Assembly (NCBI RefSeq): GCF_001047075.2
Contig: NZ_DF968000.1
Location: 42,858-97,776 of the forward strand
Direction: 5' to 3'
DNA from: Fructobacillus ficulneus
Lineage (GTDB): Bacteria > Bacillota > Bacilli > Lactobacillales > Lactobacillaceae
DNA: 54,919 nucleotides
The notes beneath the pieces are model-generated. The model saw nothing but the letters and a program-made list of their open reading frames with translations. It had not been told where the DNA came from and ran no database searches. Positions 1-54,919 of the stretch are shown here, one piece after another. Both the position numbers and the translations under genes were made by a program. Every line of letters begins with the position of its first letter. Within the stretch, counting starts at the first letter, position 1.

Positions 1-1
1 A

Positions 2-1411
2 CGGTCGGCTTCAACTCTTTCTGGTGGGGAATCCCAGCGGATTCGCTTGGCCACTCAAATTGGGTCCAACCTTTCGGGTGTTCTCTATGTCTTGGATGAA
101 CCATCAATTGGTTTGCACCAACGTGACAACGATAAGTTGTTGGCCTCGATGCAATCGATGCGAGACCTCGGCAATACCCTGGTCGTCGTCGAACACGATG
201 AAGACACGATGGCCGCGGCCGACTACCTGATTGATGTCGGCCCTGGGGCCGGTGCCTTGGGTGGTAAGATTATGGCCGCTGGGACGCCCAAGGAAGTCGA
301 GGATAACCCGAATTCCTTGACCGGTCAGTACTTGGCCGGTAAACGCTACATTCCGGTACCGAAGACCCGTCGCAAGGGTAACGGCGAGGAAATCGTCATC
401 CGTGGGGCTAAGGAAAACAACTTGAAGAACGTGACGGCTAAGTTCCCATTGGGGAAGTTTGTTGCCGTGACTGGGGTTTCAGGGTCTGGAAAATCAACCT
501 TGGTGAACTCCATCTTGAAGCGGGCCTTGAAGCAAAAGTTGAACAAAAACAGCAACAAGCCCGGGGCCTACCGGGCCATTGAGGGGGTTGAAAACCTCGA
601 ACAAGTTGTTGATATCGACCAGTCCCCAATCGGTCGAACACCACGGTCGAACCCGGCCACTTATACCGGGGTCTTCGATGATATCCGTGATTTATTTGCC
701 CAAACGAATGAAGCCAAGTTACGCGGATATTCTAAGGGTCGGTTCTCCTTCAACACCAAGGGCGGTCGCTGTGAAAACTGTCGCGGGGATGGGGTCATCA
801 AGATTGAGATGAACTTCTTGCCCGACCTCTATGTTGCCTGTGAAGTCTGTGGTGGTACTCGCTATAACTCTGAAACCCTGGAAGTGGCCTATAAGGACAA
901 GACGATTGCCGATGTCTTGGATATGACGGCCAAGGAAGCCCTCGACTTCTTTGCCCCAATTCCTAAGATTGCTCGGCGCTTACAAACCATCAATGATGTT
1001 GGCCTGGGCTACGTTAAGCTCGGTCAATCAGCGACGACCTTGTCCGGTGGGGAAGCCCAGCGAATGAAGTTGGCCTCTGAATTGCACCGTCGGACGAACG
1101 GAAAGACCATCTATATCCTGGATGAACCAACAACCGGTTTGCACACCGACGATATCGCTCGCTTGTTGAGCGTTTTGAACCGCCTGGTTGATGGTGGGAA
1201 CACCGTTGTCGTCATCGAACACAACTTGGATGTCATTAAGTCGGCCGATTGGTTGATTGATTTAGGTCCAGAAGGTGGTGCTGGTGGTGGAAAGATTTTG
1301 GTGACTGGGACACCGGAAAAGGTGGCCAAGAATACCGAGTCTTACACGGCTAAGTATTTGAAGAAAATCATGGACCGGGACTTGGCTCGCCAAGCCCGTG
1401 ATGAAAAATAA
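2..1411 (+). CDS. uvrA: UvrABC excinuclease subunit A, C-terminal part (5' end outside window)
   Basis: ATPase of nucleotide excision repair that loads UvrB onto damaged DNA. The gene is cut by the window edge; the frame is open from base 2 and gives 469 residues, about half of the usual 940 or so. Visible in order: the first ABC signature ([12 protein letters not shown]), Walker B with [12 protein letters not shown], a second Walker [10 protein letters not shown] near base 472, the zinc module CENCRGDG...CEVCGG, the second signature [12 protein letters not shown] and Walker [12 protein letters not shown]. All the elements expected of a functional C-terminal half are intact. A strong hairpin terminator follows the stop. 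Its promoter, and any SOS box, lie outside the window. Confidence 0.98.
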
Positions 1412-1446
1412 ACAGCTGGTTTGAATTCCAAAATTTAGTCCGCTGA

Positions 1447-1487
1447 ACGCAAAAAAAGACTGACATTAATTTGTCAGTCTTTTTGCG
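1447..1487. terminator. Bidirectional rho-independent terminator
   Basis: The stem GACTGACA/TGTCAGTC is flanked by an A-run on the left and a T-run on the right, so it can end transcription of uvrA on the plus strand and of the HXXEE gene on the minus strand, which converge here. Confidence 0.85.
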
Positions 1488-1497
1488 TGCATTGATT

Positions 1498-2169
1498 TTA
1501 CTTTGTATACCGTTGGAAGTAGAAGCCTTCACGTGGTTCTTGGTCGTAAACGTAAGGAGTGTTGCGGTTAGCAAAGGCCAAGAATGGGAGGGCAAAGCCG
1601 AAGATGAAGTAAGCGACAAGGATGCCGACTGTCCACCACCAGGCATTGCCGGTCATCAAGTTGTTGTCGACTAGCTTGTAAATTAAGACAATCCCGAAGG
1701 GGGCGAAGAAGACCCAGCTGGTAAAGGACCCGGGGAAGTAAATCGTTTCCTTACCTTGGTCCTTGAACTTCATTAAAGCCATAGTTCCAAAGAGGATGTG
1801 GATAACGACTTCGATCATGGCGAAGATGGCAAAAATCATGGCCATCGAAGAAGTGTAGTGCCAGTACAAGAATGGCGCTGAGATAAACATGGCAAAGACA
1901 TCAACGAAGACTGCTGACAAGCGGTTACCAGGGTAACGGTCAGGCATATCCGAGTTCAAGGCCACGGTATTTTGGCCCCAGACGAAGCCACCGGGGAAAC
2001 GATATTCTTCGAGTTGGTGAAGACACATTCCAAAGAACAAGACGTAGGCCAGCTGGTGGTCAACGGTCAAGGATGACCATTCCAAGAGCATGAAGCAGGC
2101 GGTAACGACAAGTAAGATGACGTCGACGTAAAAGTGGCTCAGTAAGAGCCGTTTGATAAATTTAACCAT
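1498..2169 (-). CDS. HXXEE domain-containing membrane protein
   Basis: A hydrophobic protein of 223 residues with about six membrane segments. Near residue 50 it has HQLEEYRFPGGF, the His-x-x-Glu-Glu signature that names the HXXEE family; the function of the family is not known to me. I chose the ATG at 2169 because GGAGGA lies seven bases upstream; an in-frame ATG at 2193 would put that Shine-Dalgarno inside the gene. It stands alone, convergent with uvrA and divergent from the toxin locus. The two clustered Glu and His residues inside a membrane region suggest metal or proton binding, which is inference. Confidence 0.8.
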   Translation of the reverse strand: MVKFIKRLLLSHFYVDVILLVVTACFMLLEWSSLTVDHQLAYVLFFGMCLHQLEEYRFPGGFVWGQNTVALNSDMPDRYPGNRLSAVFVDVFAMFISAPFLYWHYTSSMAMIFAIFAMIEVVIHILFGTMALMKFKDQGKETIYFPGSFTSWVFFAPFGIVLIYKLVDNNLMTGNAWWWTVGILVAYFIFGFALPFLAFANRNTPYVYDQEPREGFYFQRYTK

Positions 2170-2280
2170 GATGGTCCTCCAAATGAAAAGCAATAACTAG
2201 ATTTATTTTACGGTTGTCGGTAATAAAGAGCAAGAAACAGTTCGAGGTTGAGTGTTGGTTAATTACTGAAATTAGAAAGT

Positions 2281-2308
2281 TAATTTTAGTACGTTTGACC
2301 GTCTAATC
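2281..2308 (+). promoter_or_regulatory. Possible promoter of the toxin mRNA
   Basis: A weak candidate, TTAATT-16-TCTAAT, would start the transcript near base 2315. It was chosen mainly because that gives an mRNA of roughly 180 bases beginning just before the 5' hairpin. Other AT-rich hexamers nearby are possible. Confidence 0.35.
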
Positions 2309-2316
2309 CTGATGAG

Positions 2317-2335
2317 GTGCTGAGGTTATGCACCG
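2317..2335 (+). other. 5' UTR hairpin of toxin mRNA
   Basis: GGTGC and GCACC enclose a 9-base loop just upstream of the AAAGGAGGT ribosome binding site. Fst-type toxin mRNAs carry a 5' stem-loop that limits translation; this position fits such a role. Confidence 0.5.
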
Positions 2336-2353
2336 AGAAAGGAGGTCATAATT

Positions 2354-2461
2354 TTGAACGTTTTATACATCATTATACAATTGCTTCAAGCTGTGCTGAC
2401 TGCGGTACTTTCGCACTTGGCAGTAACTTTGTTGCAAAAGTGGCTAGATCATATGAAATAG
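2354..2461 (+). CDS. Fst/par-like type I toxin peptide, 35 aa
   Basis: A short ORF read from TTG at 2354, eight bases after AAAGGAGGT. The 35-residue product begins MNVLYIIIQLLQAV, has one hydrophobic segment of about 25 residues, and ends in a polar, charged tail QKWLDHMK. Size and layout (N-terminal membrane helix, short charged C-terminus) match the Fst/Ldr superfamily of membrane-damaging type I toxins, of which pAD1 Fst has 33 residues. A terminator follows nine bases after the stop, and a convergent antisense RNA promoter lies downstream, with direct repeats placed as in par. The identity rests on architecture rather than strong sequence identity. A 61-codon ORF in another frame (2317-2502) is a shadow. 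The TTG start would lower expression further. Confidence 0.75.
   Translation: MNVLYIIIQLLQAVLTAVLSHLAVTLLQKWLDHMK
2356..2373 (+). repeat. Direct repeats DRa/DRb, toxin copy
   Basis: GAACGT (2356-2361) and TATACATCAT (2364-2373) sit at codons 1-7 of the toxin. Both recur in the same order at 2544-2549 and 2559-2568, so the antisense RNA carries their complements and can cover the translation start. Confidence 0.75.
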
Positions 2462-2469
2462 TCACATGC

Positions 2470-2496
2470 GCCTCGTTCTACCAAACGGGGCTTTTT
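2470..2496 (+). terminator. Toxin mRNA terminator
   Basis: An 8-bp stem (2470-2477 with 2484-2491, one G-U pair) closes the loop CTACCA and is followed by TTTTT. CTACCAA (2478-2484) recurs at 2521-2527 in the loop region of the antisense terminator. Confidence 0.8.
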
Positions 2497-2502
2497 AAAT
2501 AA

Positions 2503-2567
2503 AAAAGAAAGACCAATTGCCTACCAACAATGGTCTTTCAAGAGAACGTATATAGTTCTATACATCA
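2503..2567 (-). ncRNA. Putative antitoxin RNA (RNA II-like), about 65 nt
   Basis: The promoter at 2574-2602 predicts a minus-strand transcript starting near 2567. It would contain the complement of TATACATCAT at its 5' end, then that of GAACGT, then a hairpin (AAAGACCA/TGGTCTTT arms at 2508-2515 and 2531-2538, with a bulge) followed by a U-run. The length is close to the roughly 65 nt of pAD1 RNA II. The exposed loop is complementary to the terminator loop of the toxin mRNA. The two transcripts converge but appear not to overlap. Confidence 0.7.
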
Positions 2568-2568
2568 T
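2544..2568 (-). repeat. Direct repeats DRa/DRb, antitoxin copy
   Basis: Plus-strand GAACGT (2544-2549) and TATACATCAT (2559-2568) repeat the toxin-start elements with a 9-base instead of a 2-base gap. The minus-strand RNA therefore carries two antisense segments. Confidence 0.75.
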
Positions 2569-2573
2569 ATCTA

Positions 2574-2602
2574 ATTATAACATGAATTTTACTATTTGTT
2601 AA
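2574..2602 (-). promoter_or_regulatory. Antitoxin RNA promoter
   Basis: On the minus strand this reads TTAACA, 17 bases, TATAAT: a consensus -10 with good spacing and much stronger than the toxin promoter candidate. An abundant antitoxin RNA is expected in such systems. Confidence 0.75.
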
Positions 2603-2693
2603 AAATGCAGGAGAAATTTAGATTTAATGAAAAGGACTGCCGACATAAATCTTTGGGACTGTTTTAGTTAGTAAGCCGGGCGATGACTTTAAA

Positions 2694-3656
2694 TTAAACC
2701 GCCACAACCGCCTTGATGGCTGGTTCTGATTCATAGTCTAAGACCTTGATGTCATCCATCGTGTAGTCAAAGATTGACTTTACTTCTGGGTTCAACCAGA
2801 GCTTTGGCAAGGGATGCATTGGGCGTGAAAGTTGTTCGTTGATTTGGTCGACGTGGTTCTTGTAGATATGGGTATCGCCAATCGTATGAACAAATTCACC
2901 AACTTCAAGGCCTGTTTGGGCCGCCAACATGTGGATCAACAAAGAGTAAGAGGCAATGTTGAAGGGCACGCCGAGGAAGAAGTCACCAGACCGTTGGTAG
3001 AGTTGGGCTGAGAGCTTCCCGTCGCTGACGTAGTACTGTGACAAAACGTGGCAAGAAGGCAATGGTGCCTGTGGTGTTGTTTCGGCATTCCAGGCGGAAA
3101 GGATCATCCGGCGGGAATTGGGGTTATTTTTGATTTGGTCCAAGAGGTTACCAACTTGGTCGGTTGTTTGACCATCGGGCAAGACAGACGCCCATGATCG
3201 CCAGAGCTTCCCGTAGACGTCGCCGACGTAACCAAACTTTTCCATGAAGTCGTCATCGTTTAAGATGCGGTCAACGAAGATGGCTTTTTGTTCCAAATAC
3301 AGTGCCTTGAATTCGGGGTCTGATTCGGCACGAAGGCCAAAGTCGGTCATATCGGGGCCATCATATTCGTCGGATTCAACCCAAGTCTTAAAGGGCCATT
3401 CGTCCCAAATATGGTTGTTGTTTTGGAGGAGGAAGCGGATGTTGTTGTCACCGCGCAAGAACCAGAGGAGTTCTGACTTGATTAATTTGAAAAAGACCTT
3501 TTTGGTGGTCAAAAGGGGGAAACCTTCTTGCAAATCAAAGTGCATCTGCGTGCCAAAAATAGAGTAAGTTCCCGTTCCTGTCCGGTCATCCTTGTAGTGG
3601 CCTTCGTTAATAATTTTGGCGGCCAGGTCTAAGTAGGTTTGTTCATTTTGACTCAT
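2694..3656 (-). CDS. thyA: Thymidylate synthase ThyA
   Basis: Converts dUMP to dTMP with methylene-tetrahydrofolate. The 320 residues match the roughly 316 of lactobacillar ThyA. Visible are the dUMP-binding DDRTGTGT near the N-terminus, the RRMILSAWN segment, the catalytic cysteine in LPSCHVLSQ, and QRSGDFFLGVPFNIASY. I chose the ATG at 3656 (MSQNEQ), which has AAGGAAAA upstream; the in-frame start at 3689 would add 11 atypical residues. It lies 89 bases behind the dCMP deaminase gene, separated by a terminator and its own extended -10 promoter. Together with that gene and folD, which lies beyond it, it forms a dTMP-supply neighbourhood. Confidence 0.97.
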   Translation of the reverse strand: MSQNEQTYLDLAAKIINEGHYKDDRTGTGTYSIFGTQMHFDLQEGFPLLTTKKVFFKLIKSELLWFLRGDNNIRFLLQNNNHIWDEWPFKTWVESDEYDGPDMTDFGLRAESDPEFKALYLEQKAIFVDRILNDDDFMEKFGYVGDVYGKLWRSWASVLPDGQTTDQVGNLLDQIKNNPNSRRMILSAWNAETTPQAPLPSCHVLSQYYVSDGKLSAQLYQRSGDFFLGVPFNIASYSLLIHMLAAQTGLEVGEFVHTIGDTHIYKNHVDQINEQLSRPMHPLPKLWLNPEVKSIFDYTMDDIKVLDYESEPAIKAVVAV

Positions 3657-3692
3657 GGTTTTTCCTTTTCTTTTTGAAATTACTATCAATTC

Positions 3693-3701
3693 AGTATAGC
3701 A
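3693..3701 (-). promoter_or_regulatory. thyA extended -10 promoter
   Basis: On the minus strand TGCTATACT is an extended -10 element (TG-n-TATACT) just after the upstream gene's terminator. No clear -35 is visible. Confidence 0.55.
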
Positions 3702-3722
3702 AAAAAGCCGGCTGAGCCGGCT
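3702..3722 (-). terminator. Terminator of dCMP deaminase gene
   Basis: The GC-rich stem AGCCGGC/GCCGGCT with a 3-base loop is followed on the minus strand by TTTTTT. Confidence 0.85.
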
Positions 3723-3745
3723 AAAAATTCGATGAGGTTTTTGCC

Positions 3746-4225
3746 TTAGTCCTGAATGAATTGGGCCAAGTTAATTTGTTCGGCCGTTGCTTCTTCAAAA
3801 GGTACTTGGACCAAGTCTACGCCCTTTTGCGCCAGGAGTTCTTCGGCAAAGGGGTCGTTACGGTAGTCACGCATAAAGTTAATTTGGCTGATACCGGCTT
3901 GGAGGAGAAGTTTGGTACACTGGATACAAGGAACGTCTGTCACGTAGACTTCGGCACCGGCGACGGCAATGCCCATTGAGGCTGCTTGCATGAGGGCATT
4001 TTGTTCGGCATGGACGGCCCGGATGCAGTGTCCGTCAACCAGGTAGTCACCGACTTCGGTACAGTGAGCAGTGCCAGAAACAGCCCCGTTATAGCCCGAT
4101 GCAATGATGCGGTGGTCCTTAACAACGATGGCACCGACATGACGGCGGGTACAAGTTGACCGAGTTGATAAAATTGCGGCTTGGGCGATAAAGTATTGGT
4201 CCCAAGAAATTCGTGTATCTGACAT
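3746..4225 (-). CDS. comEB: Deoxycytidylate (dCMP) deaminase, ComEB family
   Basis: Zinc enzyme that deaminates dCMP to dUMP, the substrate of ThyA encoded just downstream. The 159 residues show the cytidine/deoxycytidylate deaminase motif HAEQNAL and the second zinc element PCIQC, with TRRHVGAIVV before them. The start at 4225 (MSDTRISW) follows AGAAAGG; an upstream in-frame start at 4255 is less likely. In competent Firmicutes this gene often sits in comE, but here it is beside thyA and folD, so a role in nucleotide supply is the plain reading. It is divergent from folD. Confidence 0.93.
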   Translation of the reverse strand: MSDTRISWDQYFIAQAAILSTRSTCTRRHVGAIVVKDHRIIASGYNGAVSGTAHCTEVGDYLVDGHCIRAVHAEQNALMQAASMGIAVAGAEVYVTDVPCIQCTKLLLQAGISQINFMRDYRNDPFAEELLAQKGVDLVQVPFEEATAEQINLAQFIQD

Positions 4226-4325
4226 AAAACTGACCTTTCTGTTAACAAAACTCATTATTATTCTGATAAAATAGAATATATCAAATATTTATAACTTAAT
4301 GTTCGTAAAATCCTAGGAGGATCAC

Positions 4326-5177
4326 ATGGGAACGATTTTAGATGGTAAGACCTTAGCAAAAGATTTAAAGGCAGAATTAGGCAAGAAAGTTGCCGATTCC
4401 GGCCTTCATCCGAAGTTAGCGGTGGTCTTTGATCCAGAAAACGACGGATCACGTCTCTATGTGGGTATGAAGCAACGTGCTGCTGCCAAAGTTGGCATTG
4501 CTACTCAAGACATTGCCGTTCCAGCCGATGTCACGAACGAAGCTGTCTTAAAGATTGTAGCAGATTTAAACGCCGATGACAGTGTCACGGGTATTTTAGT
4601 TCAAGCCCCATTGCCAGCAGCGGTTAATGACCAAGAAATTTTTTCAGCCATTGCACCAGCTAAGGATGTTGACGGACTAGGTGCTTATAACCAGGGGATG
4701 CTCTTTGGTGACCAGGAGGGTGAATACGCAGTTGCCGCCACACCCCAGGGAGTCATGACTCTCTTGGACCATTATAATATTGATTTGAAAGGCAAGAAGG
4801 CCCTCGTGATTGGTCGGTCACAACTCTTTGGTCGGCCAATGTCGGCCTTGCTGAATAACGCTGATGCAACCGTTACAATTGCCCACCGCTATACGCCAGC
4901 CGAAATGTTGGCCGCAGAACTTAAGACCGCCGATGTTGTTGTCGTTGGGGTTGGTATTCCAAACTTTATCACGGGGGACCAAATTAAAGACGGGGCCATC
5001 TTAGTCGATGTCGGAATGAATGTTGTTGATGGACAGGCTACCGGTGATATCGATTATGACTCAGCTGCTGACAAGGCTAGCTTTATCACCCCAGTTCCGG
5101 GTGGGGTTGGTCCGATGACCATTGCCACACTCTTGGAAAGTACTTTCCAAGCAGCCTTAAACCAGGTTGGAAAATAA
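4326..5177 (+). CDS. folD: Bifunctional methylene-THF dehydrogenase/methenyl-THF cyclohydrolase FolD
   Basis: Interconverts methylene-, methenyl- and formyl-tetrahydrofolate in the cytosol. The 283 residues are standard length. Visible are YVGMKQRAA with the catalytic Lys, QAPLPA, the dinucleotide loop GRSQLFGRPMSALL and the signature PVPGGVGPMTIATLL. The usual PCTP-x-G is AATPQGV here, a variation seen near the substrate loop. The ribosome binding site TAGGAGG lies seven bases before the ATG. It is followed by a terminator, so it is monocistronic and divergent from the dCMP deaminase gene. Confidence 0.97.
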   Translation: MGTILDGKTLAKDLKAELGKKVADSGLHPKLAVVFDPENDGSRLYVGMKQRAAAKVGIATQDIAVPADVTNEAVLKIVADLNADDSVTGILVQAPLPAAVNDQEIFSAIAPAKDVDGLGAYNQGMLFGDQEGEYAVAATPQGVMTLLDHYNIDLKGKKALVIGRSQLFGRPMSALLNNADATVTIAHRYTPAEMLAAELKTADVVVVGVGIPNFITGDQIKDGAILVDVGMNVVDGQATGDIDYDSAADKASFITPVPGGVGPMTIATLLESTFQAALNQVGK

Positions 5178-5195
5178 ATAATTTACTGATGAAAC

Positions 5196-5226
5196 AAGCA
5201 AACAAAAAAGTTTGCTTTTTTTTTTG
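5196..5226 (+). terminator. folD terminator
   Basis: AAGCAAAC and GTTTGCTT enclose an A-rich loop and are followed by a long T-run; it insulates folD from comGA. Confidence 0.85.
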
Positions 5227-5285
5227 ATTTTTTTGGATTTTTTGAGGATTTGTTCCGTCTAATTGGGCAACAAGGAGATAAGAAT

Positions 5286-6236
5286 ATGGCAAAAGAAATT
5301 CGTAATTGGCCAATAAAAAATCGAGCGGATCCGAATGGCTGGTTGACTAAAATTTTAGCCTGGGGTCAAAGCCATCAAGTAAATGATTTTTACTTTTTAC
5401 CGGGTGCCAATGATTATGTATTGAAGGGACAGGTCAAAGGACGATTGGAGCTTCTTGACCAACTTGATAATGAATTCGCTCAGCGAGTTTTAGCAGTTAT
5501 CAAGTATCGGGCCGACCTTAATTTAGCAGAAAATCGTCGTCCCCAATTAGGCCGCTTTGATTTTGAAAAAATTTTTGTCCGAGTTTCGACCGTGGGGGAC
5601 TTTTTAGGGCACGAAAGTGCCGTATTGCGGTTAGTCATCAGCAATTTGTCTCACCTCCGTTGGTTTGATGATGGCCTCTGGCAAGACTTGATTAAGACAA
5701 GACCGGGAAGTGGACTATACGTTTTGGCTGGGCCGACTGGGGCTGGGAAAACGTCAACTCTTTACCGGCTCCTAGAAGATTGGTCAGTCGGTCAGGTAGT
5801 TTTGACAGTGGAGGACCCCGTGGAAATCTATCGTTCACAGTACTTACAACTGCAAGTCAATGACCAAGCGGGCATTGACTATCAAGCGCTGATTAAGGTT
5901 GCCTTGCGCCATCGACCAGATATTTTGGTAATTGGTGAGATTCGGGATTTCAAAACTGCCCAGGCCGCCCTGCAAGCTGCCCTTTCAGGTCACCTCGTCC
6001 TAACAACAGTCCACGCTAACTCCGAACTGGCAGTTTTAGATAGGCTAGAGGATTTGGGCTTAGACCGGCAGTTAGTGGGGCAAGCCTTGGTGAAAACGGT
6101 TTATCAGCAATTACTAGTAGAGTCAGGCGGCGGATTAGCAGTTGTGGCCGGGGTGGCGAGTTGGCAGGCGGGTCAAGTTGTAAACCACCTGCCATACGAA
6201 GACGGTTACGAAAAATTTATCGGAAGGAATCGGTAG
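5286..6236 (+). CDS. comGA: Competence pilus assembly ATPase ComGA
   Basis: Cytosolic secretion ATPase of the GspE/PilB type that powers assembly of the transformation pilus. The 316 residues contain Walker A GPTGAGKTST, the Asp box VEDPVEI, Walker B DILVIGEIRD and the His box region LTTVHANS. The start at 5286 (MAKEIRNW) follows CAAGGAGAT; an in-frame ATG-less extension to 5250 is rejected. It is the first gene of a seven-gene comG operon with gaps of a few bases or overlaps throughout. It lacks the tetracysteine zinc motif of larger GspE proteins, as usual for ComGA. I could not find a convincing competence-sigma box upstream. Confidence 0.95.
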   Translation: MAKEIRNWPIKNRADPNGWLTKILAWGQSHQVNDFYFLPGANDYVLKGQVKGRLELLDQLDNEFAQRVLAVIKYRADLNLAENRRPQLGRFDFEKIFVRVSTVGDFLGHESAVLRLVISNLSHLRWFDDGLWQDLIKTRPGSGLYVLAGPTGAGKTSTLYRLLEDWSVGQVVLTVEDPVEIYRSQYLQLQVNDQAGIDYQALIKVALRHRPDILVIGEIRDFKTAQAALQAALSGHLVLTTVHANSELAVLDRLEDLGLDRQLVGQALVKTVYQQLLVESGGGLAVVAGVASWQAGQVVNHLPYEDGYEKFIGRNR

Positions 6237-6238
6237 GA

Positions 6239-7270
6239 ATGTTGAAAAAACGGGAAAGGTTATCGGAGACTGACCAAGTTTTATTTCTGAGTGAATTGGG
6301 CGAGTTAATCGGCTCAGGCTATTCCTTGGGCCTAAGTTTAGATATTATGGCCAGTGCCCACCAAGCATGGGCTGAAAGGTTAGTGACGATTCAAAGGCAA
6401 CTAAGTCAGGGACAAGGGCTAACAACTAGCTTAGGTAAAATTTTACATCCAGGGGTTAGTGCCTATTTAGAATTAGGCCAAGCGCATGGTCATTTTGATC
6501 AAACACTGCAATCCTTAGGACAAAATTTTGACCAAGTTCTGACCTACAAGCGTCAAATTCATCATGTCTTAGCTTATCCGTTATTCTTACTTGTCTTTTT
6601 GATTGGCTTGGTTGCGGCCTTAGAGACGTACTTGTACCCGATTTTTACGACATTGGCTGGTGCGGGAAATGACCCAGAACAAAATAACCCAGCCTTGTTT
6701 TACCTCCATGGTTTAGCAGTAGTTGCCGGCGGACTATTTTTGACGTGTTTGCTGAGTGGTATTTGGCTGAAAAGGTTAAAACCATTGACTCGAATGACTC
6801 TTTTAAGTCGGTTACCACTGGTAGGACGATTAGTGCGAACCTTAATGACTTATTTAATTGCCGAACACTTGGGCATTCTGTTAGCTGCTGGGCTGACATT
6901 GCCGGCCATCATTAACAGTTTTGCCCAAACATCGATAGAAAGCCGGCATTCAGCCTTAGTGGTTGAGATGGCCACTTCGGTTCAAAGAGCAATGCAAAGT
7001 GGTCGATTACTAAAAGACTGGACTATCCAACAAAAATATTTGAAGCCGACCCTGGCAACCTATTTTGACCGAGGGTTTACTGGTCCAGTTTTGGGAACCT
7101 ATTTGACCTACTACGCTAAGAATGAAATGACTCAATTTGACCGGCAAATGAAATCGGTACTGGCAATCATTCAACCAGTATTTTTTACCCTAATCGGCTT
7201 GACCATCGTCTTGCTTTACTTGGCGATGCTATTGCCTCTTTATAAGAACTTAGGAGGAATGACGATATGA
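6239..7270 (+). CDS. comGB: Competence pilus membrane platform protein ComGB
   Basis: Polytopic GspF/PilC-type inner-membrane protein that anchors pilus assembly. The 343 residues carry the duplicated GspF layout: a cytosolic block (LGELIGSGYSLGLSLDIM), a membrane pair near 125-200, a second cytosolic block (AEHLGILLAAGLTLPAII) and a C-terminal membrane helix. The ATG at 6239 lies two bases after the comGA stop, with GGAAGGAA upstream. The stop overlaps the comGC start (ATGA), a sign of translational coupling. Confidence 0.93.
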   Translation: MLKKRERLSETDQVLFLSELGELIGSGYSLGLSLDIMASAHQAWAERLVTIQRQLSQGQGLTTSLGKILHPGVSAYLELGQAHGHFDQTLQSLGQNFDQVLTYKRQIHHVLAYPLFLLVFLIGLVAALETYLYPIFTTLAGAGNDPEQNNPALFYLHGLAVVAGGLFLTCLLSGIWLKRLKPLTRMTLLSRLPLVGRLVRTLMTYLIAEHLGILLAAGLTLPAIINSFAQTSIESRHSALVVEMATSVQRAMQSGRLLKDWTIQQKYLKPTLATYFDRGFTGPVLGTYLTYYAKNEMTQFDRQMKSVLAIIQPVFFTLIGLTIVLLYLAMLLPLYKNLGGMTI

Positions 7271-7587
7271 ATAATACTAAGAAGATTGGTCAAAAGCAAT
7301 CAGCCTTTACTCTGATTGAAGCAACAGTTGTTCTCTTTATTATCGGTTTGCTGATGTTGTTGATTTTGCCGAACCTCACGCAGCAAAAAGATAAGGCCCA
7401 GCAAACCCATGCTCGGGCGATGGTTGCGACTGTACAAACCCAGGTTGATTTGTTCCTGAACGACCACCCACACCAAGACAAGGTCAGCCTTGATGACTTA
7501 GCCAAGGAAAATTATTTAACAAAGGAACAAATCGATAAGGTCAAGGCGTTAAAGATTTCAATCCAGGGCCATGAAGCCAAAATTTAG
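7267..7587 (+). CDS. comGC: Major competence pilin ComGC
   Basis: Type IV-like major pseudopilin. The 106 residues begin with a short basic leader and a prepilin site, QSA|FTLIEATVVLFIIG, with Glu at +5 of the mature protein, followed by the hydrophobic polymerisation helix. It needs a prepilin peptidase (ComC/PilD) that is not in this window. It overlaps comGB by four bases and comGD by 17. Confidence 0.95.
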   Translation: MNNTKKIGQKQSAFTLIEATVVLFIIGLLMLLILPNLTQQKDKAQQTHARAMVATVQTQVDLFLNDHPHQDKVSLDDLAKENYLTKEQIDKVKALKISIQGHEAKI

Positions 7588-7969
7588 TGCTTATACGCTA
7601 GTCGAATCATTATTCGTCTTGGGAATTACGGCCATTTTATTAACGCTGGCACTTTCATTTCAGCTCCGTCCACCGGGTCAAACAGTCAGTGGCTTTGAAA
7701 ATCAGTTTACTGCTGTCTTTCAAAAGCAACGCTTGCAGAGTCAAAATACTGGGAAAGACGTTCAACTTGAATTTACCAAACACCGATTGGTTGTTGACCA
7801 AGAATCGGTACCGTATCCTGCTGGTTATTCAGCTCAAACAGAGAAAATTGTCGTTATTAAAGCCAGCGGTTACGTAGCCCCGGGCCATATAATTTTTGAA
7901 AAGGGAAAAGAAATATTAAAGTTAATATTTCAGTTTGGAGGTGGGTCTTATCGTTTTGAAAAGGAATAA
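7571..7969 (+). CDS. comGD: Competence minor pilin ComGD
   Basis: Minor pseudopilin of 132 residues with the prepilin motif SA|YTLVESLFVLGITAILL and a C-terminal globular part. Tyr replaces the usual Phe at +1, as in other ComGD proteins. It overlaps comGC by 17 bases; its own Shine-Dalgarno is weak, so coupling is likely. Confidence 0.88.
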   Translation: MKPKFSAYTLVESLFVLGITAILLTLALSFQLRPPGQTVSGFENQFTAVFQKQRLQSQNTGKDVQLEFTKHRLVVDQESVPYPAGYSAQTEKIVVIKASGYVAPGHIIFEKGKEILKLIFQFGGGSYRFEKE

Positions 7970-8171
7970 ATCAATGGCCTTTACCCTTGTTGAAGGACTA
8001 ATGGTCTTAACGTTAGTCACAAGTGTGGCTGTGATTGAATTACAAATCTATCAACGTTTTCACCATCAGGAAGAACAGTTAAAACGACGGAATAAGGCTG
8101 CTAACCAGGCAAAGAGGCAAGCACTAGAGAGATGGGCAGTCTTCGTTAAGAATTCCGACCATAACCAATAA
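7956..8171 (+). CDS. comGE: Competence minor pilin ComGE
   Basis: Small pseudopilin-like protein with the motif SMA|FTLVEGLMVLTLVTS and a basic, helical C-terminal half. The start is uncertain. A GGAGGTGGG sequence lies at 7937-7945, and the best-spaced start giving a basic leader is TTG at 7956 (71 residues); TTG at 7935 and GTG at 7941 overlap the ribosome binding site, and ATG at 7974 would remove the leader. The gene overlaps comGD by 14 bases. The product is short (about 70 residues) compared with about 100 in Bacillus. Confidence 0.75.
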   Translation: MKRNKSMAFTLVEGLMVLTLVTSVAVIELQIYQRFHHQEEQLKRRNKAANQAKRQALERWAVFVKNSDHNQ

Positions 8172-8181
8172 GGGATTGATT

Positions 8182-8619
8182 ATGAAGCAATATTCTTTCT
8201 ATCAGACCGGTTTTACGTTATTTGAGTCTTTGTTGTCGTTGCTAGTGGCTGCTTTGATTTTTGAAACTTTAGTAATCCTAGCCCCGCAGTCCCACCGCAC
8301 TGTTCGAGATGCCGAGTTGGATTTTCAGTCAGCGCTGACCCAAATTAGCCGACAACATTACCAATTAAAAGAAGTATTAGACAATGCCTTAGTGTTGGAA
8401 AAGGCAAAGGGGGAAATCGTGTATTTTATGATCAAGCATCACTGTCTCGTTTTAGCTGGTAAGATTCATGGCGAAATTATTTTAATGAAAAATGTCCGAT
8501 GCATGCACTGCCGAGATTGTCACTCCTATCAAAGTATTACAATCAACAATATTCAAATTGGAAACATCTCCGGAACGATTTTGATTACAAAACAAAAGAA
8601 TGAAAATGGGGAGGACTAG
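8182..8619 (+). CDS. comGF: Competence minor pilin ComGF
   Basis: Minor pseudopilin of 145 residues with prepilin motif TG|FTLFESLLSLLV. ATG 8182 follows AGGG by seven bases. The C-terminal half has a cysteine cluster, C107-x2-C110-x2-C113 followed by His, which I do not associate with ComGF in general; it could bind metal or form disulfides outside the cell. It overlaps comGG by 20 bases. Confidence 0.85.
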   Translation: MKQYSFYQTGFTLFESLLSLLVAALIFETLVILAPQSHRTVRDAELDFQSALTQISRQHYQLKEVLDNALVLEKAKGEIVYFMIKHHCLVLAGKIHGEIILMKNVRCMHCRDCHSYQSITINNIQIGNISGTILITKQKNENGED

Positions 8620-8920
8620 GCGAATTGGCAAGGGGACTTCAGGGTACCTACTCTTGCCAACTATTATGATTTTGACTGTCATTGGATTTAACTTTTATGT
8701 TCAAACCCAAATCATCGATCAAAAAATCAAAAGTATTGTCTTAATTAACCAAACTTTGATTGTTGATCGATGCCAGGTAGACGCCTCCCTTGACTATTAC
8801 CAAAATCATAAATTATCTGGAACTATTGCTGAGGCTGAATATCAAATTAATTCAGATCAGGGATTAATTGAAATTAAGTATCAAAAACAGGTTTATCAGC
8901 GACCACTTTTACTGCCTTAG
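8600..8920 (+). CDS. comGG: Competence protein ComGG-like
   Basis: The last comG gene by position: 106 residues with a basic N-terminus, GYLLLPTIMILTVIGF as the membrane helix, and a short soluble part. As usual for ComGG it lacks a clear FTLxE prepilin site. The start is uncertain; ATG 8600 or 8606 both overlap comGF, while GGGGAGG at 8608-8614 would serve a rare ATT at 8624. Assignment rests mostly on position, size and topology. Confidence 0.75.
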   Translation: MKMGRTRRIGKGTSGYLLLPTIMILTVIGFNFYVQTQIIDQKIKSIVLINQTLIVDRCQVDASLDYYQNHKLSGTIAEAEYQINSDQGLIEIKYQKQVYQRPLLLP

Positions 8921-8922
8921 CC

Positions 8923-8951
8923 TTGTTAACTCAGGAAAAAGAGTCTAAAAT
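8923..8951 (+). promoter_or_regulatory. Candidate promoter upstream of the methyltransferase gene
   Basis: TTGTTA, 17 bases, TAAAAT. The +1 predicted seven bases after the -10 coincides with the A of the ATG at 8958, and the ORF has no Shine-Dalgarno at normal distance. Confidence 0.5.
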
Positions 8952-8957
8952 AGCATT

Positions 8958-9962
8958 ATGATAAATCAACGAATTCCTGAATATTTTGAAAAAATTTTTA
9001 CTGTTACCACTGCAGTCAAAAACAATGAAGAAGCAACATATCGGCAAGCTCTCGTGCAAACATTGGCAACCCTAATTGCTGGTGAACTGAGCCAAGCAGA
9101 TATCGAACAACTGAGTTCTGATAGTCAGACAGCCTTGTCTGATTTGCAGACAGTCGATTGGTCTTCCTTGTCATTTAGTGACCGTCGTAATATTTTACAA
9201 TTGTTGGTGTTAAAGGCTGACCGTGAGGATAAAACCCCTGCTAACCAGCAATTAACACCCGACGGTATTGGCTACCTACTGGGTGAACTAATTTACCAAA
9301 CTACCCAAATCAAAGAAGACGCTCGTGTTACGGATATGGTTGTTGGGACTGGAAACCTCCTATGGACGGTTGAAGAAACACTAAACCGACATGAGCTAAA
9401 AATGATCGGAACTGGGATTGATAATGATAACCAGCAATTAGCGCTAGCTTCAGTGACTGGTGAAGCCTTACATGACCAAGAATCTGCTTTGTTTTTAGGG
9501 GATGTAGTAGATTTGGCCGCAGATGCTATAACACCTGCACCGATTGTGATTGGTGATTTGCCAATTGGCTATTATCCGCAGGCTGCACCGACAGGGTTTG
9601 TTACGTCGCTGTCCAGTGAGGCTGGTAAATCTTATGCCCACTATTTGATGATTGAAAAGTCATTGGACTTGGTAAGTGATGATGGCTGGATTTACTTGGT
9701 TGTTCCGGCGGATTTGTTAGCTGGCCCTAATCATGAAGCCATTTTAAAGTTATTATCGCAAAAGGCTCAGTTAAAGGCGTTTTTAGCTTTGCCAAGCGAG
9801 TACTTTAAAAATCAAGAACGAGCAAAGGCGCTCTTAGTTTTGAGAAAACCAGGAGTTGGACCAAAAACAGAGGTCTTGATGGGCCAATATCCATCAGTCA
9901 AAGACCCACAGGCTTTGCAAGAATTTTTGCAAGATATTGCTGCCTGGGGTAAACTAAAGTAA
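8958..9962 (+). CDS. YtxK-like class I SAM-dependent methyltransferase
   Basis: 334 residues resembling the N6-adenine-methylase-like YtxK proteins that follow comG and precede ackA in many Firmicutes. Visible are a helical N-terminal domain of about 90 residues, a SAM-binding loop region (VTDMVVGTGNLLWTV), an acidic strand end GTGIDNDN, and DLPIGYYP in the place of the (N/D)PPY catalytic motif. DLP-x-GYYP is typical of this family; the substrate is not known. The gap to comGG is 37 bases. The only ribosome-binding-like sequence (AGGAAAAAG) is some 15-20 bases away. Confidence 0.85.
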   Translation: MINQRIPEYFEKIFTVTTAVKNNEEATYRQALVQTLATLIAGELSQADIEQLSSDSQTALSDLQTVDWSSLSFSDRRNILQLLVLKADREDKTPANQQLTPDGIGYLLGELIYQTTQIKEDARVTDMVVGTGNLLWTVEETLNRHELKMIGTGIDNDNQQLALASVTGEALHDQESALFLGDVVDLAADAITPAPIVIGDLPIGYYPQAAPTGFVTSLSSEAGKSYAHYLMIEKSLDLVSDDGWIYLVVPADLLAGPNHEAILKLLSQKAQLKAFLALPSEYFKNQERAKALLVLRKPGVGPKTEVLMGQYPSVKDPQALQEFLQDIAAWGKLK

Positions 9963-10002
9963 GTTAGAAATGTGATAAAAAAAGAATAGGTGGATTTTTT
10001 TC

Positions 10003-11235
10003 ATGGCAAAGATTATGGCAGTTAACGCCGGTAGTTCTTCATTGAAGTTTCAGCTCTTAGAGATGCCAAAAGAGCAAGTAATCGCTCAAGGTTTGATTGA
10101 GCGAATTGGAATGGATGATGCGATTGTAACGATTAAGTTTACAGCAAATGATCAAGCAGCTAAGAACGCAGAAGTCGAAGTTTCTGGTGAAAAGGCGAAA
10201 TTCAAGACTGTCACAGCAATTAAAGACCACCAAGTGGCCATTAACTTGATGTTAGAAAAGTTGTCAGAATTAGCAATTATTGCTGACTTTAATGAAATTG
10301 TGGGTGTCGGACACCGTGTTGTTGCTGGTGGAGAATACTTTGACAAGTCAGTCTTAGTAACACCTGATGTTTTGAAAAAGATTGATGAATTGGCTGATTA
10401 CGCACCATTGCACAACCCAGCCAATGCTTTGGGAATTCGAGCTTTCCAAGCTTTGTTGCCAAATGCAGTATCCGTTGCTGTCTTTGATACATCATTTCAC
10501 CAAACAATGCCAAAGGTGAACTACCTTTACTCATTGCCATACGAATACTATCAAAAGTATGGTGCTCGTAAGTATGGTGCCCACGGAACTTCACACCGTT
10601 ATGTAGCTGGACGTGCTGCTGAAATTTTGGGTAAGGACTTAAGTGAATTAAAGTTGATTACCCTACACCTTGGTGCAGGTGCCTCAATTACTGCCGTTAA
10701 GGATGGAAAGTCATTCGATACATCAATGGGCTTCACTCCGTTGGCTGGTGTTACGATGGCAACTCGTTCAGGTGATGTTGATGCATCATTGGTTAACTTT
10801 ATTCAAACAAAGGAAAACCTTTCGAACGAAGAAATGTTGACTGTCTTGAACAAGCAATCAGGTTTACAAGGAATTTCACAGCTATCAAGCGATATGCGTG
10901 ATTTGTTGGCTGCTCGTGAAGAAAATGAACAGGCTGATTTGGCTATCAAGATTTTCGTTGATCGTGTTGTTCGTTATGTTGGTCAATACATCGCTGAAAT
11001 GGGTGGGGCGGACGCCTTGGTCTTTACGGCTGGTATCGGTGAAAATGCTGATTGGGTTCGTGAAGAAGTCATTGATCGCTTAGGTTACTTTGGTATTACT
11101 ATCGATAAGGCTAAGAACGATGGCTGCCGTGAAGAAGCAGATGTTTCAGCTGCTGATGCGAAGATTAAGACTTTGGTTGTTCCAACTGATGAAGAATTGA
11201 TGATTGCACGTGACGTTCAATCATTGATGGCATAA
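10003..11235 (+). CDS. ackA: Acetate kinase
   Basis: Makes ATP and acetate from acetyl phosphate, a main energy step in heterofermentative and phosphoketolase metabolism. The 410 residues include the N-terminal NAGSSSLKFQL, GVGHRVVAGGEYF, the catalytic region VAVFDTSFHQTMP, HGTSHRYV and the C-terminal GENADWVREEV. Ribosome binding site AGGTGG lies ten bases before the ATG. A perfect 10-bp hairpin terminator follows. Position after the YtxK-like gene is conserved in lactic acid bacteria. Confidence 0.98.
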   Translation: MAKIMAVNAGSSSLKFQLLEMPKEQVIAQGLIERIGMDDAIVTIKFTANDQAAKNAEVEVSGEKAKFKTVTAIKDHQVAINLMLEKLSELAIIADFNEIVGVGHRVVAGGEYFDKSVLVTPDVLKKIDELADYAPLHNPANALGIRAFQALLPNAVSVAVFDTSFHQTMPKVNYLYSLPYEYYQKYGARKYGAHGTSHRYVAGRAAEILGKDLSELKLITLHLGAGASITAVKDGKSFDTSMGFTPLAGVTMATRSGDVDASLVNFIQTKENLSNEEMLTVLNKQSGLQGISQLSSDMRDLLAAREENEQADLAIKIFVDRVVRYVGQYIAEMGGADALVFTAGIGENADWVREEVIDRLGYFGITIDKAKNDGCREEADVSAADAKIKTLVVPTDEELMIARDVQSLMA

Positions 11236-11267
11236 TTTTGCCGATATTTAGTTAAACCTATTTTTGG

Positions 11268-11298
11268 ACATAGCGAGAATACTCGCTATGTTTTTTTA
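11268..11298 (+). terminator. ackA terminator
   Basis: ACATAGCGAG and CTCGCTATGT form a perfect 10-bp stem with a 4-base loop, followed by seven T. Confidence 0.9.
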
Positions 11299-11399
11299 TT
11301 AATTTTAAAAAGTAGTATACTAGTAACATAAGTTAACTGATATTGCTAATTAGTCCTGGACTGATTACCAAAGAATAATATGATAGGAAAGTACCTTTG

Positions 11400-12611
11400 A
11401 TGGAATTTAAGAAACGACGTCGCCCACAGAAAAAACATAAAAAATGGCCCAGGCGGATTTTTGCGTTATTGTTGATTCTCGTAGTGGCTGCTGCAGGATG
11501 GTTTTACTACGATAATTGGACTTACCAAGCTAAGAATCCGAATGACACAACCGTTACGATGGTCACGATTAAGAGCAAAGAAAGTCCTAAAGCAATTGGT
11601 CAGCAGTTGAAGCAGGCGGGTCTAATTCGATCAAGCCAGGCCTTTGAAAAGTACGCTAAGCAAAATGGATCAGATTCTTTGCTTGCTGCCACTTATCCAG
11701 TTTCGCCTGTCCAGAGTATTGCCCAGATTTATGACGAATTGACGCAAGGATCGGGGGCAACACCAGTTTTGTCGTCTGAATATACCTTTATTTCAAATGA
11801 TAAGACAGCCGATCAAAGTGCGACAACGTTAGAACGAGCAGCTGGGATTAACAAGGATGCCCTTTTATCTGCGTATACGAATCAAGATTTGATTAAAAAA
11901 GCTCAGGCCAAGTATCCAACGCTATTTTTGAATTCAAAGACTGTTAAAACCCTATATGACTTTGTTTATCCAGGTATTTATAAGTTCAAAAAAGAAAAGT
12001 CAGCTGATGATTTTGTAATGACCTTGTTGAAGGAGTCAAATAAAAGCTTGCAACCTTATTATGCTGAATTAAAGGCTAATAAGATGCCGGCTTCGACTGC
12101 TATCCTATTAGCTGAAAATGGTGGTAAAAAGGAATTTGACCGCCGTCTAGCCTTTATTAAAAAAATTGCGCCATACAGTCAAGAACTTCAAAAGCAATAT
12201 GGCATCTTAGCATCAATTTCGATTGCTCAAGCTATTCATGAATCAAATTGGGATGATTCTGTTCTATCCTCAAAGTACAACAATTACTATGGAGTCAAAA
12301 CAGATGATACGACTGCCGGTAAATCGGTTGTCCTTCAAACCCAAGAAGTTGAAAATGGTCAAACGGTAACTAAAAATGCTCGGTTCGCGGCCTATGACTC
12401 TTATCAAGATTCAATGAAGGCCCACGCCAAGACAATTGCGAATGGAAATACTTGGAACGCCAACCAGTTCGCTGATGTCTTAGCAGCTAAGACATATCAA
12501 GATGCAGCCCAGGCGCTTTCGACAGATGGTTATGCCACAGACCCAAGTTATCCAAAGCTTATTATTCAAATTATTGAAAATTGGAACTTGAGTCAGTATG
12601 ATCAAAATTAA
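11400..12611 (+). CDS. Membrane-anchored MltG-like/glucosaminidase (GH73) fusion protein
   Basis: 403 residues. A very basic N-terminus (residues 1-20) is followed by one membrane helix (about 20-40). Residues about 50-120 resemble the LysM-like subdomain of endolytic transglycosylase MltG/YceG (SPKAIGQQLKQAGLIRSS...). Residues about 180-250 resemble part of its catalytic domain (DFVYPGIYKFKKEKSADDF, then ILLAENGGKKE in the place of the ASIVEKE motif). Residues about 265-395 are a glucosaminidase domain (AQAIHESNWDDSVLSSKYNN, YYGVK). It therefore looks like a peptidoglycan hydrolase outside the membrane. The start at 11400 follows AGGAAAG; a TTG at 11397 is less likely. Which of the two catalytic parts is active is not known. 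Confidence 0.8.
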   Translation: MEFKKRRRPQKKHKKWPRRIFALLLILVVAAAGWFYYDNWTYQAKNPNDTTVTMVTIKSKESPKAIGQQLKQAGLIRSSQAFEKYAKQNGSDSLLAATYPVSPVQSIAQIYDELTQGSGATPVLSSEYTFISNDKTADQSATTLERAAGINKDALLSAYTNQDLIKKAQAKYPTLFLNSKTVKTLYDFVYPGIYKFKKEKSADDFVMTLLKESNKSLQPYYAELKANKMPASTAILLAENGGKKEFDRRLAFIKKIAPYSQELQKQYGILASISIAQAIHESNWDDSVLSSKYNNYYGVKTDDTTAGKSVVLQTQEVENGQTVTKNARFAAYDSYQDSMKAHAKTIANGNTWNANQFADVLAAKTYQDAAQALSTDGYATDPSYPKLIIQIIENWNLSQYDQN

Positions 12612-12615
12612 AAAA

Positions 12616-12640
12616 AGGCCCGTTTAACGGGCTTTTTTAC
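12616..12640 (+). terminator. Terminator of the hydrolase gene
   Basis: GCCCGTT and AACGGGC around one base, with an A-run before and six T after, directly behind the stop codon. Confidence 0.9.
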
Positions 12641-12667
12641 TAACATGAAATCTTTTTGAAAAAAATG

Positions 12668-12696
12668 TTGTGTAACCGTTTACATTCGTGTAGAAT
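12668..12696 (+). promoter_or_regulatory. Promoter of GRP sugar transporter gene
   Basis: TTGTGT, 17 bases, TAGAAT. The spacer and the -35 are occupied by a cre site. Confidence 0.7.
12671..12684 (+). promoter_or_regulatory. Catabolite-responsive element (cre)
   Basis: TGTAACCGTTTACA matches the TGWAANCGNTNWCA consensus for CcpA at all defined positions. It overlaps the 3' half of the -35 and the spacer, a position that normally gives repression when preferred sugars are present. Confidence 0.85.
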
Positions 12697-12731
12697 ATAG
12701 CTTGTAAGATAAGTGAAAGGAAGTTAATCGA

Positions 12732-13676
12732 ATGAATATTGCACTTGTAATTGCTTTGCTACCAGCTCTCTTCTGGGGGTCTGTTGGTTTAGTTTCAACT
12801 AAGATGGGTGGATCAGCTGCCCAACAAACATTCGGAATGTCAATCGGAGCATTAATTTTCGGAATGGTTACGCTTTTTGGCTTTGTTATTCCACAAGGCT
12901 TCTATTTAGGACAAGAAATCTGGGTCGTTGGAATTTTATCTGGATTGGTTTGGGCTATGGGAATGGTCTTCCAATTCTTGCTCTTTAAGCAAATGGGTGT
13001 TTCATTGGGAATGCCATTGTCAACCGCAGGTCAAATTATTATGAACGCCTTGTTAGCTGCAACACTCCTTGGTGAATGGAGCAACGTAGCAATGTGGATT
13101 GTTGGGATTGTTTCGATTGCTTTGGTAGTTACTGGAGCTACATTGATTTCTAAGCCAGACAAGTCAAATGCTGGAGCAGCAAAGATTGATGCTAAGGGAA
13201 TTTTCTACTTGGTGATGTCAACAGCTGGATTTATGTTGTACTTCGTCTTGCCAAACTTCTTATCAAAGATTGGCTACATCAGTTCAAACATTAAGGAAGC
13301 TGGTCATGGTCTGAACTACATGACAGCGATTGTTGGACCACAAGCGATTGGTCAAGTTGTTGGAGCAACAATCATTGTGCTCTTTGTCTTCCGCGAAGGG
13401 AAGCAAATGTTTGCTTTACCAACTTGGAAAAACTTGACCACTGGATTGGTTTGGGCTGTTGGAAACATCTTCATGTTTATCTCATCAGCCAACCCTGATG
13501 TTGGACAAACAATCGCGACAGCCTTGTCACAGTTGAGCATCGTTGTTGGAACTTTCGGTGGTATCTACATCTTGCACGAAAAGAAGACTTCAACTCAGAT
13601 GAAGTTTGTTATTGCTGGAACACTTTTCGTTCTTGTTGGGGCCATCCTGATTGGTAATATCCATTCCTTTGCTTAA
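12732..13676 (+). CDS. GRP-family sugar transporter (GlcU/RbsU-like)
   Basis: A 314-residue membrane protein with about ten helices of the drug/metabolite-transporter fold. The N-terminus (ALLPALFWGSVGLVSTKMGG) and the repeats with GLVWAMGMVFQF and GLVWAVGNIFMF are typical of glucose/ribose uptake (GRP) proteins, which import sugar by proton symport. Ribosome binding site AAGGAAG precedes the ATG. It is monocistronic with its own promoter and a perfect cre site, so uptake of a less preferred sugar such as ribose is plausible; the substrate cannot be read from sequence. Confidence 0.9.
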   Translation: MNIALVIALLPALFWGSVGLVSTKMGGSAAQQTFGMSIGALIFGMVTLFGFVIPQGFYLGQEIWVVGILSGLVWAMGMVFQFLLFKQMGVSLGMPLSTAGQIIMNALLAATLLGEWSNVAMWIVGIVSIALVVTGATLISKPDKSNAGAAKIDAKGIFYLVMSTAGFMLYFVLPNFLSKIGYISSNIKEAGHGLNYMTAIVGPQAIGQVVGATIIVLFVFREGKQMFALPTWKNLTTGLVWAVGNIFMFISSANPDVGQTIATALSQLSIVVGTFGGIYILHEKKTSTQMKFVIAGTLFVLVGAILIGNIHSFA

Positions 13677-13703
13677 GTTTTAATCAATATAAAATATACC
13701 TAA

Positions 13704-13731
13704 GGGACGTCATCTTGACGTCTCTTTTTTA
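13704..13731 (+). terminator. Terminator of the sugar transporter gene
   Basis: GGGACGTCA and TGACGTCTC pair with one G-U and are followed by TTTTTT. The next 155 bases, to the greA terminator, hold only an imperfect TGATT...AATCA dyad (about 13790-13829) and no gene that I can support. Confidence 0.85.
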
Positions 13732-13888
13732 GTTAAAATTTTCAGTTTTAATTTACGTCAATCTCGATTATGAAAAGTTGGGGGATAGTTGATTGTTCAT
13801 TCATAATTCTTGGTGAATAGGTGAATCATGCTTTTAACTAGGGGGTTCTTAATTGGTTCATAGATTAAGCTTTAGTATAAAAGCACAG

Positions 13889-13922
13889 AAAAAGCGTTCC
13901 TGAGTTAATCAGGAACGCTTTT
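13889..13922 (-). terminator. greA terminator
   Basis: A perfect stem of about 14 bp (AAAAGCGTTCCTGA with its complement) around a 5-base loop, right behind the greA stop, with T-runs on both strands. Confidence 0.88.
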
Positions 13923-13925
13923 GTC

Positions 13926-14411
13926 TTACTTAGTCTTTACAGACAAGATTTCAACTTCAATTTCAATATTGTTAGGAAGTGGAACCTTTACAGTTTCACC
14001 GACATGCTTACCAATCAAAGCTGCCGCCATTGGTGATTCGTTTGAAATCTTACCGGCCATTGGATCAGCTTCAACTGAGCCAACGATTGTATAAGTTTCA
14101 GGTTCTTCATCTGGAAGTTCCTTGAAGGTTACTTCTTTACCAAGAGTAACCTCATCTTCAGCTGAATCGCTAGCTGAAATAATTACAGCGTTTTCAATCA
14201 TCTTGCGAACGGTAATAATCCGTCCTTCGACAAAGGCTTGTTCGTCCTTTGCTGATTGGTATTCAGAGTTTTCAGATAAATCACCGTAAGAACGAGCGAT
14301 TTGGATTCGTTTTGTGATTTCTGGACGTTGTTCAGCGATTAGACTATCTAATTCTGCCTGCAACTTATCACGGCCTTCAGCCGTCATTGGAAATGTTTTT
14401 TCTTCTGCCAT
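13926..14411 (-). CDS. greA: Transcription elongation factor GreA
   Basis: Rescues backtracked RNA polymerase by stimulating transcript cleavage. The 161 residues have the N-terminal coiled coil with the signature [20 protein letters not shown] (acidic tip residues in DLSENSEY) and the C-terminal FKBP-like domain with the family's [11 protein letters not shown] chose ATG 14411 ([10 protein letters not shown]), with AAGGAAG upstream, rather than the in-frame start at 14489 that would overlap the intergenic region. It lies 87 bases behind yfhO on the same strand. Confidence 0.97.
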
Positions 14412-14498
14412 GGGCAATCTTCCTTTCAGTGCCAACCGGCACAAAAAATACAGCAAAATGAATATATCACGGTCCAACCTTTGGTGCAAGGGCTGGCC

Positions 14499-17099
14499 TT
14501 ATTTCTTTTTAAAATACCAGGTCAAAACTAGGCTGGTAACTGTCAAGATTGAGATACTAAAGCCTAGTGTAAAGAGAGGTGGTGTATAAGTCAAAACAAG
14601 GTGATGATGGCCAGGCTTTGTCTTAACAGCCAGGAGACCGCCAGCAACCGATACAGTCTTAACACGCTTGCCGTCGACCTTAGCATGCCAACCTGGGTCG
14701 CTAGGGATGCTAGTCATGATAAGTGATTGGTCAGTTGTTGTGGTTATAGTCCCCTCGATTTTTCGAGAATTTGATTTGGTCATTTTGATTTGATGTTGAT
14801 GGAGCGTTTTTAGGTCTTGATCGATTACGTCTTGGTTGTATGAATAGAGGCTAAATCCGTCCAAGAATCGTGAGCTGGCACCATCTAGTAGGGTAATAGT
14901 TAAGGTTTGTGGGATACCCTTCTGGTTACGAGCAACGTTAAGGGCAACGGTGTTGTTACCAGCGTTGGATTGCGTGAAAGATTTTCCGTTTAGTGAGAAA
15001 TTAACATTGTCCAAATCAAAGTAGCTACCAATTTTAAGATAGTAAGGATCATTGGTAATTGGAGTGAAAGTTAAGGTTAAGACACCCGGATTGCTATTAT
15101 TAATTTTGGCAACCGTTCCGGCAAAAATCTTACCGGTCATTGTTAAGTTGTCGAGACTCTTAACAGACATGTCAGCCAAACCAATAATATTTTTGTTTGA
15201 ATGACCTGCTAAGCCATTTAATAATAACTCTTGGTTAGTGAGTGGATAGTTGGAAGAATACTTCATGGTCAGAGCCTTCGTAGAGCCAGCATAGGCAAGG
15301 CCAAGCGCACTAGTGTTTTCTTTTAAAATCCAGTCCGAACCTTGGCTAACGGTTGGTGCTTGCTGGTAGTCGGTTCGGACAGTGCTTTGAGCACCACTTT
15401 GGACAGCGGTTGATTTTGCTTGAACAAAGTATTTAAAGCCGAGCAAAGAATCTGTAATGGTTGAACCGTTACTATAAAAGATACGCGAGTCACCATGAAT
15501 TTGGCCAAGATTTTGATAGAGGAAGGAGTTTTGTGACGAAAGTAGTGATGAAAAGTGGTTACCTGAACTAAAGTTTCCCAAGAACCCGTCATTACTTGTC
15601 CGCGTCAAACCCTCATTGATGCGGTACCAGGATTGGTCATGTTTAGATGCCGCCGACTTGATTGCCAAAACGCGGTTAGCCCCCGATTCATATGAATCCT
15701 TAGTTAGGTAGGACAAGTGGTCGAGGGTTTTGCTAGCGTTGAAAATTAAGAATGCAACCGTAATGGCTCCCAGAAAAAAGGTCTTAATGACGTTTGCGGG
15801 TAAGATGATTAGGAAGAGTAAGGTCAGCAAGTAGGCAAACAAAAATCCTAGGATTTCAAAGCGGTCGAGGTAGGCGGCTGTTGAAATTTTATTGGCTGAC
15901 CAGCAGGTAATCACAACGATAGCGGCCAAAAAGAGAATTCGTGTAAAGATACCAGGTTTCCATTCGACGTGATAGCTTTTGGCTGCTAATAAGATAAAGA
16001 AAAAAGAAATGATAAATGAAAAACGGGCTGGATACCAAACTGGGTATTGGCCACCGTGAAATAAGAGTGTCAAAGGAGCAAAACAAGTCGCCAAGAATAA
16101 AATGGCGACAATTAAAAAGGCGAAGGTTCTTTCTGTCCATTTGAACTTCTTACTAGTAAAGTAGCCCCAGAGTGCGATAATGACGATCGGTGCCACCAAG
16201 AAGTTAGCTTGACCAAATTTAAGTTGGTCAAAGTCAAAGGAACCTGGAATTAATTTTAAGAAAAGTAAGAGGGGATTATTGTCAAAGTGAAGTGACCAAG
16301 ATGAATTGTGGGTTGTTTTACCTGCTTTAAGTTGGGCATAGGTTGGGAGCCAGAGCCAGGCGGTTAAGAGAACGCTTACGAGTCCACCTTTGATAAAGTT
16401 AAACAAGAGATGGCCGCGGTGATGCTTAGTCATAGGGTCTAGGAAACGCCAGGGAAGGTACATTAATAAGAAGAGACCAATCATCCAGGCGATGTAGTAG
16501 TTCGTCAGGATGACGCCGACGAGGGCCAATGTAAATGCCCCCCATCCCTTACCAGCTAATAGTCGTTCCAAAGCAAGAATTAGAAGTGGTAGGAGGGCCG
16601 CGGTGTCTAACCACAAAAGATTTAAGTCATTGGCGATGAACCAAGCTGACAATGGATAATTGATGGCAAAAATGGTGATCCAATACCCTTGCTGCCAATT
16701 CATTTTCTTAATCAACCAGGCCATTGAAAAGCCAGCGAAACCAAGCTTTAAAACAGTGACTAATAAAATCCAGGCGGGGATGGATTTGGGTGTGGCTAGC
16801 AAGAAAATTAAATTGAATGGTGACATCAAGTAGTAGGACCACTCGCCCAACATATTGCCACCAAGCCCGGAAGAAAATGAGTAAAAGAAGGAAGATGGGT
16901 CGGAGAGAAGGGTATGCTTGAATTGAACAAAGTAATCCAGGTACTGCTGACCCAGATCAACTGTTAAAATAGTTGATGAACCAAATGGCATCATTTCACG
17001 ACCGGCAAAGTAAAAAGTCATGATAATGATTGGTAGCCAGAAGGTTAAGGAGACTGGTGATAAGAATAGATTGTGTAGTCGTTTCATCTGTTTTTTCAT
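14499..17099 (-). CDS. YfhO-family polytopic membrane protein
   Basis: An 866-residue protein with 12 or more N-terminal membrane helices and a C-terminal extracytoplasmic domain ending in one helix and KKK. The N-terminal block FGSSTILTVDLGQQYLDYF and SFSSGLGGNMLGEWSYYLMSPFN are the YfhO signature. The fold resembles GT-C glycosyltransferases; YfhO proteins of Firmicutes are linked to glycosylation of lipoteichoic or other wall polymers. The substrate here is unknown. The Shine-Dalgarno is weak (TTAGG). It is divergent from the PBP gene. Confidence 0.9.
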   Translation of the reverse strand: MKKQMKRLHNLFLSPVSLTFWLPIIIMTFYFAGREMMPFGSSTILTVDLGQQYLDYFVQFKHTLLSDPSSFFYSFSSGLGGNMLGEWSYYLMSPFNLIFLLATPKSIPAWILLVTVLKLGFAGFSMAWLIKKMNWQQGYWITIFAINYPLSAWFIANDLNLLWLDTAALLPLLILALERLLAGKGWGAFTLALVGVILTNYYIAWMIGLFLLMYLPWRFLDPMTKHHRGHLLFNFIKGGLVSVLLTAWLWLPTYAQLKAGKTTHNSSWSLHFDNNPLLLFLKLIPGSFDFDQLKFGQANFLVAPIVIIALWGYFTSKKFKWTERTFAFLIVAILFLATCFAPLTLLFHGGQYPVWYPARFSFIISFFFILLAAKSYHVEWKPGIFTRILFLAAIVVITCWSANKISTAAYLDRFEILGFLFAYLLTLLFLIILPANVIKTFFLGAITVAFLIFNASKTLDHLSYLTKDSYESGANRVLAIKSAASKHDQSWYRINEGLTRTSNDGFLGNFSSGNHFSSLLSSQNSFLYQNLGQIHGDSRIFYSNGSTITDSLLGFKYFVQAKSTAVQSGAQSTVRTDYQQAPTVSQGSDWILKENTSALGLAYAGSTKALTMKYSSNYPLTNQELLLNGLAGHSNKNIIGLADMSVKSLDNLTMTGKIFAGTVAKINNSNPGVLTLTFTPITNDPYYLKIGSYFDLDNVNFSLNGKSFTQSNAGNNTVALNVARNQKGIPQTLTITLLDGASSRFLDGFSLYSYNQDVIDQDLKTLHQHQIKMTKSNSRKIEGTITTTTDQSLIMTSIPSDPGWHAKVDGKRVKTVSVAGGLLAVKTKPGHHHLVLTYTPPLFTLGFSISILTVTSLVLTWYFKKK

Positions 17100-17200
17100 A
17101 ACCTAAGAATAACAAATTTCAAATGAAATTTAGTGAAAAACACTCAAATTATGGTAAAGTAAAGAGAATGAAAACTTTGATTTAATGGAAAGAATCCAAC

Positions 17201-19270
17201 ATGAAGCGTAATCCTTATTTAGAAGATCGTGATAAAAATGATGCCCGTGCCAACTTGCCAACTCGATTGAAGTTGTTATTGGGTGTCGTCATTGCTATTT
17301 GTTTAGCTTTGATTATTCAATTAGCATTTTTAACAATTAAACAAGGAACATCATATTTAGCTGAAGTTAACAAATCAGACCAAACAGTTGAGCAAGGTAA
17401 TGCTCAACGAGGATTGATTTACGATAGTACTGGTAAGGTCATTACGGGTAATAAACCCCAAACAGCGATTACTTATACTCGTGGAAAAGCAACAACCGCC
17501 ACGGAAATTGCTGAGGTAGCCAAGACACTCTCGAAGTACTTGACCATCGATACTAGCCGTTTGAGTGACCGTGCCAAGGCAGATTACTTCCTGGTTATGA
17601 ATCCGAAGGAAGCAACTAAGATTCAAACCAAGTTGCAAAAACAGTATGGTAAGGTTGCTCAGGCTTGGTCAACGTCAACCTTGAGTACCCAGCAAGCTCA
17701 ATACGTTATGAAGAATAACTTGGATAAGGACGTCGATGCCAACCAGGCAATGATTTTCCAAAAGATGTCTGGAGCCTATGCTCTTTCAACGACGTATATT
17801 CAGGAATCCGGTGTCTCTGACAAGGCCCAGGCCGAAATTGGTGAACGACTTTCTGATATGCCAGGTGTTAAGGTCTCAGAATCATTTGCTCGTGATTATC
17901 CTGAAGGGGATGATTTTGAACCGATGGTTGGAAAAGTTACCAATGAATCCATTGGTTTGCCAGAAGACCGTCTCCACACATTATTGGCCCAAGGCTATTC
18001 ACAAAACCAACCAGTTGGTAGTTTTGCCTTGGAAAAGCAGTATGAGTCATTATTGAAGGGAACCCCTTCACAAACGGTTATTTCATCGATGAACGGTTTG
18101 AAAACTTCAAGCATTAAATATGAAGGACAAGCTGGAGATTCATTGAAATTAAGTATCAACTCTGCCTTCCAAAAGAAGGTTCAAGAAATCCTGCAAGAGA
18201 ATGTACCAACTAGTGGAGATTCGCAGGGAGCTTATGCGACTATTATTAATCCTTATACTGGTGCCATTTATGCCATGGGCGGTGTCAACCGTGATAGTAA
18301 GACTGGAACAAAGACGGCCAACCCGCTAGGAAATATTAATCAGGCGATTGTCATGGGATCCGTTGTAAAGCCAGCTCTTTTGGCAACAGGGTTCCAGCGA
18401 GGAATTGTTACCCCGACGAGTAACACGATGAACGATCAAGCTATTCGTTTGCAAGGAACACCTGTCATTACGTCTTACTGGAACAAGGGTGGTAATCCAG
18501 TTGCCATCGATGCACCAACAGCTTTGGAACGGTCATCGAACACGTACTTTATTCAGTTAGGAATGAAGATTGGTGGCCAAACTTATACACCAGGAGCATC
18601 ATTGCATCTTCGTTCTGATGCCTTCCAAACGATTCGAAATGGTCTTGCTCAATTCGGTTTGGGCACGAAGACTGGAATTGATATTGAAGGTGAAACTGCC
18701 GGAGTTCGTGGTCCAACGACGGGTACCAATATCGGTAATTACTTATACGAATCGTTCGGACAGTATGATTCCTATACAACGATGCAATTGGCTCGTTATG
18801 TTTCTGTTATTGCTAATGGTGGTTACCTTGTCCAACCGCAACTCGTTAGCTCTGTTTTGCAAAGTGACGTTTCTGGTAAACTGCAAAAGACAGTTTGGAC
18901 GGCAACACCACAACTGCAAGGTCAAGTTTCACTAACAACTGACGAATGGAATGTTATTAAAAATGGTATGTACCGAGTTGCCAACGGAACTGATCCGAAT
19001 AACACCGGTTCTGGATTGCACGGTATCACGCCGCAGGTTTACGCTAAGACGGGAACGGCCGAAACAATCACCAATGGCCATACGACATATACCGAATCAA
19101 TGGTAGCTTATGTACCGGGCCAACCATTTGCGATGTCTTTGGCAATGCCAGGATTGAACTCATACTTGGATGGAACCAACAGTCGAACAGCCAAGGCGAT
19201 TATTAATGCCTTCTGGGACATTGTGATGAACAAACCAAGTACAAGTACAACGAATACAAGTACAAAATAA
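17201..19270 (+). CDS. Class B penicillin-binding protein (PBP2 family transpeptidase)
   Basis: Cross-links peptidoglycan outside the membrane. 689 residues: a cytosolic tail, a membrane helix at about 24-46, a dimerisation domain with RGLIYDSTGKVI near 69, and a C-terminal transpeptidase domain. All three catalytic motifs are present: S387-V-V-K390, S445-S-N447 and K616-T-G618. The first is set in MGSVVKP rather than the common PGSxxKP. The C-terminus ends in a short Ser/Thr/Asn-rich tail coded by near-repeats of ACAAGTACAA. Ribosome binding site GGAAAG precedes the ATG. It is most like PBP2b-type proteins of lactic acid bacteria. Confidence 0.93.
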   Translation: MKRNPYLEDRDKNDARANLPTRLKLLLGVVIAICLALIIQLAFLTIKQGTSYLAEVNKSDQTVEQGNAQRGLIYDSTGKVITGNKPQTAITYTRGKATTATEIAEVAKTLSKYLTIDTSRLSDRAKADYFLVMNPKEATKIQTKLQKQYGKVAQAWSTSTLSTQQAQYVMKNNLDKDVDANQAMIFQKMSGAYALSTTYIQESGVSDKAQAEIGERLSDMPGVKVSESFARDYPEGDDFEPMVGKVTNESIGLPEDRLHTLLAQGYSQNQPVGSFALEKQYESLLKGTPSQTVISSMNGLKTSSIKYEGQAGDSLKLSINSAFQKKVQEILQENVPTSGDSQGAYATIINPYTGAIYAMGGVNRDSKTGTKTANPLGNINQAIVMGSVVKPALLATGFQRGIVTPTSNTMNDQAIRLQGTPVITSYWNKGGNPVAIDAPTALERSSNTYFIQLGMKIGGQTYTPGASLHLRSDAFQTIRNGLAQFGLGTKTGIDIEGETAGVRGPTTGTNIGNYLYESFGQYDSYTTMQLARYVSVIANGGYLVQPQLVSSVLQSDVSGKLQKTVWTATPQLQGQVSLTTDEWNVIKNGMYRVANGTDPNNTGSGLHGITPQVYAKTGTAETITNGHTTYTESMVAYVPGQPFAMSLAMPGLNSYLDGTNSRTAKAIINAFWDIVMNKPSTSTTNTSTK

Positions 19271-19308
19271 AGAATAAATGAATTTTTTAGAAATTTGTTT
19301 GTCAATAC

Positions 19309-19345
19309 AAAAAAGCTGAACTACATATTGTAGTTCAGCTTTTTT
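19309..19345. terminator. Bidirectional terminator
   Basis: A perfect 17-bp stem (AAAAAAGCTGAACTACA with its complement) and a 3-base loop serve both the PBP gene and the converging Fur-family gene. Confidence 0.92.
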
Positions 19346-19351
19346 GCTTGT

Positions 19352-19750
19352 TCAGGCTTTGGGGTCGATACCGTAAAGGTCAATCCGATATTCTGTGATT
19401 TTTAACCCAGTGGCTGATTCAGCAGCCTTAATCAAGGGTGCTGGATCAAAGTTAGCAGCGTCAATAATATCATTGTTTTGCGTATTAATAACGTGGTAGT
19501 GGGGATGTGAAGCAGCATCATAGTGACGCTTGCCATCCGAAATACCTTCAATGACCACCACTAGCTTAGCGTTGACGAACTTTTCCAAAGTATTATAAAC
19601 GGTCGCCAATGAGATATCAGGTAAGTCGTTATGAATCATTTCCGCAGTGGGATGTGTATCATGACTCATCATATATTCAAGTAGAGTCAGTCGTTGATTA
19701 GTAGCTTTTAGTTTATGTTCTTGTAACACAGATTTTAATTGTTCTAGCAT
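19352..19750 (-). CDS. Fur/PerR-family transcriptional regulator lacking all cysteines
   Basis: 132 residues. The N-terminal winged helix is clear (KATNQRLTLLEYMMS; ISLATVYNTLEKFV), and the metal-sensing region keeps GKRHYDAASHPHYHV. The protein has no cysteine at all, so both CxxC pairs of the structural zinc site found in PerR, and in many Fur and Zur proteins, are absent. Ribosome binding site TAGGAGGGG lies before ATG 19750. It is divergent from two metal transporter genes and probably regulates them and itself. Whether it senses iron, manganese or peroxide cannot be decided from the sequence. Confidence 0.88.
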   Translation of the reverse strand: MLEQLKSVLQEHKLKATNQRLTLLEYMMSHDTHPTAEMIHNDLPDISLATVYNTLEKFVNAKLVVVIEGISDGKRHYDAASHPHYHVINTQNNDIIDAANFDPAPLIKAAESATGLKITEYRIDLYGIDPKA

Positions 19751-19782
19751 ATCGCCCCTCCTAATGTATCGATTACATTACA

Positions 19783-19811
19783 ATTATAACACCCCTTTTA
19801 GAATAACTCAA
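19783..19811 (-). promoter_or_regulatory. Promoter of the Fur-family gene
   Basis: On the minus strand TTGAGT, 17 bases, TATAAT, with TG one base before the -10. The -10 lies within TTACAATTATAACAC (19778-19792), which matches the PerR box TTATAATNATTATAA at 10 of 14 positions; self-regulation is possible. Confidence 0.7.
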
Positions 19812-19817
19812 TTTTTC

Positions 19818-19845
19818 TTGACAAATATTAATAAATTGTTAAACT
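19818..19845 (+). promoter_or_regulatory. Promoter of the VIT transporter operon
   Basis: TTGACA, 16 bases, TAAACT. The -10 falls within an inverted repeat. Confidence 0.65.
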
Positions 19846-19859
19846 AAATTAGAACAATT
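19834..19859. promoter_or_regulatory. Inverted repeat over VIT promoter (possible operator)
   Basis: AATTGTT (19834-19840) and AACAATT (19853-19859) form a perfect 7-base inverted repeat with a 12-base spacer covering the -10. It is a candidate binding site for the divergent Fur-family regulator, although it is not a canonical Fur or Per box. Confidence 0.5.
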
Positions 19860-19881
19860 CTTGCTATATAAGGAGAGAAGA

Positions 19882-20556
19882 ATGAAGAAAAAATCGTTAA
19901 TGGCCCAAAATAATTTGGTCCGTGCCGGTGTCATGGGCGGTAATGATGGCATTTTGTCGGTGGCCGGGATTATTATTGGGGTGGCTGGTGCAAATCAAGG
20001 ACTGGATAGCGTTATGCTGGCGGGATTTGCTGGAACTTTGGCTGGAATGGTATCGATGGCCATGGGTGAGTATGTCTCGGTCAAGTCCTCTCGAGATGCT
20101 CAGGATAAGGCTAGAAAGACTGAGTCAGTCCGATTACAAAATAATTACGACAAAGAATTCGCCTTTGTAAAAGAAAAGTATCAAAATGATGGTATTTCAC
20201 CAGCTTTGGCTTTACAGGCGACAAAAGAAATGATGGCACAGGACCCGCTTGAAACGGTTGTCCGAGAACGGTATGGCTTTTCACTAAACTCGAAAGTGTC
20301 TGCCGGTGGTGCAGCTATCGTCTCTTTTGTCGCCTTCCCAACCGGAGCGGCCTTTCCGATGACTTTGATGGCCCTTGCTAGCGCTCAATGGCGTATCATG
20401 GCAACTTTTTTAGCTGTCCTTGTGGCCCTATTACTGACGGGGTATTTAGCGGCTGTTATCAATGGTGCTAACCGAGTTAAGGGAGCAGTAAGAAACCTAG
20501 TCTCTGGAATACTGACGATGGCGGTAACGCTCATTATTGGTTCGCTTTTTCGTTAG
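19882..20556 (+). CDS. VIT/CCC1-type iron/manganese transporter 1
   Basis: A 224-residue membrane protein with the VIT1 signature: MGGNDGILSVAGIIIGVAGA in helix 1 and GMVSMAMGEYVSVKSSRDAQ after helix 2, then a charged cytosolic segment and three C-terminal helices. Family members move Fe2+ or Mn2+ out of the cytosol. ATG 19882 follows AAGGAGAG. A second, divergent paralogue follows 12 bases later, so the two may act as a heteromer or on different metals. Confidence 0.92.
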   Translation: MKKKSLMAQNNLVRAGVMGGNDGILSVAGIIIGVAGANQGLDSVMLAGFAGTLAGMVSMAMGEYVSVKSSRDAQDKARKTESVRLQNNYDKEFAFVKEKYQNDGISPALALQATKEMMAQDPLETVVRERYGFSLNSKVSAGGAAIVSFVAFPTGAAFPMTLMALASAQWRIMATFLAVLVALLLTGYLAAVINGANRVKGAVRNLVSGILTMAVTLIIGSLFR

Positions 20557-20568
20557 GAGGAATGGTTG

Positions 20569-21285
20569 ATGAAAAAATTGATGAAAAATGTATCTGTTGA
20601 TAAACAACACAACCGTAAGCAACAAACGATGGAAGAGCGGTTGAACGCTATTCGCGCTGGAATTTTAGGCTCTAACGATGGAATTTTGACGGTTGTTGGT
20701 GTGGTCTTTTCCGTTGCTGCAGCAACCACGAATCGTTTAGTCATCGTCATCGCAGCTCTATCTGATCTACTAGCCTGCGCCCTATCAATGGGTTCAGGAG
20801 AATTTGCTGCTGTATCGTCACAAAGTGATAGTGATCGGGTTACGGTGGACCGTGAAGCGGCAATCTTAAAAGAGGACTTTAATGATCAAGTCACAATCGT
20901 GGAGGACTATTACCGAGACCGAGGCGTTGCTCAAAACACTGCGAATGCAATTGCACAGGAATTATTAGCTGAAAAGCCATTAGCCACGGTACTTACGGTT
21001 AAACATGATTTGACTTTAGACCATTATGTTTCACCAATCTCTGCCGCTTTCGCCTCAACATTTTCAGCTGCCCTAGGTGGGGCCTTTCCTTTAGCGGCGC
21101 TACTTCTGGCACCGATGCAGTATGAATACTTAGCCGCAATTTTGGCAACAGTTGTAGCCGTTTCTTTAACAGGGCTGATTTCCGCTCTTTTATCTCGAGG
21201 AATGGTTCAACGAGCAGTTATCAGAAATATTGTGATTGGGCTTTTGACAATTGCAGTCCACTTTACCATTGGTAAGCTGTTTTAA
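20569..21285 (+). CDS. VIT/CCC1-type iron/manganese transporter 2
   Basis: 238 residues, paralogous to the preceding gene: LGSNDGILTVVGVVFSVAAA, then ACALSMGSGEFAAVSSQSD and a charged loop followed by three helices. It has a longer polar N-terminus of about 25 residues. ATG 20569 lies eight bases after TAGGAGG, which overlaps the previous stop. In the key loop GEF replaces the GEY of its partner. No clear terminator follows before the nox promoter. Confidence 0.9.
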   Translation: MKKLMKNVSVDKQHNRKQQTMEERLNAIRAGILGSNDGILTVVGVVFSVAAATTNRLVIVIAALSDLLACALSMGSGEFAAVSSQSDSDRVTVDREAAILKEDFNDQVTIVEDYYRDRGVAQNTANAIAQELLAEKPLATVLTVKHDLTLDHYVSPISAAFASTFSAALGGAFPLAALLLAPMQYEYLAAILATVVAVSLTGLISALLSRGMVQRAVIRNIVIGLLTIAVHFTIGKLF

Positions 21286-21340
21286 AGGGGTATTACAGTC
21301 GCTTTTTGTAATGGTATTGCTCATATTTTTTAAAAAAGTC

Positions 21341-21369
21341 TTGGCCTAAGTGATAAAATGCACTATAAT
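21341..21369 (+). promoter_or_regulatory. NADH oxidase gene promoter
   Basis: TTGGCC, 17 bases, TATAAT; it predicts a leader of about 33 bases including AGGAGGAAG. Confidence 0.8.
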
Positions 21370-21408
21370 ATGAGTGAAAATACTTTTGAACTTTCAGGAG
21401 GAAGAAAA

Positions 21409-22770
21409 ATGAAAATTGTTGTTGTTGGTGCTTCACACGGTGGACACGAAGCTGCTCACGAAGCCTTGACCCGGTATGAAAATGCCGAAGTAACTGTCTA
21501 TGAGGCAGGTGACTTTGTGTCCTTCATGTCATGTGGGATGCAACTATTCTTAGAAGGAAAAGTTACGGACCGTGATGATGTTCGCAATTTTAAGCCAGCT
21601 GACTTGGAAAAGTTTGGCGGTAAGGTCTTAACTAAGCATGAAGTGACCGGAATTGATACTGATGCTAAAAAAGTAACAGTTAAGAACTGGGCCACTGGTG
21701 AGAGCTTTGAAGATAGCTATGACAAATTAATCATTTCTTCAGGAGTAACTCCAGCAACCATTCCAGTTCCTGGTAATGATTTGGAAAACGTTTACTTGAT
21801 GCGTGGTCGCGACTGGGCAACCAAGATTAACGATAAGTTGCACGATGACTCTGTTAAGTCAGTTGTCGTTGTTGGAACTGGTTATATTGGAATTGAAGCC
21901 GCTGAAGTATTTGCTAAGGCTGGTAAGAAGGTTACGGTCATTGATTTGATCAACCGTCCTTTGGGAAACTATTTGGATGAAGAATTGGCTGATAAGGTCC
22001 GCACAGAATTGGAAGCCAATGGCATTAACTTGCACTTGGGTCACACTGTTGCTGCCTTTGAAGGTGAAGGGACTTTGACTGGTGTCAAGGATGATGCTGG
22101 TCAAAGCTTTGATGCTGACTTGGCCATTGTTGCTGCCGGAGTTAAGCCAAACACTAAGTACCTCGAAGGAACGATTGATTTGGACCAACGTGGTTGGATT
22201 AAGACTGACCCATACTTGCGTACTTCAGCTAAGGATGTTTACGCGATTGGTGATGCGATTTTACCATTGTTTGCTCCAGCCGGCCAACCTGCTCCAATTG
22301 CCTTGGCATCAACTGCTCGTCGTGAAGCTCGCTATGTCATCGAAACAATGACAATGGAAAAGCCAGCCCGGTCATTTGCCGGTGTCAACGGTTCATCAGC
22401 CTTGCCAGTCTTTGATTACAACTTGGCAACTACGGGTGTTAATGCTAACAATGCTGAAAAGATGAACTTGAAGATTGCTTCTTCTTTGTATCAAGCAACT
22501 GTTCGTCCTGAATTTGTGACAAATGGTAATCCTGAAATTTTGATCAAGTTGATTTTTAATCCAGATACGCATGCCATCATGGGTGGTCAAGTCTTGTCAA
22601 AGGCTGATGTGACTGCTCATGCAAACACAATTGCCTTGGCTATTAAAGCTAAGATGACATTGGAAGACTTGGCCGAAGCTGACTTCTTCTTCCAACCAGG
22701 TTACGATCGCCAATGGTCTGTTTTGAACTTGGCAGCTCAAACTGCTTTGGGTGAAATTCCATCGGTCTAA
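21409..22770 (+). CDS. nox: NADH oxidase (FAD/CoA-disulfide reductase family)
   Basis: Flavoprotein that reoxidises NADH with oxygen. 453 residues from ATG 21409, placed by AGGAGGAAG. FAD loop VVVGASHGGHEAA, the redox Cys42 in VSFMSCGMQ, the NAD loop VVVGTGYIGIEAAEVFAKAG and the second FAD motif VYAIGDA are all present. A single redox-active Cys42 is typical of water-forming NADH oxidases of lactic acid bacteria; CoA-disulfide reductase is the alternative. The neighbouring metal transporters and the Fur-family regulator suggest an oxygen/metal stress context. Confidence 0.95.
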   Translation: MKIVVVGASHGGHEAAHEALTRYENAEVTVYEAGDFVSFMSCGMQLFLEGKVTDRDDVRNFKPADLEKFGGKVLTKHEVTGIDTDAKKVTVKNWATGESFEDSYDKLIISSGVTPATIPVPGNDLENVYLMRGRDWATKINDKLHDDSVKSVVVVGTGYIGIEAAEVFAKAGKKVTVIDLINRPLGNYLDEELADKVRTELEANGINLHLGHTVAAFEGEGTLTGVKDDAGQSFDADLAIVAAGVKPNTKYLEGTIDLDQRGWIKTDPYLRTSAKDVYAIGDAILPLFAPAGQPAPIALASTARREARYVIETMTMEKPARSFAGVNGSSALPVFDYNLATTGVNANNAEKMNLKIASSLYQATVRPEFVTNGNPEILIKLIFNPDTHAIMGGQVLSKADVTAHANTIALAIKAKMTLEDLAEADFFFQPGYDRQWSVLNLAAQTALGEIPSV

Positions 22771-22795
22771 TGTTTCATTTATGATAATTTTAAAA

Positions 22796-22819
22796 AAGGC
22801 CCTGAAAGGGTCTTTTTTT
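22796..22819 (+). terminator. nox terminator
   Basis: GGCCCT and AGGGTC around GAA, then seven T. Confidence 0.88.
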
Positions 22820-22829
22820 AATAATTCTA

Positions 22830-22838
22830 TGGCATAAT
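22830..22838 (+). promoter_or_regulatory. Extended -10 upstream of yihY-like gene
   Basis: TGGCATAAT is an extended -10 element. Its predicted +1 falls at or one base before the ATG at 22846, and no Shine-Dalgarno is visible. Confidence 0.5.
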
Positions 22839-22845
22839 TAAAACT

Positions 22846-23709
22846 ATGAAAGAACGAGTTACAAATTATTGGAATCATTTAGACCAGCGTTATCGTGCAA
22901 AATCACTGGTTAAATACTTTTCGCGGGCTCAATTTGCTTTTGTTGGGCCAACTTTTGCGTACTATGTTGTTTTGACACTAATTCCACTTTTAATTATGTT
23001 TGTCTTAGCAATTTCAGCCATGAATCTGAATACAGCCAGAGTAATTGGTGCTTTGTCGGATCTTCTACCAACATCTATTTCGAATTTTTTAATTCCCTTG
23101 GTTGATTCCGTTGCCCATACTAATACGAATTCATACTTGTCATTGTCACTAATTTTTATTGTTTGGTCGCTATCACAAGTTACAGCTGTTTTGCGCCGAG
23201 CCTTTAATCATATTGCCGGTGTCGATGAAGTCGGCCTATCATTACTAACCAGGGCCTGGGCCTTTCTATGGATGATAGTGATGCTTGTTGTAACGGTTTC
23301 GGTCATGTTCATTGGTAATATTTTTGCGGTCTTTTTCTACGACTGGACGGGAATGTTTTTCCTGATTTCTCCCAACCGCTGGCTGGTCCTCTTTGCTATT
23401 TGGATAATCTTAATTTGGTTGAATTATCGAGTGCCAGCACCTGCGGCCCGGCCATCTATTTTGGCTGTTTTGGTTGGAACATTAATCGATGTGATCCTAG
23501 TTTCGGGCTTGAATAAAGTTTTTGTTGCCCTTGCCAATGTTCAATTTCATCGTTCAAGTGTTTCCCAATCGCTGGCGTCAATGGCCGTATTTTTGATTTG
23601 GTTGAATTTATTAGCGACCATCTTGATAATTGGCTTTGTGTTGATGACTTGGTTGACGGAATTTCCATGGTTTAGAAAAAGGAGTAAAAAAAGTGTTCTC
23701 AAAGTCTGA
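22846..23709 (+). CDS. YihY/BrkB-family membrane protein
   Basis: 287 residues with about six helices. AFVGPTFAYYVVLTLIPLLI is the family's N-terminal block, and WSLSQVTAVLRRAFNHIAG and the C-terminal SVSQSLASMAVFLIWLN fit too. Once annotated as RNase BN, the family is now regarded as membrane proteins of uncertain function. No Shine-Dalgarno is seen before ATG 22846. The 3' end overlaps the DUF1054 gene by 17 bases. Confidence 0.88.
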   Translation: MKERVTNYWNHLDQRYRAKSLVKYFSRAQFAFVGPTFAYYVVLTLIPLLIMFVLAISAMNLNTARVIGALSDLLPTSISNFLIPLVDSVAHTNTNSYLSLSLIFIVWSLSQVTAVLRRAFNHIAGVDEVGLSLLTRAWAFLWMIVMLVVTVSVMFIGNIFAVFFYDWTGMFFLISPNRWLVLFAIWIILIWLNYRVPAPAARPSILAVLVGTLIDVILVSGLNKVFVALANVQFHRSSVSQSLASMAVFLIWLNLLATILIIGFVLMTWLTEFPWFRKRSKKSVLKV

Positions 23710-24286
23710 TTTTACAATTTTTGATGATCTAACTTTAGATGGTCGAATGGCTAAAATTCGTGAAGTCATCGACCCGAAATTTGAAGCGTTTGCGGCAGAG
23801 GCCTTGCCTATTTTGCAAGCTGATGGACAGGATTGGTACGCCCATGTTGCCAAACATAAGATGCGCAAAACGTACGCACCAGATAACACCTGGGTCGCCT
23901 TTGCACCTAACAAACGCGGCTATAAAATGCTGCCGCACTTTGAGTTGGGGCTTTGGGCTGACAACCTCTACCTTTATTTGGCGGTTGAAGAAAATATGAA
24001 ACCGAAAGCCCTGCCTGAAATTGGGCCGAAGCTTGCCCAGGTTAGTGACCTTGTGGCGGCCTTGCCAGCTGAATACTGTCTCTCTTTGAACCACATGGCT
24101 AATAAAAATCAACCTTTGCAAGATTACTCATCAGCGGTTGAACGCTATCGAAAAGTAAAAGCGGCCGAAATTTTAATTGGGCTGAAGATTCCAATTGATT
24201 CAGAATTGATTGGTTCAGATGACCAGTTTCCAGTTCTCTTAGCAGCATTGAAAAAGTTGTTGCCAATTTATCAATTACTTCGATAA
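23693..24286 (+). CDS. DUF1054 (YktB-like) protein
   Basis: A soluble protein of 197 residues from GTG 23693, eight bases after AAGGAGT. It starts MFSKSDFTIFDDLTLDGRM and contains the conserved HVAKHKMRKT...DNTWVAFAPNKRGYK and PHFELGLW blocks of UPF0637/YktB. Structures of the family exist but its function is unknown. It overlaps the YihY gene, so translation is probably coupled. Confidence 0.92.
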   Translation: MFSKSDFTIFDDLTLDGRMAKIREVIDPKFEAFAAEALPILQADGQDWYAHVAKHKMRKTYAPDNTWVAFAPNKRGYKMLPHFELGLWADNLYLYLAVEENMKPKALPEIGPKLAQVSDLVAALPAEYCLSLNHMANKNQPLQDYSSAVERYRKVKAAEILIGLKIPIDSELIGSDDQFPVLLAALKKLLPIYQLLR

Positions 24287-24302
24287 CAGGGTCCTTAACG
24301 AC

Positions 24303-24356
24303 AAAAATACCGGTCAACATGTCATAGTGAAATGGCGTGTTGACCGGTATTTTTTG
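24303..24356. terminator. Bidirectional terminator
   Basis: A long stem (AAAAATACCGGTCAACA with its complement) with an 18-base loop lies between the converging DUF1054 and antiporter genes. Confidence 0.9.
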
Positions 24357-24358
24357 TT

Positions 24359-26431
24359 TTATTCAGTGGTAATATCCATTAATTGTAAGGTTTGAGCCTG
24401 ATTAATTTCATGGTAAAGCTGGTTAGCTAAGGCGGAATTGATTTTCTTTTGTACTAGTTGGTTGGAGACAAAGTTATATTCAAAACCAAAGGCTTGGATA
24501 TACAAAGCCGAAGGAACGCTAACATCGACTCGTTGGTAGTCGTGGGCGACGAGGTCGAAGAACCGGTCTAAAAGATGACGGATACGATCAACATTTTTGG
24601 TGTCGGCGTGATGAATCATTTCATCCGCCAGGTGAGTTGCTAGTAAGTGATCTGCGTATGTCTGCACTTCTTTGTTTAAGGCCCAGACGGCTTGACGGTT
24701 ATCCCGGAAAGAACTGATTTGCTTTCTCTGCTCGGGATGTTGGCTGAGATAGCTTTCTTGGTAGCGTTCGCGTTGCTTACGAGTGAAGGTTTTTGTCTTA
24801 AAATGAAACCGAATTTCACGAGCTCGGTGGCGTAATTGTCGATTTAAATTCATGAATGGGTGGCGTTTAGTAGCAGGGTTAGTCAAACCACGTTGAATGA
24901 TTTTACTGTAGATGGCAATAGTTGTTTCAGAATACCGTTCTTGAATCTGATCACTTTCCAGGTATGCATTCAGCTCATCAACAATGGTGCTAACTAAAGG
25001 CAGAAAATCATTGGAAAAGTCATTTCTGTCCAACCGATGGCCCCCAGTAATTTTTTGGGTCTGGAGCGTTTGGCTCAGGGCCTTCTTCAGATTTGAATCG
25101 AAATCTTGTTGATCAATTTTTAAGATTGCGGAATCAATCATTAATGTACGAGTAGTGACCAAGTCAGCCTCAGAAAATTCGGCAGTTTCCTTTTCCAGAA
25201 CTAGTGGTAAGGCTACACTGGCAACTAGGATAGAAATTAAAATCACCAAAGTCGCAACAACTTGAATTTGGTTTAGGAAAGGAAAGGCATGCCCGTGTAT
25301 CTTAGTGGGTAAGGACATGGCCAAAGAAAGAGTAACGGCACCGTGAACCCCGGCTAAACCAAAAATTCGAGCTCGCTTCTGCCGGTCGGAACTATGGTGG
25401 CGACCAAAGAAGTCGGTAGTATGATCATCCCGGCGCATTGTGACCCAGAGAAAGCGACCCAAAAACATGGCTAAATAAATCGCTAGGGCAAGTGTAGCGA
25501 GGGTAGTTGAGAGAACCCAGCCAAATGAAACCATCATGTTGAAAATTCTTGGTAATGCTAAACCTAAAATAACAAAGACAATACCATTTAAAAGCGTCGT
25601 GATTGTTTTCCAAATAGTAGCTGTGACAATTTGGCTTTCAGTTGAAATTAACTGAAGTTTTGATTTTTCCCAATTATGAACCATTCCGGCTGCTACGACG
25701 GCTAAGATGCCGGAAGTACCCAAATGCTCAGCGGCGATGTAGATAACAAAAGGTGTTAAGAGGTTGAGAGGGATGGTTGTTGCTTGGGGAGAAGAGACAT
25801 GGAAATTTAAGTAGAGGCGTAAGGCGACTAGTAGGTAAGATAAAACGGCTCCAATTGCTAGCCCACCAAGAGCAACAAAAAGGAAGTAGCCAACACCCTC
25901 AATAGGTGAGAGCGACCCCTTTGTGAAAAAAGTTAAGGCTAAGTCTAACAAAACCAAGCCGGTTGCATCATTAAATAATGACTCTAGTTCTAGGGATTGG
26001 TTAAGCTTTTTCGGCATAGCGAGGCCCTGAGTCATTGAAGAGACGGCAACGGTATCGGTTGGGACAACGATGGCTGCAAGGGCAACAGTTAAGGCGAGAG
26101 GCCACCGTGTTTGAAAATTGGAACTGACGAGGGCGACCAAAACGACAGTGAAGAGTGACAAAAAGACGGATAGCTGAATGATTGTTTTACTGTTCTTACG
26201 AATCATGTTGTAAGGATGGCTTTGGCCCTCTTGAAACATGATGGGAGCGATAATTAAGAACATGAAAAATTCAGGATTGATTTTATAGTTGTAAAAGATT
26301 GGAAATAGGGAAAAAAGCAGGCCGATGGTAATTAAAATAATGGCTTCAGGAATTCGCTTGAAAAAGGGCTGAATGATATTGGCTGTCACGACTGCCCCGA
26401 TTAATAAGGCGATGGATAGTAAGATCGACAT
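24359..26431 (-). CDS. CPA1 (NhaP-type) Na+/H+ antiporter
   Basis: 690 residues. About twelve membrane helices fill residues 1-420, with the CPA1 motifs ALAAIVVPTDTVAV and ELESLFNDATGLVLLD (the ND ion-binding pair), and a cytosolic C-terminal domain of about 260 residues. It exchanges Na+ or K+ for protons, for pH and salt tolerance. ATG 26431 has AAGAGA upstream. It is monocistronic. The long cytosolic tail is likely regulatory, by analogy with NhaP and NHE proteins. Confidence 0.92.
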   Translation of the reverse strand: MSILLSIALLIGAVVTANIIQPFFKRIPEAIILITIGLLFSLFPIFYNYKINPEFFMFLIIAPIMFQEGQSHPYNMIRKNSKTIIQLSVFLSLFTVVLVALVSSNFQTRWPLALTVALAAIVVPTDTVAVSSMTQGLAMPKKLNQSLELESLFNDATGLVLLDLALTFFTKGSLSPIEGVGYFLFVALGGLAIGAVLSYLLVALRLYLNFHVSSPQATTIPLNLLTPFVIYIAAEHLGTSGILAVVAAGMVHNWEKSKLQLISTESQIVTATIWKTITTLLNGIVFVILGLALPRIFNMMVSFGWVLSTTLATLALAIYLAMFLGRFLWVTMRRDDHTTDFFGRHHSSDRQKRARIFGLAGVHGAVTLSLAMSLPTKIHGHAFPFLNQIQVVATLVILISILVASVALPLVLEKETAEFSEADLVTTRTLMIDSAILKIDQQDFDSNLKKALSQTLQTQKITGGHRLDRNDFSNDFLPLVSTIVDELNAYLESDQIQERYSETTIAIYSKIIQRGLTNPATKRHPFMNLNRQLRHRAREIRFHFKTKTFTRKQRERYQESYLSQHPEQRKQISSFRDNRQAVWALNKEVQTYADHLLATHLADEMIHHADTKNVDRIRHLLDRFFDLVAHDYQRVDVSVPSALYIQAFGFEYNFVSNQLVQKKINSALANQLYHEINQAQTLQLMDITTE

Positions 26432-26619
26432 TGATTTCTCTTTCTCATAATTTAGTAGGATTTAAATAGATTCTATTCCTAATAATTATAGAGCTTTCAA
26501 AAGTAGGTGGCAAGTTCTGAACTAGAATGGCTTTCACTATCTTTTTGTTAACTTTTTAGTTATAATTATTCTGTTGTTAATTATAAATTAATTAAATTTT
26601 AATAAAAGGTAGGTGCCTC

Positions 26620-29175
26620 ATGGCTTCAATTCAACGTTTATATGAAACTTTTCAACCCGACCATTATGACTTATTTTTGGATGTTTCCCGCGAAAATAAG
26701 TTGATCGTTGGAAAAACTACAATTCATGGGCACGTAACGACAACCGACTTAGCTTTGCACCAACACGACTTGGTGGTTGAAACTTTGAAGGTTAACGGTC
26801 AAGCTGTTGATTTTACAATGAAAAATGACCAAGACCAAGTGGCCTTTAAGGCTGACCAAGCTGGTGAAATCACGGTCGAAGTGACTTACCACGCCCCATT
26901 GACTGATAATATGAATGGGATTTACCCTTCATACTACAAGGTTGATGGCCAACCTAAGCAAGTTGTTAGTACACAGTTTGAAACATACTTTGCTCGTCAA
27001 GCTTTCCCAAGTGTTGATGAACCAGAAGCCAAAGCAACTTTCTCGTTGGCTTTGAAGTTTGATGAAATGCCTGGTGAAATGGCCATTGCCAACATGCCTG
27101 AAACTAAGGTTGAAGAAGGCGTGCACTACTTTGACCAAACAGTTAAGATGTCAACTTACTTGGTTGCCTTTGCCTTTGGTGACTTGCAAGATAAGAAAAC
27201 TAAAACAACTAGCGGTGTTGAAATTGGGGTTTTTGCTACCAAGGCTCACCCAGCTGACAACTTGGACTTTGCTTTAGACATTGCCAAGCGGGCAATTGAA
27301 TTCTACGAAGACTTTTATCAAACACCATATCCATTGCCACATTCATGGCAATTGGCTTTGCCTGACTTTTCAGCTGGGGCGATGGAAAACTGGGGCCTTG
27401 TTACTTATCGTGAAGCCTGCCTCTTAGTTGATCCAAAGAACTCATCAATGGCCACTAAGCAATACGTGGCTACCATCGTTGCTCATGAATTGGCTCACCA
27501 ATGGTTCGGTGACTTGGTTACTATGAAGTGGTGGGATGAATTGTGGTTGAATGAATCGTTTGCCAACATGATGGAATACTTGGCAATGGACCACTTGGAA
27601 CCAGACTGGCACATTTGGGAATCCTTTAACGCTGCTGAAGTTCAAAAGGCTTTGCAACGTGATGCCATCTTGGGTGTTCAACCTGTTCACGTTGAAGTGC
27701 AACACCCAGAAGAAATCGATGCCCTCTTCGATCCAGCGATTGTTTATGCCAAGGGTGGTCACTTGTTGGTCATGGTTCGCGCCTTGATTGGTGATGAAGC
27801 CATGCGTAATGGTTTGAAGGCTTACTTTGCTAAGAAGCAGTATAGCAATGCTACTGGGGATGACTTGTGGGCTGCCTTCGGTGAAGCCTCAGGTAAGAAC
27901 GTTGGCGAAATCATGCACTCATGGTTGGAACAACCAGGGTACCCAGTTTTGTCAGTGACTGTTGAAGATGGTCGCGTTAAGGTTTCTCAAAAGCCATTCT
28001 ACTTTGGTGGTGACAAGTCCGCCGTTGAAAATGCAGACTCACGCTTGTGGCAAGTGCCTTTGGCTGCCTCAGCCGCCTCTGCTCCAGCCTTGTTGACTGA
28101 AGCAAGCATGGACTTAGGCGACTATGCTACCTTGCAAGCTGAAAGTGATGGTCCATTCACTTTGAACGTGGGTAACACTGGTCACTATATCGTCCAATAC
28201 GATGACACATTGTTGGCTGAACAAGTGGAAGCTTTGGCAGATGCCGATGCGATTAGCCAAGCTCAATTCTTGCAAAATGGTTTGCTTTTGGCCCAAGCGG
28301 GTCAAGGCTCATACGCTGACTTGCTTTGGGTTTTGCCAAAGTTGGCTGAATCAACATCTGCTTTGGTTCAATCATTGATTTACCAAGTTGTTGGTCAAAT
28401 TAAGGAATTTGCGACTGACGGTTCTGACTTAGGTAAGAACTTGAAGACAGTTGTTAAGGCTTTGTCAGCTGATCAATTCGCCCGTCTTGGCTTCGATAAG
28501 CAAGCAAATGAAAACGTTGATGATGAATTGGCTCGCCCATTAGTGTTGTCAGCAGCCTTGTACGCCAAGAATGAAGATTTGTTGGCTCAAGCTCATGCAA
28601 CCTTTGAAGACGCTGATGGCGACGTAACTCAGTTACCAGCTAATGGTCGTGCTGTAATTTTGAAGAATGAAATTCAAAACTTCAACTCAGCTGAAAAGTT
28701 TGACCAGTTCTTGGCAACTTACCAAGAAACTGCCAACGCCGCTTTGAAGTCAGACTTGGAAGCAGCCTTGGTGACAGCGCCAGAAGTTGCTCAGTTGGAA
28801 ACCATTGTTGCTAACTACCAAAATGCTGATGTGATTAAGCCACAAGACTTGCGTGGCTGGTTCCAAGGTGTTCTTGGTAATGACAAGGGTCAAGACTTGG
28901 CTTGGACTTGGGTCCAAGAAAACTGGGACTGGTTGGAAGACCGTCTTGGTGGTGACATGTCCTTCTCAAGCTATGTGACGGTTATCTCACGAATCTTTAA
29001 CACCCAAGAAAAGTTAGCTGAATTTACAGCCTTCTTTACACCAAAGTTGGACCAACCAGGGTTGGCCCGTGAAATCGTGATTGACCAAGCAATTATTGCT
29101 AGTCGAGTTTTGACAATTCAAGCGCAAAAGGCTGCTGTTGACAGCGCTTTGGCAATGTTAGCTAAAAACGTTTAA
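26620..29175 (+). CDS. pepN: Aminopeptidase N
   Basis: Zinc metallopeptidase of family M1 that removes N-terminal residues from peptides in the cytosol. 851 residues, close to the 840-850 of lactic acid bacteria. The substrate motif GAMENWG and zinc site H289-E-L-A-H293 with WLNESFA downstream are intact; the C-terminal ERAP1-like helical domain follows. Codon use is biased strongly to TTG, GCT and GGT, as in highly expressed genes. Ribosome binding site AGGTAGG. A 188-base AT-rich gap upstream must hold its promoter (TATAAT at 26561 is one candidate -10). Confidence 0.98.
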   Translation: MASIQRLYETFQPDHYDLFLDVSRENKLIVGKTTIHGHVTTTDLALHQHDLVVETLKVNGQAVDFTMKNDQDQVAFKADQAGEITVEVTYHAPLTDNMNGIYPSYYKVDGQPKQVVSTQFETYFARQAFPSVDEPEAKATFSLALKFDEMPGEMAIANMPETKVEEGVHYFDQTVKMSTYLVAFAFGDLQDKKTKTTSGVEIGVFATKAHPADNLDFALDIAKRAIEFYEDFYQTPYPLPHSWQLALPDFSAGAMENWGLVTYREACLLVDPKNSSMATKQYVATIVAHELAHQWFGDLVTMKWWDELWLNESFANMMEYLAMDHLEPDWHIWESFNAAEVQKALQRDAILGVQPVHVEVQHPEEIDALFDPAIVYAKGGHLLVMVRALIGDEAMRNGLKAYFAKKQYSNATGDDLWAAFGEASGKNVGEIMHSWLEQPGYPVLSVTVEDGRVKVSQKPFYFGGDKSAVENADSRLWQVPLAASAASAPALLTEASMDLGDYATLQAESDGPFTLNVGNTGHYIVQYDDTLLAEQVEALADADAISQAQFLQNGLLLAQAGQGSYADLLWVLPKLAESTSALVQSLIYQVVGQIKEFATDGSDLGKNLKTVVKALSADQFARLGFDKQANENVDDELARPLVLSAALYAKNEDLLAQAHATFEDADGDVTQLPANGRAVILKNEIQNFNSAEKFDQFLATYQETANAALKSDLEAALVTAPEVAQLETIVANYQNADVIKPQDLRGWFQGVLGNDKGQDLAWTWVQENWDWLEDRLGGDMSFSSYVTVISRIFNTQEKLAEFTAFFTPKLDQPGLAREIVIDQAIIASRVLTIQAQKAAVDSALAMLAKNV

Positions 29176-29201
29176 AAAATTTTAGTCTTAAATGGCAAAT
29201 G

Positions 29202-29233
29202 AAAAACCCAGAACAATTCTGTTCTGGGTTTTT
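29202..29233. terminator. pepN terminator
   Basis: A 14-bp perfect stem (AAAAACCCAGAACA with its complement) around a 4-base loop; T-runs on both strands, so it also serves the converging gene. Confidence 0.9.
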
Positions 29234-29265
29234 GTGTTGCTAGGTAAAGTTTGAAATAGCGCTAA

Positions 29266-30111
29266 TTAAGCTTGGCTCTTTTTAGCCATTTTCTTAATAG
29301 CAGCGCCTAAGATCTGCTTTTGTAACCAGTTAGGGTGTTTGCCAGCAGCGATGTGAAGTCCGTTGTTGAATTCGACCATCAGGTGCCATTTGTGACCCTC
29401 GATAATTTCTTCAGGCGCATCGGAAGGGAGGAAGACTCCCAGCTTTACCTTCATACCGTTAGGCTTGTCCTTCAATTGGTGCATTCCAATAATCTTGGTG
29501 TCCTTCAATCCGTGCATTAACAAAGTCTGACCTAACATCACCATTGAGGTATCACCATCAACCTTGATTGGCTTCGTGACGTGGTCACCAGGAACCAAGT
29601 GAAGGTAGGAAGGGTCTTTGTACATGCCGAAAGTTTCAACAATGGTTTGAGTACCACCCTTACCGGCTTCGAAGTAGTAGTGTTCCGGATGAATCTTAGA
29701 AGGCAAGTAGAGGTTGTTTTCTTTAGCTAATGATTGGTTGAAGAGCATGAATTGGATTAATGAAATGTTTTCCGTTTCAACTTCAACGATGGCTTGTTGC
29801 ATGGGGCCATGAGAGTTCTTGGCAATGTCGGTCCACATTTGGTCGGCATTATCGATTTCCTGGCTGTAGTAAGTGAGCATACCTTCCTTACCAATTTCTT
29901 CCTTGGTTTGGGCCAGGGCTTCGCGAGCGTCTTCCAATGATAATTGGAGGGCATCTGCTAATTCGATTATTCTCCCGTTTAGTTTGAGGGGGATGGCCTT
30001 TTCGTTAAAGTCGGTAAAGACCTTGTGGTAACGGCTCAGTTCCATTTCGTAAATTTTTGCTTCTGGTACTTGCTGACCGTCAACGGTAAAAGTAATTTTA
30101 AAGTTATCCAT
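29266..30111 (-). CDS. Uncharacterised soluble protein, 281 aa, divergent from a TetR gene
   Basis: I do not recognise a family. The 281-residue product has no signal peptide and no membrane helix. It begins MDNFKITFTVDGQQVPEAKI and has a helical, acidic stretch (LSLEDAREALAQTKEEIG) at about 55-75, then a mixed domain with several His and Gly (IHPEHYYFEAGKGG; HLVPGDHVTKPIKVDGD), and a basic tail KKMAKKSQA. Its promoter carries a perfect GTCAC-GTTT-GTGAC palindrome just downstream of the predicted +1, so it is probably a target of the divergent TetR regulator. Strong expression is suggested by its codon use. A lineage-restricted stress or detoxification protein is one guess; no function is assigned. 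Confidence 0.8.
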   Translation of the reverse strand: MDNFKITFTVDGQQVPEAKIYEMELSRYHKVFTDFNEKAIPLKLNGRIIELADALQLSLEDAREALAQTKEEIGKEGMLTYYSQEIDNADQMWTDIAKNSHGPMQQAIVEVETENISLIQFMLFNQSLAKENNLYLPSKIHPEHYYFEAGKGGTQTIVETFGMYKDPSYLHLVPGDHVTKPIKVDGDTSMVMLGQTLLMHGLKDTKIIGMHQLKDKPNGMKVKLGVFLPSDAPEEIIEGHKWHLMVEFNNGLHIAAGKHPNWLQKQILGAAIKKMAKKSQA

Positions 30112-30124
30112 AATGATTCTCCTT

Positions 30125-30185
30125 AAATGTCACGTTTGTGACTTTTCCATACCTGTATTATACTGTTAACAGAACAAAAGAAACA
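30125..30185 (-). promoter_or_regulatory. Promoter and operator of the uncharacterised gene
   Basis: On the minus strand TTGTTT, 18 bases, TATAAT (-10 at 30156-30161). The palindrome GTCAC-GTTT-GTGAC (30129-30142) lies about +8 to +21. AAATGTCAC (30125-30133) recurs at 30241-30249, before the TetR gene. Confidence 0.65.
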
Positions 30186-30223
30186 AGGGAAATCCAGCAA
30201 GTGGCACAAATTTGGAAAAACTA

Positions 30224-30249
30224 TGACAGATATGGTTAGCAAATGTCAC
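30224..30249 (+). promoter_or_regulatory. Second TGTCA-type site, before the TetR gene
   Basis: TGACA (30224-30228) and TGTCA (30244-30248) form a spaced inverted repeat, and AAATGTCAC is shared with the first site. It is a candidate for self-regulation. Confidence 0.45.
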
Positions 30250-30264
30250 AGATGAGGAATGAAT

Positions 30265-30822
30265 ATGGCAGATACACCAGTTAAACGCCAACAACAGGTT
30301 AACCAAACCGTTGAATTGTTGTGGCAAGGATTGACGAATTTAATGGCGACGACGCCTTATGATCAAATTACAATTAGTGCCTTGACCCAGGAAGCCGGGG
30401 TGGCCAGGCGGACATTCTATCGGCACTATCAATCCATTGATGATCTTTTAGTCAATAAAATCAACCAGCTAGTCATTAAACTGTACCAAGATGCCCAAGT
30501 GGATGCCGATGACTTTGAGGAATTAATCCGTCATATTTTTTACTTCTTTAAGCCCTATCAGAAATTTTTGCGGGTTTTGCGCGATAATCATAAGCTTTAT
30601 TTGGTTCAAAGTTCAATCCTTGAATACCGGGACCAAAGTTTGGTTCATTTGTCCGATAATGACCAGAACCAGCTGATTTACTATTTCGGTGCGGGAGGAA
30701 TCAGTAATATTATTACTTATTGGATTAAAACTGATTTTCAGGCAAGTCCGACCGAAGTGGAAGAGATGGCCCACCAGTTGATTAAGCACCTTCACCACCT
30801 TGTTGACACGGATGAAAAATAA
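30265..30822 (+). CDS. TetR/AcrR-family transcriptional regulator
   Basis: 185 residues. The N-terminal helix-turn-helix is clear at about 35-60 (ITISALTQEAGVARRTFYRHYQ). The C-terminal ligand domain is helical and typical of the DhaS/TetR_C type (IYYF, IITYWIK). I chose ATG 30265 seven bases after GAGG, rather than ATG 30259. It is divergent from the uncharacterised gene, with shared TGTCAC elements between them; it probably represses that gene and itself. Confidence 0.9.
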   Translation: MADTPVKRQQQVNQTVELLWQGLTNLMATTPYDQITISALTQEAGVARRTFYRHYQSIDDLLVNKINQLVIKLYQDAQVDADDFEELIRHIFYFFKPYQKFLRVLRDNHKLYLVQSSILEYRDQSLVHLSDNDQNQLIYYFGAGGISNIITYWIKTDFQASPTEVEEMAHQLIKHLHHLVDTDEK

Positions 30823-30823
30823 A

Positions 30824-30850
30824 AACCTCACTCAAAGTTTGAGCGAGGTT
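30824..30850 (-). terminator. Terminator of the HD-domain gene
   Basis: A stem AACCTCxCTCAAA around a short loop with one mismatch; on the minus strand it is followed by TTTTTA. It may also slow transcripts from the converging TetR gene. Confidence 0.75.
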
Positions 30851-30855
30851 AGTGG

Positions 30856-32202
30856 TTAATGATCACCTGGAATAAAGGTATCGTTTTTGATTAGTGAGCG
30901 GAAATTTTGATGGACTTGAGAAAAGAGGTCATCGGGTCCATTGTTAAGCATTTCTTTCGGGAAGAAGAATCGCTGGTCTAAGGAAGCTCGCCCCTTAATG
31001 GCCGCAACCAGAGCTGAAACCGCAGAAAGTTCGCGGTGACTACCGTCGTTCAAGACAAAGTCAATTTGAGTTCTGGGTTTCTTATCGGTTGGCCGATAGT
31101 CATCATAAGGTAAGTCATAGGCGTCATTTTGAGCGGTATAGTAGGCAGGGTCAAAGCCGGCATCCTTAACAATATCCTCAAGTTCAGCGATAAATGGTTC
31201 AGACTGTTCGTTAATTTGGATTGATTTGAAGGGCTTACGATTAATAAAACGGCTGGAGAGGTCAGCTAAAATTGGATCTGGATAGTCTTGCCAGCTGTTA
31301 ATGGCGGCCAGGAAGAGGTTGTCATCCAAACGCAGGTATTCTTGCACCGTTAACTCGTGGTCAACCTCAAAGACAGGAGCTAAAAGAGGGATAACCAGGT
31401 CGCTTGACTGGTGTCCAAGTGTTAAGAGTTCCTTGACTCGACCCAAAAGGTGCTCCAAGATGACTTCCATGCCGCGTGAAACAGGGTGAAAGTATACTTG
31501 TAAGTACATTTGGTAACGAGAAACGATGTAATCTTCGACGGCGTGCATGCCGGAAATGTCAAAGGTAATACCATTTTTACCTGGTTTCATCGTCCGCATA
31601 ATGCGGTCGATGTCGAATTCGCCGTAAGCGGCACCGGTATAGTAGGCATCTCGCAACAGGTAGTCCATTCGATCAACATCAAGTTGGCTAGAAATTAACT
31701 GGACCACCTGTGGATTAGGATAGGTTTTGGCGATGACGGCTGCGACCTTATTGGGAAAGTCGGGTCCTTGTTGCTGGAGGACTTGGTTGATTTCGGTGTC
31801 ACCCGTAATGATGGCCTGGGTCATTGCCTCGTGGTTAGTATTGAAGAGGTGCTCAAAGGTGTGGGAAAAGGCTCCGTGGCCGACATCGTGAAGGAGGGCA
31901 GCAACAACTGTGACTAGCTGTTCTTCGGGGTTCCACAAACCATCATCAGCTGTTTGGCTTCGGTAATATTGGTCAAAGTAATCCGTAATCCGCCGGGCAA
32001 GCTCGTAGGCGCCGACCGAATGACCGAACCGGTCATGGTTGGCGCCGTGGAAAACAAAGGCAGTGACGCCGAGTTGTTCAACCCGACGGAGCCGTTGAAA
32101 TTCGCTCGTGTTAATCAAATCCAGAATCAATTGGTCTTGGATGTGAATGAATTGGTGGATTGGATCACGGAGAACTTTTTCGTGAGCTAATTTTTCAGTC
32201 AT
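30856..32202 (-). CDS. HD-domain phosphohydrolase (YwfO/dNTPase-like)
   Basis: 448 residues. The metal site is HDRFGHSVGAYELA, then ALLHDVGHGAFSHTFEH, then SSQLDVDRMDYLLRDAYYTG, which is the pattern of bacterial dGTPase-like HD proteins such as B. subtilis YwfO and the E. faecalis dNTP triphosphohydrolase. It probably hydrolyses dNTPs to nucleosides and triphosphate. Start ATG 32202, with GGGAAAGG upstream. It is divergent from the YwiB gene. Confidence 0.92.
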   Translation of the reverse strand: MTEKLAHEKVLRDPIHQFIHIQDQLILDLINTSEFQRLRRVEQLGVTAFVFHGANHDRFGHSVGAYELARRITDYFDQYYRSQTADDGLWNPEEQLVTVVAALLHDVGHGAFSHTFEHLFNTNHEAMTQAIITGDTEINQVLQQQGPDFPNKVAAVIAKTYPNPQVVQLISSQLDVDRMDYLLRDAYYTGAAYGEFDIDRIMRTMKPGKNGITFDISGMHAVEDYIVSRYQMYLQVYFHPVSRGMEVILEHLLGRVKELLTLGHQSSDLVIPLLAPVFEVDHELTVQEYLRLDDNLFLAAINSWQDYPDPILADLSSRFINRKPFKSIQINEQSEPFIAELEDIVKDAGFDPAYYTAQNDAYDLPYDDYRPTDKKPRTQIDFVLNDGSHRELSAVSALVAAIKGRASLDQRFFFPKEMLNNGPDDLFSQVHQNFRSLIKNDTFIPGDH

Positions 32203-32282
32203 ATTTGGCCTTTCCCTTCGTATTATTTCTTATTATAATGGAAATCGAGAGTTTGTGCAGGCAATAGGAGTAATTTAAGCAA

Positions 32283-32723
32283 ATGATGAAACAAAATGTT
32301 GATGTACGTGTCACCACCCAAGTTTTTCAGGACAATGGTGATGAGCGCTATGATATCCAAGCACCCGGAACGGTTACGTCTCGGGGGATGTCTTTGTATT
32401 TAACCTACACAGAATCACTGCCCGACCAACCCGATACGAAGGTCTTGGTCAAATTTAAGGAAAACCAAGTGACGATTACGCGCAAAAGTGCAATTAAGAC
32501 CCACCTTGTCTTTCGGATTGGTCTGGTGGATAACCAGCCATACCAGACAGCGGCAGGGATGATGATTTTGGCAACGAATACCAGTCAACTGAATATGCAA
32601 GTTGTTGGTAACAAAGCGGAGGGGCAAATTCAAATGGCCTATTCACTTTCTGCAAACGGAAGTGTTATTGGTCAATATCTGGTTTCCTTGCAATTTGGTC
32701 CAAAATCCAGTATACTCAGCTAG
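32283..32723 (+). CDS. DUF1934 (YwiB-like) beta-barrel protein
   Basis: 146 residues resembling YwiB: an initial VDVRVTTQVFQD strand, YLTYTES, LVKFKENQVTITRKSAIKTH and a C-terminal GSVIGQYLVSLQF. The family adopts a small calycin-like barrel of unknown function. ATG 32283 follows AGGAG by 12 bases; ATG 32286 is the alternative. It lies 25 bases upstream of rpoE, so co-transcription is likely. Confidence 0.88.
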   Translation: MMKQNVDVRVTTQVFQDNGDERYDIQAPGTVTSRGMSLYLTYTESLPDQPDTKVLVKFKENQVTITRKSAIKTHLVFRIGLVDNQPYQTAAGMMILATNTSQLNMQVVGNKAEGQIQMAYSLSANGSVIGQYLVSLQFGPKSSILS

Positions 32724-32748
32724 TTAGAAGCTCGAAAGGACGAAAGCC

Positions 32749-33312
32749 ATGTCAAATTTAGAAAACGGTCAAATCAAGGAAGAAATGTCCTTGGTCGAAA
32801 TCGCTACAGCCATCTTGGCAGAAGAAAAGAAGGCGATGGCCTTTACTGATTTAGTAGCGGCAATTCAAAACTTTTTGGAAGTTGATGCAGAAAGTTTCCG
32901 TTCACGCCTGTCACAATTTTATACAGACTTGAACACTGATGGTTCTTTTATTTCCCTAGGAAATAATGAATGGGCCTTGCGTTCATGGTATCCAGTTGAT
33001 GCCATTGACGAATCAATTCACGAAATCGATGATGAAGAAGAAAAGCCAAAGAAGAAGAAGGCCTCAAAGAAGGTTAACGTCTTTGCTGATTCAGCTTCTG
33101 CTGATGACGATGTGATTGATTACAACGATGATGATCCTGAAGATGATGATGACTTTGATGATCTTGAAGGACACAACGCTGAAACTGGTGATGGTAACGA
33201 TGCCGATGACGACGATGATTCAGAACATGATGAAGCCATCGAAGACAATTTGACAGAGTTAGCCGGTTCAGACGACTTAGATGACTTGTCTGACGGGGAT
33301 GCTGAAAAGTAA
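32749..33312 (+). CDS. rpoE: DNA-directed RNA polymerase delta subunit
   Basis: Gram-positive polymerase subunit that promotes recycling and limits non-specific binding. 187 residues: an N-terminal HARE-HTH domain (EEMSLVEIATAILAEEKKAM to NEWALRSWYPVD, residues 10-85), a Lys patch KPKKKKASKK near 100, and a disordered C-terminal tail of Asp and Glu. The order basic patch, then acidic tail, is characteristic. Ribosome binding site GAAAGGACG. Confidence 0.97.
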   Translation: MSNLENGQIKEEMSLVEIATAILAEEKKAMAFTDLVAAIQNFLEVDAESFRSRLSQFYTDLNTDGSFISLGNNEWALRSWYPVDAIDESIHEIDDEEEKPKKKKASKKVNVFADSASADDDVIDYNDDDPEDDDDFDDLEGHNAETGDGNDADDDDDSEHDEAIEDNLTELAGSDDLDDLSDGDAEK

Positions 33313-33338
33313 TCTTTACAAAAAACTTGTAAAAAGTA

Positions 33339-33367
33339 TTGCTTTTTATTCCAAACTCCAGTAATAT
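33339..33367 (+). promoter_or_regulatory. tRNA promoter
   Basis: TTGCTT, 17 bases, TAATAT, about 27 bases upstream of the tRNA. A small GTGC/GCAC hairpin (33376-33387) lies in the leader. Confidence 0.6.
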
Positions 33368-33393
33368 ATATAAATGTGCTAAGGCACAGGATT

Positions 33394-33467
33394 GCTTCCG
33401 TAACTCAGTTGGTTAGAGTAGGGGATTTTTAATCCCAAGGTCCTCGGTTCGAATCCGAGCGGGAGCA
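33394..33467 (+). tRNA. tRNA-Lys (anticodon TTT)
   Basis: A 74-base cloverleaf. Acceptor GCTTCCG/CGGGAGC (one T-G pair), D stem ACTC/GAGT with AGTTGGTTA loop, anticodon stem GGGGA/TCCCA with loop TTTTTAA, T arm CTCGG-TTCGAAT-CCGAG, discriminator A, CCA not encoded. The anticodon stem has a G27-A43 mismatch. The anticodon reads Lys codons AAA and AAG. It is a single tRNA with its own promoter and terminator. Confidence 0.9.
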
Positions 33468-33502
33468 CTGAGTTAATCAGGAGACCTTGGGTATTTCCAG
33501 AT

Positions 33503-33534
33503 AAAGCAGAATTCTTCGGAATTCTGCTTTTTTC
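33503..33534 (+). terminator. tRNA terminator
   Basis: AAAGCAGAATTC and its complement around TTCG, then TTTTTT; a very stable tetraloop hairpin. Confidence 0.9.
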
Positions 33535-33556
33535 TTTGTCTTAAATTGGAACAAGC

Positions 33557-33597
33557 AAAAGGCCCGTCTAATCATTGAGATTAGAACGGGCCTTTTT
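33557..33597 (-). terminator. pncB-nadE terminator
   Basis: AAAGGCCCGT...ACGGGCCTTT, with an inner TAATC/GATTA stem; on the minus strand it is followed by a short T-stretch, just behind nadE. Confidence 0.8.
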
Positions 33598-33612
33598 GGC
33601 TGAGATTAAAAA

Positions 33613-34437
33613 TTAATAAAACCAAGTATCATAAACCGTGATTGGCTCATGACGTTTTTGTTGGGTATTTAAGTACATCTCTTCAATTTTTTCGGCATCG
33701 GTTGTATTGACCTCACGACCTTCCAAATAGTCGTCTATGGTCTTGTAAGAGACTCCTAAGGCGACTTCATCAGGAAGCTGTGGACGGTCATCTTCCAAAT
33801 CGGCTGTAGGAGTCTTTTCGTAGAGGTGGGTTGGTGCATTGAGCGCTTCCAGTAAAGCCCGTCCCTGTCGCTTGTTTAGTCGCCAAAGGGGGTTAATATC
33901 GGTTCCGCCATCACCGTACTTGGTGAAGAAACCGGCGACGGCTTCGGCTCCGTGGTCGGTCCCAATCACAACGGCGTTGTGCTCGCGGGCGACAGCATAC
34001 TGAGCAATCATTCGCATCTTGGGTTTGATCGATCCCCGACTCATGTCATCAACGACTAAACCAGCAGTCCGTAAAGAGGTGACCATAGCATCCGTGGCCT
34101 CTTGGATATTGGTGGTCACAGACTGGTCGGGAGCGATAAAGGTCAGAGCGTCTTGGGCATCACCTTCGTCTTGTTGGCGGCCATAGGGTTGTCGGATAGC
34201 AACAAATTGATAGTCGTTTGACCCTGTTTCATCCCGGAGTTCGGTGATGGCCATTTGTCCTAACTTACCAGCGAGTGTCGAATCTTGGCCACCACTAACA
34301 GCCATGGCTAAGCCGGTGTAGGAACTGTGGGTCAGGTATTGTTTCAAGAAGTCAATGGACCGGCGGATTTCGGCTTGGGGGTCGATGGTGGGTTGAACAT
34401 GAAGTTCGGCGATAATTTTAGCTTGTAGGGGTCTCAT
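33613..34437 (-). CDS. nadE: Ammonia-dependent NAD+ synthetase
   Basis: Amidates deamido-NAD to NAD with ammonia. 274 residues without a glutaminase domain, as in E. coli and B. subtilis NadE. The ATP loop [46 protein letters not shown] and [13 protein letters not shown] are in the expected order. The start overlaps the pncB stop by four bases (ATGA), so the two steps from nicotinate are coupled. Confidence 0.97.
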
Positions 34438-35876
34438 TTGGACATCTCCTTGACCTGGTTACGGATTTGGTTAATTAATTTCATTTTCCCATCATAAAGG
34501 GCTTGGGACAAATCAACGGGATAAGTTTCGGGATTTAAAATTCGCTTGTATTCGTCCCAAAGATTATTGAGGGAATTGTTGGCATATTCCTTAATGGTGA
34601 AGATATCTGGTAAGTCGTAGACGAGTTGACCATCAACGAAAATGTCATGCAGAATTGGAGTCGCCTTGAAATCCTGAATATCTTTGGAAATGACGGGATG
34701 GTTGGGGTCAAACATATGGAGAGTTTCGAGGTTGCGGGGATCATCATCGCTGGTTGTTAGATAATCACCCTCAGACTTGCCATCCTTTTTGTCTGTGATC
34801 CGCCAGATTTGCTTTTTACCAGGTGTTGAAATTTTTTCGACGTTATTTGAAAGCTTAATCGTGTCCTGACCATCAATACTAACCATTTTGTAAACGGCAC
34901 CCAGGGCGGGTTGGTCAAAGGCGGTAATCAGCTTAGTACCAATACCCCAGACATCAATTTTGGCACCCTGAATTTTCAAATTTAAAATGGTGTTTTCATC
35001 TAGGTCGTTGGAAGCGTAAATTTTGGCATCTTGGAAACCGGCTTCATCCAGCATAGCTCGAACCTTCTTTGATAAGTAGGCCATATCACCGGAATCGATT
35101 CGAACTCCCTGGAAGTTAATTTGATCGCCAAGTTCTTTGGCTACACGAATGGCTGTTGGGACGCCAGACTTTAAGGTATCGAAAGTGTCAACCAAGAAGA
35201 CCACGTCGTGATGGGTCTGGGCGTAAGCCAAGAATGCGTCGTAATCATTTTGGTAGGCTTGAACTAAGGCGTGAGCATGGGTTCCGGATATGGGAATATT
35301 AAAGAGTTTTCCGGCCCGGACGTTTGATGTGGCATCGAAACCACCGATAAAGGCCGCCCGTGTTCCCCAAAGGGCGGCATCGAGTTCTTGGGCACGCCGG
35401 GTTCCAAACTCGAGTAATGGTTGCCCAGTTGTTACTGAAGCAATCCGGGCAGCCTTAGTTGAAATGAGAGTTTGAAAATTAATAATGTTCAATAATAATG
35501 TTTCTAATAATTGGGCATCAACCAAGGGACCATCAACCTGAAGAAGGGGTTCATGATTAAACATCACTTCCCCTTCGTAGGCTGAACGGATGGTAGCTGT
35601 GAGATGCCAGTTTTTCAAATATGTTAGAAAGTCAGGTTCATAGGTCTCCAATGAGGCCAAGTACGCCAAGTCATCGGCACTAAAGTGCAAGCCTTGTAGG
35701 GCCTTAACTAACCGCTCTAAACCAGTATAGACAACGTAACCGTTGTTAAAAGGCATTTTGCGGAAGTAGGCTTCGAAAACCACGGGCTTTTGATCGAGTC
35801 CTTTTTTCCAATAGGTGTAAATCATATTAATTTGGTAAGCATCGGTATGCAAAACCAGTGAGTCATCTGAATACAT
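34434..35876 (-). CDS. pncB: Nicotinate phosphoribosyltransferase
   Basis: First step of NAD salvage from nicotinic acid. 480 residues with the family's N-terminus [20 protein letters not shown], the catalytic-loop region [24 protein letters not shown], and [20 protein letters not shown] chose ATG 35876, seven bases after AAGGA. A TTG at 35897 also has AAGGAG upstream, but that sequence directly abuts the -10, so it should not be in the mRNA. The absence of any de novo NAD gene nearby fits nicotinate dependence, though only this window is visible. Confidence 0.95.
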
Positions 35877-35910
35877 AGACCTGTCCTTTTTTTTCAATGG
35901 GTTACTCCTT

Positions 35911-35938
35911 ATTATACTAAGAATGAAGAAATTGTTAA
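35911..35938 (-). promoter_or_regulatory. pncB promoter
   Basis: On the minus strand TTAACA, 16 bases, TATAAT. The +1 expected seven bases downstream excludes the TTG start of pncB. Confidence 0.75.
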
Positions 35939-36081
35939 AAAGGAATTAACAAGAAAAGTAACATAACATTTTGTTGAATATTGATTGCCGAATTTCTGAA
36001 GAATGTAACCAAATGGTAATTAATTTTCTTATCGCTAATGCCTCTAAGAGCGAGAACAATTTACCCTCGTTTTTTCACAAA

Positions 36082-36127
36082 CGAACACCTGTTCTAATTC
36101 TAAAAAAGGTTGTACTATTTGTAGTGC
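36082..36127 (+). promoter_or_regulatory. Two dyads upstream of nrdD (possible NrdR or LexA sites)
   Basis: CGAACACCTGTTCT (36082-36095) has GAACA/TGTTC arms and resembles the Firmicutes LexA box. GTACTATTTGTAGTGC (36112-36127) has the ACTA/TAGT core of an NrdR box, matching about 11 of 16 positions. They lie about 31 bases apart centre to centre; NrdR boxes often occur in pairs about three helical turns apart. The second overlaps the candidate -10 TACTAT. Confidence 0.45.
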
Positions 36128-36163
36128 ACCTCAAAAAGACAAAAAACAGGAGGGTAATTTAGA

Positions 36164-38374
36164 ATGAAAAATATCATGAAAATAAATCGCCTAGCGGACT
36201 TAATTGTTGTTAAAAAGAGCGGCGAGGAAATGCCATTTTATAGCTATAAAATCAGTTATATCTTGGATAACCTTGATTTGCCAGATGACTTATCAGAAGT
36301 GATTGCTGACGACCTTGCGACCAGATTGGACCAAAACAGTCGGGTCACTACTGATGAAATTCGGGCACTTTTGACCACTAGTTTAGAAAACCATGGTCAA
36401 GAGGATGCGGTAGCTGCTTTGGAAGCTTACCACCAAAAAGACAAACAAAAGTTCGCTGACGCCTCCAACGTTCAAAAACGGATTGAGAAGCTCTTTGACC
36501 AAGACGCCGATGTGGTCCATGAAAATGCCAATAAGGATAGTCGGGTCTTTAATACCCAGCGTGATTTGGAAGCCGGAGCTGCTAGTCGGGCATTGGGAAT
36601 GCAAATGCTCCCACCAATGGTTGCCAAGGCGCACATGCGTGGGGATATCCACTGGCACGACTTGGACTATTCCCCAGTCACGCCGGCCACAAACTGCTGT
36701 TTGATTGATTTTGATAACCTTTTGAATAATGGTTACAAGATTGGAAATGCTTGGGTTGATAGCCCTAAGTCAATTCAAACGGCCACGGCTCAGATGTCAC
36801 AAATTATCGCCAACGTCGCTTCTTCTCAATATGGTGGCTGTTCTGCTAACCGAATTGATGAATTATTGGCACCCTTTGCTCAAAAAAACTACGACAAGCA
36901 CATTGTTGAAGCTAAAAAGTGGGTTTCTGAAGACCAACAAGAAGCCTATGCTAAAGAAAAGACCCAAAAAGATATCTATGATGCCATGCAGGCCTTGGAA
37001 TATGAAATTAACACTTTGTATTCATCCCAAGGACAAACACCCTTTACCACAATTAATTTTGGTTTAGGAACGAACTGGTTCGAACGCGAAATTCAACGGG
37101 CCATTTTGGAAATCCGTATCAAAGGTTTGGGTAAGGAAGGCCGGACGGCCATCTTCCCGAAGTTGATTTTCACCATGAAGAAGGGGTTGAACTTCGCTCC
37201 TAACGATCCCAACTACGATTTGAAGCAATTGGCTTTGGAATGTTCAACGAAACGGATGTACCCGGATTTGTTGATGTACGACAAGATTGTTGAAATCACG
37301 GGAAGCTTCAAAACGCCAATGGGATGCCGGTCATTCTTGCAAGGTTGGCACGATGAAGAAGGTAAGGAAGTTAACTCTGGTCGGATGAACCTTGGGGTTG
37401 TGACGGTTAACTTGCCACGTATCGCCTTGTTCTCTGCTGGTAATAAGGAAGAATTCTGGCAAATCTTTGATGAAAAGATGGCCTTGACTCACCAAGCCTT
37501 GGCATACCGGATTGAGCGGACCAAGGAAGCTGTTCCAGAAAATGCGCCATTGCTCTATATGTATGGGGCCTTTGGTAAGCGGTTGAAGGCGACCGACAGT
37601 GTTGATGAAGTATTCAAGGATGGTCGAGCAACAATTTCGCTTGGTTATATCGGTCTTTATGAAACATGTACCGCTTTCTATGGCTCTCATTGGGAAGACT
37701 CACAAGAAGCCCATGACTTTGCTGAAGAAATCGTTAAGCGCATGCGCGACTACTGTGTGGAATGGAAGAAGGAAAGTGGTTACCACTACAGCCTCTATTC
37801 AACTCCAGCCGAATCATTGACGGATACCTTCTGTGAAGCTGATATCGATAAGTTTGGCAAGATTGAAGACATCACTGATAAGGAATACTATACCAACAGT
37901 TTCCACTTTGATGTCCGGAAGCACCCAACGCCCTTTGACAAGATAGCTTTTGAAGAAGTCTTTCCAAAGTATGCCTCAGGTGGCTTTATCCATTATTGCG
38001 AATACCCAAACTTGAAACAAAATCCTCAAGCCTTAGAAGCCGTTTGGGATTGGGCCTATGACCATATCGGTTACCTCGGAACGAACACTTGTATCGATAA
38101 GTGTTTCAAGTGTGGTTTCTCAGGTGACTTTGAGGCCACTGCCCGGGGCTTTGCCTGTCCTGACTGTGGTAACCATGATCCACAAATGTGTGACGTGGTT
38201 AAAAGAACCTGTGGTTACCTTGGTAACCCACAACAACGCCCGATGGTCCATGGCCGTCACGTTGAAATTGCATCACGAGTTAAGCACTTAACAAAGGAGA
38301 TGATTACCGATGTCGCGGACCATCAAAGAACCAAACAATCCGATGCCCAAAGAATGGAAGGCGTCCGAGCTTAG
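36164..38374 (+). CDS. nrdD: Anaerobic ribonucleoside-triphosphate reductase
   Basis: Glycyl-radical enzyme that makes dNTPs without oxygen. 736 residues. An ATP-cone occupies about residues 10-95. The catalytic core includes GDIHWHDLDYSP, SSQYGGCSANRIDE and the substrate-site Cys in CSTKRMYPDLL. The C-terminal zinc site is C-IDK-C-FKC...CPDC, and the glycyl-radical loop is KRTCGYLGNP. Ribosome binding site CAGGAGGG. It is followed by the activase gene with a 65-base overlap. Confidence 0.97.
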   Translation: MKNIMKINRLADLIVVKKSGEEMPFYSYKISYILDNLDLPDDLSEVIADDLATRLDQNSRVTTDEIRALLTTSLENHGQEDAVAALEAYHQKDKQKFADASNVQKRIEKLFDQDADVVHENANKDSRVFNTQRDLEAGAASRALGMQMLPPMVAKAHMRGDIHWHDLDYSPVTPATNCCLIDFDNLLNNGYKIGNAWVDSPKSIQTATAQMSQIIANVASSQYGGCSANRIDELLAPFAQKNYDKHIVEAKKWVSEDQQEAYAKEKTQKDIYDAMQALEYEINTLYSSQGQTPFTTINFGLGTNWFEREIQRAILEIRIKGLGKEGRTAIFPKLIFTMKKGLNFAPNDPNYDLKQLALECSTKRMYPDLLMYDKIVEITGSFKTPMGCRSFLQGWHDEEGKEVNSGRMNLGVVTVNLPRIALFSAGNKEEFWQIFDEKMALTHQALAYRIERTKEAVPENAPLLYMYGAFGKRLKATDSVDEVFKDGRATISLGYIGLYETCTAFYGSHWEDSQEAHDFAEEIVKRMRDYCVEWKKESGYHYSLYSTPAESLTDTFCEADIDKFGKIEDITDKEYYTNSFHFDVRKHPTPFDKIAFEEVFPKYASGGFIHYCEYPNLKQNPQALEAVWDWAYDHIGYLGTNTCIDKCFKCGFSGDFEATARGFACPDCGNHDPQMCDVVKRTCGYLGNPQQRPMVHGRHVEIASRVKHLTKEMITDVADHQRTKQSDAQRMEGVRA

Positions 38375-38891
38375 TCAAAACTTTATCGCCGACTATAAGG
38401 CCTTCAACTTCGTTGATGGAGAAGGGGTGCGTTGTAGCCTCTATGTCTCTGGTTGTAAGTTTATGTGCCCCGGCTGCTATAACGTTGTTGCCCAAAACTT
38501 CCACTATGGTCAGCCCTATTCACAAGAATTAGAAGACCAAATCATTGAAGATTTGAGCAAGGACTATGTCCAGGGACTGACCCTCTTAGGTGGGGAACCT
38601 TTCCTTAATACCGACGTTTGTATCCAGCTGAGCCGTCGGATTCGTAAAGAATTTGGTCACACCAAGGATATTTGGTCATGGACTGGTTATACCTGGGATG
38701 AATTACAAGTTGAAACGGAAGACAAATTAGAATTACTTTCATTAATTGATGTTTTGGTTGATGGACGATTCTTAGAAGCGGAAAAGGATCTAACCTTGCA
38801 ATTCCGCGGAAGTGCTAACCAACGCATTATTGATGTACCTAAGTCATTAGCTCAAGACGAGGTTGTGATTTGGGATAAGCTTGTCCGTTAA
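38310..38891 (+). CDS. nrdG: Anaerobic ribonucleotide reductase activating protein
   Basis: Radical SAM activase that generates the glycyl radical on NrdD. 193 residues; the 4Fe-4S motif is CKFMCPGC at about residues 49-56, with GGEPFL as the SAM-binding element. ATG 38310 has AAAGGAG at proper distance, so the overlap with nrdD is real. A first methionine at 38343 is possible but has a poorer ribosome binding site. It needs an iron-sulfur cluster, which the SUF operon next door would provide. Confidence 0.95.
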   Translation: MSRTIKEPNNPMPKEWKASELSQNFIADYKAFNFVDGEGVRCSLYVSGCKFMCPGCYNVVAQNFHYGQPYSQELEDQIIEDLSKDYVQGLTLLGGEPFLNTDVCIQLSRRIRKEFGHTKDIWSWTGYTWDELQVETEDKLELLSLIDVLVDGRFLEAEKDLTLQFRGSANQRIIDVPKSLAQDEVVIWDKLVR

Positions 38892-38940
38892 CGCCTGGTA
38901 TTTTTAGCAGAACGCAGTAAATGAATTAACTTAAGTGATA

Positions 38941-38997
38941 AAAATGCAGGTTCTGACTGGCAGCTAGGTAAGCCTGAAAGAATCTGCATTTTTTATT
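38941..38997 (+). terminator. nrdDG terminator
   Basis: ATGCAGGTTCT (38944-38954) and AGAATCTGCAT (38979-38989) pair with one G-U around a 24-base loop and are followed by TTTTTT. Confidence 0.8.
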
Positions 38998-39020
38998 TAT
39001 TTTAATTCTTGTTTATAGTA

Positions 39021-39049
39021 TTATTAGATAATTATTAGTTTTTTATAAT
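39021..39049 (+). promoter_or_regulatory. Candidate suf operon promoter
   Basis: TTATTA, 17 bases, TATAAT in a very AT-rich stretch, with a direct repeat TTATTAG nearby. TTATAATTATTTATT across the -10 resembles a PerR box in its left half only. Confidence 0.45.
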
Positions 39050-39075
39050 TATTTATTTAAGATTGGATATATGAG

Positions 39076-39867
39076 ATGAAGACATTAGAGATTATTGATT
39101 TACACGTAACTGTTGAAGGTAAAGAAATTTTAAAAGGCGTTAACTTAGTCGTCAATACAGGCGAAATTCACGCGATTATGGGCCCTAACGGGACGGGGAA
39201 ATCAACCTTATCGCAAACGATTATGGGCCATCCAGCCTACGAAATAACGCAGGGAAAGATTATTTTAGATGGCCAAGACTTGGCTGAAATGTCAGTCGAT
39301 GAACGAGCACGAGCTGGTTTGTTTTTGGCCATGCAGTATCCCGCTGAAATTCAAGGAATTACCAATTTTGAATTCATGCGATCAGCCGTTAATGCTCGTC
39401 GTGCCGATGATGACCAGGTTAATTTGATGGACTTTATCAAGGAACTCGATGAAAAGCGAGAATTCTTATCGATGAGCAATGAAATGGCGAACCGTTATTT
39501 GAACGAAGGCTTTTCTGGTGGGGAAAAGAAGCGTAATGAAATTTTGCAGATGATGATGATTCACCCCAACATCGCTATTTTGGATGAAATTGATTCTGGT
39601 TTGGACATCGATGCCCTAAAGGTTGTTTCAAAGGGTGTTAACAGTATGCGGTCAGATGACTTTGCGACACTGATGATTACCCACTATCAACGCTTACTAG
39701 ACTATATTGTGCCGGACTTTGTTCACGTCATGATGGGTGGTAAGGTTGTCAAAACTGGTGGTCCTGAACTGGCTAAACGCTTGGAAGGCGAAGGCTACCG
39801 GGCTTTACGTGACGAACTTGGCCTCGATATTGCTTTGACCGACGAAGATGCTGACCTGATGGTCTAA
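39076..39867 (+). CDS. sufC: SUF ATPase SufC
   Basis: ABC-type ATPase of the SufBCD scaffold for iron-sulfur assembly. 263 residues; Walker A GPNGTGKST, FLAMQYPAEIQGI (Q loop), signature FSGGEKKRNE, Walker B AILDEIDSGLDIDAL and switch His in MITHYQR. Glu after Walker B Asp is present. It opens the six-gene operon; the Shine-Dalgarno is weak (ATGAG). Confidence 0.97.
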   Translation: MKTLEIIDLHVTVEGKEILKGVNLVVNTGEIHAIMGPNGTGKSTLSQTIMGHPAYEITQGKIILDGQDLAEMSVDERARAGLFLAMQYPAEIQGITNFEFMRSAVNARRADDDQVNLMDFIKELDEKREFLSMSNEMANRYLNEGFSGGEKKRNEILQMMMIHPNIAILDEIDSGLDIDALKVVSKGVNSMRSDDFATLMITHYQRLLDYIVPDFVHVMMGGKVVKTGGPELAKRLEGEGYRALRDELGLDIALTDEDADLMV

Positions 39868-39878
39868 GGAGGCTTTGA

Positions 39879-41072
39879 ATGATTAAATACGCAGAAAAAG
39901 CCGACCAAGCCTTAGAACTTCCGGTCTTTGATAAGGTCCGCTATGACCACTGGGGGCTTGATGAAATTCAACCGGGCCAAGGACAAAGTGATCAAACCTA
40001 CTATGCTCAAGGCGAAGAAGTTGGTCTTGAAGTTGTCGGACAAAGCGCAACATACCTTTATTTGACAAATGAAATGAAAAAAGCTGGCGTCTTAGTGATG
40101 CCCATTAAAGATGCCAAACTTCGTTATCCAGAAATGGTTGATTTGGTGCAGGGCAAGGTTGCTACTGCTGACCAAGATCGATTGACAGCGGCCAATGAAT
40201 TGGACCATACAACGGGAATTTTTGTCTATATTCCAAGCAAAATCAAAGTTGAGCCAAAAATCCATCTCTACCTCAACCACCTAGTTGAAGCTGGTGATTT
40301 GTCTGCCCGGGTCTTGGTTTATATGGGTGCCAATAGTTCAGCAGAAGTTTTGTTGGAAACTCATACGGTTGGTGAAACGGCCAGTAAGGCCACCATTGTT
40401 GTTGAAGTCATGGCTGAATCCCAATCTAAATTAACTTTCGCTAACTTTGATGATTTGTCAGCACGAACGAACGCCTTTATTAACCGCCAAGCAGTGGTGA
40501 AAAACCAAGCCAAGGTTGACTGGATTAACGCCGCCTTTAGCGATGGCAACATTGTCAGTCAGGTTTCTAGCCGGTTAATCGGCGAGGGGGCAGCTAGTGC
40601 TGTTAAGGTGGCTGCCTTTACCAATCAAAAGCAGGTCCAGGGTTTTAATACCGAGGTCCAAAATATCGGCCGCCATACGATTGGTCATATTTACCAACGT
40701 GGGGTCATTCTCAACTCATCAAGCTTGGTCTTTAACGGACGGGGCACAATTATTAAGGGTGCCAAGGGGTCAGATGCCCAACAAGAATCCCGTGTTTTGA
40801 TGCTATCAGAACGAGGACGAGGTGAAGCCAACCCGCTCCTACTAATTGATGAAAGTGATGTCACGGCTGGTCACGCCGCTTCGGTCGGACAAGTCGATGA
40901 ACAACAGCTGTACTATTTGATGAGTCGTGGTCTTCCTGAACATGTTGCCCGTCGTTTGGTGGTCCGTGGTTTTGTTGGTGAAGTCCTGGCGAAGTTGCCA
41001 GATGTTGACCTGCAAAACCGAGTCATCGCCGCGATTGAAAGAAAGCTGGCTTATGAAAACCGTTCGCTCTGA
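39879..41072 (+). CDS. sufD: SUF scaffold protein SufD
   Basis: Beta-helix partner of SufB and SufC in Fe-S scaffold formation. 397 residues; typical sites are HIYQRGVILNSSSLVFNGRG, ESRVLMLSERGRGEANPLLL and the C-terminal [20 protein letters not shown]. Ribosome binding site AAGGAGG lies 11 bases behind the sufC stop. It overlaps sufS by 20 bases. Confidence 0.95.
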   Translation: MIKYAEKADQALELPVFDKVRYDHWGLDEIQPGQGQSDQTYYAQGEEVGLEVVGQSATYLYLTNEMKKAGVLVMPIKDAKLRYPEMVDLVQGKVATADQDRLTAANELDHTTGIFVYIPSKIKVEPKIHLYLNHLVEAGDLSARVLVYMGANSSAEVLLETHTVGETASKATIVVEVMAESQSKLTFANFDDLSARTNAFINRQAVVKNQAKVDWINAAFSDGNIVSQVSSRLIGEGAASAVKVAAFTNQKQVQGFNTEVQNIGRHTIGHIYQRGVILNSSSLVFNGRGTIIKGAKGSDAQQESRVLMLSERGRGEANPLLLIDESDVTAGHAASVGQVDEQQLYYLMSRGLPEHVARRLVVRGFVGEVLAKLPDVDLQNRVIAAIERKLAYENRSL

Positions 41073-42273
41073 TTTTGAAATCTTAAAGAAAACAATTAAT
41101 AACCAGCCATTGACTTACCTGGATACGGCGGCAACGAGCCAAAAGCCCAACCAAGTTTTAGCAGCAATCCAAAACTACTATCTGAAAGATAATGCCAACG
41201 TCCATCGTGGAGTTTACACCTTGTCAGAACAAGCCACTCAGGCTTATGAAGACGCGCGGACCAAGGTAGGTCACTTTCTTAATGCGCCTAGTGCTAGAAA
41301 TATCGTCTTTACTCGGTCGACAACTGAATCGCTGAACTGGTTGGCCCAGAGTTTTGGCCCAGGCCAGGTTGAGGCGGGGGATGAAATTTTACTAACCTAC
41401 CTGGAACACCATTCCAACATTGTTCCTTGGCAAGTGCTGGCTCAAAAGACCGGCGCTAAGTTGAAATATGTTGGTTTGACCGAAGACGGACAAGTTGACC
41501 TGGTAGACTTTGCTGACCAGTTGACAACCAAGACGAAAATCGTCAGTTTTGCCCACGTTTCCAATGTTTTAGGAACCTTAGCCCCAGTTAAAAAAATGGT
41601 GGCGATGGCTCATGAAGTTGGTGCAAGGGTAATTGTTGACGGAGCCCAGGCCGTGGCCCACCTGCCTGTGGATGTGCAAGACCTGGATGTTGATTTTTAT
41701 GCTTTTTCTGGCCACAAGGTTTACGGACCAACGGGAATTGGGGTCTTGTATGGTCGGACTGAATTGCTTGAAGCGATGGAACCGGCCCAGTACGGTGGGG
41801 AAATGATTGAAAAGGTCGGGTTGGAAAGCTCGACTTTTCAACCAGCTCCCTGGAAGTTCGAGGCTGGGACGCCCAACATCGCTGGTGCGATTGGCCTGGG
41901 TGCTGCCCTAGACTATATGCAAGAACTTGGCTTAGCCCAGGTCAGCGATTATGAGACAGATCTCATGGAAGAAACAGTAACTAAGTTACTAGCCATTCCT
42001 GGCCTGACCCTCTATGGTCCACAAAATGGCCATGACCGGTATGGGGTTGCGGCCTTTAATTTGGCAGGTGTCCACCCCCATGATGTCGCCACGATTTTAG
42101 ACCAAGAAGGGGTCGAGGTCCGAGCAGGCCATCATTGTGCTCAGCCACTAATGGCCTACTTGGGCTTACCAGCCACTGTGCGAGTGTCTTTGGGCGTGTA
42201 TAACAATTCCGCCGATATTGACCGATTGTGTGCCGGTTTGCATCAAGTTAGGGAGTACTTTGCCAATGACTAA
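41053..42273 (+). CDS. sufS: Cysteine desulfurase SufS
   Basis: PLP enzyme that removes sulfur from cysteine for the cluster. 406 residues from ATG 41053. PLP Lys is in SGHKVYGPTG, the active Cys in VRAGHHCAQPLM, and THHSN-type residues in LEHHSNIVPW. Class II type, which pairs with SufU. The longer in-frame ORF reaching upstream to 40927 is within sufD and is rejected. It overlaps sufD by 20 and sufU by 8 bases. Confidence 0.95.
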   Translation: MKTVRSDFEILKKTINNQPLTYLDTAATSQKPNQVLAAIQNYYLKDNANVHRGVYTLSEQATQAYEDARTKVGHFLNAPSARNIVFTRSTTESLNWLAQSFGPGQVEAGDEILLTYLEHHSNIVPWQVLAQKTGAKLKYVGLTEDGQVDLVDFADQLTTKTKIVSFAHVSNVLGTLAPVKKMVAMAHEVGARVIVDGAQAVAHLPVDVQDLDVDFYAFSGHKVYGPTGIGVLYGRTELLEAMEPAQYGGEMIEKVGLESSTFQPAPWKFEAGTPNIAGAIGLGAALDYMQELGLAQVSDYETDLMEETVTKLLAIPGLTLYGPQNGHDRYGVAAFNLAGVHPHDVATILDQEGVEVRAGHHCAQPLMAYLGLPATVRVSLGVYNNSADIDRLCAGLHQVREYFAND

Positions 42274-42709
42274 TGCCAACTTAGACAATTTATACAGGCA
42301 AGTCCTGATCGACTATGCCAAAAATCCCCACAACTATCAAAAGCCCTTACCAGCTGATGCTGTTCAGGTTGAAAAGTATAATCCGTCCTGTGGCGATATC
42401 ATTCAAATTAAGGCCCAAGTGGTCGCAGATACGATTGAAGATATCAGCTTTGATGGGAACGGTTGTGCAATCTCAATGGCTGCTGCTTCAATGCTAACGG
42501 ACTTGTTAAGGGGTGAAACTTTAGCTGGCGCCAAAGAGCTCTTAGAAAAATTTTCGGCGATGCTGGTGACTGATGAAGAAGCAGACCCAGCTCTTGGTGA
42601 GCTGGCTTTGATGCAGGGAGTCCGTAAGTTTCCCACTCGGATGAAGTGTGCGACTTTAGCCAGTCATGCCACCTTAGCCGTCATTAACCAAGTTGAGGAG
42701 GAACAATAG
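42266..42709 (+). CDS. sufU: SufU sulfur-transfer protein
   Basis: Zinc-dependent sulfurtransferase partner of SufS. 147 residues. The three conserved Cys are in NPSCGD, GNGCAIS and RMKCATL, with the Asp of the zinc site. It has the SufU-specific insertion between the second and third Cys. ATG 42266 lies ten bases after AGGGAG, inside the sufS 3' end. Confidence 0.95.
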   Translation: MTNANLDNLYRQVLIDYAKNPHNYQKPLPADAVQVEKYNPSCGDIIQIKAQVVADTIEDISFDGNGCAISMAAASMLTDLLRGETLAGAKELLEKFSAMLVTDEEADPALGELALMQGVRKFPTRMKCATLASHATLAVINQVEEEQ

Positions 42710-44140
42710 ATGGAAATTGATCGACACGAAGCCCTGGCTAATACTCGGGCAGCCATTGGTGCTGATGAAGAATATGCCCATGGTTTTCACGATGACTATC
42801 AAGCGGTTTACACAACGGGTCAGGGATTAAGCGAAGATGTTGTTCGCAAGATTTCTGCTAAGAAAAATGAACCCGAATGGATGCTGGAATACCGCCTCCA
42901 GGCCTACCAAGCCTATTTGGAAATGCCAATGCATGATTGGGGTCCAGATTTAAGTGACTTAAATTTTGATGAAATTTATTACTATAATAAGCCCACTGAC
43001 GGTAAGTATCGGGACTGGGATGATGTTCCCCAAGAATTAAAGGATACATTCGAACGTCTTGGTGTGCCTGAGGCGGAACGAAAGTGGCTGGCAGGTTCAT
43101 CAGCCCAATATGAGTCCGAAGTGGTTTACCACCGGATGAAAGAAGAATTTGAAAAGACTGGGATTGTCTTTACTGACACCGATACAGCCGTTCAGGAATA
43201 CCCAGAATTGGTCAAGGAATACTTTGGTTCTTTGGTTAAGCCAACCAATAACAAATTAGCGGCTTTAAATGCCGCAGTCTGGTCCGGTGGAACCTTTATC
43301 TACGTTCCTAAGGGAGTCCATGTCACGACACCAATTCAGTCCTACTTCCGGATTAACACGGAAAATGAAGGCCAGTTCGAACGAACATTGATTATCGTTG
43401 ATGAAGGGGCCCATGTTGACTACGTTGAAGGATGTTCGGCACCGACCTATTCTAACGATTCGCTCCATGCTGCTGTTGTGGAAGTCATCATCAAAAAAGA
43501 TGGCTACTGTCGGTACACGACCATTCAAAACTGGTCGAATAACGTTTACTCATTGGAAACCAAGCGATCAGCGGCGTATGAAAACGCCACGATGGAATGG
43601 GTTGATGGAAACTTTGGGTCGAAAACGACGATGAAGTATCCTTCTGTTTATTTGAACGGTGAGGGAGCACGGGGAACCATGCTATCGATTGCTGTGGCCG
43701 GGGCAGGGGTTAATTTGGACTCCGGAGCCAAGATGATTCATAACGCACCAAACACGTCCTCATCGATTGTTTCTAAGTCGATTGCCCATGATGGTGGGTC
43801 AACCGATTATCGGGGAACTGTCAAGTTTGGTCGCAATTCAGCGGGGTCCTTTGCCCACGTTGAGTGTGACACAATTTTGGTCGACGACCAATCGTCAGCG
43901 GATACGATACCATACAACACTGTTTTGAATGGTAACGTTTCAATGGAACACGAAGCCAAGGTTTCCAAAGTTTCGGAATCGCAGCTGTACTATTTAATGA
44001 GTCGAGGGATTTCGGCTGAGAAAGCCACCGAAATGATAGTGATGGGATTTGTGGAACCTTTTACTAAGGAATTGCCAATGGAATATGCGGTCGAATTGAA
44101 CCGTTTGATGAAATTTGAAATGAGTGGATCAGTCGGATGA
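42710..44140 (+). CDS. sufB: SUF scaffold protein SufB
   Basis: Main scaffold subunit on which clusters are built with SufC and SufD. 476 residues with [13 protein letters not shown], the [15 protein letters not shown] block, [20 protein letters not shown] (Cys of the sulfur path) and the C-terminal [20 protein letters not shown]. Ribosome binding site GAGGAGG; it begins right after the sufU stop. Its stop overlaps the next start (ATGA). Confidence 0.97.
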
Positions 44141-44451
44141 CTATTAGTAACGAAAAAAAAGAAGAAATAATGGCCACCTTGGCCACCGTGATTGACCCGG
44201 ACTTTCGGATTGATATTGTTAATTTGGGCTTTATTAACTCTGTTGACCTGGACGACCAGGGGCAGGTAGTCATTGACATGACATTAACCGTGATTGGTTG
44301 TCCGATTATGGGCCAGCTGGAAGAAATGGTTGAGGATGCTTTGAAAATAGTTGAAGGAGTCCATTCTGTCCAGATTACTTATACCTGGGACCCAGCTTGG
44401 TCAATCGAAAGGATGACACCATACGCCAAAGCCTTTTTAGGTCTAAGTTAG
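44137..44451 (+). CDS. DUF59 (MIP18/SufT-like) Fe-S assembly factor
   Basis: 104 residues of the DUF59 family: [19 protein letters not shown], then [12 protein letters not shown] with the conserved Cys, and [13 protein letters not shown]. Such proteins help mature Fe-S proteins. It overlaps sufB by four bases and is the last gene of the operon. No strong terminator follows; only a small AATGT/ACATT hairpin precedes the leu promoter. Confidence 0.92.
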
Positions 44452-44480
44452 AAAACAATTAAAAAATAATGTAAAAAACA

Positions 44481-44509
44481 TTGACAAAAAATGAGCATAG
44501 TATTATGAT
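44481..44509 (+). promoter_or_regulatory. leu operon promoter
   Basis: TTGACA, 17 bases, TATGAT: a near-consensus promoter predicting +1 near 44516. Confidence 0.85.
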
Positions 44510-44542
44510 TATCACAACAAATATTCATGAAGGAGAAAGATT

Positions 44543-44617
44543 ATGATGAAGTACAGCGTAGTGATGATTATTACAATGCAAAACGCAAATCTTCTTGGCT
44601 TGTTGGGGAACCCCTAA
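44543..44617 (+). CDS. leu operon leader peptide, 24 aa
   Basis: AAGGAGA lies seven bases before ATG 44543. The 24-codon ORF has CTT CTT GGC TTG TTG, four Leu codons among five, eight to four codons before the stop (peptide ...NANLLGLLGNP). It overlaps the first strand of the attenuator. Ribosome stalling on these codons when leucyl-tRNA is scarce would alter folding downstream, as in classical leu attenuation. Confidence 0.85.
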   Translation: MMKYSVVMIITMQNANLLGLLGNP

Positions 44618-44722
44618 CTGGCCGAGTTTTTGACGCTGGCCATTAGGGGAGATCTTAATGGCTGGCCGCAGAAACATAATCTTTTCCTTGCGGACTAGTC
44701 ATTTTGATTAGTCCGCTTTTTT
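44606..44722 (+). promoter_or_regulatory. Leucine attenuator with terminator
   Basis: Segment A CCCCTAACTGGCC (44611-44623) can pair with segment B GGCCATTAGGGG (44638-44649). B can instead pair with TAATGGC (44656-44662). CCGCA (44666-44670) can pair with TGCGG (44689-44693), which would break the terminator GCGGACTA/TAGTCCGC (44690-44697/44709-44716) with TTTTTT after it. This is a set of mutually exclusive helices suited to control by the leader peptide. Confidence 0.75.
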
Positions 44723-44743
44723 ATTCACATAAAAGGAGAGATT

Positions 44744-45913
44744 ATGAAAAATAAGATTAGAATGTACGACACAACATTACGTGATGGTGAACAAACAATC
44801 GGTGCGAACTTCTCGGTTGCTGAAAAAGTTCAAATTGCTCAAGCCTTGGAAGATTATGGGATTGATGCGATTGAAGCCGGTTTCCCAGCCGCTTCTGAAA
44901 AAGACTTTGCAGCTGTTCAAGCAATTAGCCGCCAAATTAAAAAAGCCACAGTCGTCGGCTTGGCACGAATGGTCCGCAAGGATATCGATGCCGCGGTCGA
45001 ATCGACGAAGGAAGCAGCACACCAAGCCGTCCACGTCTTTATTGCCACTTCACCGATTCATCGGGAAAGCAAGTTGAAGATGACAAAGGAAGAGGTCTTG
45101 GACAAGATTGCTGCCGATGTGGCTTACACTAAACAATACGTTGATGACATCATTTTCTCACCTGAAGATGCAACTCGAACGGAAACGGACTTCTTGATTG
45201 AAAGTGTGCAAACGGCCATCGATGCCGGTGCAACGACCATCAATATTCCCGACACCGTTGGTTACACAACCCCCGAAGAATTCGGCCAAATCTTTGATGA
45301 TTTACGCCAGGGAATTCCTCAATTTGATCAAATTTCTTGGTCAACCCATACTCATAACGACTTGGGTATGGCCAACGCTAACGCTTTGGCCGGTATCGAA
45401 CACGGTGCCAATGAAATTCAAGGAACGATTAACGGCATCGGCGAACGAGCTGGTAATGTTGATTTGATCGAAGCGGCCGTAGCAATCTACGTTCGTCATG
45501 ATAAGATTGCCCGACCTACTACCATTGATTTGAAACAATCAAAGAAAATTTCCAACCTGGTTGCCCGCCTGTCAAAGGTTGCCACAGCTGCCAATAAGCC
45601 AATTACCGGCCGCAACGCCTTTGCCCACGAATCAGGTATCCACCAAGATGGCTACTTGAAAAATCCAAATACCTACCAAATTATCGCTCCTGAAATGGTT
45701 GGAGCCCACGTATCCTTGCCACTTGGTAAGTTGTCTGGCTCACATGCCGTTCACGACAAGTTGGTTGATTTGGGTTATGAAGTTCACTCTGCTGAGATGC
45801 CAGCCATCTTTAAGGCCTTTAAGAGGGTAGCAGAAGGAACGAGCGTTGTTAGCGACAAACAAATGGAAGCAGTTGCCGATATGGTAATTAAAGAAAAGGT
45901 GGCTCAGGGTTAA
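44744..45913 (+). CDS. leuA: 2-isopropylmalate synthase lacking the regulatory domain
   Basis: Condenses 2-ketoisovalerate and acetyl-CoA, the first step to leucine. 389 residues: TIM-barrel DTTLRDGEQTIG with metal Asp, THTHNDLGMANANAL (HxH metal site), GIGERAGNVD and the subdomain with HESGIHQDGYLKN. The usual enzyme has about 510 residues; this one ends at the position where the C-terminal leucine-binding domain would start, and leuB begins on the stop codon. So it should not be inhibited by leucine in the usual way. Ribosome binding site AAAGGAGAG. Confidence 0.93.
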   Translation: MKNKIRMYDTTLRDGEQTIGANFSVAEKVQIAQALEDYGIDAIEAGFPAASEKDFAAVQAISRQIKKATVVGLARMVRKDIDAAVESTKEAAHQAVHVFIATSPIHRESKLKMTKEEVLDKIAADVAYTKQYVDDIIFSPEDATRTETDFLIESVQTAIDAGATTINIPDTVGYTTPEEFGQIFDDLRQGIPQFDQISWSTHTHNDLGMANANALAGIEHGANEIQGTINGIGERAGNVDLIEAAVAIYVRHDKIARPTTIDLKQSKKISNLVARLSKVATAANKPITGRNAFAHESGIHQDGYLKNPNTYQIIAPEMVGAHVSLPLGKLSGSHAVHDKLVDLGYEVHSAEMPAIFKAFKRVAEGTSVVSDKQMEAVADMVIKEKVAQG

Positions 45914-47013
45914 TGGAGAAGAAAAAAATTGTTGTGCTCCCAGGTGACGGAATCGGGCCAGAAATTATGACGGCCGGTTTAAAGGTCTTGGAAGCAGCTA
46001 GTAACAAATTTGATTTCAAGTATGAACTTGACTACCAACCCTTCGGTGGGGCCGGCATTGACGAAGCTGGTGACCCATTGCCAGAACAAACTGTTATTGC
46101 TGCTAAGGCGGCCGATGCCATTTTGCTCAGTGCAATTGGTGGCCCTAAATGGGATGACTGCCCTAGGCGTCCAGAAAAAGGTCTGCTAGAAATCCGTTCT
46201 GCTCTTGGCTTGTTTGCTAACATTCGACCCACGACAGTCGAAGATATTCAAATTGACCGGTCACCTTTAAAAGCCGACCGGGTCCAAGGCACAGACTTCG
46301 TGATTGTTCGCGAGTTGACCTCTGGAGCCTATTTCGGGGAACCACGGTCATTGGCTGATGACAAAGCCATCGATACTATTTTCTACAGCCGGGCTGAAAT
46401 TGAACGAATTATGAAAATTGGTTTCGATATGGCAGTTAAACGAAGTAACCACGTCACCATCGTTGACAAATCAAACGTCTTGGCCACTTCAAAATTATGG
46501 CGACAAATTGCCGAAGAAGTAGCACAATCCTATCCAACTGTAACGGTTGATTACCGCTATGTTGATGCAATGGCAATGGCCATTATTGCTGACCCAAAAC
46601 AGTTCGATGTTGTCATTACGCCCAACCTTTTCGGTGACATTTTAAGTGATGAAGCCGCTGAAATTACTGGTTCAATTGGCCAAATTCCATCGGTTTCCGC
46701 GGGAAGTGCCGGGGTAAACCTTTACGAACCAATTCACGGTTCTGCACCTGATATTGCTGGTCAGGGAATTGCTAACCCAATTTCGATGATCAAGACGGTC
46801 GCCATGATGTTAGACCAAAGCTTTGATCGATCAGACATGGCTCAAGCAATTATTACCGCAGTCAATCAAGTGATTGAAGATCAGGTCGTCACCGCCGATA
46901 TGGGTGGTGAATTTGGAACCGCAGCCGTGACGGATAAAATTATCGAATTTATAAATGGGGGAACAGCACAATGGGAACAACGCTCTTTGATAAAGTCTGG
47001 AACACACATGTAA
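45913..47013 (+). CDS. leuB: 3-isopropylmalate dehydrogenase
   Basis: Oxidises and decarboxylates 3-isopropylmalate with NAD+. 366 residues: [11 protein letters not shown], the substrate loop with [45 protein letters not shown] and [18 protein letters not shown]. It starts on the last base of leuA. The C-terminus is slightly extended, because the frame runs 43 bases into leuC. Confidence 0.95.
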
Positions 47014-48338
47014 TTACAGGTGAGATTGGAGAGCCACAACTCTTGTATGTTGATCTCCACTTAATTCACGAAGTAACATCACCACAACCCTTCGAGGGTT
47101 TGCGTGAAGCCCACCGGAAACTTCGTCGGCCGGACTTAACAATTGCAACGATGGACCACAACGTGCCGACCAAGGATATCTACAATGTTAAGGACCAGAT
47201 GTCACGGCTGCAGATGGATGCACTGGAAAAGAACTGCCGGGACTTTGATTTGCCATTGGCTTCCGTCGGGGATGACAAACAAGGAATTGTTCACGTTGTT
47301 GGTCCCGAGCGAGGGGCAACCCAACCCGCGAAAGTGATTGTCTGTGGTGATTCCCACACGGCGACCCATGGGGCCTTCGGAGCAATTGCCTTTGGAATTG
47401 GAACTTCGGAAGTTGAACACGTGATGGCGACCCAGACGATTTGGCAGGTTAAGCCGAAGACGATGGGCATTAAAATAACGGGGAAATTACCAAAGAACAC
47501 CTATTCAAAAGATATCATCATGGCCATTATTGCCAAGTATGGGGTTTCCTTTGGGACTGGTTACGCCATCGAATTCTACGGTGAGACGATTGAACAATTG
47601 TCAATGGAAGCCCGAATGACAATGTGCAATATGTGTATCGAAGCGGGTTCTAAAACTGGCATGGTTAAGCCAGACCAAACGACTTACGACTACGTTGCTG
47701 GCCGTGAAATGGCTCCCAAGGATATGGCAGCCGCCGAAGAGTATTGGTCACAATTCTATACCGATGACGAAGCCGACTTCGATGAGCGAATTGAATTTGA
47801 TGTGACTGACTTGAAGCCAATGATTACCTGGGGAACCAATCCTGGGATGGCGATGGCAGTTGATCAGAAAACACCAGCCATTCAAGATAAAAATGACCAG
47901 GCAGCTTACGACTATATTGGTTTGACACCTGGGACGAAGGCAGAAGATATTCCCTTGGATTACCTCTTCATTGGTTCGTGTACCAATTCCCGTTACGAGG
48001 ACCTAGTGGAAGCAGCCGCGATGATGAAGGGCAAACATTTGGCACCAAACATTACTGCCTGGATTGTTCCCGGTAGCCGTGAAATTCGGAACCGGGCGAT
48101 GGCGAGCGGAATTGCCAAAGTCTTTGAGGATGCTGGTTGCGAATGGCGCGAACCAGGGTGCTCAGCCTGTCTAGCTATGAACCCGGATAAGATTCCAGCA
48201 GGGAAGCACGCTGCCTCAACTTCCAACCGTAACTTTGTTGGTCGGCAGGGGGCCGGGTCACGAACACACCTGGCTTCACCAGCAATGGTGGCAGCGGCAG
48301 GAATTGCCGGTCACTTTGTTGATGTGACAGCGATGTAG
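46971..48338 (+). CDS. leuC: 3-isopropylmalate dehydratase large subunit
   Basis: Isomerises 2- to 3-isopropylmalate together with LeuD. 455 residues; 4Fe-4S ligands in [12 protein letters not shown] and [10 protein letters not shown], substrate loop [14 protein letters not shown]. The start at 46971 ([14 protein letters not shown]) is the conserved N-terminus and has GGGGGAA upstream, so the 43-base overlap with leuB is real. Confidence 0.96.
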
Positions 48339-48351
48339 GGGGAGAGAAGAG

Positions 48352-48936
48352 ATGGATGCCTTTATTCGAGAAGTAGGAACAACAGTTATTATTCCGGACA
48401 ACGATATCAATACCGATATTATCTTGCCCAAACAATTTCTAAAAAATATTTTGAAAACTGGTTTTGGTAAGTACTTGTTCTTTGATTGGCGGTACTTAGC
48501 TGATGGTCAGCCGAACCCGGACTTTATTTTAAATAAGCCCGAACATGCCGGTGCTTCAATCTTGATCACCGGAACCGGGTTTGGAAGTGGATCATCCCGG
48601 GAACATGCAGTCTGGTCCTTGAAAGACTATGGCTTTCAAGTTGTCATTGCCGGGGGCTTTTCAGATATTTTTTACATGAATGCGACTAAAAACGGCCTCT
48701 TGCCAATTGTGTTAGGAGAAGATGAACGAAAGATTTTACGACAAGCCCAAGCTGACGAAAAAGTTAGTGTTGACCTGCCAGAACAAACAGTGACTTATGG
48801 TGACCATGTCTTCCATTTTGATATCAATCCTCAATGGAAAGAAAAGTTTATCAAGGGTGAAGATGATATTGATCACACGCTTAAATTTGAGAAGCAAATC
48901 ACTGCGTTTGAACAAAAGCGACCAAGCTTTGGATAG
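48352..48936 (+). CDS. leuD: 3-isopropylmalate dehydratase small subunit
   Basis: Swivelling-domain partner of LeuC. 194 residues; [17 protein letters not shown] and [20 protein letters not shown] are the family motifs. GAGAGAAGAG precedes the ATG. An MFS gene follows 8 bases after the stop. Confidence 0.96.
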
Positions 48937-48944
48937 GAGTGGCA

Positions 48945-50231
48945 ATGGATCAAGTGAATGCTTTACAAAATCGAATGAACAGAACGGTGGCAACCCCCTT
49001 GTTTTACAAGGTCTTTGCCATGGTAGCAGCAGGAATGATTTTGGATGGGGCCGACGTGTACTTAGTGAGTGCCGTTAACTCAGTCTTGATTCAGAATCAT
49101 TTTGCGACTTTGAGTCAGGGTTCAATGTTTCTTTCAGCCGGATTTTTAGGACTCTTTCTTGGCTCGTTGTTGGCTGGTTACATTGGTGACCATTTTGGTC
49201 GACGGGCTTCTTATCAAATTAACTTGTTGATTTTCGGAGCATTTACGGTCTTTGGTGGGTTTGCTCCAAATATTTGGGCATTGATTGTCTTACGATTCAT
49301 CGCCGCAATTGGCTTGGGAGCTGAAATTGTGACTGGTTTTGCCATGATTAATGAATTTGCTCCGGTTAAAAGTCGTGGGAAGTGGTCAGCGAGTGTTTCT
49401 GTGATTGCCAACACAGCAGCACCACTAACCTTAATGATGTCTGCCTTTGTGATTCCTCGCTATAGTTGGCGAGCAATGTTCATGATTGTTGGTGGAGCAG
49501 CCATGGTGCTTTGGTTTATCCGCCGCAATTTCCCCGAATCACCGCGGTGGTTGATTGATCAAGGCCGGTACGAGGAAGCGGAAGAAATTATTAATCAAAT
49601 GGAAGGCGATTGCCACGACTACACTGAAGAAGATCAAACGCCACAACCCGTTCACCAAACCAAGATTGGAACTGGGCTGCTTGTTGCAATCTTTGCCGTT
49701 AGTGCCATTAACTTAGTGCAATATACCTTTACCTCATGGATGCCAACTTTGTTGGTGAAGCAAGGAATTGAAGTTGCCCATTCATTAACATTTTCAGCCG
49801 TGATGATGGCCGGGGCGCCATTGGGAGCGATGATTGGAGCAACGCTGGTCGACCAGTTGGGAAGGAAAAAAGTCATTGTTTCAACCTTTATCTTTGCAGC
49901 CATTGTCGGTTTGATTTACGCCCAGCAGCGGTCAGTTAAGCCAATCTTGATTGTCGGCTTTATCTTAGTTACCAGTATTTATGTTTTGATGGCATCAATT
50001 GTTAGTGTTTATGTGCCTGAGCTATTCCCAACATCATTCCGCTTCCGCGGAGCCGGGATTGCCAATGGGGTCGCCAAGATGTTAACGGTCTTGACTCCCT
50101 ACATCGCAGCTTGGGCCTTAGCACGAATGAGCAGTATTATTATCTTTGAATTTATGGCCAGTGTTGCCGTAATTGCGGCCATCGTCGTCTGGATCTTTGG
50201 ACCAGAAACAAAGAAGCGTACGATTCGTTAA
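48945..50231 (+). CDS. MFS transporter at the end of the leu operon
   Basis: 428 residues, twelve helices of the metabolite:H+ symporter group: GMILDGADVYLVSAV in helix 1, GDHFGRRASYQ after helix 2, PESPRWLIDQGRYEEAE in the central loop, DQLGRKK after helix 8, and PELFPTSFRFRGAG. This group carries small organic acids and related compounds. ATG 48945 follows GGAG by six bases and is probably co-transcribed with leuD. A substrate tied to leucine metabolism, such as a 2-oxo or hydroxy acid, is inference only. Confidence 0.85.
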   Translation: MDQVNALQNRMNRTVATPLFYKVFAMVAAGMILDGADVYLVSAVNSVLIQNHFATLSQGSMFLSAGFLGLFLGSLLAGYIGDHFGRRASYQINLLIFGAFTVFGGFAPNIWALIVLRFIAAIGLGAEIVTGFAMINEFAPVKSRGKWSASVSVIANTAAPLTLMMSAFVIPRYSWRAMFMIVGGAAMVLWFIRRNFPESPRWLIDQGRYEEAEEIINQMEGDCHDYTEEDQTPQPVHQTKIGTGLLVAIFAVSAINLVQYTFTSWMPTLLVKQGIEVAHSLTFSAVMMAGAPLGAMIGATLVDQLGRKKVIVSTFIFAAIVGLIYAQQRSVKPILIVGFILVTSIYVLMASIVSVYVPELFPTSFRFRGAGIANGVAKMLTVLTPYIAAWALARMSSIIIFEFMASVAVIAAIVVWIFGPETKKRTIR

Positions 50232-50285
50232 TTTAGTCGTTAAGCGGATCATTGAACTTAGTAGTTAAACAGAGGAGAGAAATAA

Positions 50286-51074
50286 ATGATTGAAACAGTA
50301 ACAAAGACAGTGCAATGGAATAAGGGCGTCCAACCTGAAGCGATTGAAATTTTAGAGGGCCAGGGGGGGATGATTGTTAGTCCTACCAAAGTTGGCTATA
50401 TCATTATGACTTCTGACAAAGCTGGTTTGGAACGGAAGTTTGCCGCTAAGAACCGTCGTCGTAACAAACCAGGGGTTGTCTTGTGTGGGTCAATGGAAGA
50501 GCTAAAGGCTTTGGCTAAAATGAATCCTGAAATCGAAGCAATGTACCAACGCCATTGGGATGAAGATATCTTGTTGGGCTGCATCTTGCCATGGAAAGAT
50601 AGTGGTAAGGAAATGTTGCCAGATGACGGTAGCCAGGAATTAATGATGGACCGTCGGGATACCAGCTGTTTCGTGATTAAGTTTGGCAAGCCAAGCGAAA
50701 ATATTGCTAAGGAATTGTGGGAAAAGGAAGGCAAGTTCTGTTTTGCTAGTTCTGCCAACCCATCTGGCCAAGGAAACCGTGGTTTGGTAACTGGGATTGG
50801 TGAGCAAATCGAGGAAGCGACTGATTTGATTGTTGAAGCTGATGACTATGTGGCTTCAATTCAACCCGATAAAAATATTGAAACACGCTACGAACAAGGT
50901 GTGATGGTTTCAATGGTGGATGACCAAGGAAACTTGATTCCTGAACAAAACGGTACAGTTGGTATTCAACCAGCACCAATTGTTATTCGCAAGGGTTTGG
51001 ATGTGGATAAGATTATGGCGATTATGTCTGATATCTTTGTGAGCTGGGATTACCGCCACGGCTTTTACTACTAA
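50286..51074 (+). CDS. YrdC/Sua5/YciO-like protein (probably shortened by an in-frame stop)
   Basis: 262 residues. GGMIVSPTKVGYIIMTSD, KNRRRNKPGVVLCGSMEEL and FASSANPSGQGNRG are the YrdC-domain elements of the threonylcarbamoyl-AMP synthase family. Several positions differ from TsaC/Sua5 (no KR-x-x-xKP at the usual place), so it may be a YciO-like paralogue. Ribosome binding site AGAGGAGAG. The reading frame goes on in the same phase for 21 sense codons after TAA 51072-51074. It is not clear whether the gene shares the upstream leu transcript. Confidence 0.75.
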   Translation: MIETVTKTVQWNKGVQPEAIEILEGQGGMIVSPTKVGYIIMTSDKAGLERKFAAKNRRRNKPGVVLCGSMEELKALAKMNPEIEAMYQRHWDEDILLGCILPWKDSGKEMLPDDGSQELMMDRRDTSCFVIKFGKPSENIAKELWEKEGKFCFASSANPSGQGNRGLVTGIGEQIEEATDLIVEADDYVASIQPDKNIETRYEQGVMVSMVDDQGNLIPEQNGTVGIQPAPIVIRKGLDVDKIMAIMSDIFVSWDYRHGFYY

Positions 51075-51140
51075 AATGAACAGGTTAACGATGATGAAGT
51101 TGTCCAAGCAGATGTTGACAATGTACTAAGTAAGATTTGA
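51075..51140 (+). other. In-frame coding-like extension after the YrdC-like stop
   Basis: After the TAA the same frame stays open for 21 codons and ends at TGA 51138-51140. The translation is acidic, protein-like and ends VVQADVDNVLSKI. It may be the former C-terminus of the YrdC-like protein, cut off by a sense-to-stop change, or be reached by readthrough. Confidence 0.5.
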
Positions 51141-51161
51141 AATTATAGGAGACGAAAATTC

Positions 51162-52184
51162 ATGACAGACGGTCACAGTTGGAAATTTGATATCACCCGG
51201 TATGGCGCCTTTATTATTTTGATTTTGGCTATGGGAACAGTATTTTTGAGTACTGGAATCCGCCAGTACCCACAATTGTTGGGGATGGCTGGAATTTCAT
51301 TTACCTTTGGCTTGCGGCACGCCTTTGACGTGGACCACATTGCGGCCATTGATAACATGACCCGTAAGATGCTTAATGATGGCAAAAATACTCGCGGAGT
51401 TGGGTTTTCCTTCTCGTTTGGTCACTCTTTGGTGGTTTTGATTTTGACAATTATGACTGTCTTGTTTGTTGAATGGGCCGACCATTCAATGCCGGTTTTT
51501 GAATCTGTTGGTGGGATTTTTGGAACGATGATTGCCGCAGTGATGCTTTTGATGTTGGCCTTCTTTAATACTTATATTTTGACGGGGATTTGGAAAAACT
51601 TCCGGAAGATGCGCCAGCAAACTATTGATCCCGACGACAAACAATTGGCCGCAGAATCAAAAATTTACCGAATTTTCATGAAGCTTTTGAACCTCATTAA
51701 CCACAACTGGCAAGTTGCCATTGTCGGCTTCTTGTTTGGTTTGGGCTTTGATACGGCAACCCAGGTAGCCGTTTTGGCAACTTCTGCCACAGCAACCTCT
51801 GCCGGTGTTCCATGGTATTCAATTTTGTCTGTACCGCTGTTCTTTACGGCCGGTATGTGTCTGATGGATACCTTAGATGGGTTCTTCATGTCAAGTACCT
51901 ATAACTGGATCATTTCAACGTCTTACCGTAAGGTGTACTTCAATTTGATTTTGACCAGTATTTCAATTATCGCGGCCGGCTTCATTGGTTTTGTGGACTT
52001 AGTTCAATCATTAACTGCTACCTTTGATTGGCATAATCCACTTAGCCAGTGGGCTGCTAGCCTGGACTTTAACGAATTGGGTATTATCTTAGTTGTTGTC
52101 TTTGTCCTAGCTTGGGCAGGTGCTTTGCTAATCTGGCGTTTGATGAATTTGGGCCAGTATGACCGCGAAGGGAAAATCGAGTAA
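51162..52184 (+). CDS. HoxN/NixA-family nickel/cobalt transporter
   Basis: 340 residues, eight membrane helices. The metal signature RHAFDVDHIAAIDN (H-x4-D-H) in helix 2, FSFGHSLVV, LGFDTATQ and GMCLMDTLDG are the four NiCoT motifs. The third usually ends in Glu, here Gln. Ribosome binding site TAGGAGACG. No nickel enzyme is visible in the window; urease or nickel-pincer lactate racemase elsewhere would explain the need. Confidence 0.93.
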   Translation: MTDGHSWKFDITRYGAFIILILAMGTVFLSTGIRQYPQLLGMAGISFTFGLRHAFDVDHIAAIDNMTRKMLNDGKNTRGVGFSFSFGHSLVVLILTIMTVLFVEWADHSMPVFESVGGIFGTMIAAVMLLMLAFFNTYILTGIWKNFRKMRQQTIDPDDKQLAAESKIYRIFMKLLNLINHNWQVAIVGFLFGLGFDTATQVAVLATSATATSAGVPWYSILSVPLFFTAGMCLMDTLDGFFMSSTYNWIISTSYRKVYFNLILTSISIIAAGFIGFVDLVQSLTATFDWHNPLSQWAASLDFNELGIILVVVFVLAWAGALLIWRLMNLGQYDREGKIE

Positions 52185-52221
52185 TTGCTGCTGAGTTAAC
52201 TTCCAGTTTAGTTTTCAATTT

Positions 52222-52252
52222 AGGTCCCAACCGTAAAAGTTGAGACCTTTTT
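52222..52252 (+). terminator. Terminator of the metal transporter gene
   Basis: AGGTCxCAAC and GTTGxGACCT pair with one mismatch and are followed by TTTTT. Confidence 0.8.
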
Positions 52253-52341
52253 GATTGGATTTTTATGATTGAGAAAGGCTGATAACCCTGCGATTTTTGA
52301 AATTCAAGAGAGTCATAAAATTAATTGAAAATAAAAAGTTC

Positions 52342-52370
52342 TTGCAATTTTGAAAAGAACGCCTTAAACT
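52342..52370 (+). promoter_or_regulatory. T-box leader promoter
   Basis: TTGCAA, 17 bases, TAAACT; predicts +1 near 52377, just before Stem I. Confidence 0.65.
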
Positions 52371-52376
52371 AATTAG

Positions 52377-52621
52377 TAATTCATGAGGACGAGTAATTGT
52401 TTTCGGGCGTAACAAGAGACATCACGGTTGGTGAAAGTGGTGACCCCAGACAATGAAAACTCCCTCAGTTGTGGCCTTTGAGTAATGCGTGAAATGAAGC
52501 CCGGTTCCCAACCGTTATCAAGGATAAAGAGTGTTGTTCGAGTCTTTTTGCTTGAGCAAAACACGGGTGGTACCACGCAATTAGCGTCCCTAGATATATA
52601 AGTCTAGGGACGCTTTTTTTC
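52377..52621 (+). promoter_or_regulatory. T-box riboswitch (tRNA-sensing leader)
   Basis: The T-box core GGGTGGTACCACGC is at 52565-52578. A terminator AGCGTCCCTAGA/TCTAGGGACGCT with a T-run follows at 52583-52621. Stem I is visible: TGAGG (52384-52388), loop E-like ACGAGTA, ATTGT, an apical GGTTGGTGAAA, then ACAAT, specifier-side loop GAAAACTC (52455-52462) and CCTCA. The specifier by register with known leaders is ACT (Thr, 52459-52461); CTC (Leu) one base on cannot be excluded. TGGT in the T-box implies a tRNA ending in ACCA. It controls the permease gene 33 bases downstream. Confidence 0.93.
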
Positions 52622-52653
52622 TTGGCATCAACCTGCGTCAGAGGAGAAGTAAG

Positions 52654-54039
52654 ATGGAAAATGGAAATGGAAAAGAATTAAAGCGGTCGCTTTCATCGTT
52701 TCAGATGGAAATGATCGCCCTTGGTGGAACAATTGGTGTTGGACTCTTCATGGGTTCAGCCTCAACTATCAAGTGGACCGGAACTTCGGTCTTGTTAGCC
52801 TATATCTTAGCTGGTTTGGTTTTGTACATTGTGATGCGCGCCCTGGGTGAAATGCTTTACGTCAAGCCCATCGTCGGTTCATTTGCCAACTACGCCACAG
52901 AATATATTCACCCAGTTGCCGGGTACCTTACCGTCTGGGCCAATGTCTTCCAGTGGTTAACCGTTGGAATTTCGGAAACGATTGCCGTTGGTGACTATAT
53001 GCATTACTGGTGGCCGGGTGTTCCAACCTGGGTCACTGGGGTCATCGTTTTGATCTTGTTGACGTTGACTAACTTGGTGACGGTTAAGGCCTATGGTCGG
53101 TTGGAAGCCTGGTTCTCATTGGTCAAGGTCTTGACGATTGTCTTTATGATTATCTTGGGCTTGCTGATGATTCTCTTTGGCTTTGGTAACCACGGTCATG
53201 CCATTGGTTTCTCAAACCTTTGGGCGCACGGACCATTCTTTGCTCACGGAATTAAGGGCTTCATGTTTGCCTTGTCAATTGTCGTGACATCATACCAAGC
53301 CATTGAAATTATCGGAATCACTGCCGGTGAAGCCGAAAACCCACAAGAAGCAATTGTTAAATCAATCAAATCAATCGTGGCTCGAATTTTGATTTTCTAC
53401 GTCGGCGCCATCTTCGTGATTATCACGATTTACCCATGGAACCACTTGGACACAGTTGGGTCACCATTCGTTGAAACCTTTGCTAAGGTTGGGATTACGG
53501 CCGCCGCTGGAATCATCAACTTCGTGATGTTGACAGCCGCTACTTCAGCCTTGAACTCAGGTTTGTTCTCATCATCACGGATGTTGTACACGTTGGCCCA
53601 ACAAAAGGAATTGCCACCGGTCTTCTTGAAGCTTTCAAAGAACCGCGTTCCCGACGTTTCCGTTATGGCAATGTCATTGGGAATCTTAGTTGGAATCATC
53701 ATCAACGGGGTCTTGCCATTGTTCTGGAAGGGCTCAGCCAACATCTTCGTCTTGGTTTACTCGGCCTCGACGTTGCCAGGAATGGTGCCATGGTTCGTGA
53801 TTTTGATTTCACAAATTAAGTTCCGTCGTGAAAACCCTGACTTGATGAAGGGCCACCCCTTCAAGTTGGCCTTGTCACCATGGTCAAACTACTTCGCAAT
53901 TCTCTTCTTAATCATGACTTTGGTCTTCATGGTGATTAACCCAGATACGCGGGTGCCATTGGCCATCGGCTTTGGCTTCCTAGCCTTCATGGCTGCCTTC
54001 TACTTCTGGACCCATCGTGGTAAGCAAGTTGAAAAATAA
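52654..54039 (+). CDS. APC-family amino acid permease
   Basis: 461 residues with twelve helices of the amino acid transporter (AAT) group: RSLSSFQMEMIALGGTIGVG and LFMGSASTIKWTG at the N-terminus, VGSFANYATEYIHPVAGY, SYQAIEIIGITAGEAENP and SALNSGLFSSSRMLYTLAQQ. It takes up an amino acid with protons. The T-box upstream should make it respond to the charging of one tRNA, which defines its substrate once the specifier is settled. Ribosome binding site AGAGGAGA. Confidence 0.93.
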   Translation: MENGNGKELKRSLSSFQMEMIALGGTIGVGLFMGSASTIKWTGTSVLLAYILAGLVLYIVMRALGEMLYVKPIVGSFANYATEYIHPVAGYLTVWANVFQWLTVGISETIAVGDYMHYWWPGVPTWVTGVIVLILLTLTNLVTVKAYGRLEAWFSLVKVLTIVFMIILGLLMILFGFGNHGHAIGFSNLWAHGPFFAHGIKGFMFALSIVVTSYQAIEIIGITAGEAENPQEAIVKSIKSIVARILIFYVGAIFVIITIYPWNHLDTVGSPFVETFAKVGITAAAGIINFVMLTAATSALNSGLFSSSRMLYTLAQQKELPPVFLKLSKNRVPDVSVMAMSLGILVGIIINGVLPLFWKGSANIFVLVYSASTLPGMVPWFVILISQIKFRRENPDLMKGHPFKLALSPWSNYFAILFLIMTLVFMVINPDTRVPLAIGFGFLAFMAAFYFWTHRGKQVEK

Positions 54040-54080
54040 AGCATTAAAATTAATCAGCTGAGATAACTCAGTTTGGTGGC

Positions 54081-54120
54081 AAGCTCGTCTTGGTGCATTA
54101 GTACCGGGACGGGCTTTTTG
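54081..54120 (+). terminator. Permease gene terminator
   Basis: AAGCTCGTC pairs with GACGGGCTT (one G-U), with an inner GGT/ACC, then TTTTT. Confidence 0.8.
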
Positions 54121-54212
54121 CTTGGAACAGTTTTTGAAGGACAGACTTGTCCTTTTAAAGTTGAGAATTGTTACAGTTTATGATTTATTTGTAATATTTC
54201 CTGACAAATCCA

Positions 54213-54240
54213 TTGAATTATCAAATTGCAGTGCTAGAAT
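54213..54240 (+). promoter_or_regulatory. Promoter of the small-gene cluster
   Basis: TTGAAT, 16 bases, TAGAAT with an extended TG (TGCTAGAAT). Confidence 0.65.
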
Positions 54241-54274
54241 GAAGGTAATAAATATAGAAAAAGGGGTAATGCTT

Positions 54275-54469
54275 ATGTCAACTTTACGTGATGGATCAGA
54301 AGAGAACCGAGAATCATTCGAAAAGGCCAAGGATAAGCAGGCGCAAGACCATGCTGCTGAAGCCCACGAAGATAAAAGAGAAGACGGCCTAGAGCATGCC
54401 GAACATAAGGAAGCTCGTCATGAAAATGAAGATTTCGAAGCCGAGAAAAAGGAATTTGAGGGGGAATAA
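54275..54469 (+). CDS. Small highly charged protein, 64 aa
   Basis: ATG 54275 is eight bases after AAAGGGG. The 64-residue product starts MSTLRDGSEENRESFEKAK and consists almost only of Glu, Asp, Lys, Arg, His, Gln and Ala; it has almost no hydrophobic residues and is likely disordered or a single charged helix. I do not recognise a family. A second gene of the same kind begins two bases after the stop. A longer ORF from 54122 runs over the promoter and is rejected. Confidence 0.75.
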   Translation: MSTLRDGSEENRESFEKAKDKQAQDHAAEAHEDKREDGLEHAEHKEARHENEDFEAEKKEFEGE

Positions 54470-54471
54470 TC

Positions 54472-54612
54472 ATGGAGAAGAAGCATGAATTTGAAGCCGC
54501 AGATGCCCGCGAAGTTGAGGATGCCAAGCGCGAAGAAGAACGTCTAGCCAAGCAATCCGAATTTGAAAAGTCTTCACATGAAAGCCGGGAAAAGGCTGAC
54601 CAAGAAAAGTAG
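54472..54612 (+). CDS. Small highly charged protein, 46 aa
   Basis: ATG 54472 follows GAGGGGG and lies two bases after the previous stop. The 46 residues begin MEKKHEFEAADAREVEDAK and end ESREKADQEK, which resembles ESFEKAKDKQ in the previous protein. It is again all polar and charged, with coiled-coil potential. Probably a diverged tandem duplicate in one operon. Function unknown. Confidence 0.7.
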   Translation: MEKKHEFEAADAREVEDAKREEERLAKQSEFEKSSHESREKADQEK

Positions 54613-54687
54613 CCAAAAAGACCCCAGCTTGTAGTAATGGGATCCTTTTATCTTACAAACAAGTATTTCGAAAAGGGGAAGTTGAAA

Positions 54688-54810
54688 ATGTCAAAGCAAC
54701 CAATGCACACTAGTCACAATCAAGACATGGCAAACGACCGGACTTGGTCCATCGCCCTTGATGTTCTTGTTGAAGTTTGCCTGGTTGGTTATACAGCCTT
54801 GCTGTTTTAA
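54688..54810 (+). CDS. Small protein with C-terminal hydrophobic segment, 40 aa
   Basis: ATG 54688 lies seven bases after AAAGGGGAAG, the same kind of ribosome binding site as the two charged small genes upstream. The first 20 residues are polar (MSKQPMHTSHNQDM...), the last 20 hydrophobic (SIALDVLVEVCLVGYTALLF), suggesting a small membrane peptide. No family recognised. The 76-base gap before it has no clear terminator. Confidence 0.6.
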   Translation: MSKQPMHTSHNQDMANDRTWSIALDVLVEVCLVGYTALLF

Positions 54811-54919
54811 TGAAAGCATGGTGAGCTGGGGCTCATCGTGTGGCTACAATTTAATATGTATGAGTTAAGTAATATTATATAGAAGAAAAGTAGAGTTAAT
54901 CTCTGCGTATGAAAAGGCC
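54811..54919 (+). other. Window end, no gene seen
   Basis: A GGTGAGC/GCTCATC-type hairpin at about 54819-54836 could end the small-gene transcript but lacks a T-run. Nothing else can be supported in the last 100 bases. Confidence 0.4.

Follow-up and report, generated by a model that had tools for sequence, protein, structure and literature searches.

The window analysed here is the whole stretch of 54,919 nucleotides taken from the genome of Fructobacillus ficulneus (contig NZ_DF968000.1). Close to its 3' end lie two small open reading frames (ORFs), P1 and P2, both on the + strand and separated by 2 bases from the stop of the first to the start of the second (Table 1). A preliminary description had given them 64 and 46 codons and this same spacing, and the coordinates agree. 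It had also stated that both proteins consist almost entirely of charged and polar residues: the residues D, E, K and R make up 53% of P1 and 59% of P2, and the mean Kyte-Doolittle hydropathy is -2.00 and -1.99 respectively (by our own calculation and not by the ProtScale server). We compared this composition with 40 first-order Markov sequences, each of the size of the window, in which none of the 12,580 ORFs of at least 46 aa reached 50% D/E/K/R. Among the 267 ORFs of 40 to 130 aa of the window itself, P2 is the sole one with at least 50%; P1 has no entry of its own in that list because the first start of its frame leads to a 115-aa ORF at 42%.

Table 1. Features of the P1/P2 locus (positions are those of the window)
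Feature	Position	Strand	Remarks
Strong terminator-like hairpin, 3' of the upstream permease-like ORF and 5' of the promoter of the pair	54081..54116	+	scan; 16 pairs, then a T-rich tail
Promoter, sigma-70-like, TTGAAT-16 nt-TAGAAT	54213..54240	+	consensus scan; TG extension 5' of the -10
Ribosome-binding site of P1, AAAGGGG	54260..54266	+	read by eye
P1	54275..54469	+	64 aa; net charge -12 (acidic)
Ribosome-binding site of P2, GAGGGGG	54458..54464	+	read by eye; within the 3' end of P1
P2	54472..54612	+	46 aa; net charge -5; predicted single helix
Possible weak terminator hairpin 3' of P2	54619..54653	+	read by eye; imperfect GACCCCA...TGGGATC, then CTTTTATC

The extended -10 promoter and the ribosome-binding sites announced for both ORFs were found again. 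The promoter scan alone is weak proof, as over 1,020 bases it gave 3 promoter-like sites compared to 1.7 in shuffled sequences; the support comes from the conservation of the motif among orthologues. The extended -10 TGNTANNNT lies between -75 and -16 of P1 in 13 of the 16 orthologues (shuffled upstream sequences: mean 2.6, maximum 8), those where it is missing being G001, G351 and G088. A purine-rich ribosome-binding site precedes P1 in all 16 (counted without a shuffle control), and a purine-rich site precedes P2 in the window. The distance from the stop of P1 to the start of P2 is -1, 2, 5 or 21 bases across relatives. The hairpin on the 5' side of the promoter is consistent with the pair being transcribed separately from the upstream permease-like ORF. 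Directly after P2 the terminator scan called nothing in the window; hairpins and T runs are seen by eye 3' of P2 in several relatives. We rejected a structural RNA reading, since no Rfam family matched at the gathering threshold between 53900 and 54919.

The CAI of the pair is 0.373, compared to 0.377 (sd 0.052) predicted from its amino acids and the average usage of the window, the reference being only one frame which we take, from our own reading, to be EF-G-like and one partial, presumably EF-Tu-like, frame. Hence there is no sign of very high expression, a candidate property which codon use leaves unsupported.

Other ORFs of the window were observed in passing. Just 3' of the pair, at 54688-54810 (+), a 40-aa ORF is preceded by a ribosome-binding site, and the C-terminal half of its product is hydrophobic; Pfam and NCBIfam gave no match for it, and tblastn matched only the window's own loci, a comparison in which the loci used may miss its place elsewhere. 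Four consecutive ORFs at 44744-48936 (+) resemble, as we read them, a leuABCD leucine-synthesis operon, and the ORF at 51162-52184 is presumably that of a nickel/cobalt transporter.

Occurrence in relatives and coding status

Both P1 and P2 were found in the same 9 of the 13 genomes of the genus, next to each other and in unchanged order. Of 397 genomes sampled from the family, 17 gave a P1 match and 18 a P2 match; the additional P2 match (G115) was discounted, having an E value of 0.0075 and lying inside a 302-codon frame. The two occur in the same 17 genomes, and in all 17 P2 is directly downstream of P1 on the same strand. The genera bearing the pair are Fructobacillus, Convivina, the genus of Lactobacillaceae bacterium L1_55_11 (g56) and a fourth one, g18, in which 4 of the 28 genomes gave a firm P1 match and two rows (E 0.036 and 0.445) were discounted as weak. 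Over 395 genomes of the order, firm P2 matches came only from G000 and G088, while 5 of the 7 rows of that search (E 0.002-0.017) were discounted as weak. A collection of named species gave 10 loci (seven of Fructobacillus, two of Convivina and that of L1_55_11). It gave no g18 locus by name, which means that the pattern scan misses distant members. As judged from these searches, the pair is restricted to one lineage, Fructobacillus and a few related genera.

One could object that P1 and P2 are chance ORFs in an untranslated stretch, which their small size, and nothing else, would suggest. This is refuted by the ratios pN/pS, which are 0.37 for P1 (16 sequences) and 0.27 for P2 (15 sequences) compared to 1.14 and 1.34 (P1) and 0.94 and 1.59 (P2) in the frames shifted by one and two bases; all these ratios are rough, since most pairs are close to saturated at synonymous sites. 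The value of pN is below that of pS in every one of the 120 pairs of P1 and of the 105 pairs of P2, and codon position 3 holds 51% (P1) and 55% (P2) of the differences. The conservation of both frames among relatives, a charge level absent from all the control ORFs and the ribosome-binding site kept before every P1 orthologue also stand against chance, a reading to which we attach practically no weight. From the aligned sequences, P1 and P2 are under purifying selection, and it is in our opinion close to certain that they are real genes which function together. The preliminary description had argued for real genes and had named frame conservation in relatives and a bias at synonymous sites as the things to look for; both are present, together with a codon-position bias and a shared regulatory anatomy.

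It had also recognized no family in the two proteins, and this holds over Pfam, NCBIfam, PHROGs, PADLOC and the sequences of the PDB, where neither has a credible match. With a maximal E value of 10, P1 gave only DDRGK in Pfam (E 4.6) and NF052657 in NCBIfam (E 5.4), neither of which is credible, and P2 gave zero matches in both. We found no paper on P1 or P2 in a literature search whose coverage leaves out most subscription papers, and the P2 string EFEAADAREVED, searched as text, returned 0 papers.

Location, neighbours and loss of the pair

At four named Fructobacillus loci (L033, L034, L036 and L037), as in Convivina and g56, the pair stands amid genes which we take, from our reading of their sequences, to be MFS-like, uridine-kinase-like and RpiR-like, in a slightly varying order. 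This common neighbourhood points to largely vertical descent there. In the window species, in F. pseudoficulneus (G012) and in G001 the pair is located elsewhere, and the interval from the uridine-kinase-like to the RpiR-like gene is without it. A functional link to the amino-acid permease upstream of the pair was considered and rejected, as the closest permease matches lie away from the pair in G001 and G012, the two pair-bearing relatives compared.

Neither P1 nor P2 was found in four Fructobacillus genomes, G003, G004, G009 and G010, which are 91-98% complete. All four have kept the uridine-kinase-like and RpiR-like neighbours with, by eye, nothing of the pair between them. The kinase of G009 is 97% identical to that of G007, which bears the pair, and the interval of G009 aligns with the 3' end and the terminator of the G007 pair with a score of 34, when 1,000 shuffles give at most 16; the same alignment scores 12 in G004 and 13 in G003, within chance. 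This suggests that G009 probably lost the pair by a deletion which left a scar. The deletion is probable and not certain, because the terminator also serves a convergent gene and the alignment enters the end of that gene. As its placement differs among clades and four Fructobacillus genomes are devoid of it, we regard the pair as accessory and not essential; it looks dispensable. These natural absences within Fructobacillus provide ready comparison strains.

In G088 (L064:6502-7258, - strand), the pair comes behind two small genes, whose products are a protein of 37 aa, also bearing an RDG motif, and one of 92 aa. In L065, P2 is followed by a 93-aa relative of the 92-aa protein; this relative matches DUF7348 weakly (E 0.0039, below the cut-off). 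We considered whether the 37-aa protein might point to a wider family and rejected this: among 301 genomes, it was found only in G088, apart from one weak match (E 0.05).

Neighbourhoods which change among clades, a patchy occurrence with firm matches in only part of the g18 genomes, and the absences within Fructobacillus would all suit a selfish module of two mobile genes, be it toxin-antitoxin, anti-defence or similar, as would the small size and coupling of the genes. Against such a module, no toxin, antitoxin or defence family in Pfam, NCBIfam, PHROGs or PADLOC is credibly matched by P1 or P2. Searches of viral contigs with A1, A2 or a g18 P2, of plasmids with P2 and of phages with P1 confirmed no relative, and on these results a phage, plasmid or defence origin was rejected. 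Moreover, not one of the 16 P1 and 15 P2 orthologues has a net positive charge, and the neighbourhood common to some Fructobacillus, Convivina and g56 speaks for vertical descent there. We consider the selfish module improbable.

Sequence conservation, predicted structure and possible function

The preliminary description had called P1 and P2 tandem-duplicated, and this has to be given up. BLASTP finds no alignment between them at E<=100, a profile-profile comparison (hhalign) gives a probability of 0.4%, and their best ungapped identity over 20 residues is 6, below the mean of 7.5 of shuffled sequences. The element ES-x-EKA, presented as shared, is indeed in both proteins of the window. It is found in only 4 of the 16 P1 and 4 of the 15 P2 orthologues, and a 6-mer is shared as closely in 182 of 600 shuffled P1/P2 pairs; hence the element is at the level of chance for such compositions.

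Each protein has its own conserved features. P1 carries the motif RDGxxENRxSF near its N-terminus and KDARYDNExFExEKKxxEG at its C-terminus (a consensus of the relatives, from which the P1 of the window differs at a few places), and the linker between these conserved ends varies in sequence and in length. Three of the four g18 sequences have worn motifs, in which RDG, R12 and the final EG are kept. In P2, 14 positions are invariant across the 15 sequences, which come from four genera; its conservation follows a helix-like period (peak at 90 degrees, permutation p 0.012), and its AlphaFold2 model is one helix over residues 3-45 (mean pLDDT 79). The model of P1 is a single long helix (4-61) of low confidence (mean pLDDT 60), and no helical period of conservation was found in P1 over 13 rows (p 0.70). 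The hydrophobic moment is not significant in either protein (p 0.20 and 0.51). Pairs of opposite charges at i,i+3 or i,i+4 number 19 in P2 compared to a shuffled mean of 14.5, a count reached in 164 of 2000 shuffles, and 14 in P1 compared to 15.1.

Such proteins could be protectants in the manner of hydrophilins or LEA proteins, that is, disordered proteins which shield others in drying, acid or high-sugar stress by their composition and not by specific binding. All the orthologues have 44-59% D/E/K/R and are devoid of Cys and Pro, Trp is rare (3 of 16 P1, 0 of 15 P2), and the Uversky line of charge versus hydropathy puts all 16 P1 and 15 P2 sequences on its disordered side. The habitat would fit too, Fructobacillus being fructophilic and coming from sugar-rich places. 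The preliminary description had compared P1 and P2 to hydrophilins by composition, and this comparison stands for hydrophilicity only: the index, which is above 1.0 in hydrophilins, is about 2 for both proteins (Kyte-Doolittle with the sign turned). It fails for glycine, which is above 6% in hydrophilins as quoted in PMC7448490; it amounts to 4.7% in P1 and 0% in P2 and exceeds that limit in 1 of the 16 P1 and none of the 15 P2 orthologues. No curated LEA or KGG stress-protein model of Pfam or NCBIfam matches P1 or P2, and the promoter of the pair looks housekeeping-type. The sequence is conserved beyond its composition, and protection by composition does not need a constant pairing of two different proteins. 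We hold the protectant reading to be rather unlikely.

The conserved order of residues and the constant pairing of two different proteins lead us to infer that specific binding is favoured over protection by composition, and we favour an adaptor reading over a purely compositional stress protectant. P1 and P2 would be two unrelated small proteins expressed from one two-gene operon and produced together in order to act together. For P2 we picture a charged peptide, helical for the most part, whose polar face is conserved; P1 would be a flexible protein with a short conserved recognition motif at each end; together they would most likely form a small acidic accessory complex docking on a specific cytoplasmic partner. 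This putative two-protein adaptor with a specific partner is a tentative proposal, whose chances we place a little below even. We count against it the low-confidence helix of P1 and its conservation without period, the hydrophobic moments, the spacing of charge pairs in P2 and the average codon use. A further proposal, in our eyes doubtful, is that of a new small complex, regulatory or adaptor, which would be specific to Fructobacillus, Convivina and their near relatives and in which both P1 and P2 would be obligate; its helical proteins, polar almost throughout, would use charged faces that are conserved to recognise a defined machine of the cell. Small charged proteins are often written off, either as ORFs arisen by chance or as hydrophilic filler in which one protein could replace another. 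P1 and P2 are conserved at the level of residues and stay paired in four genera, so that they lend themselves well to the question of whether specific binding is how such proteins act.

Comparison with known systems

Like small two-gene toxin-antitoxin operons, P1 and P2 are short, coupled, patchy and of changing location; they differ from them by having no basic partner and no match to a toxin, antitoxin or defence family. With hydrophilins and LEA-like proteins, such as GsiB and YciG, they share a very hydrophilic and highly charged composition, the lack of Cys and Pro and a disorder predicted by charge and hydropathy. They differ from these by glycine below 6%, the absence of a credible Pfam match, a conserved order of residues and the pairing of two proteins. 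Finally, P2 is charged, poor in glycine and predicted as one helix, as are the charged single alpha-helices (SAH) of the ER/K type. However, the spacing expected of salt bridges is not significantly enriched in P2, which is acidic and only 46 aa long, and its conserved positions include Phe, His and Ser.
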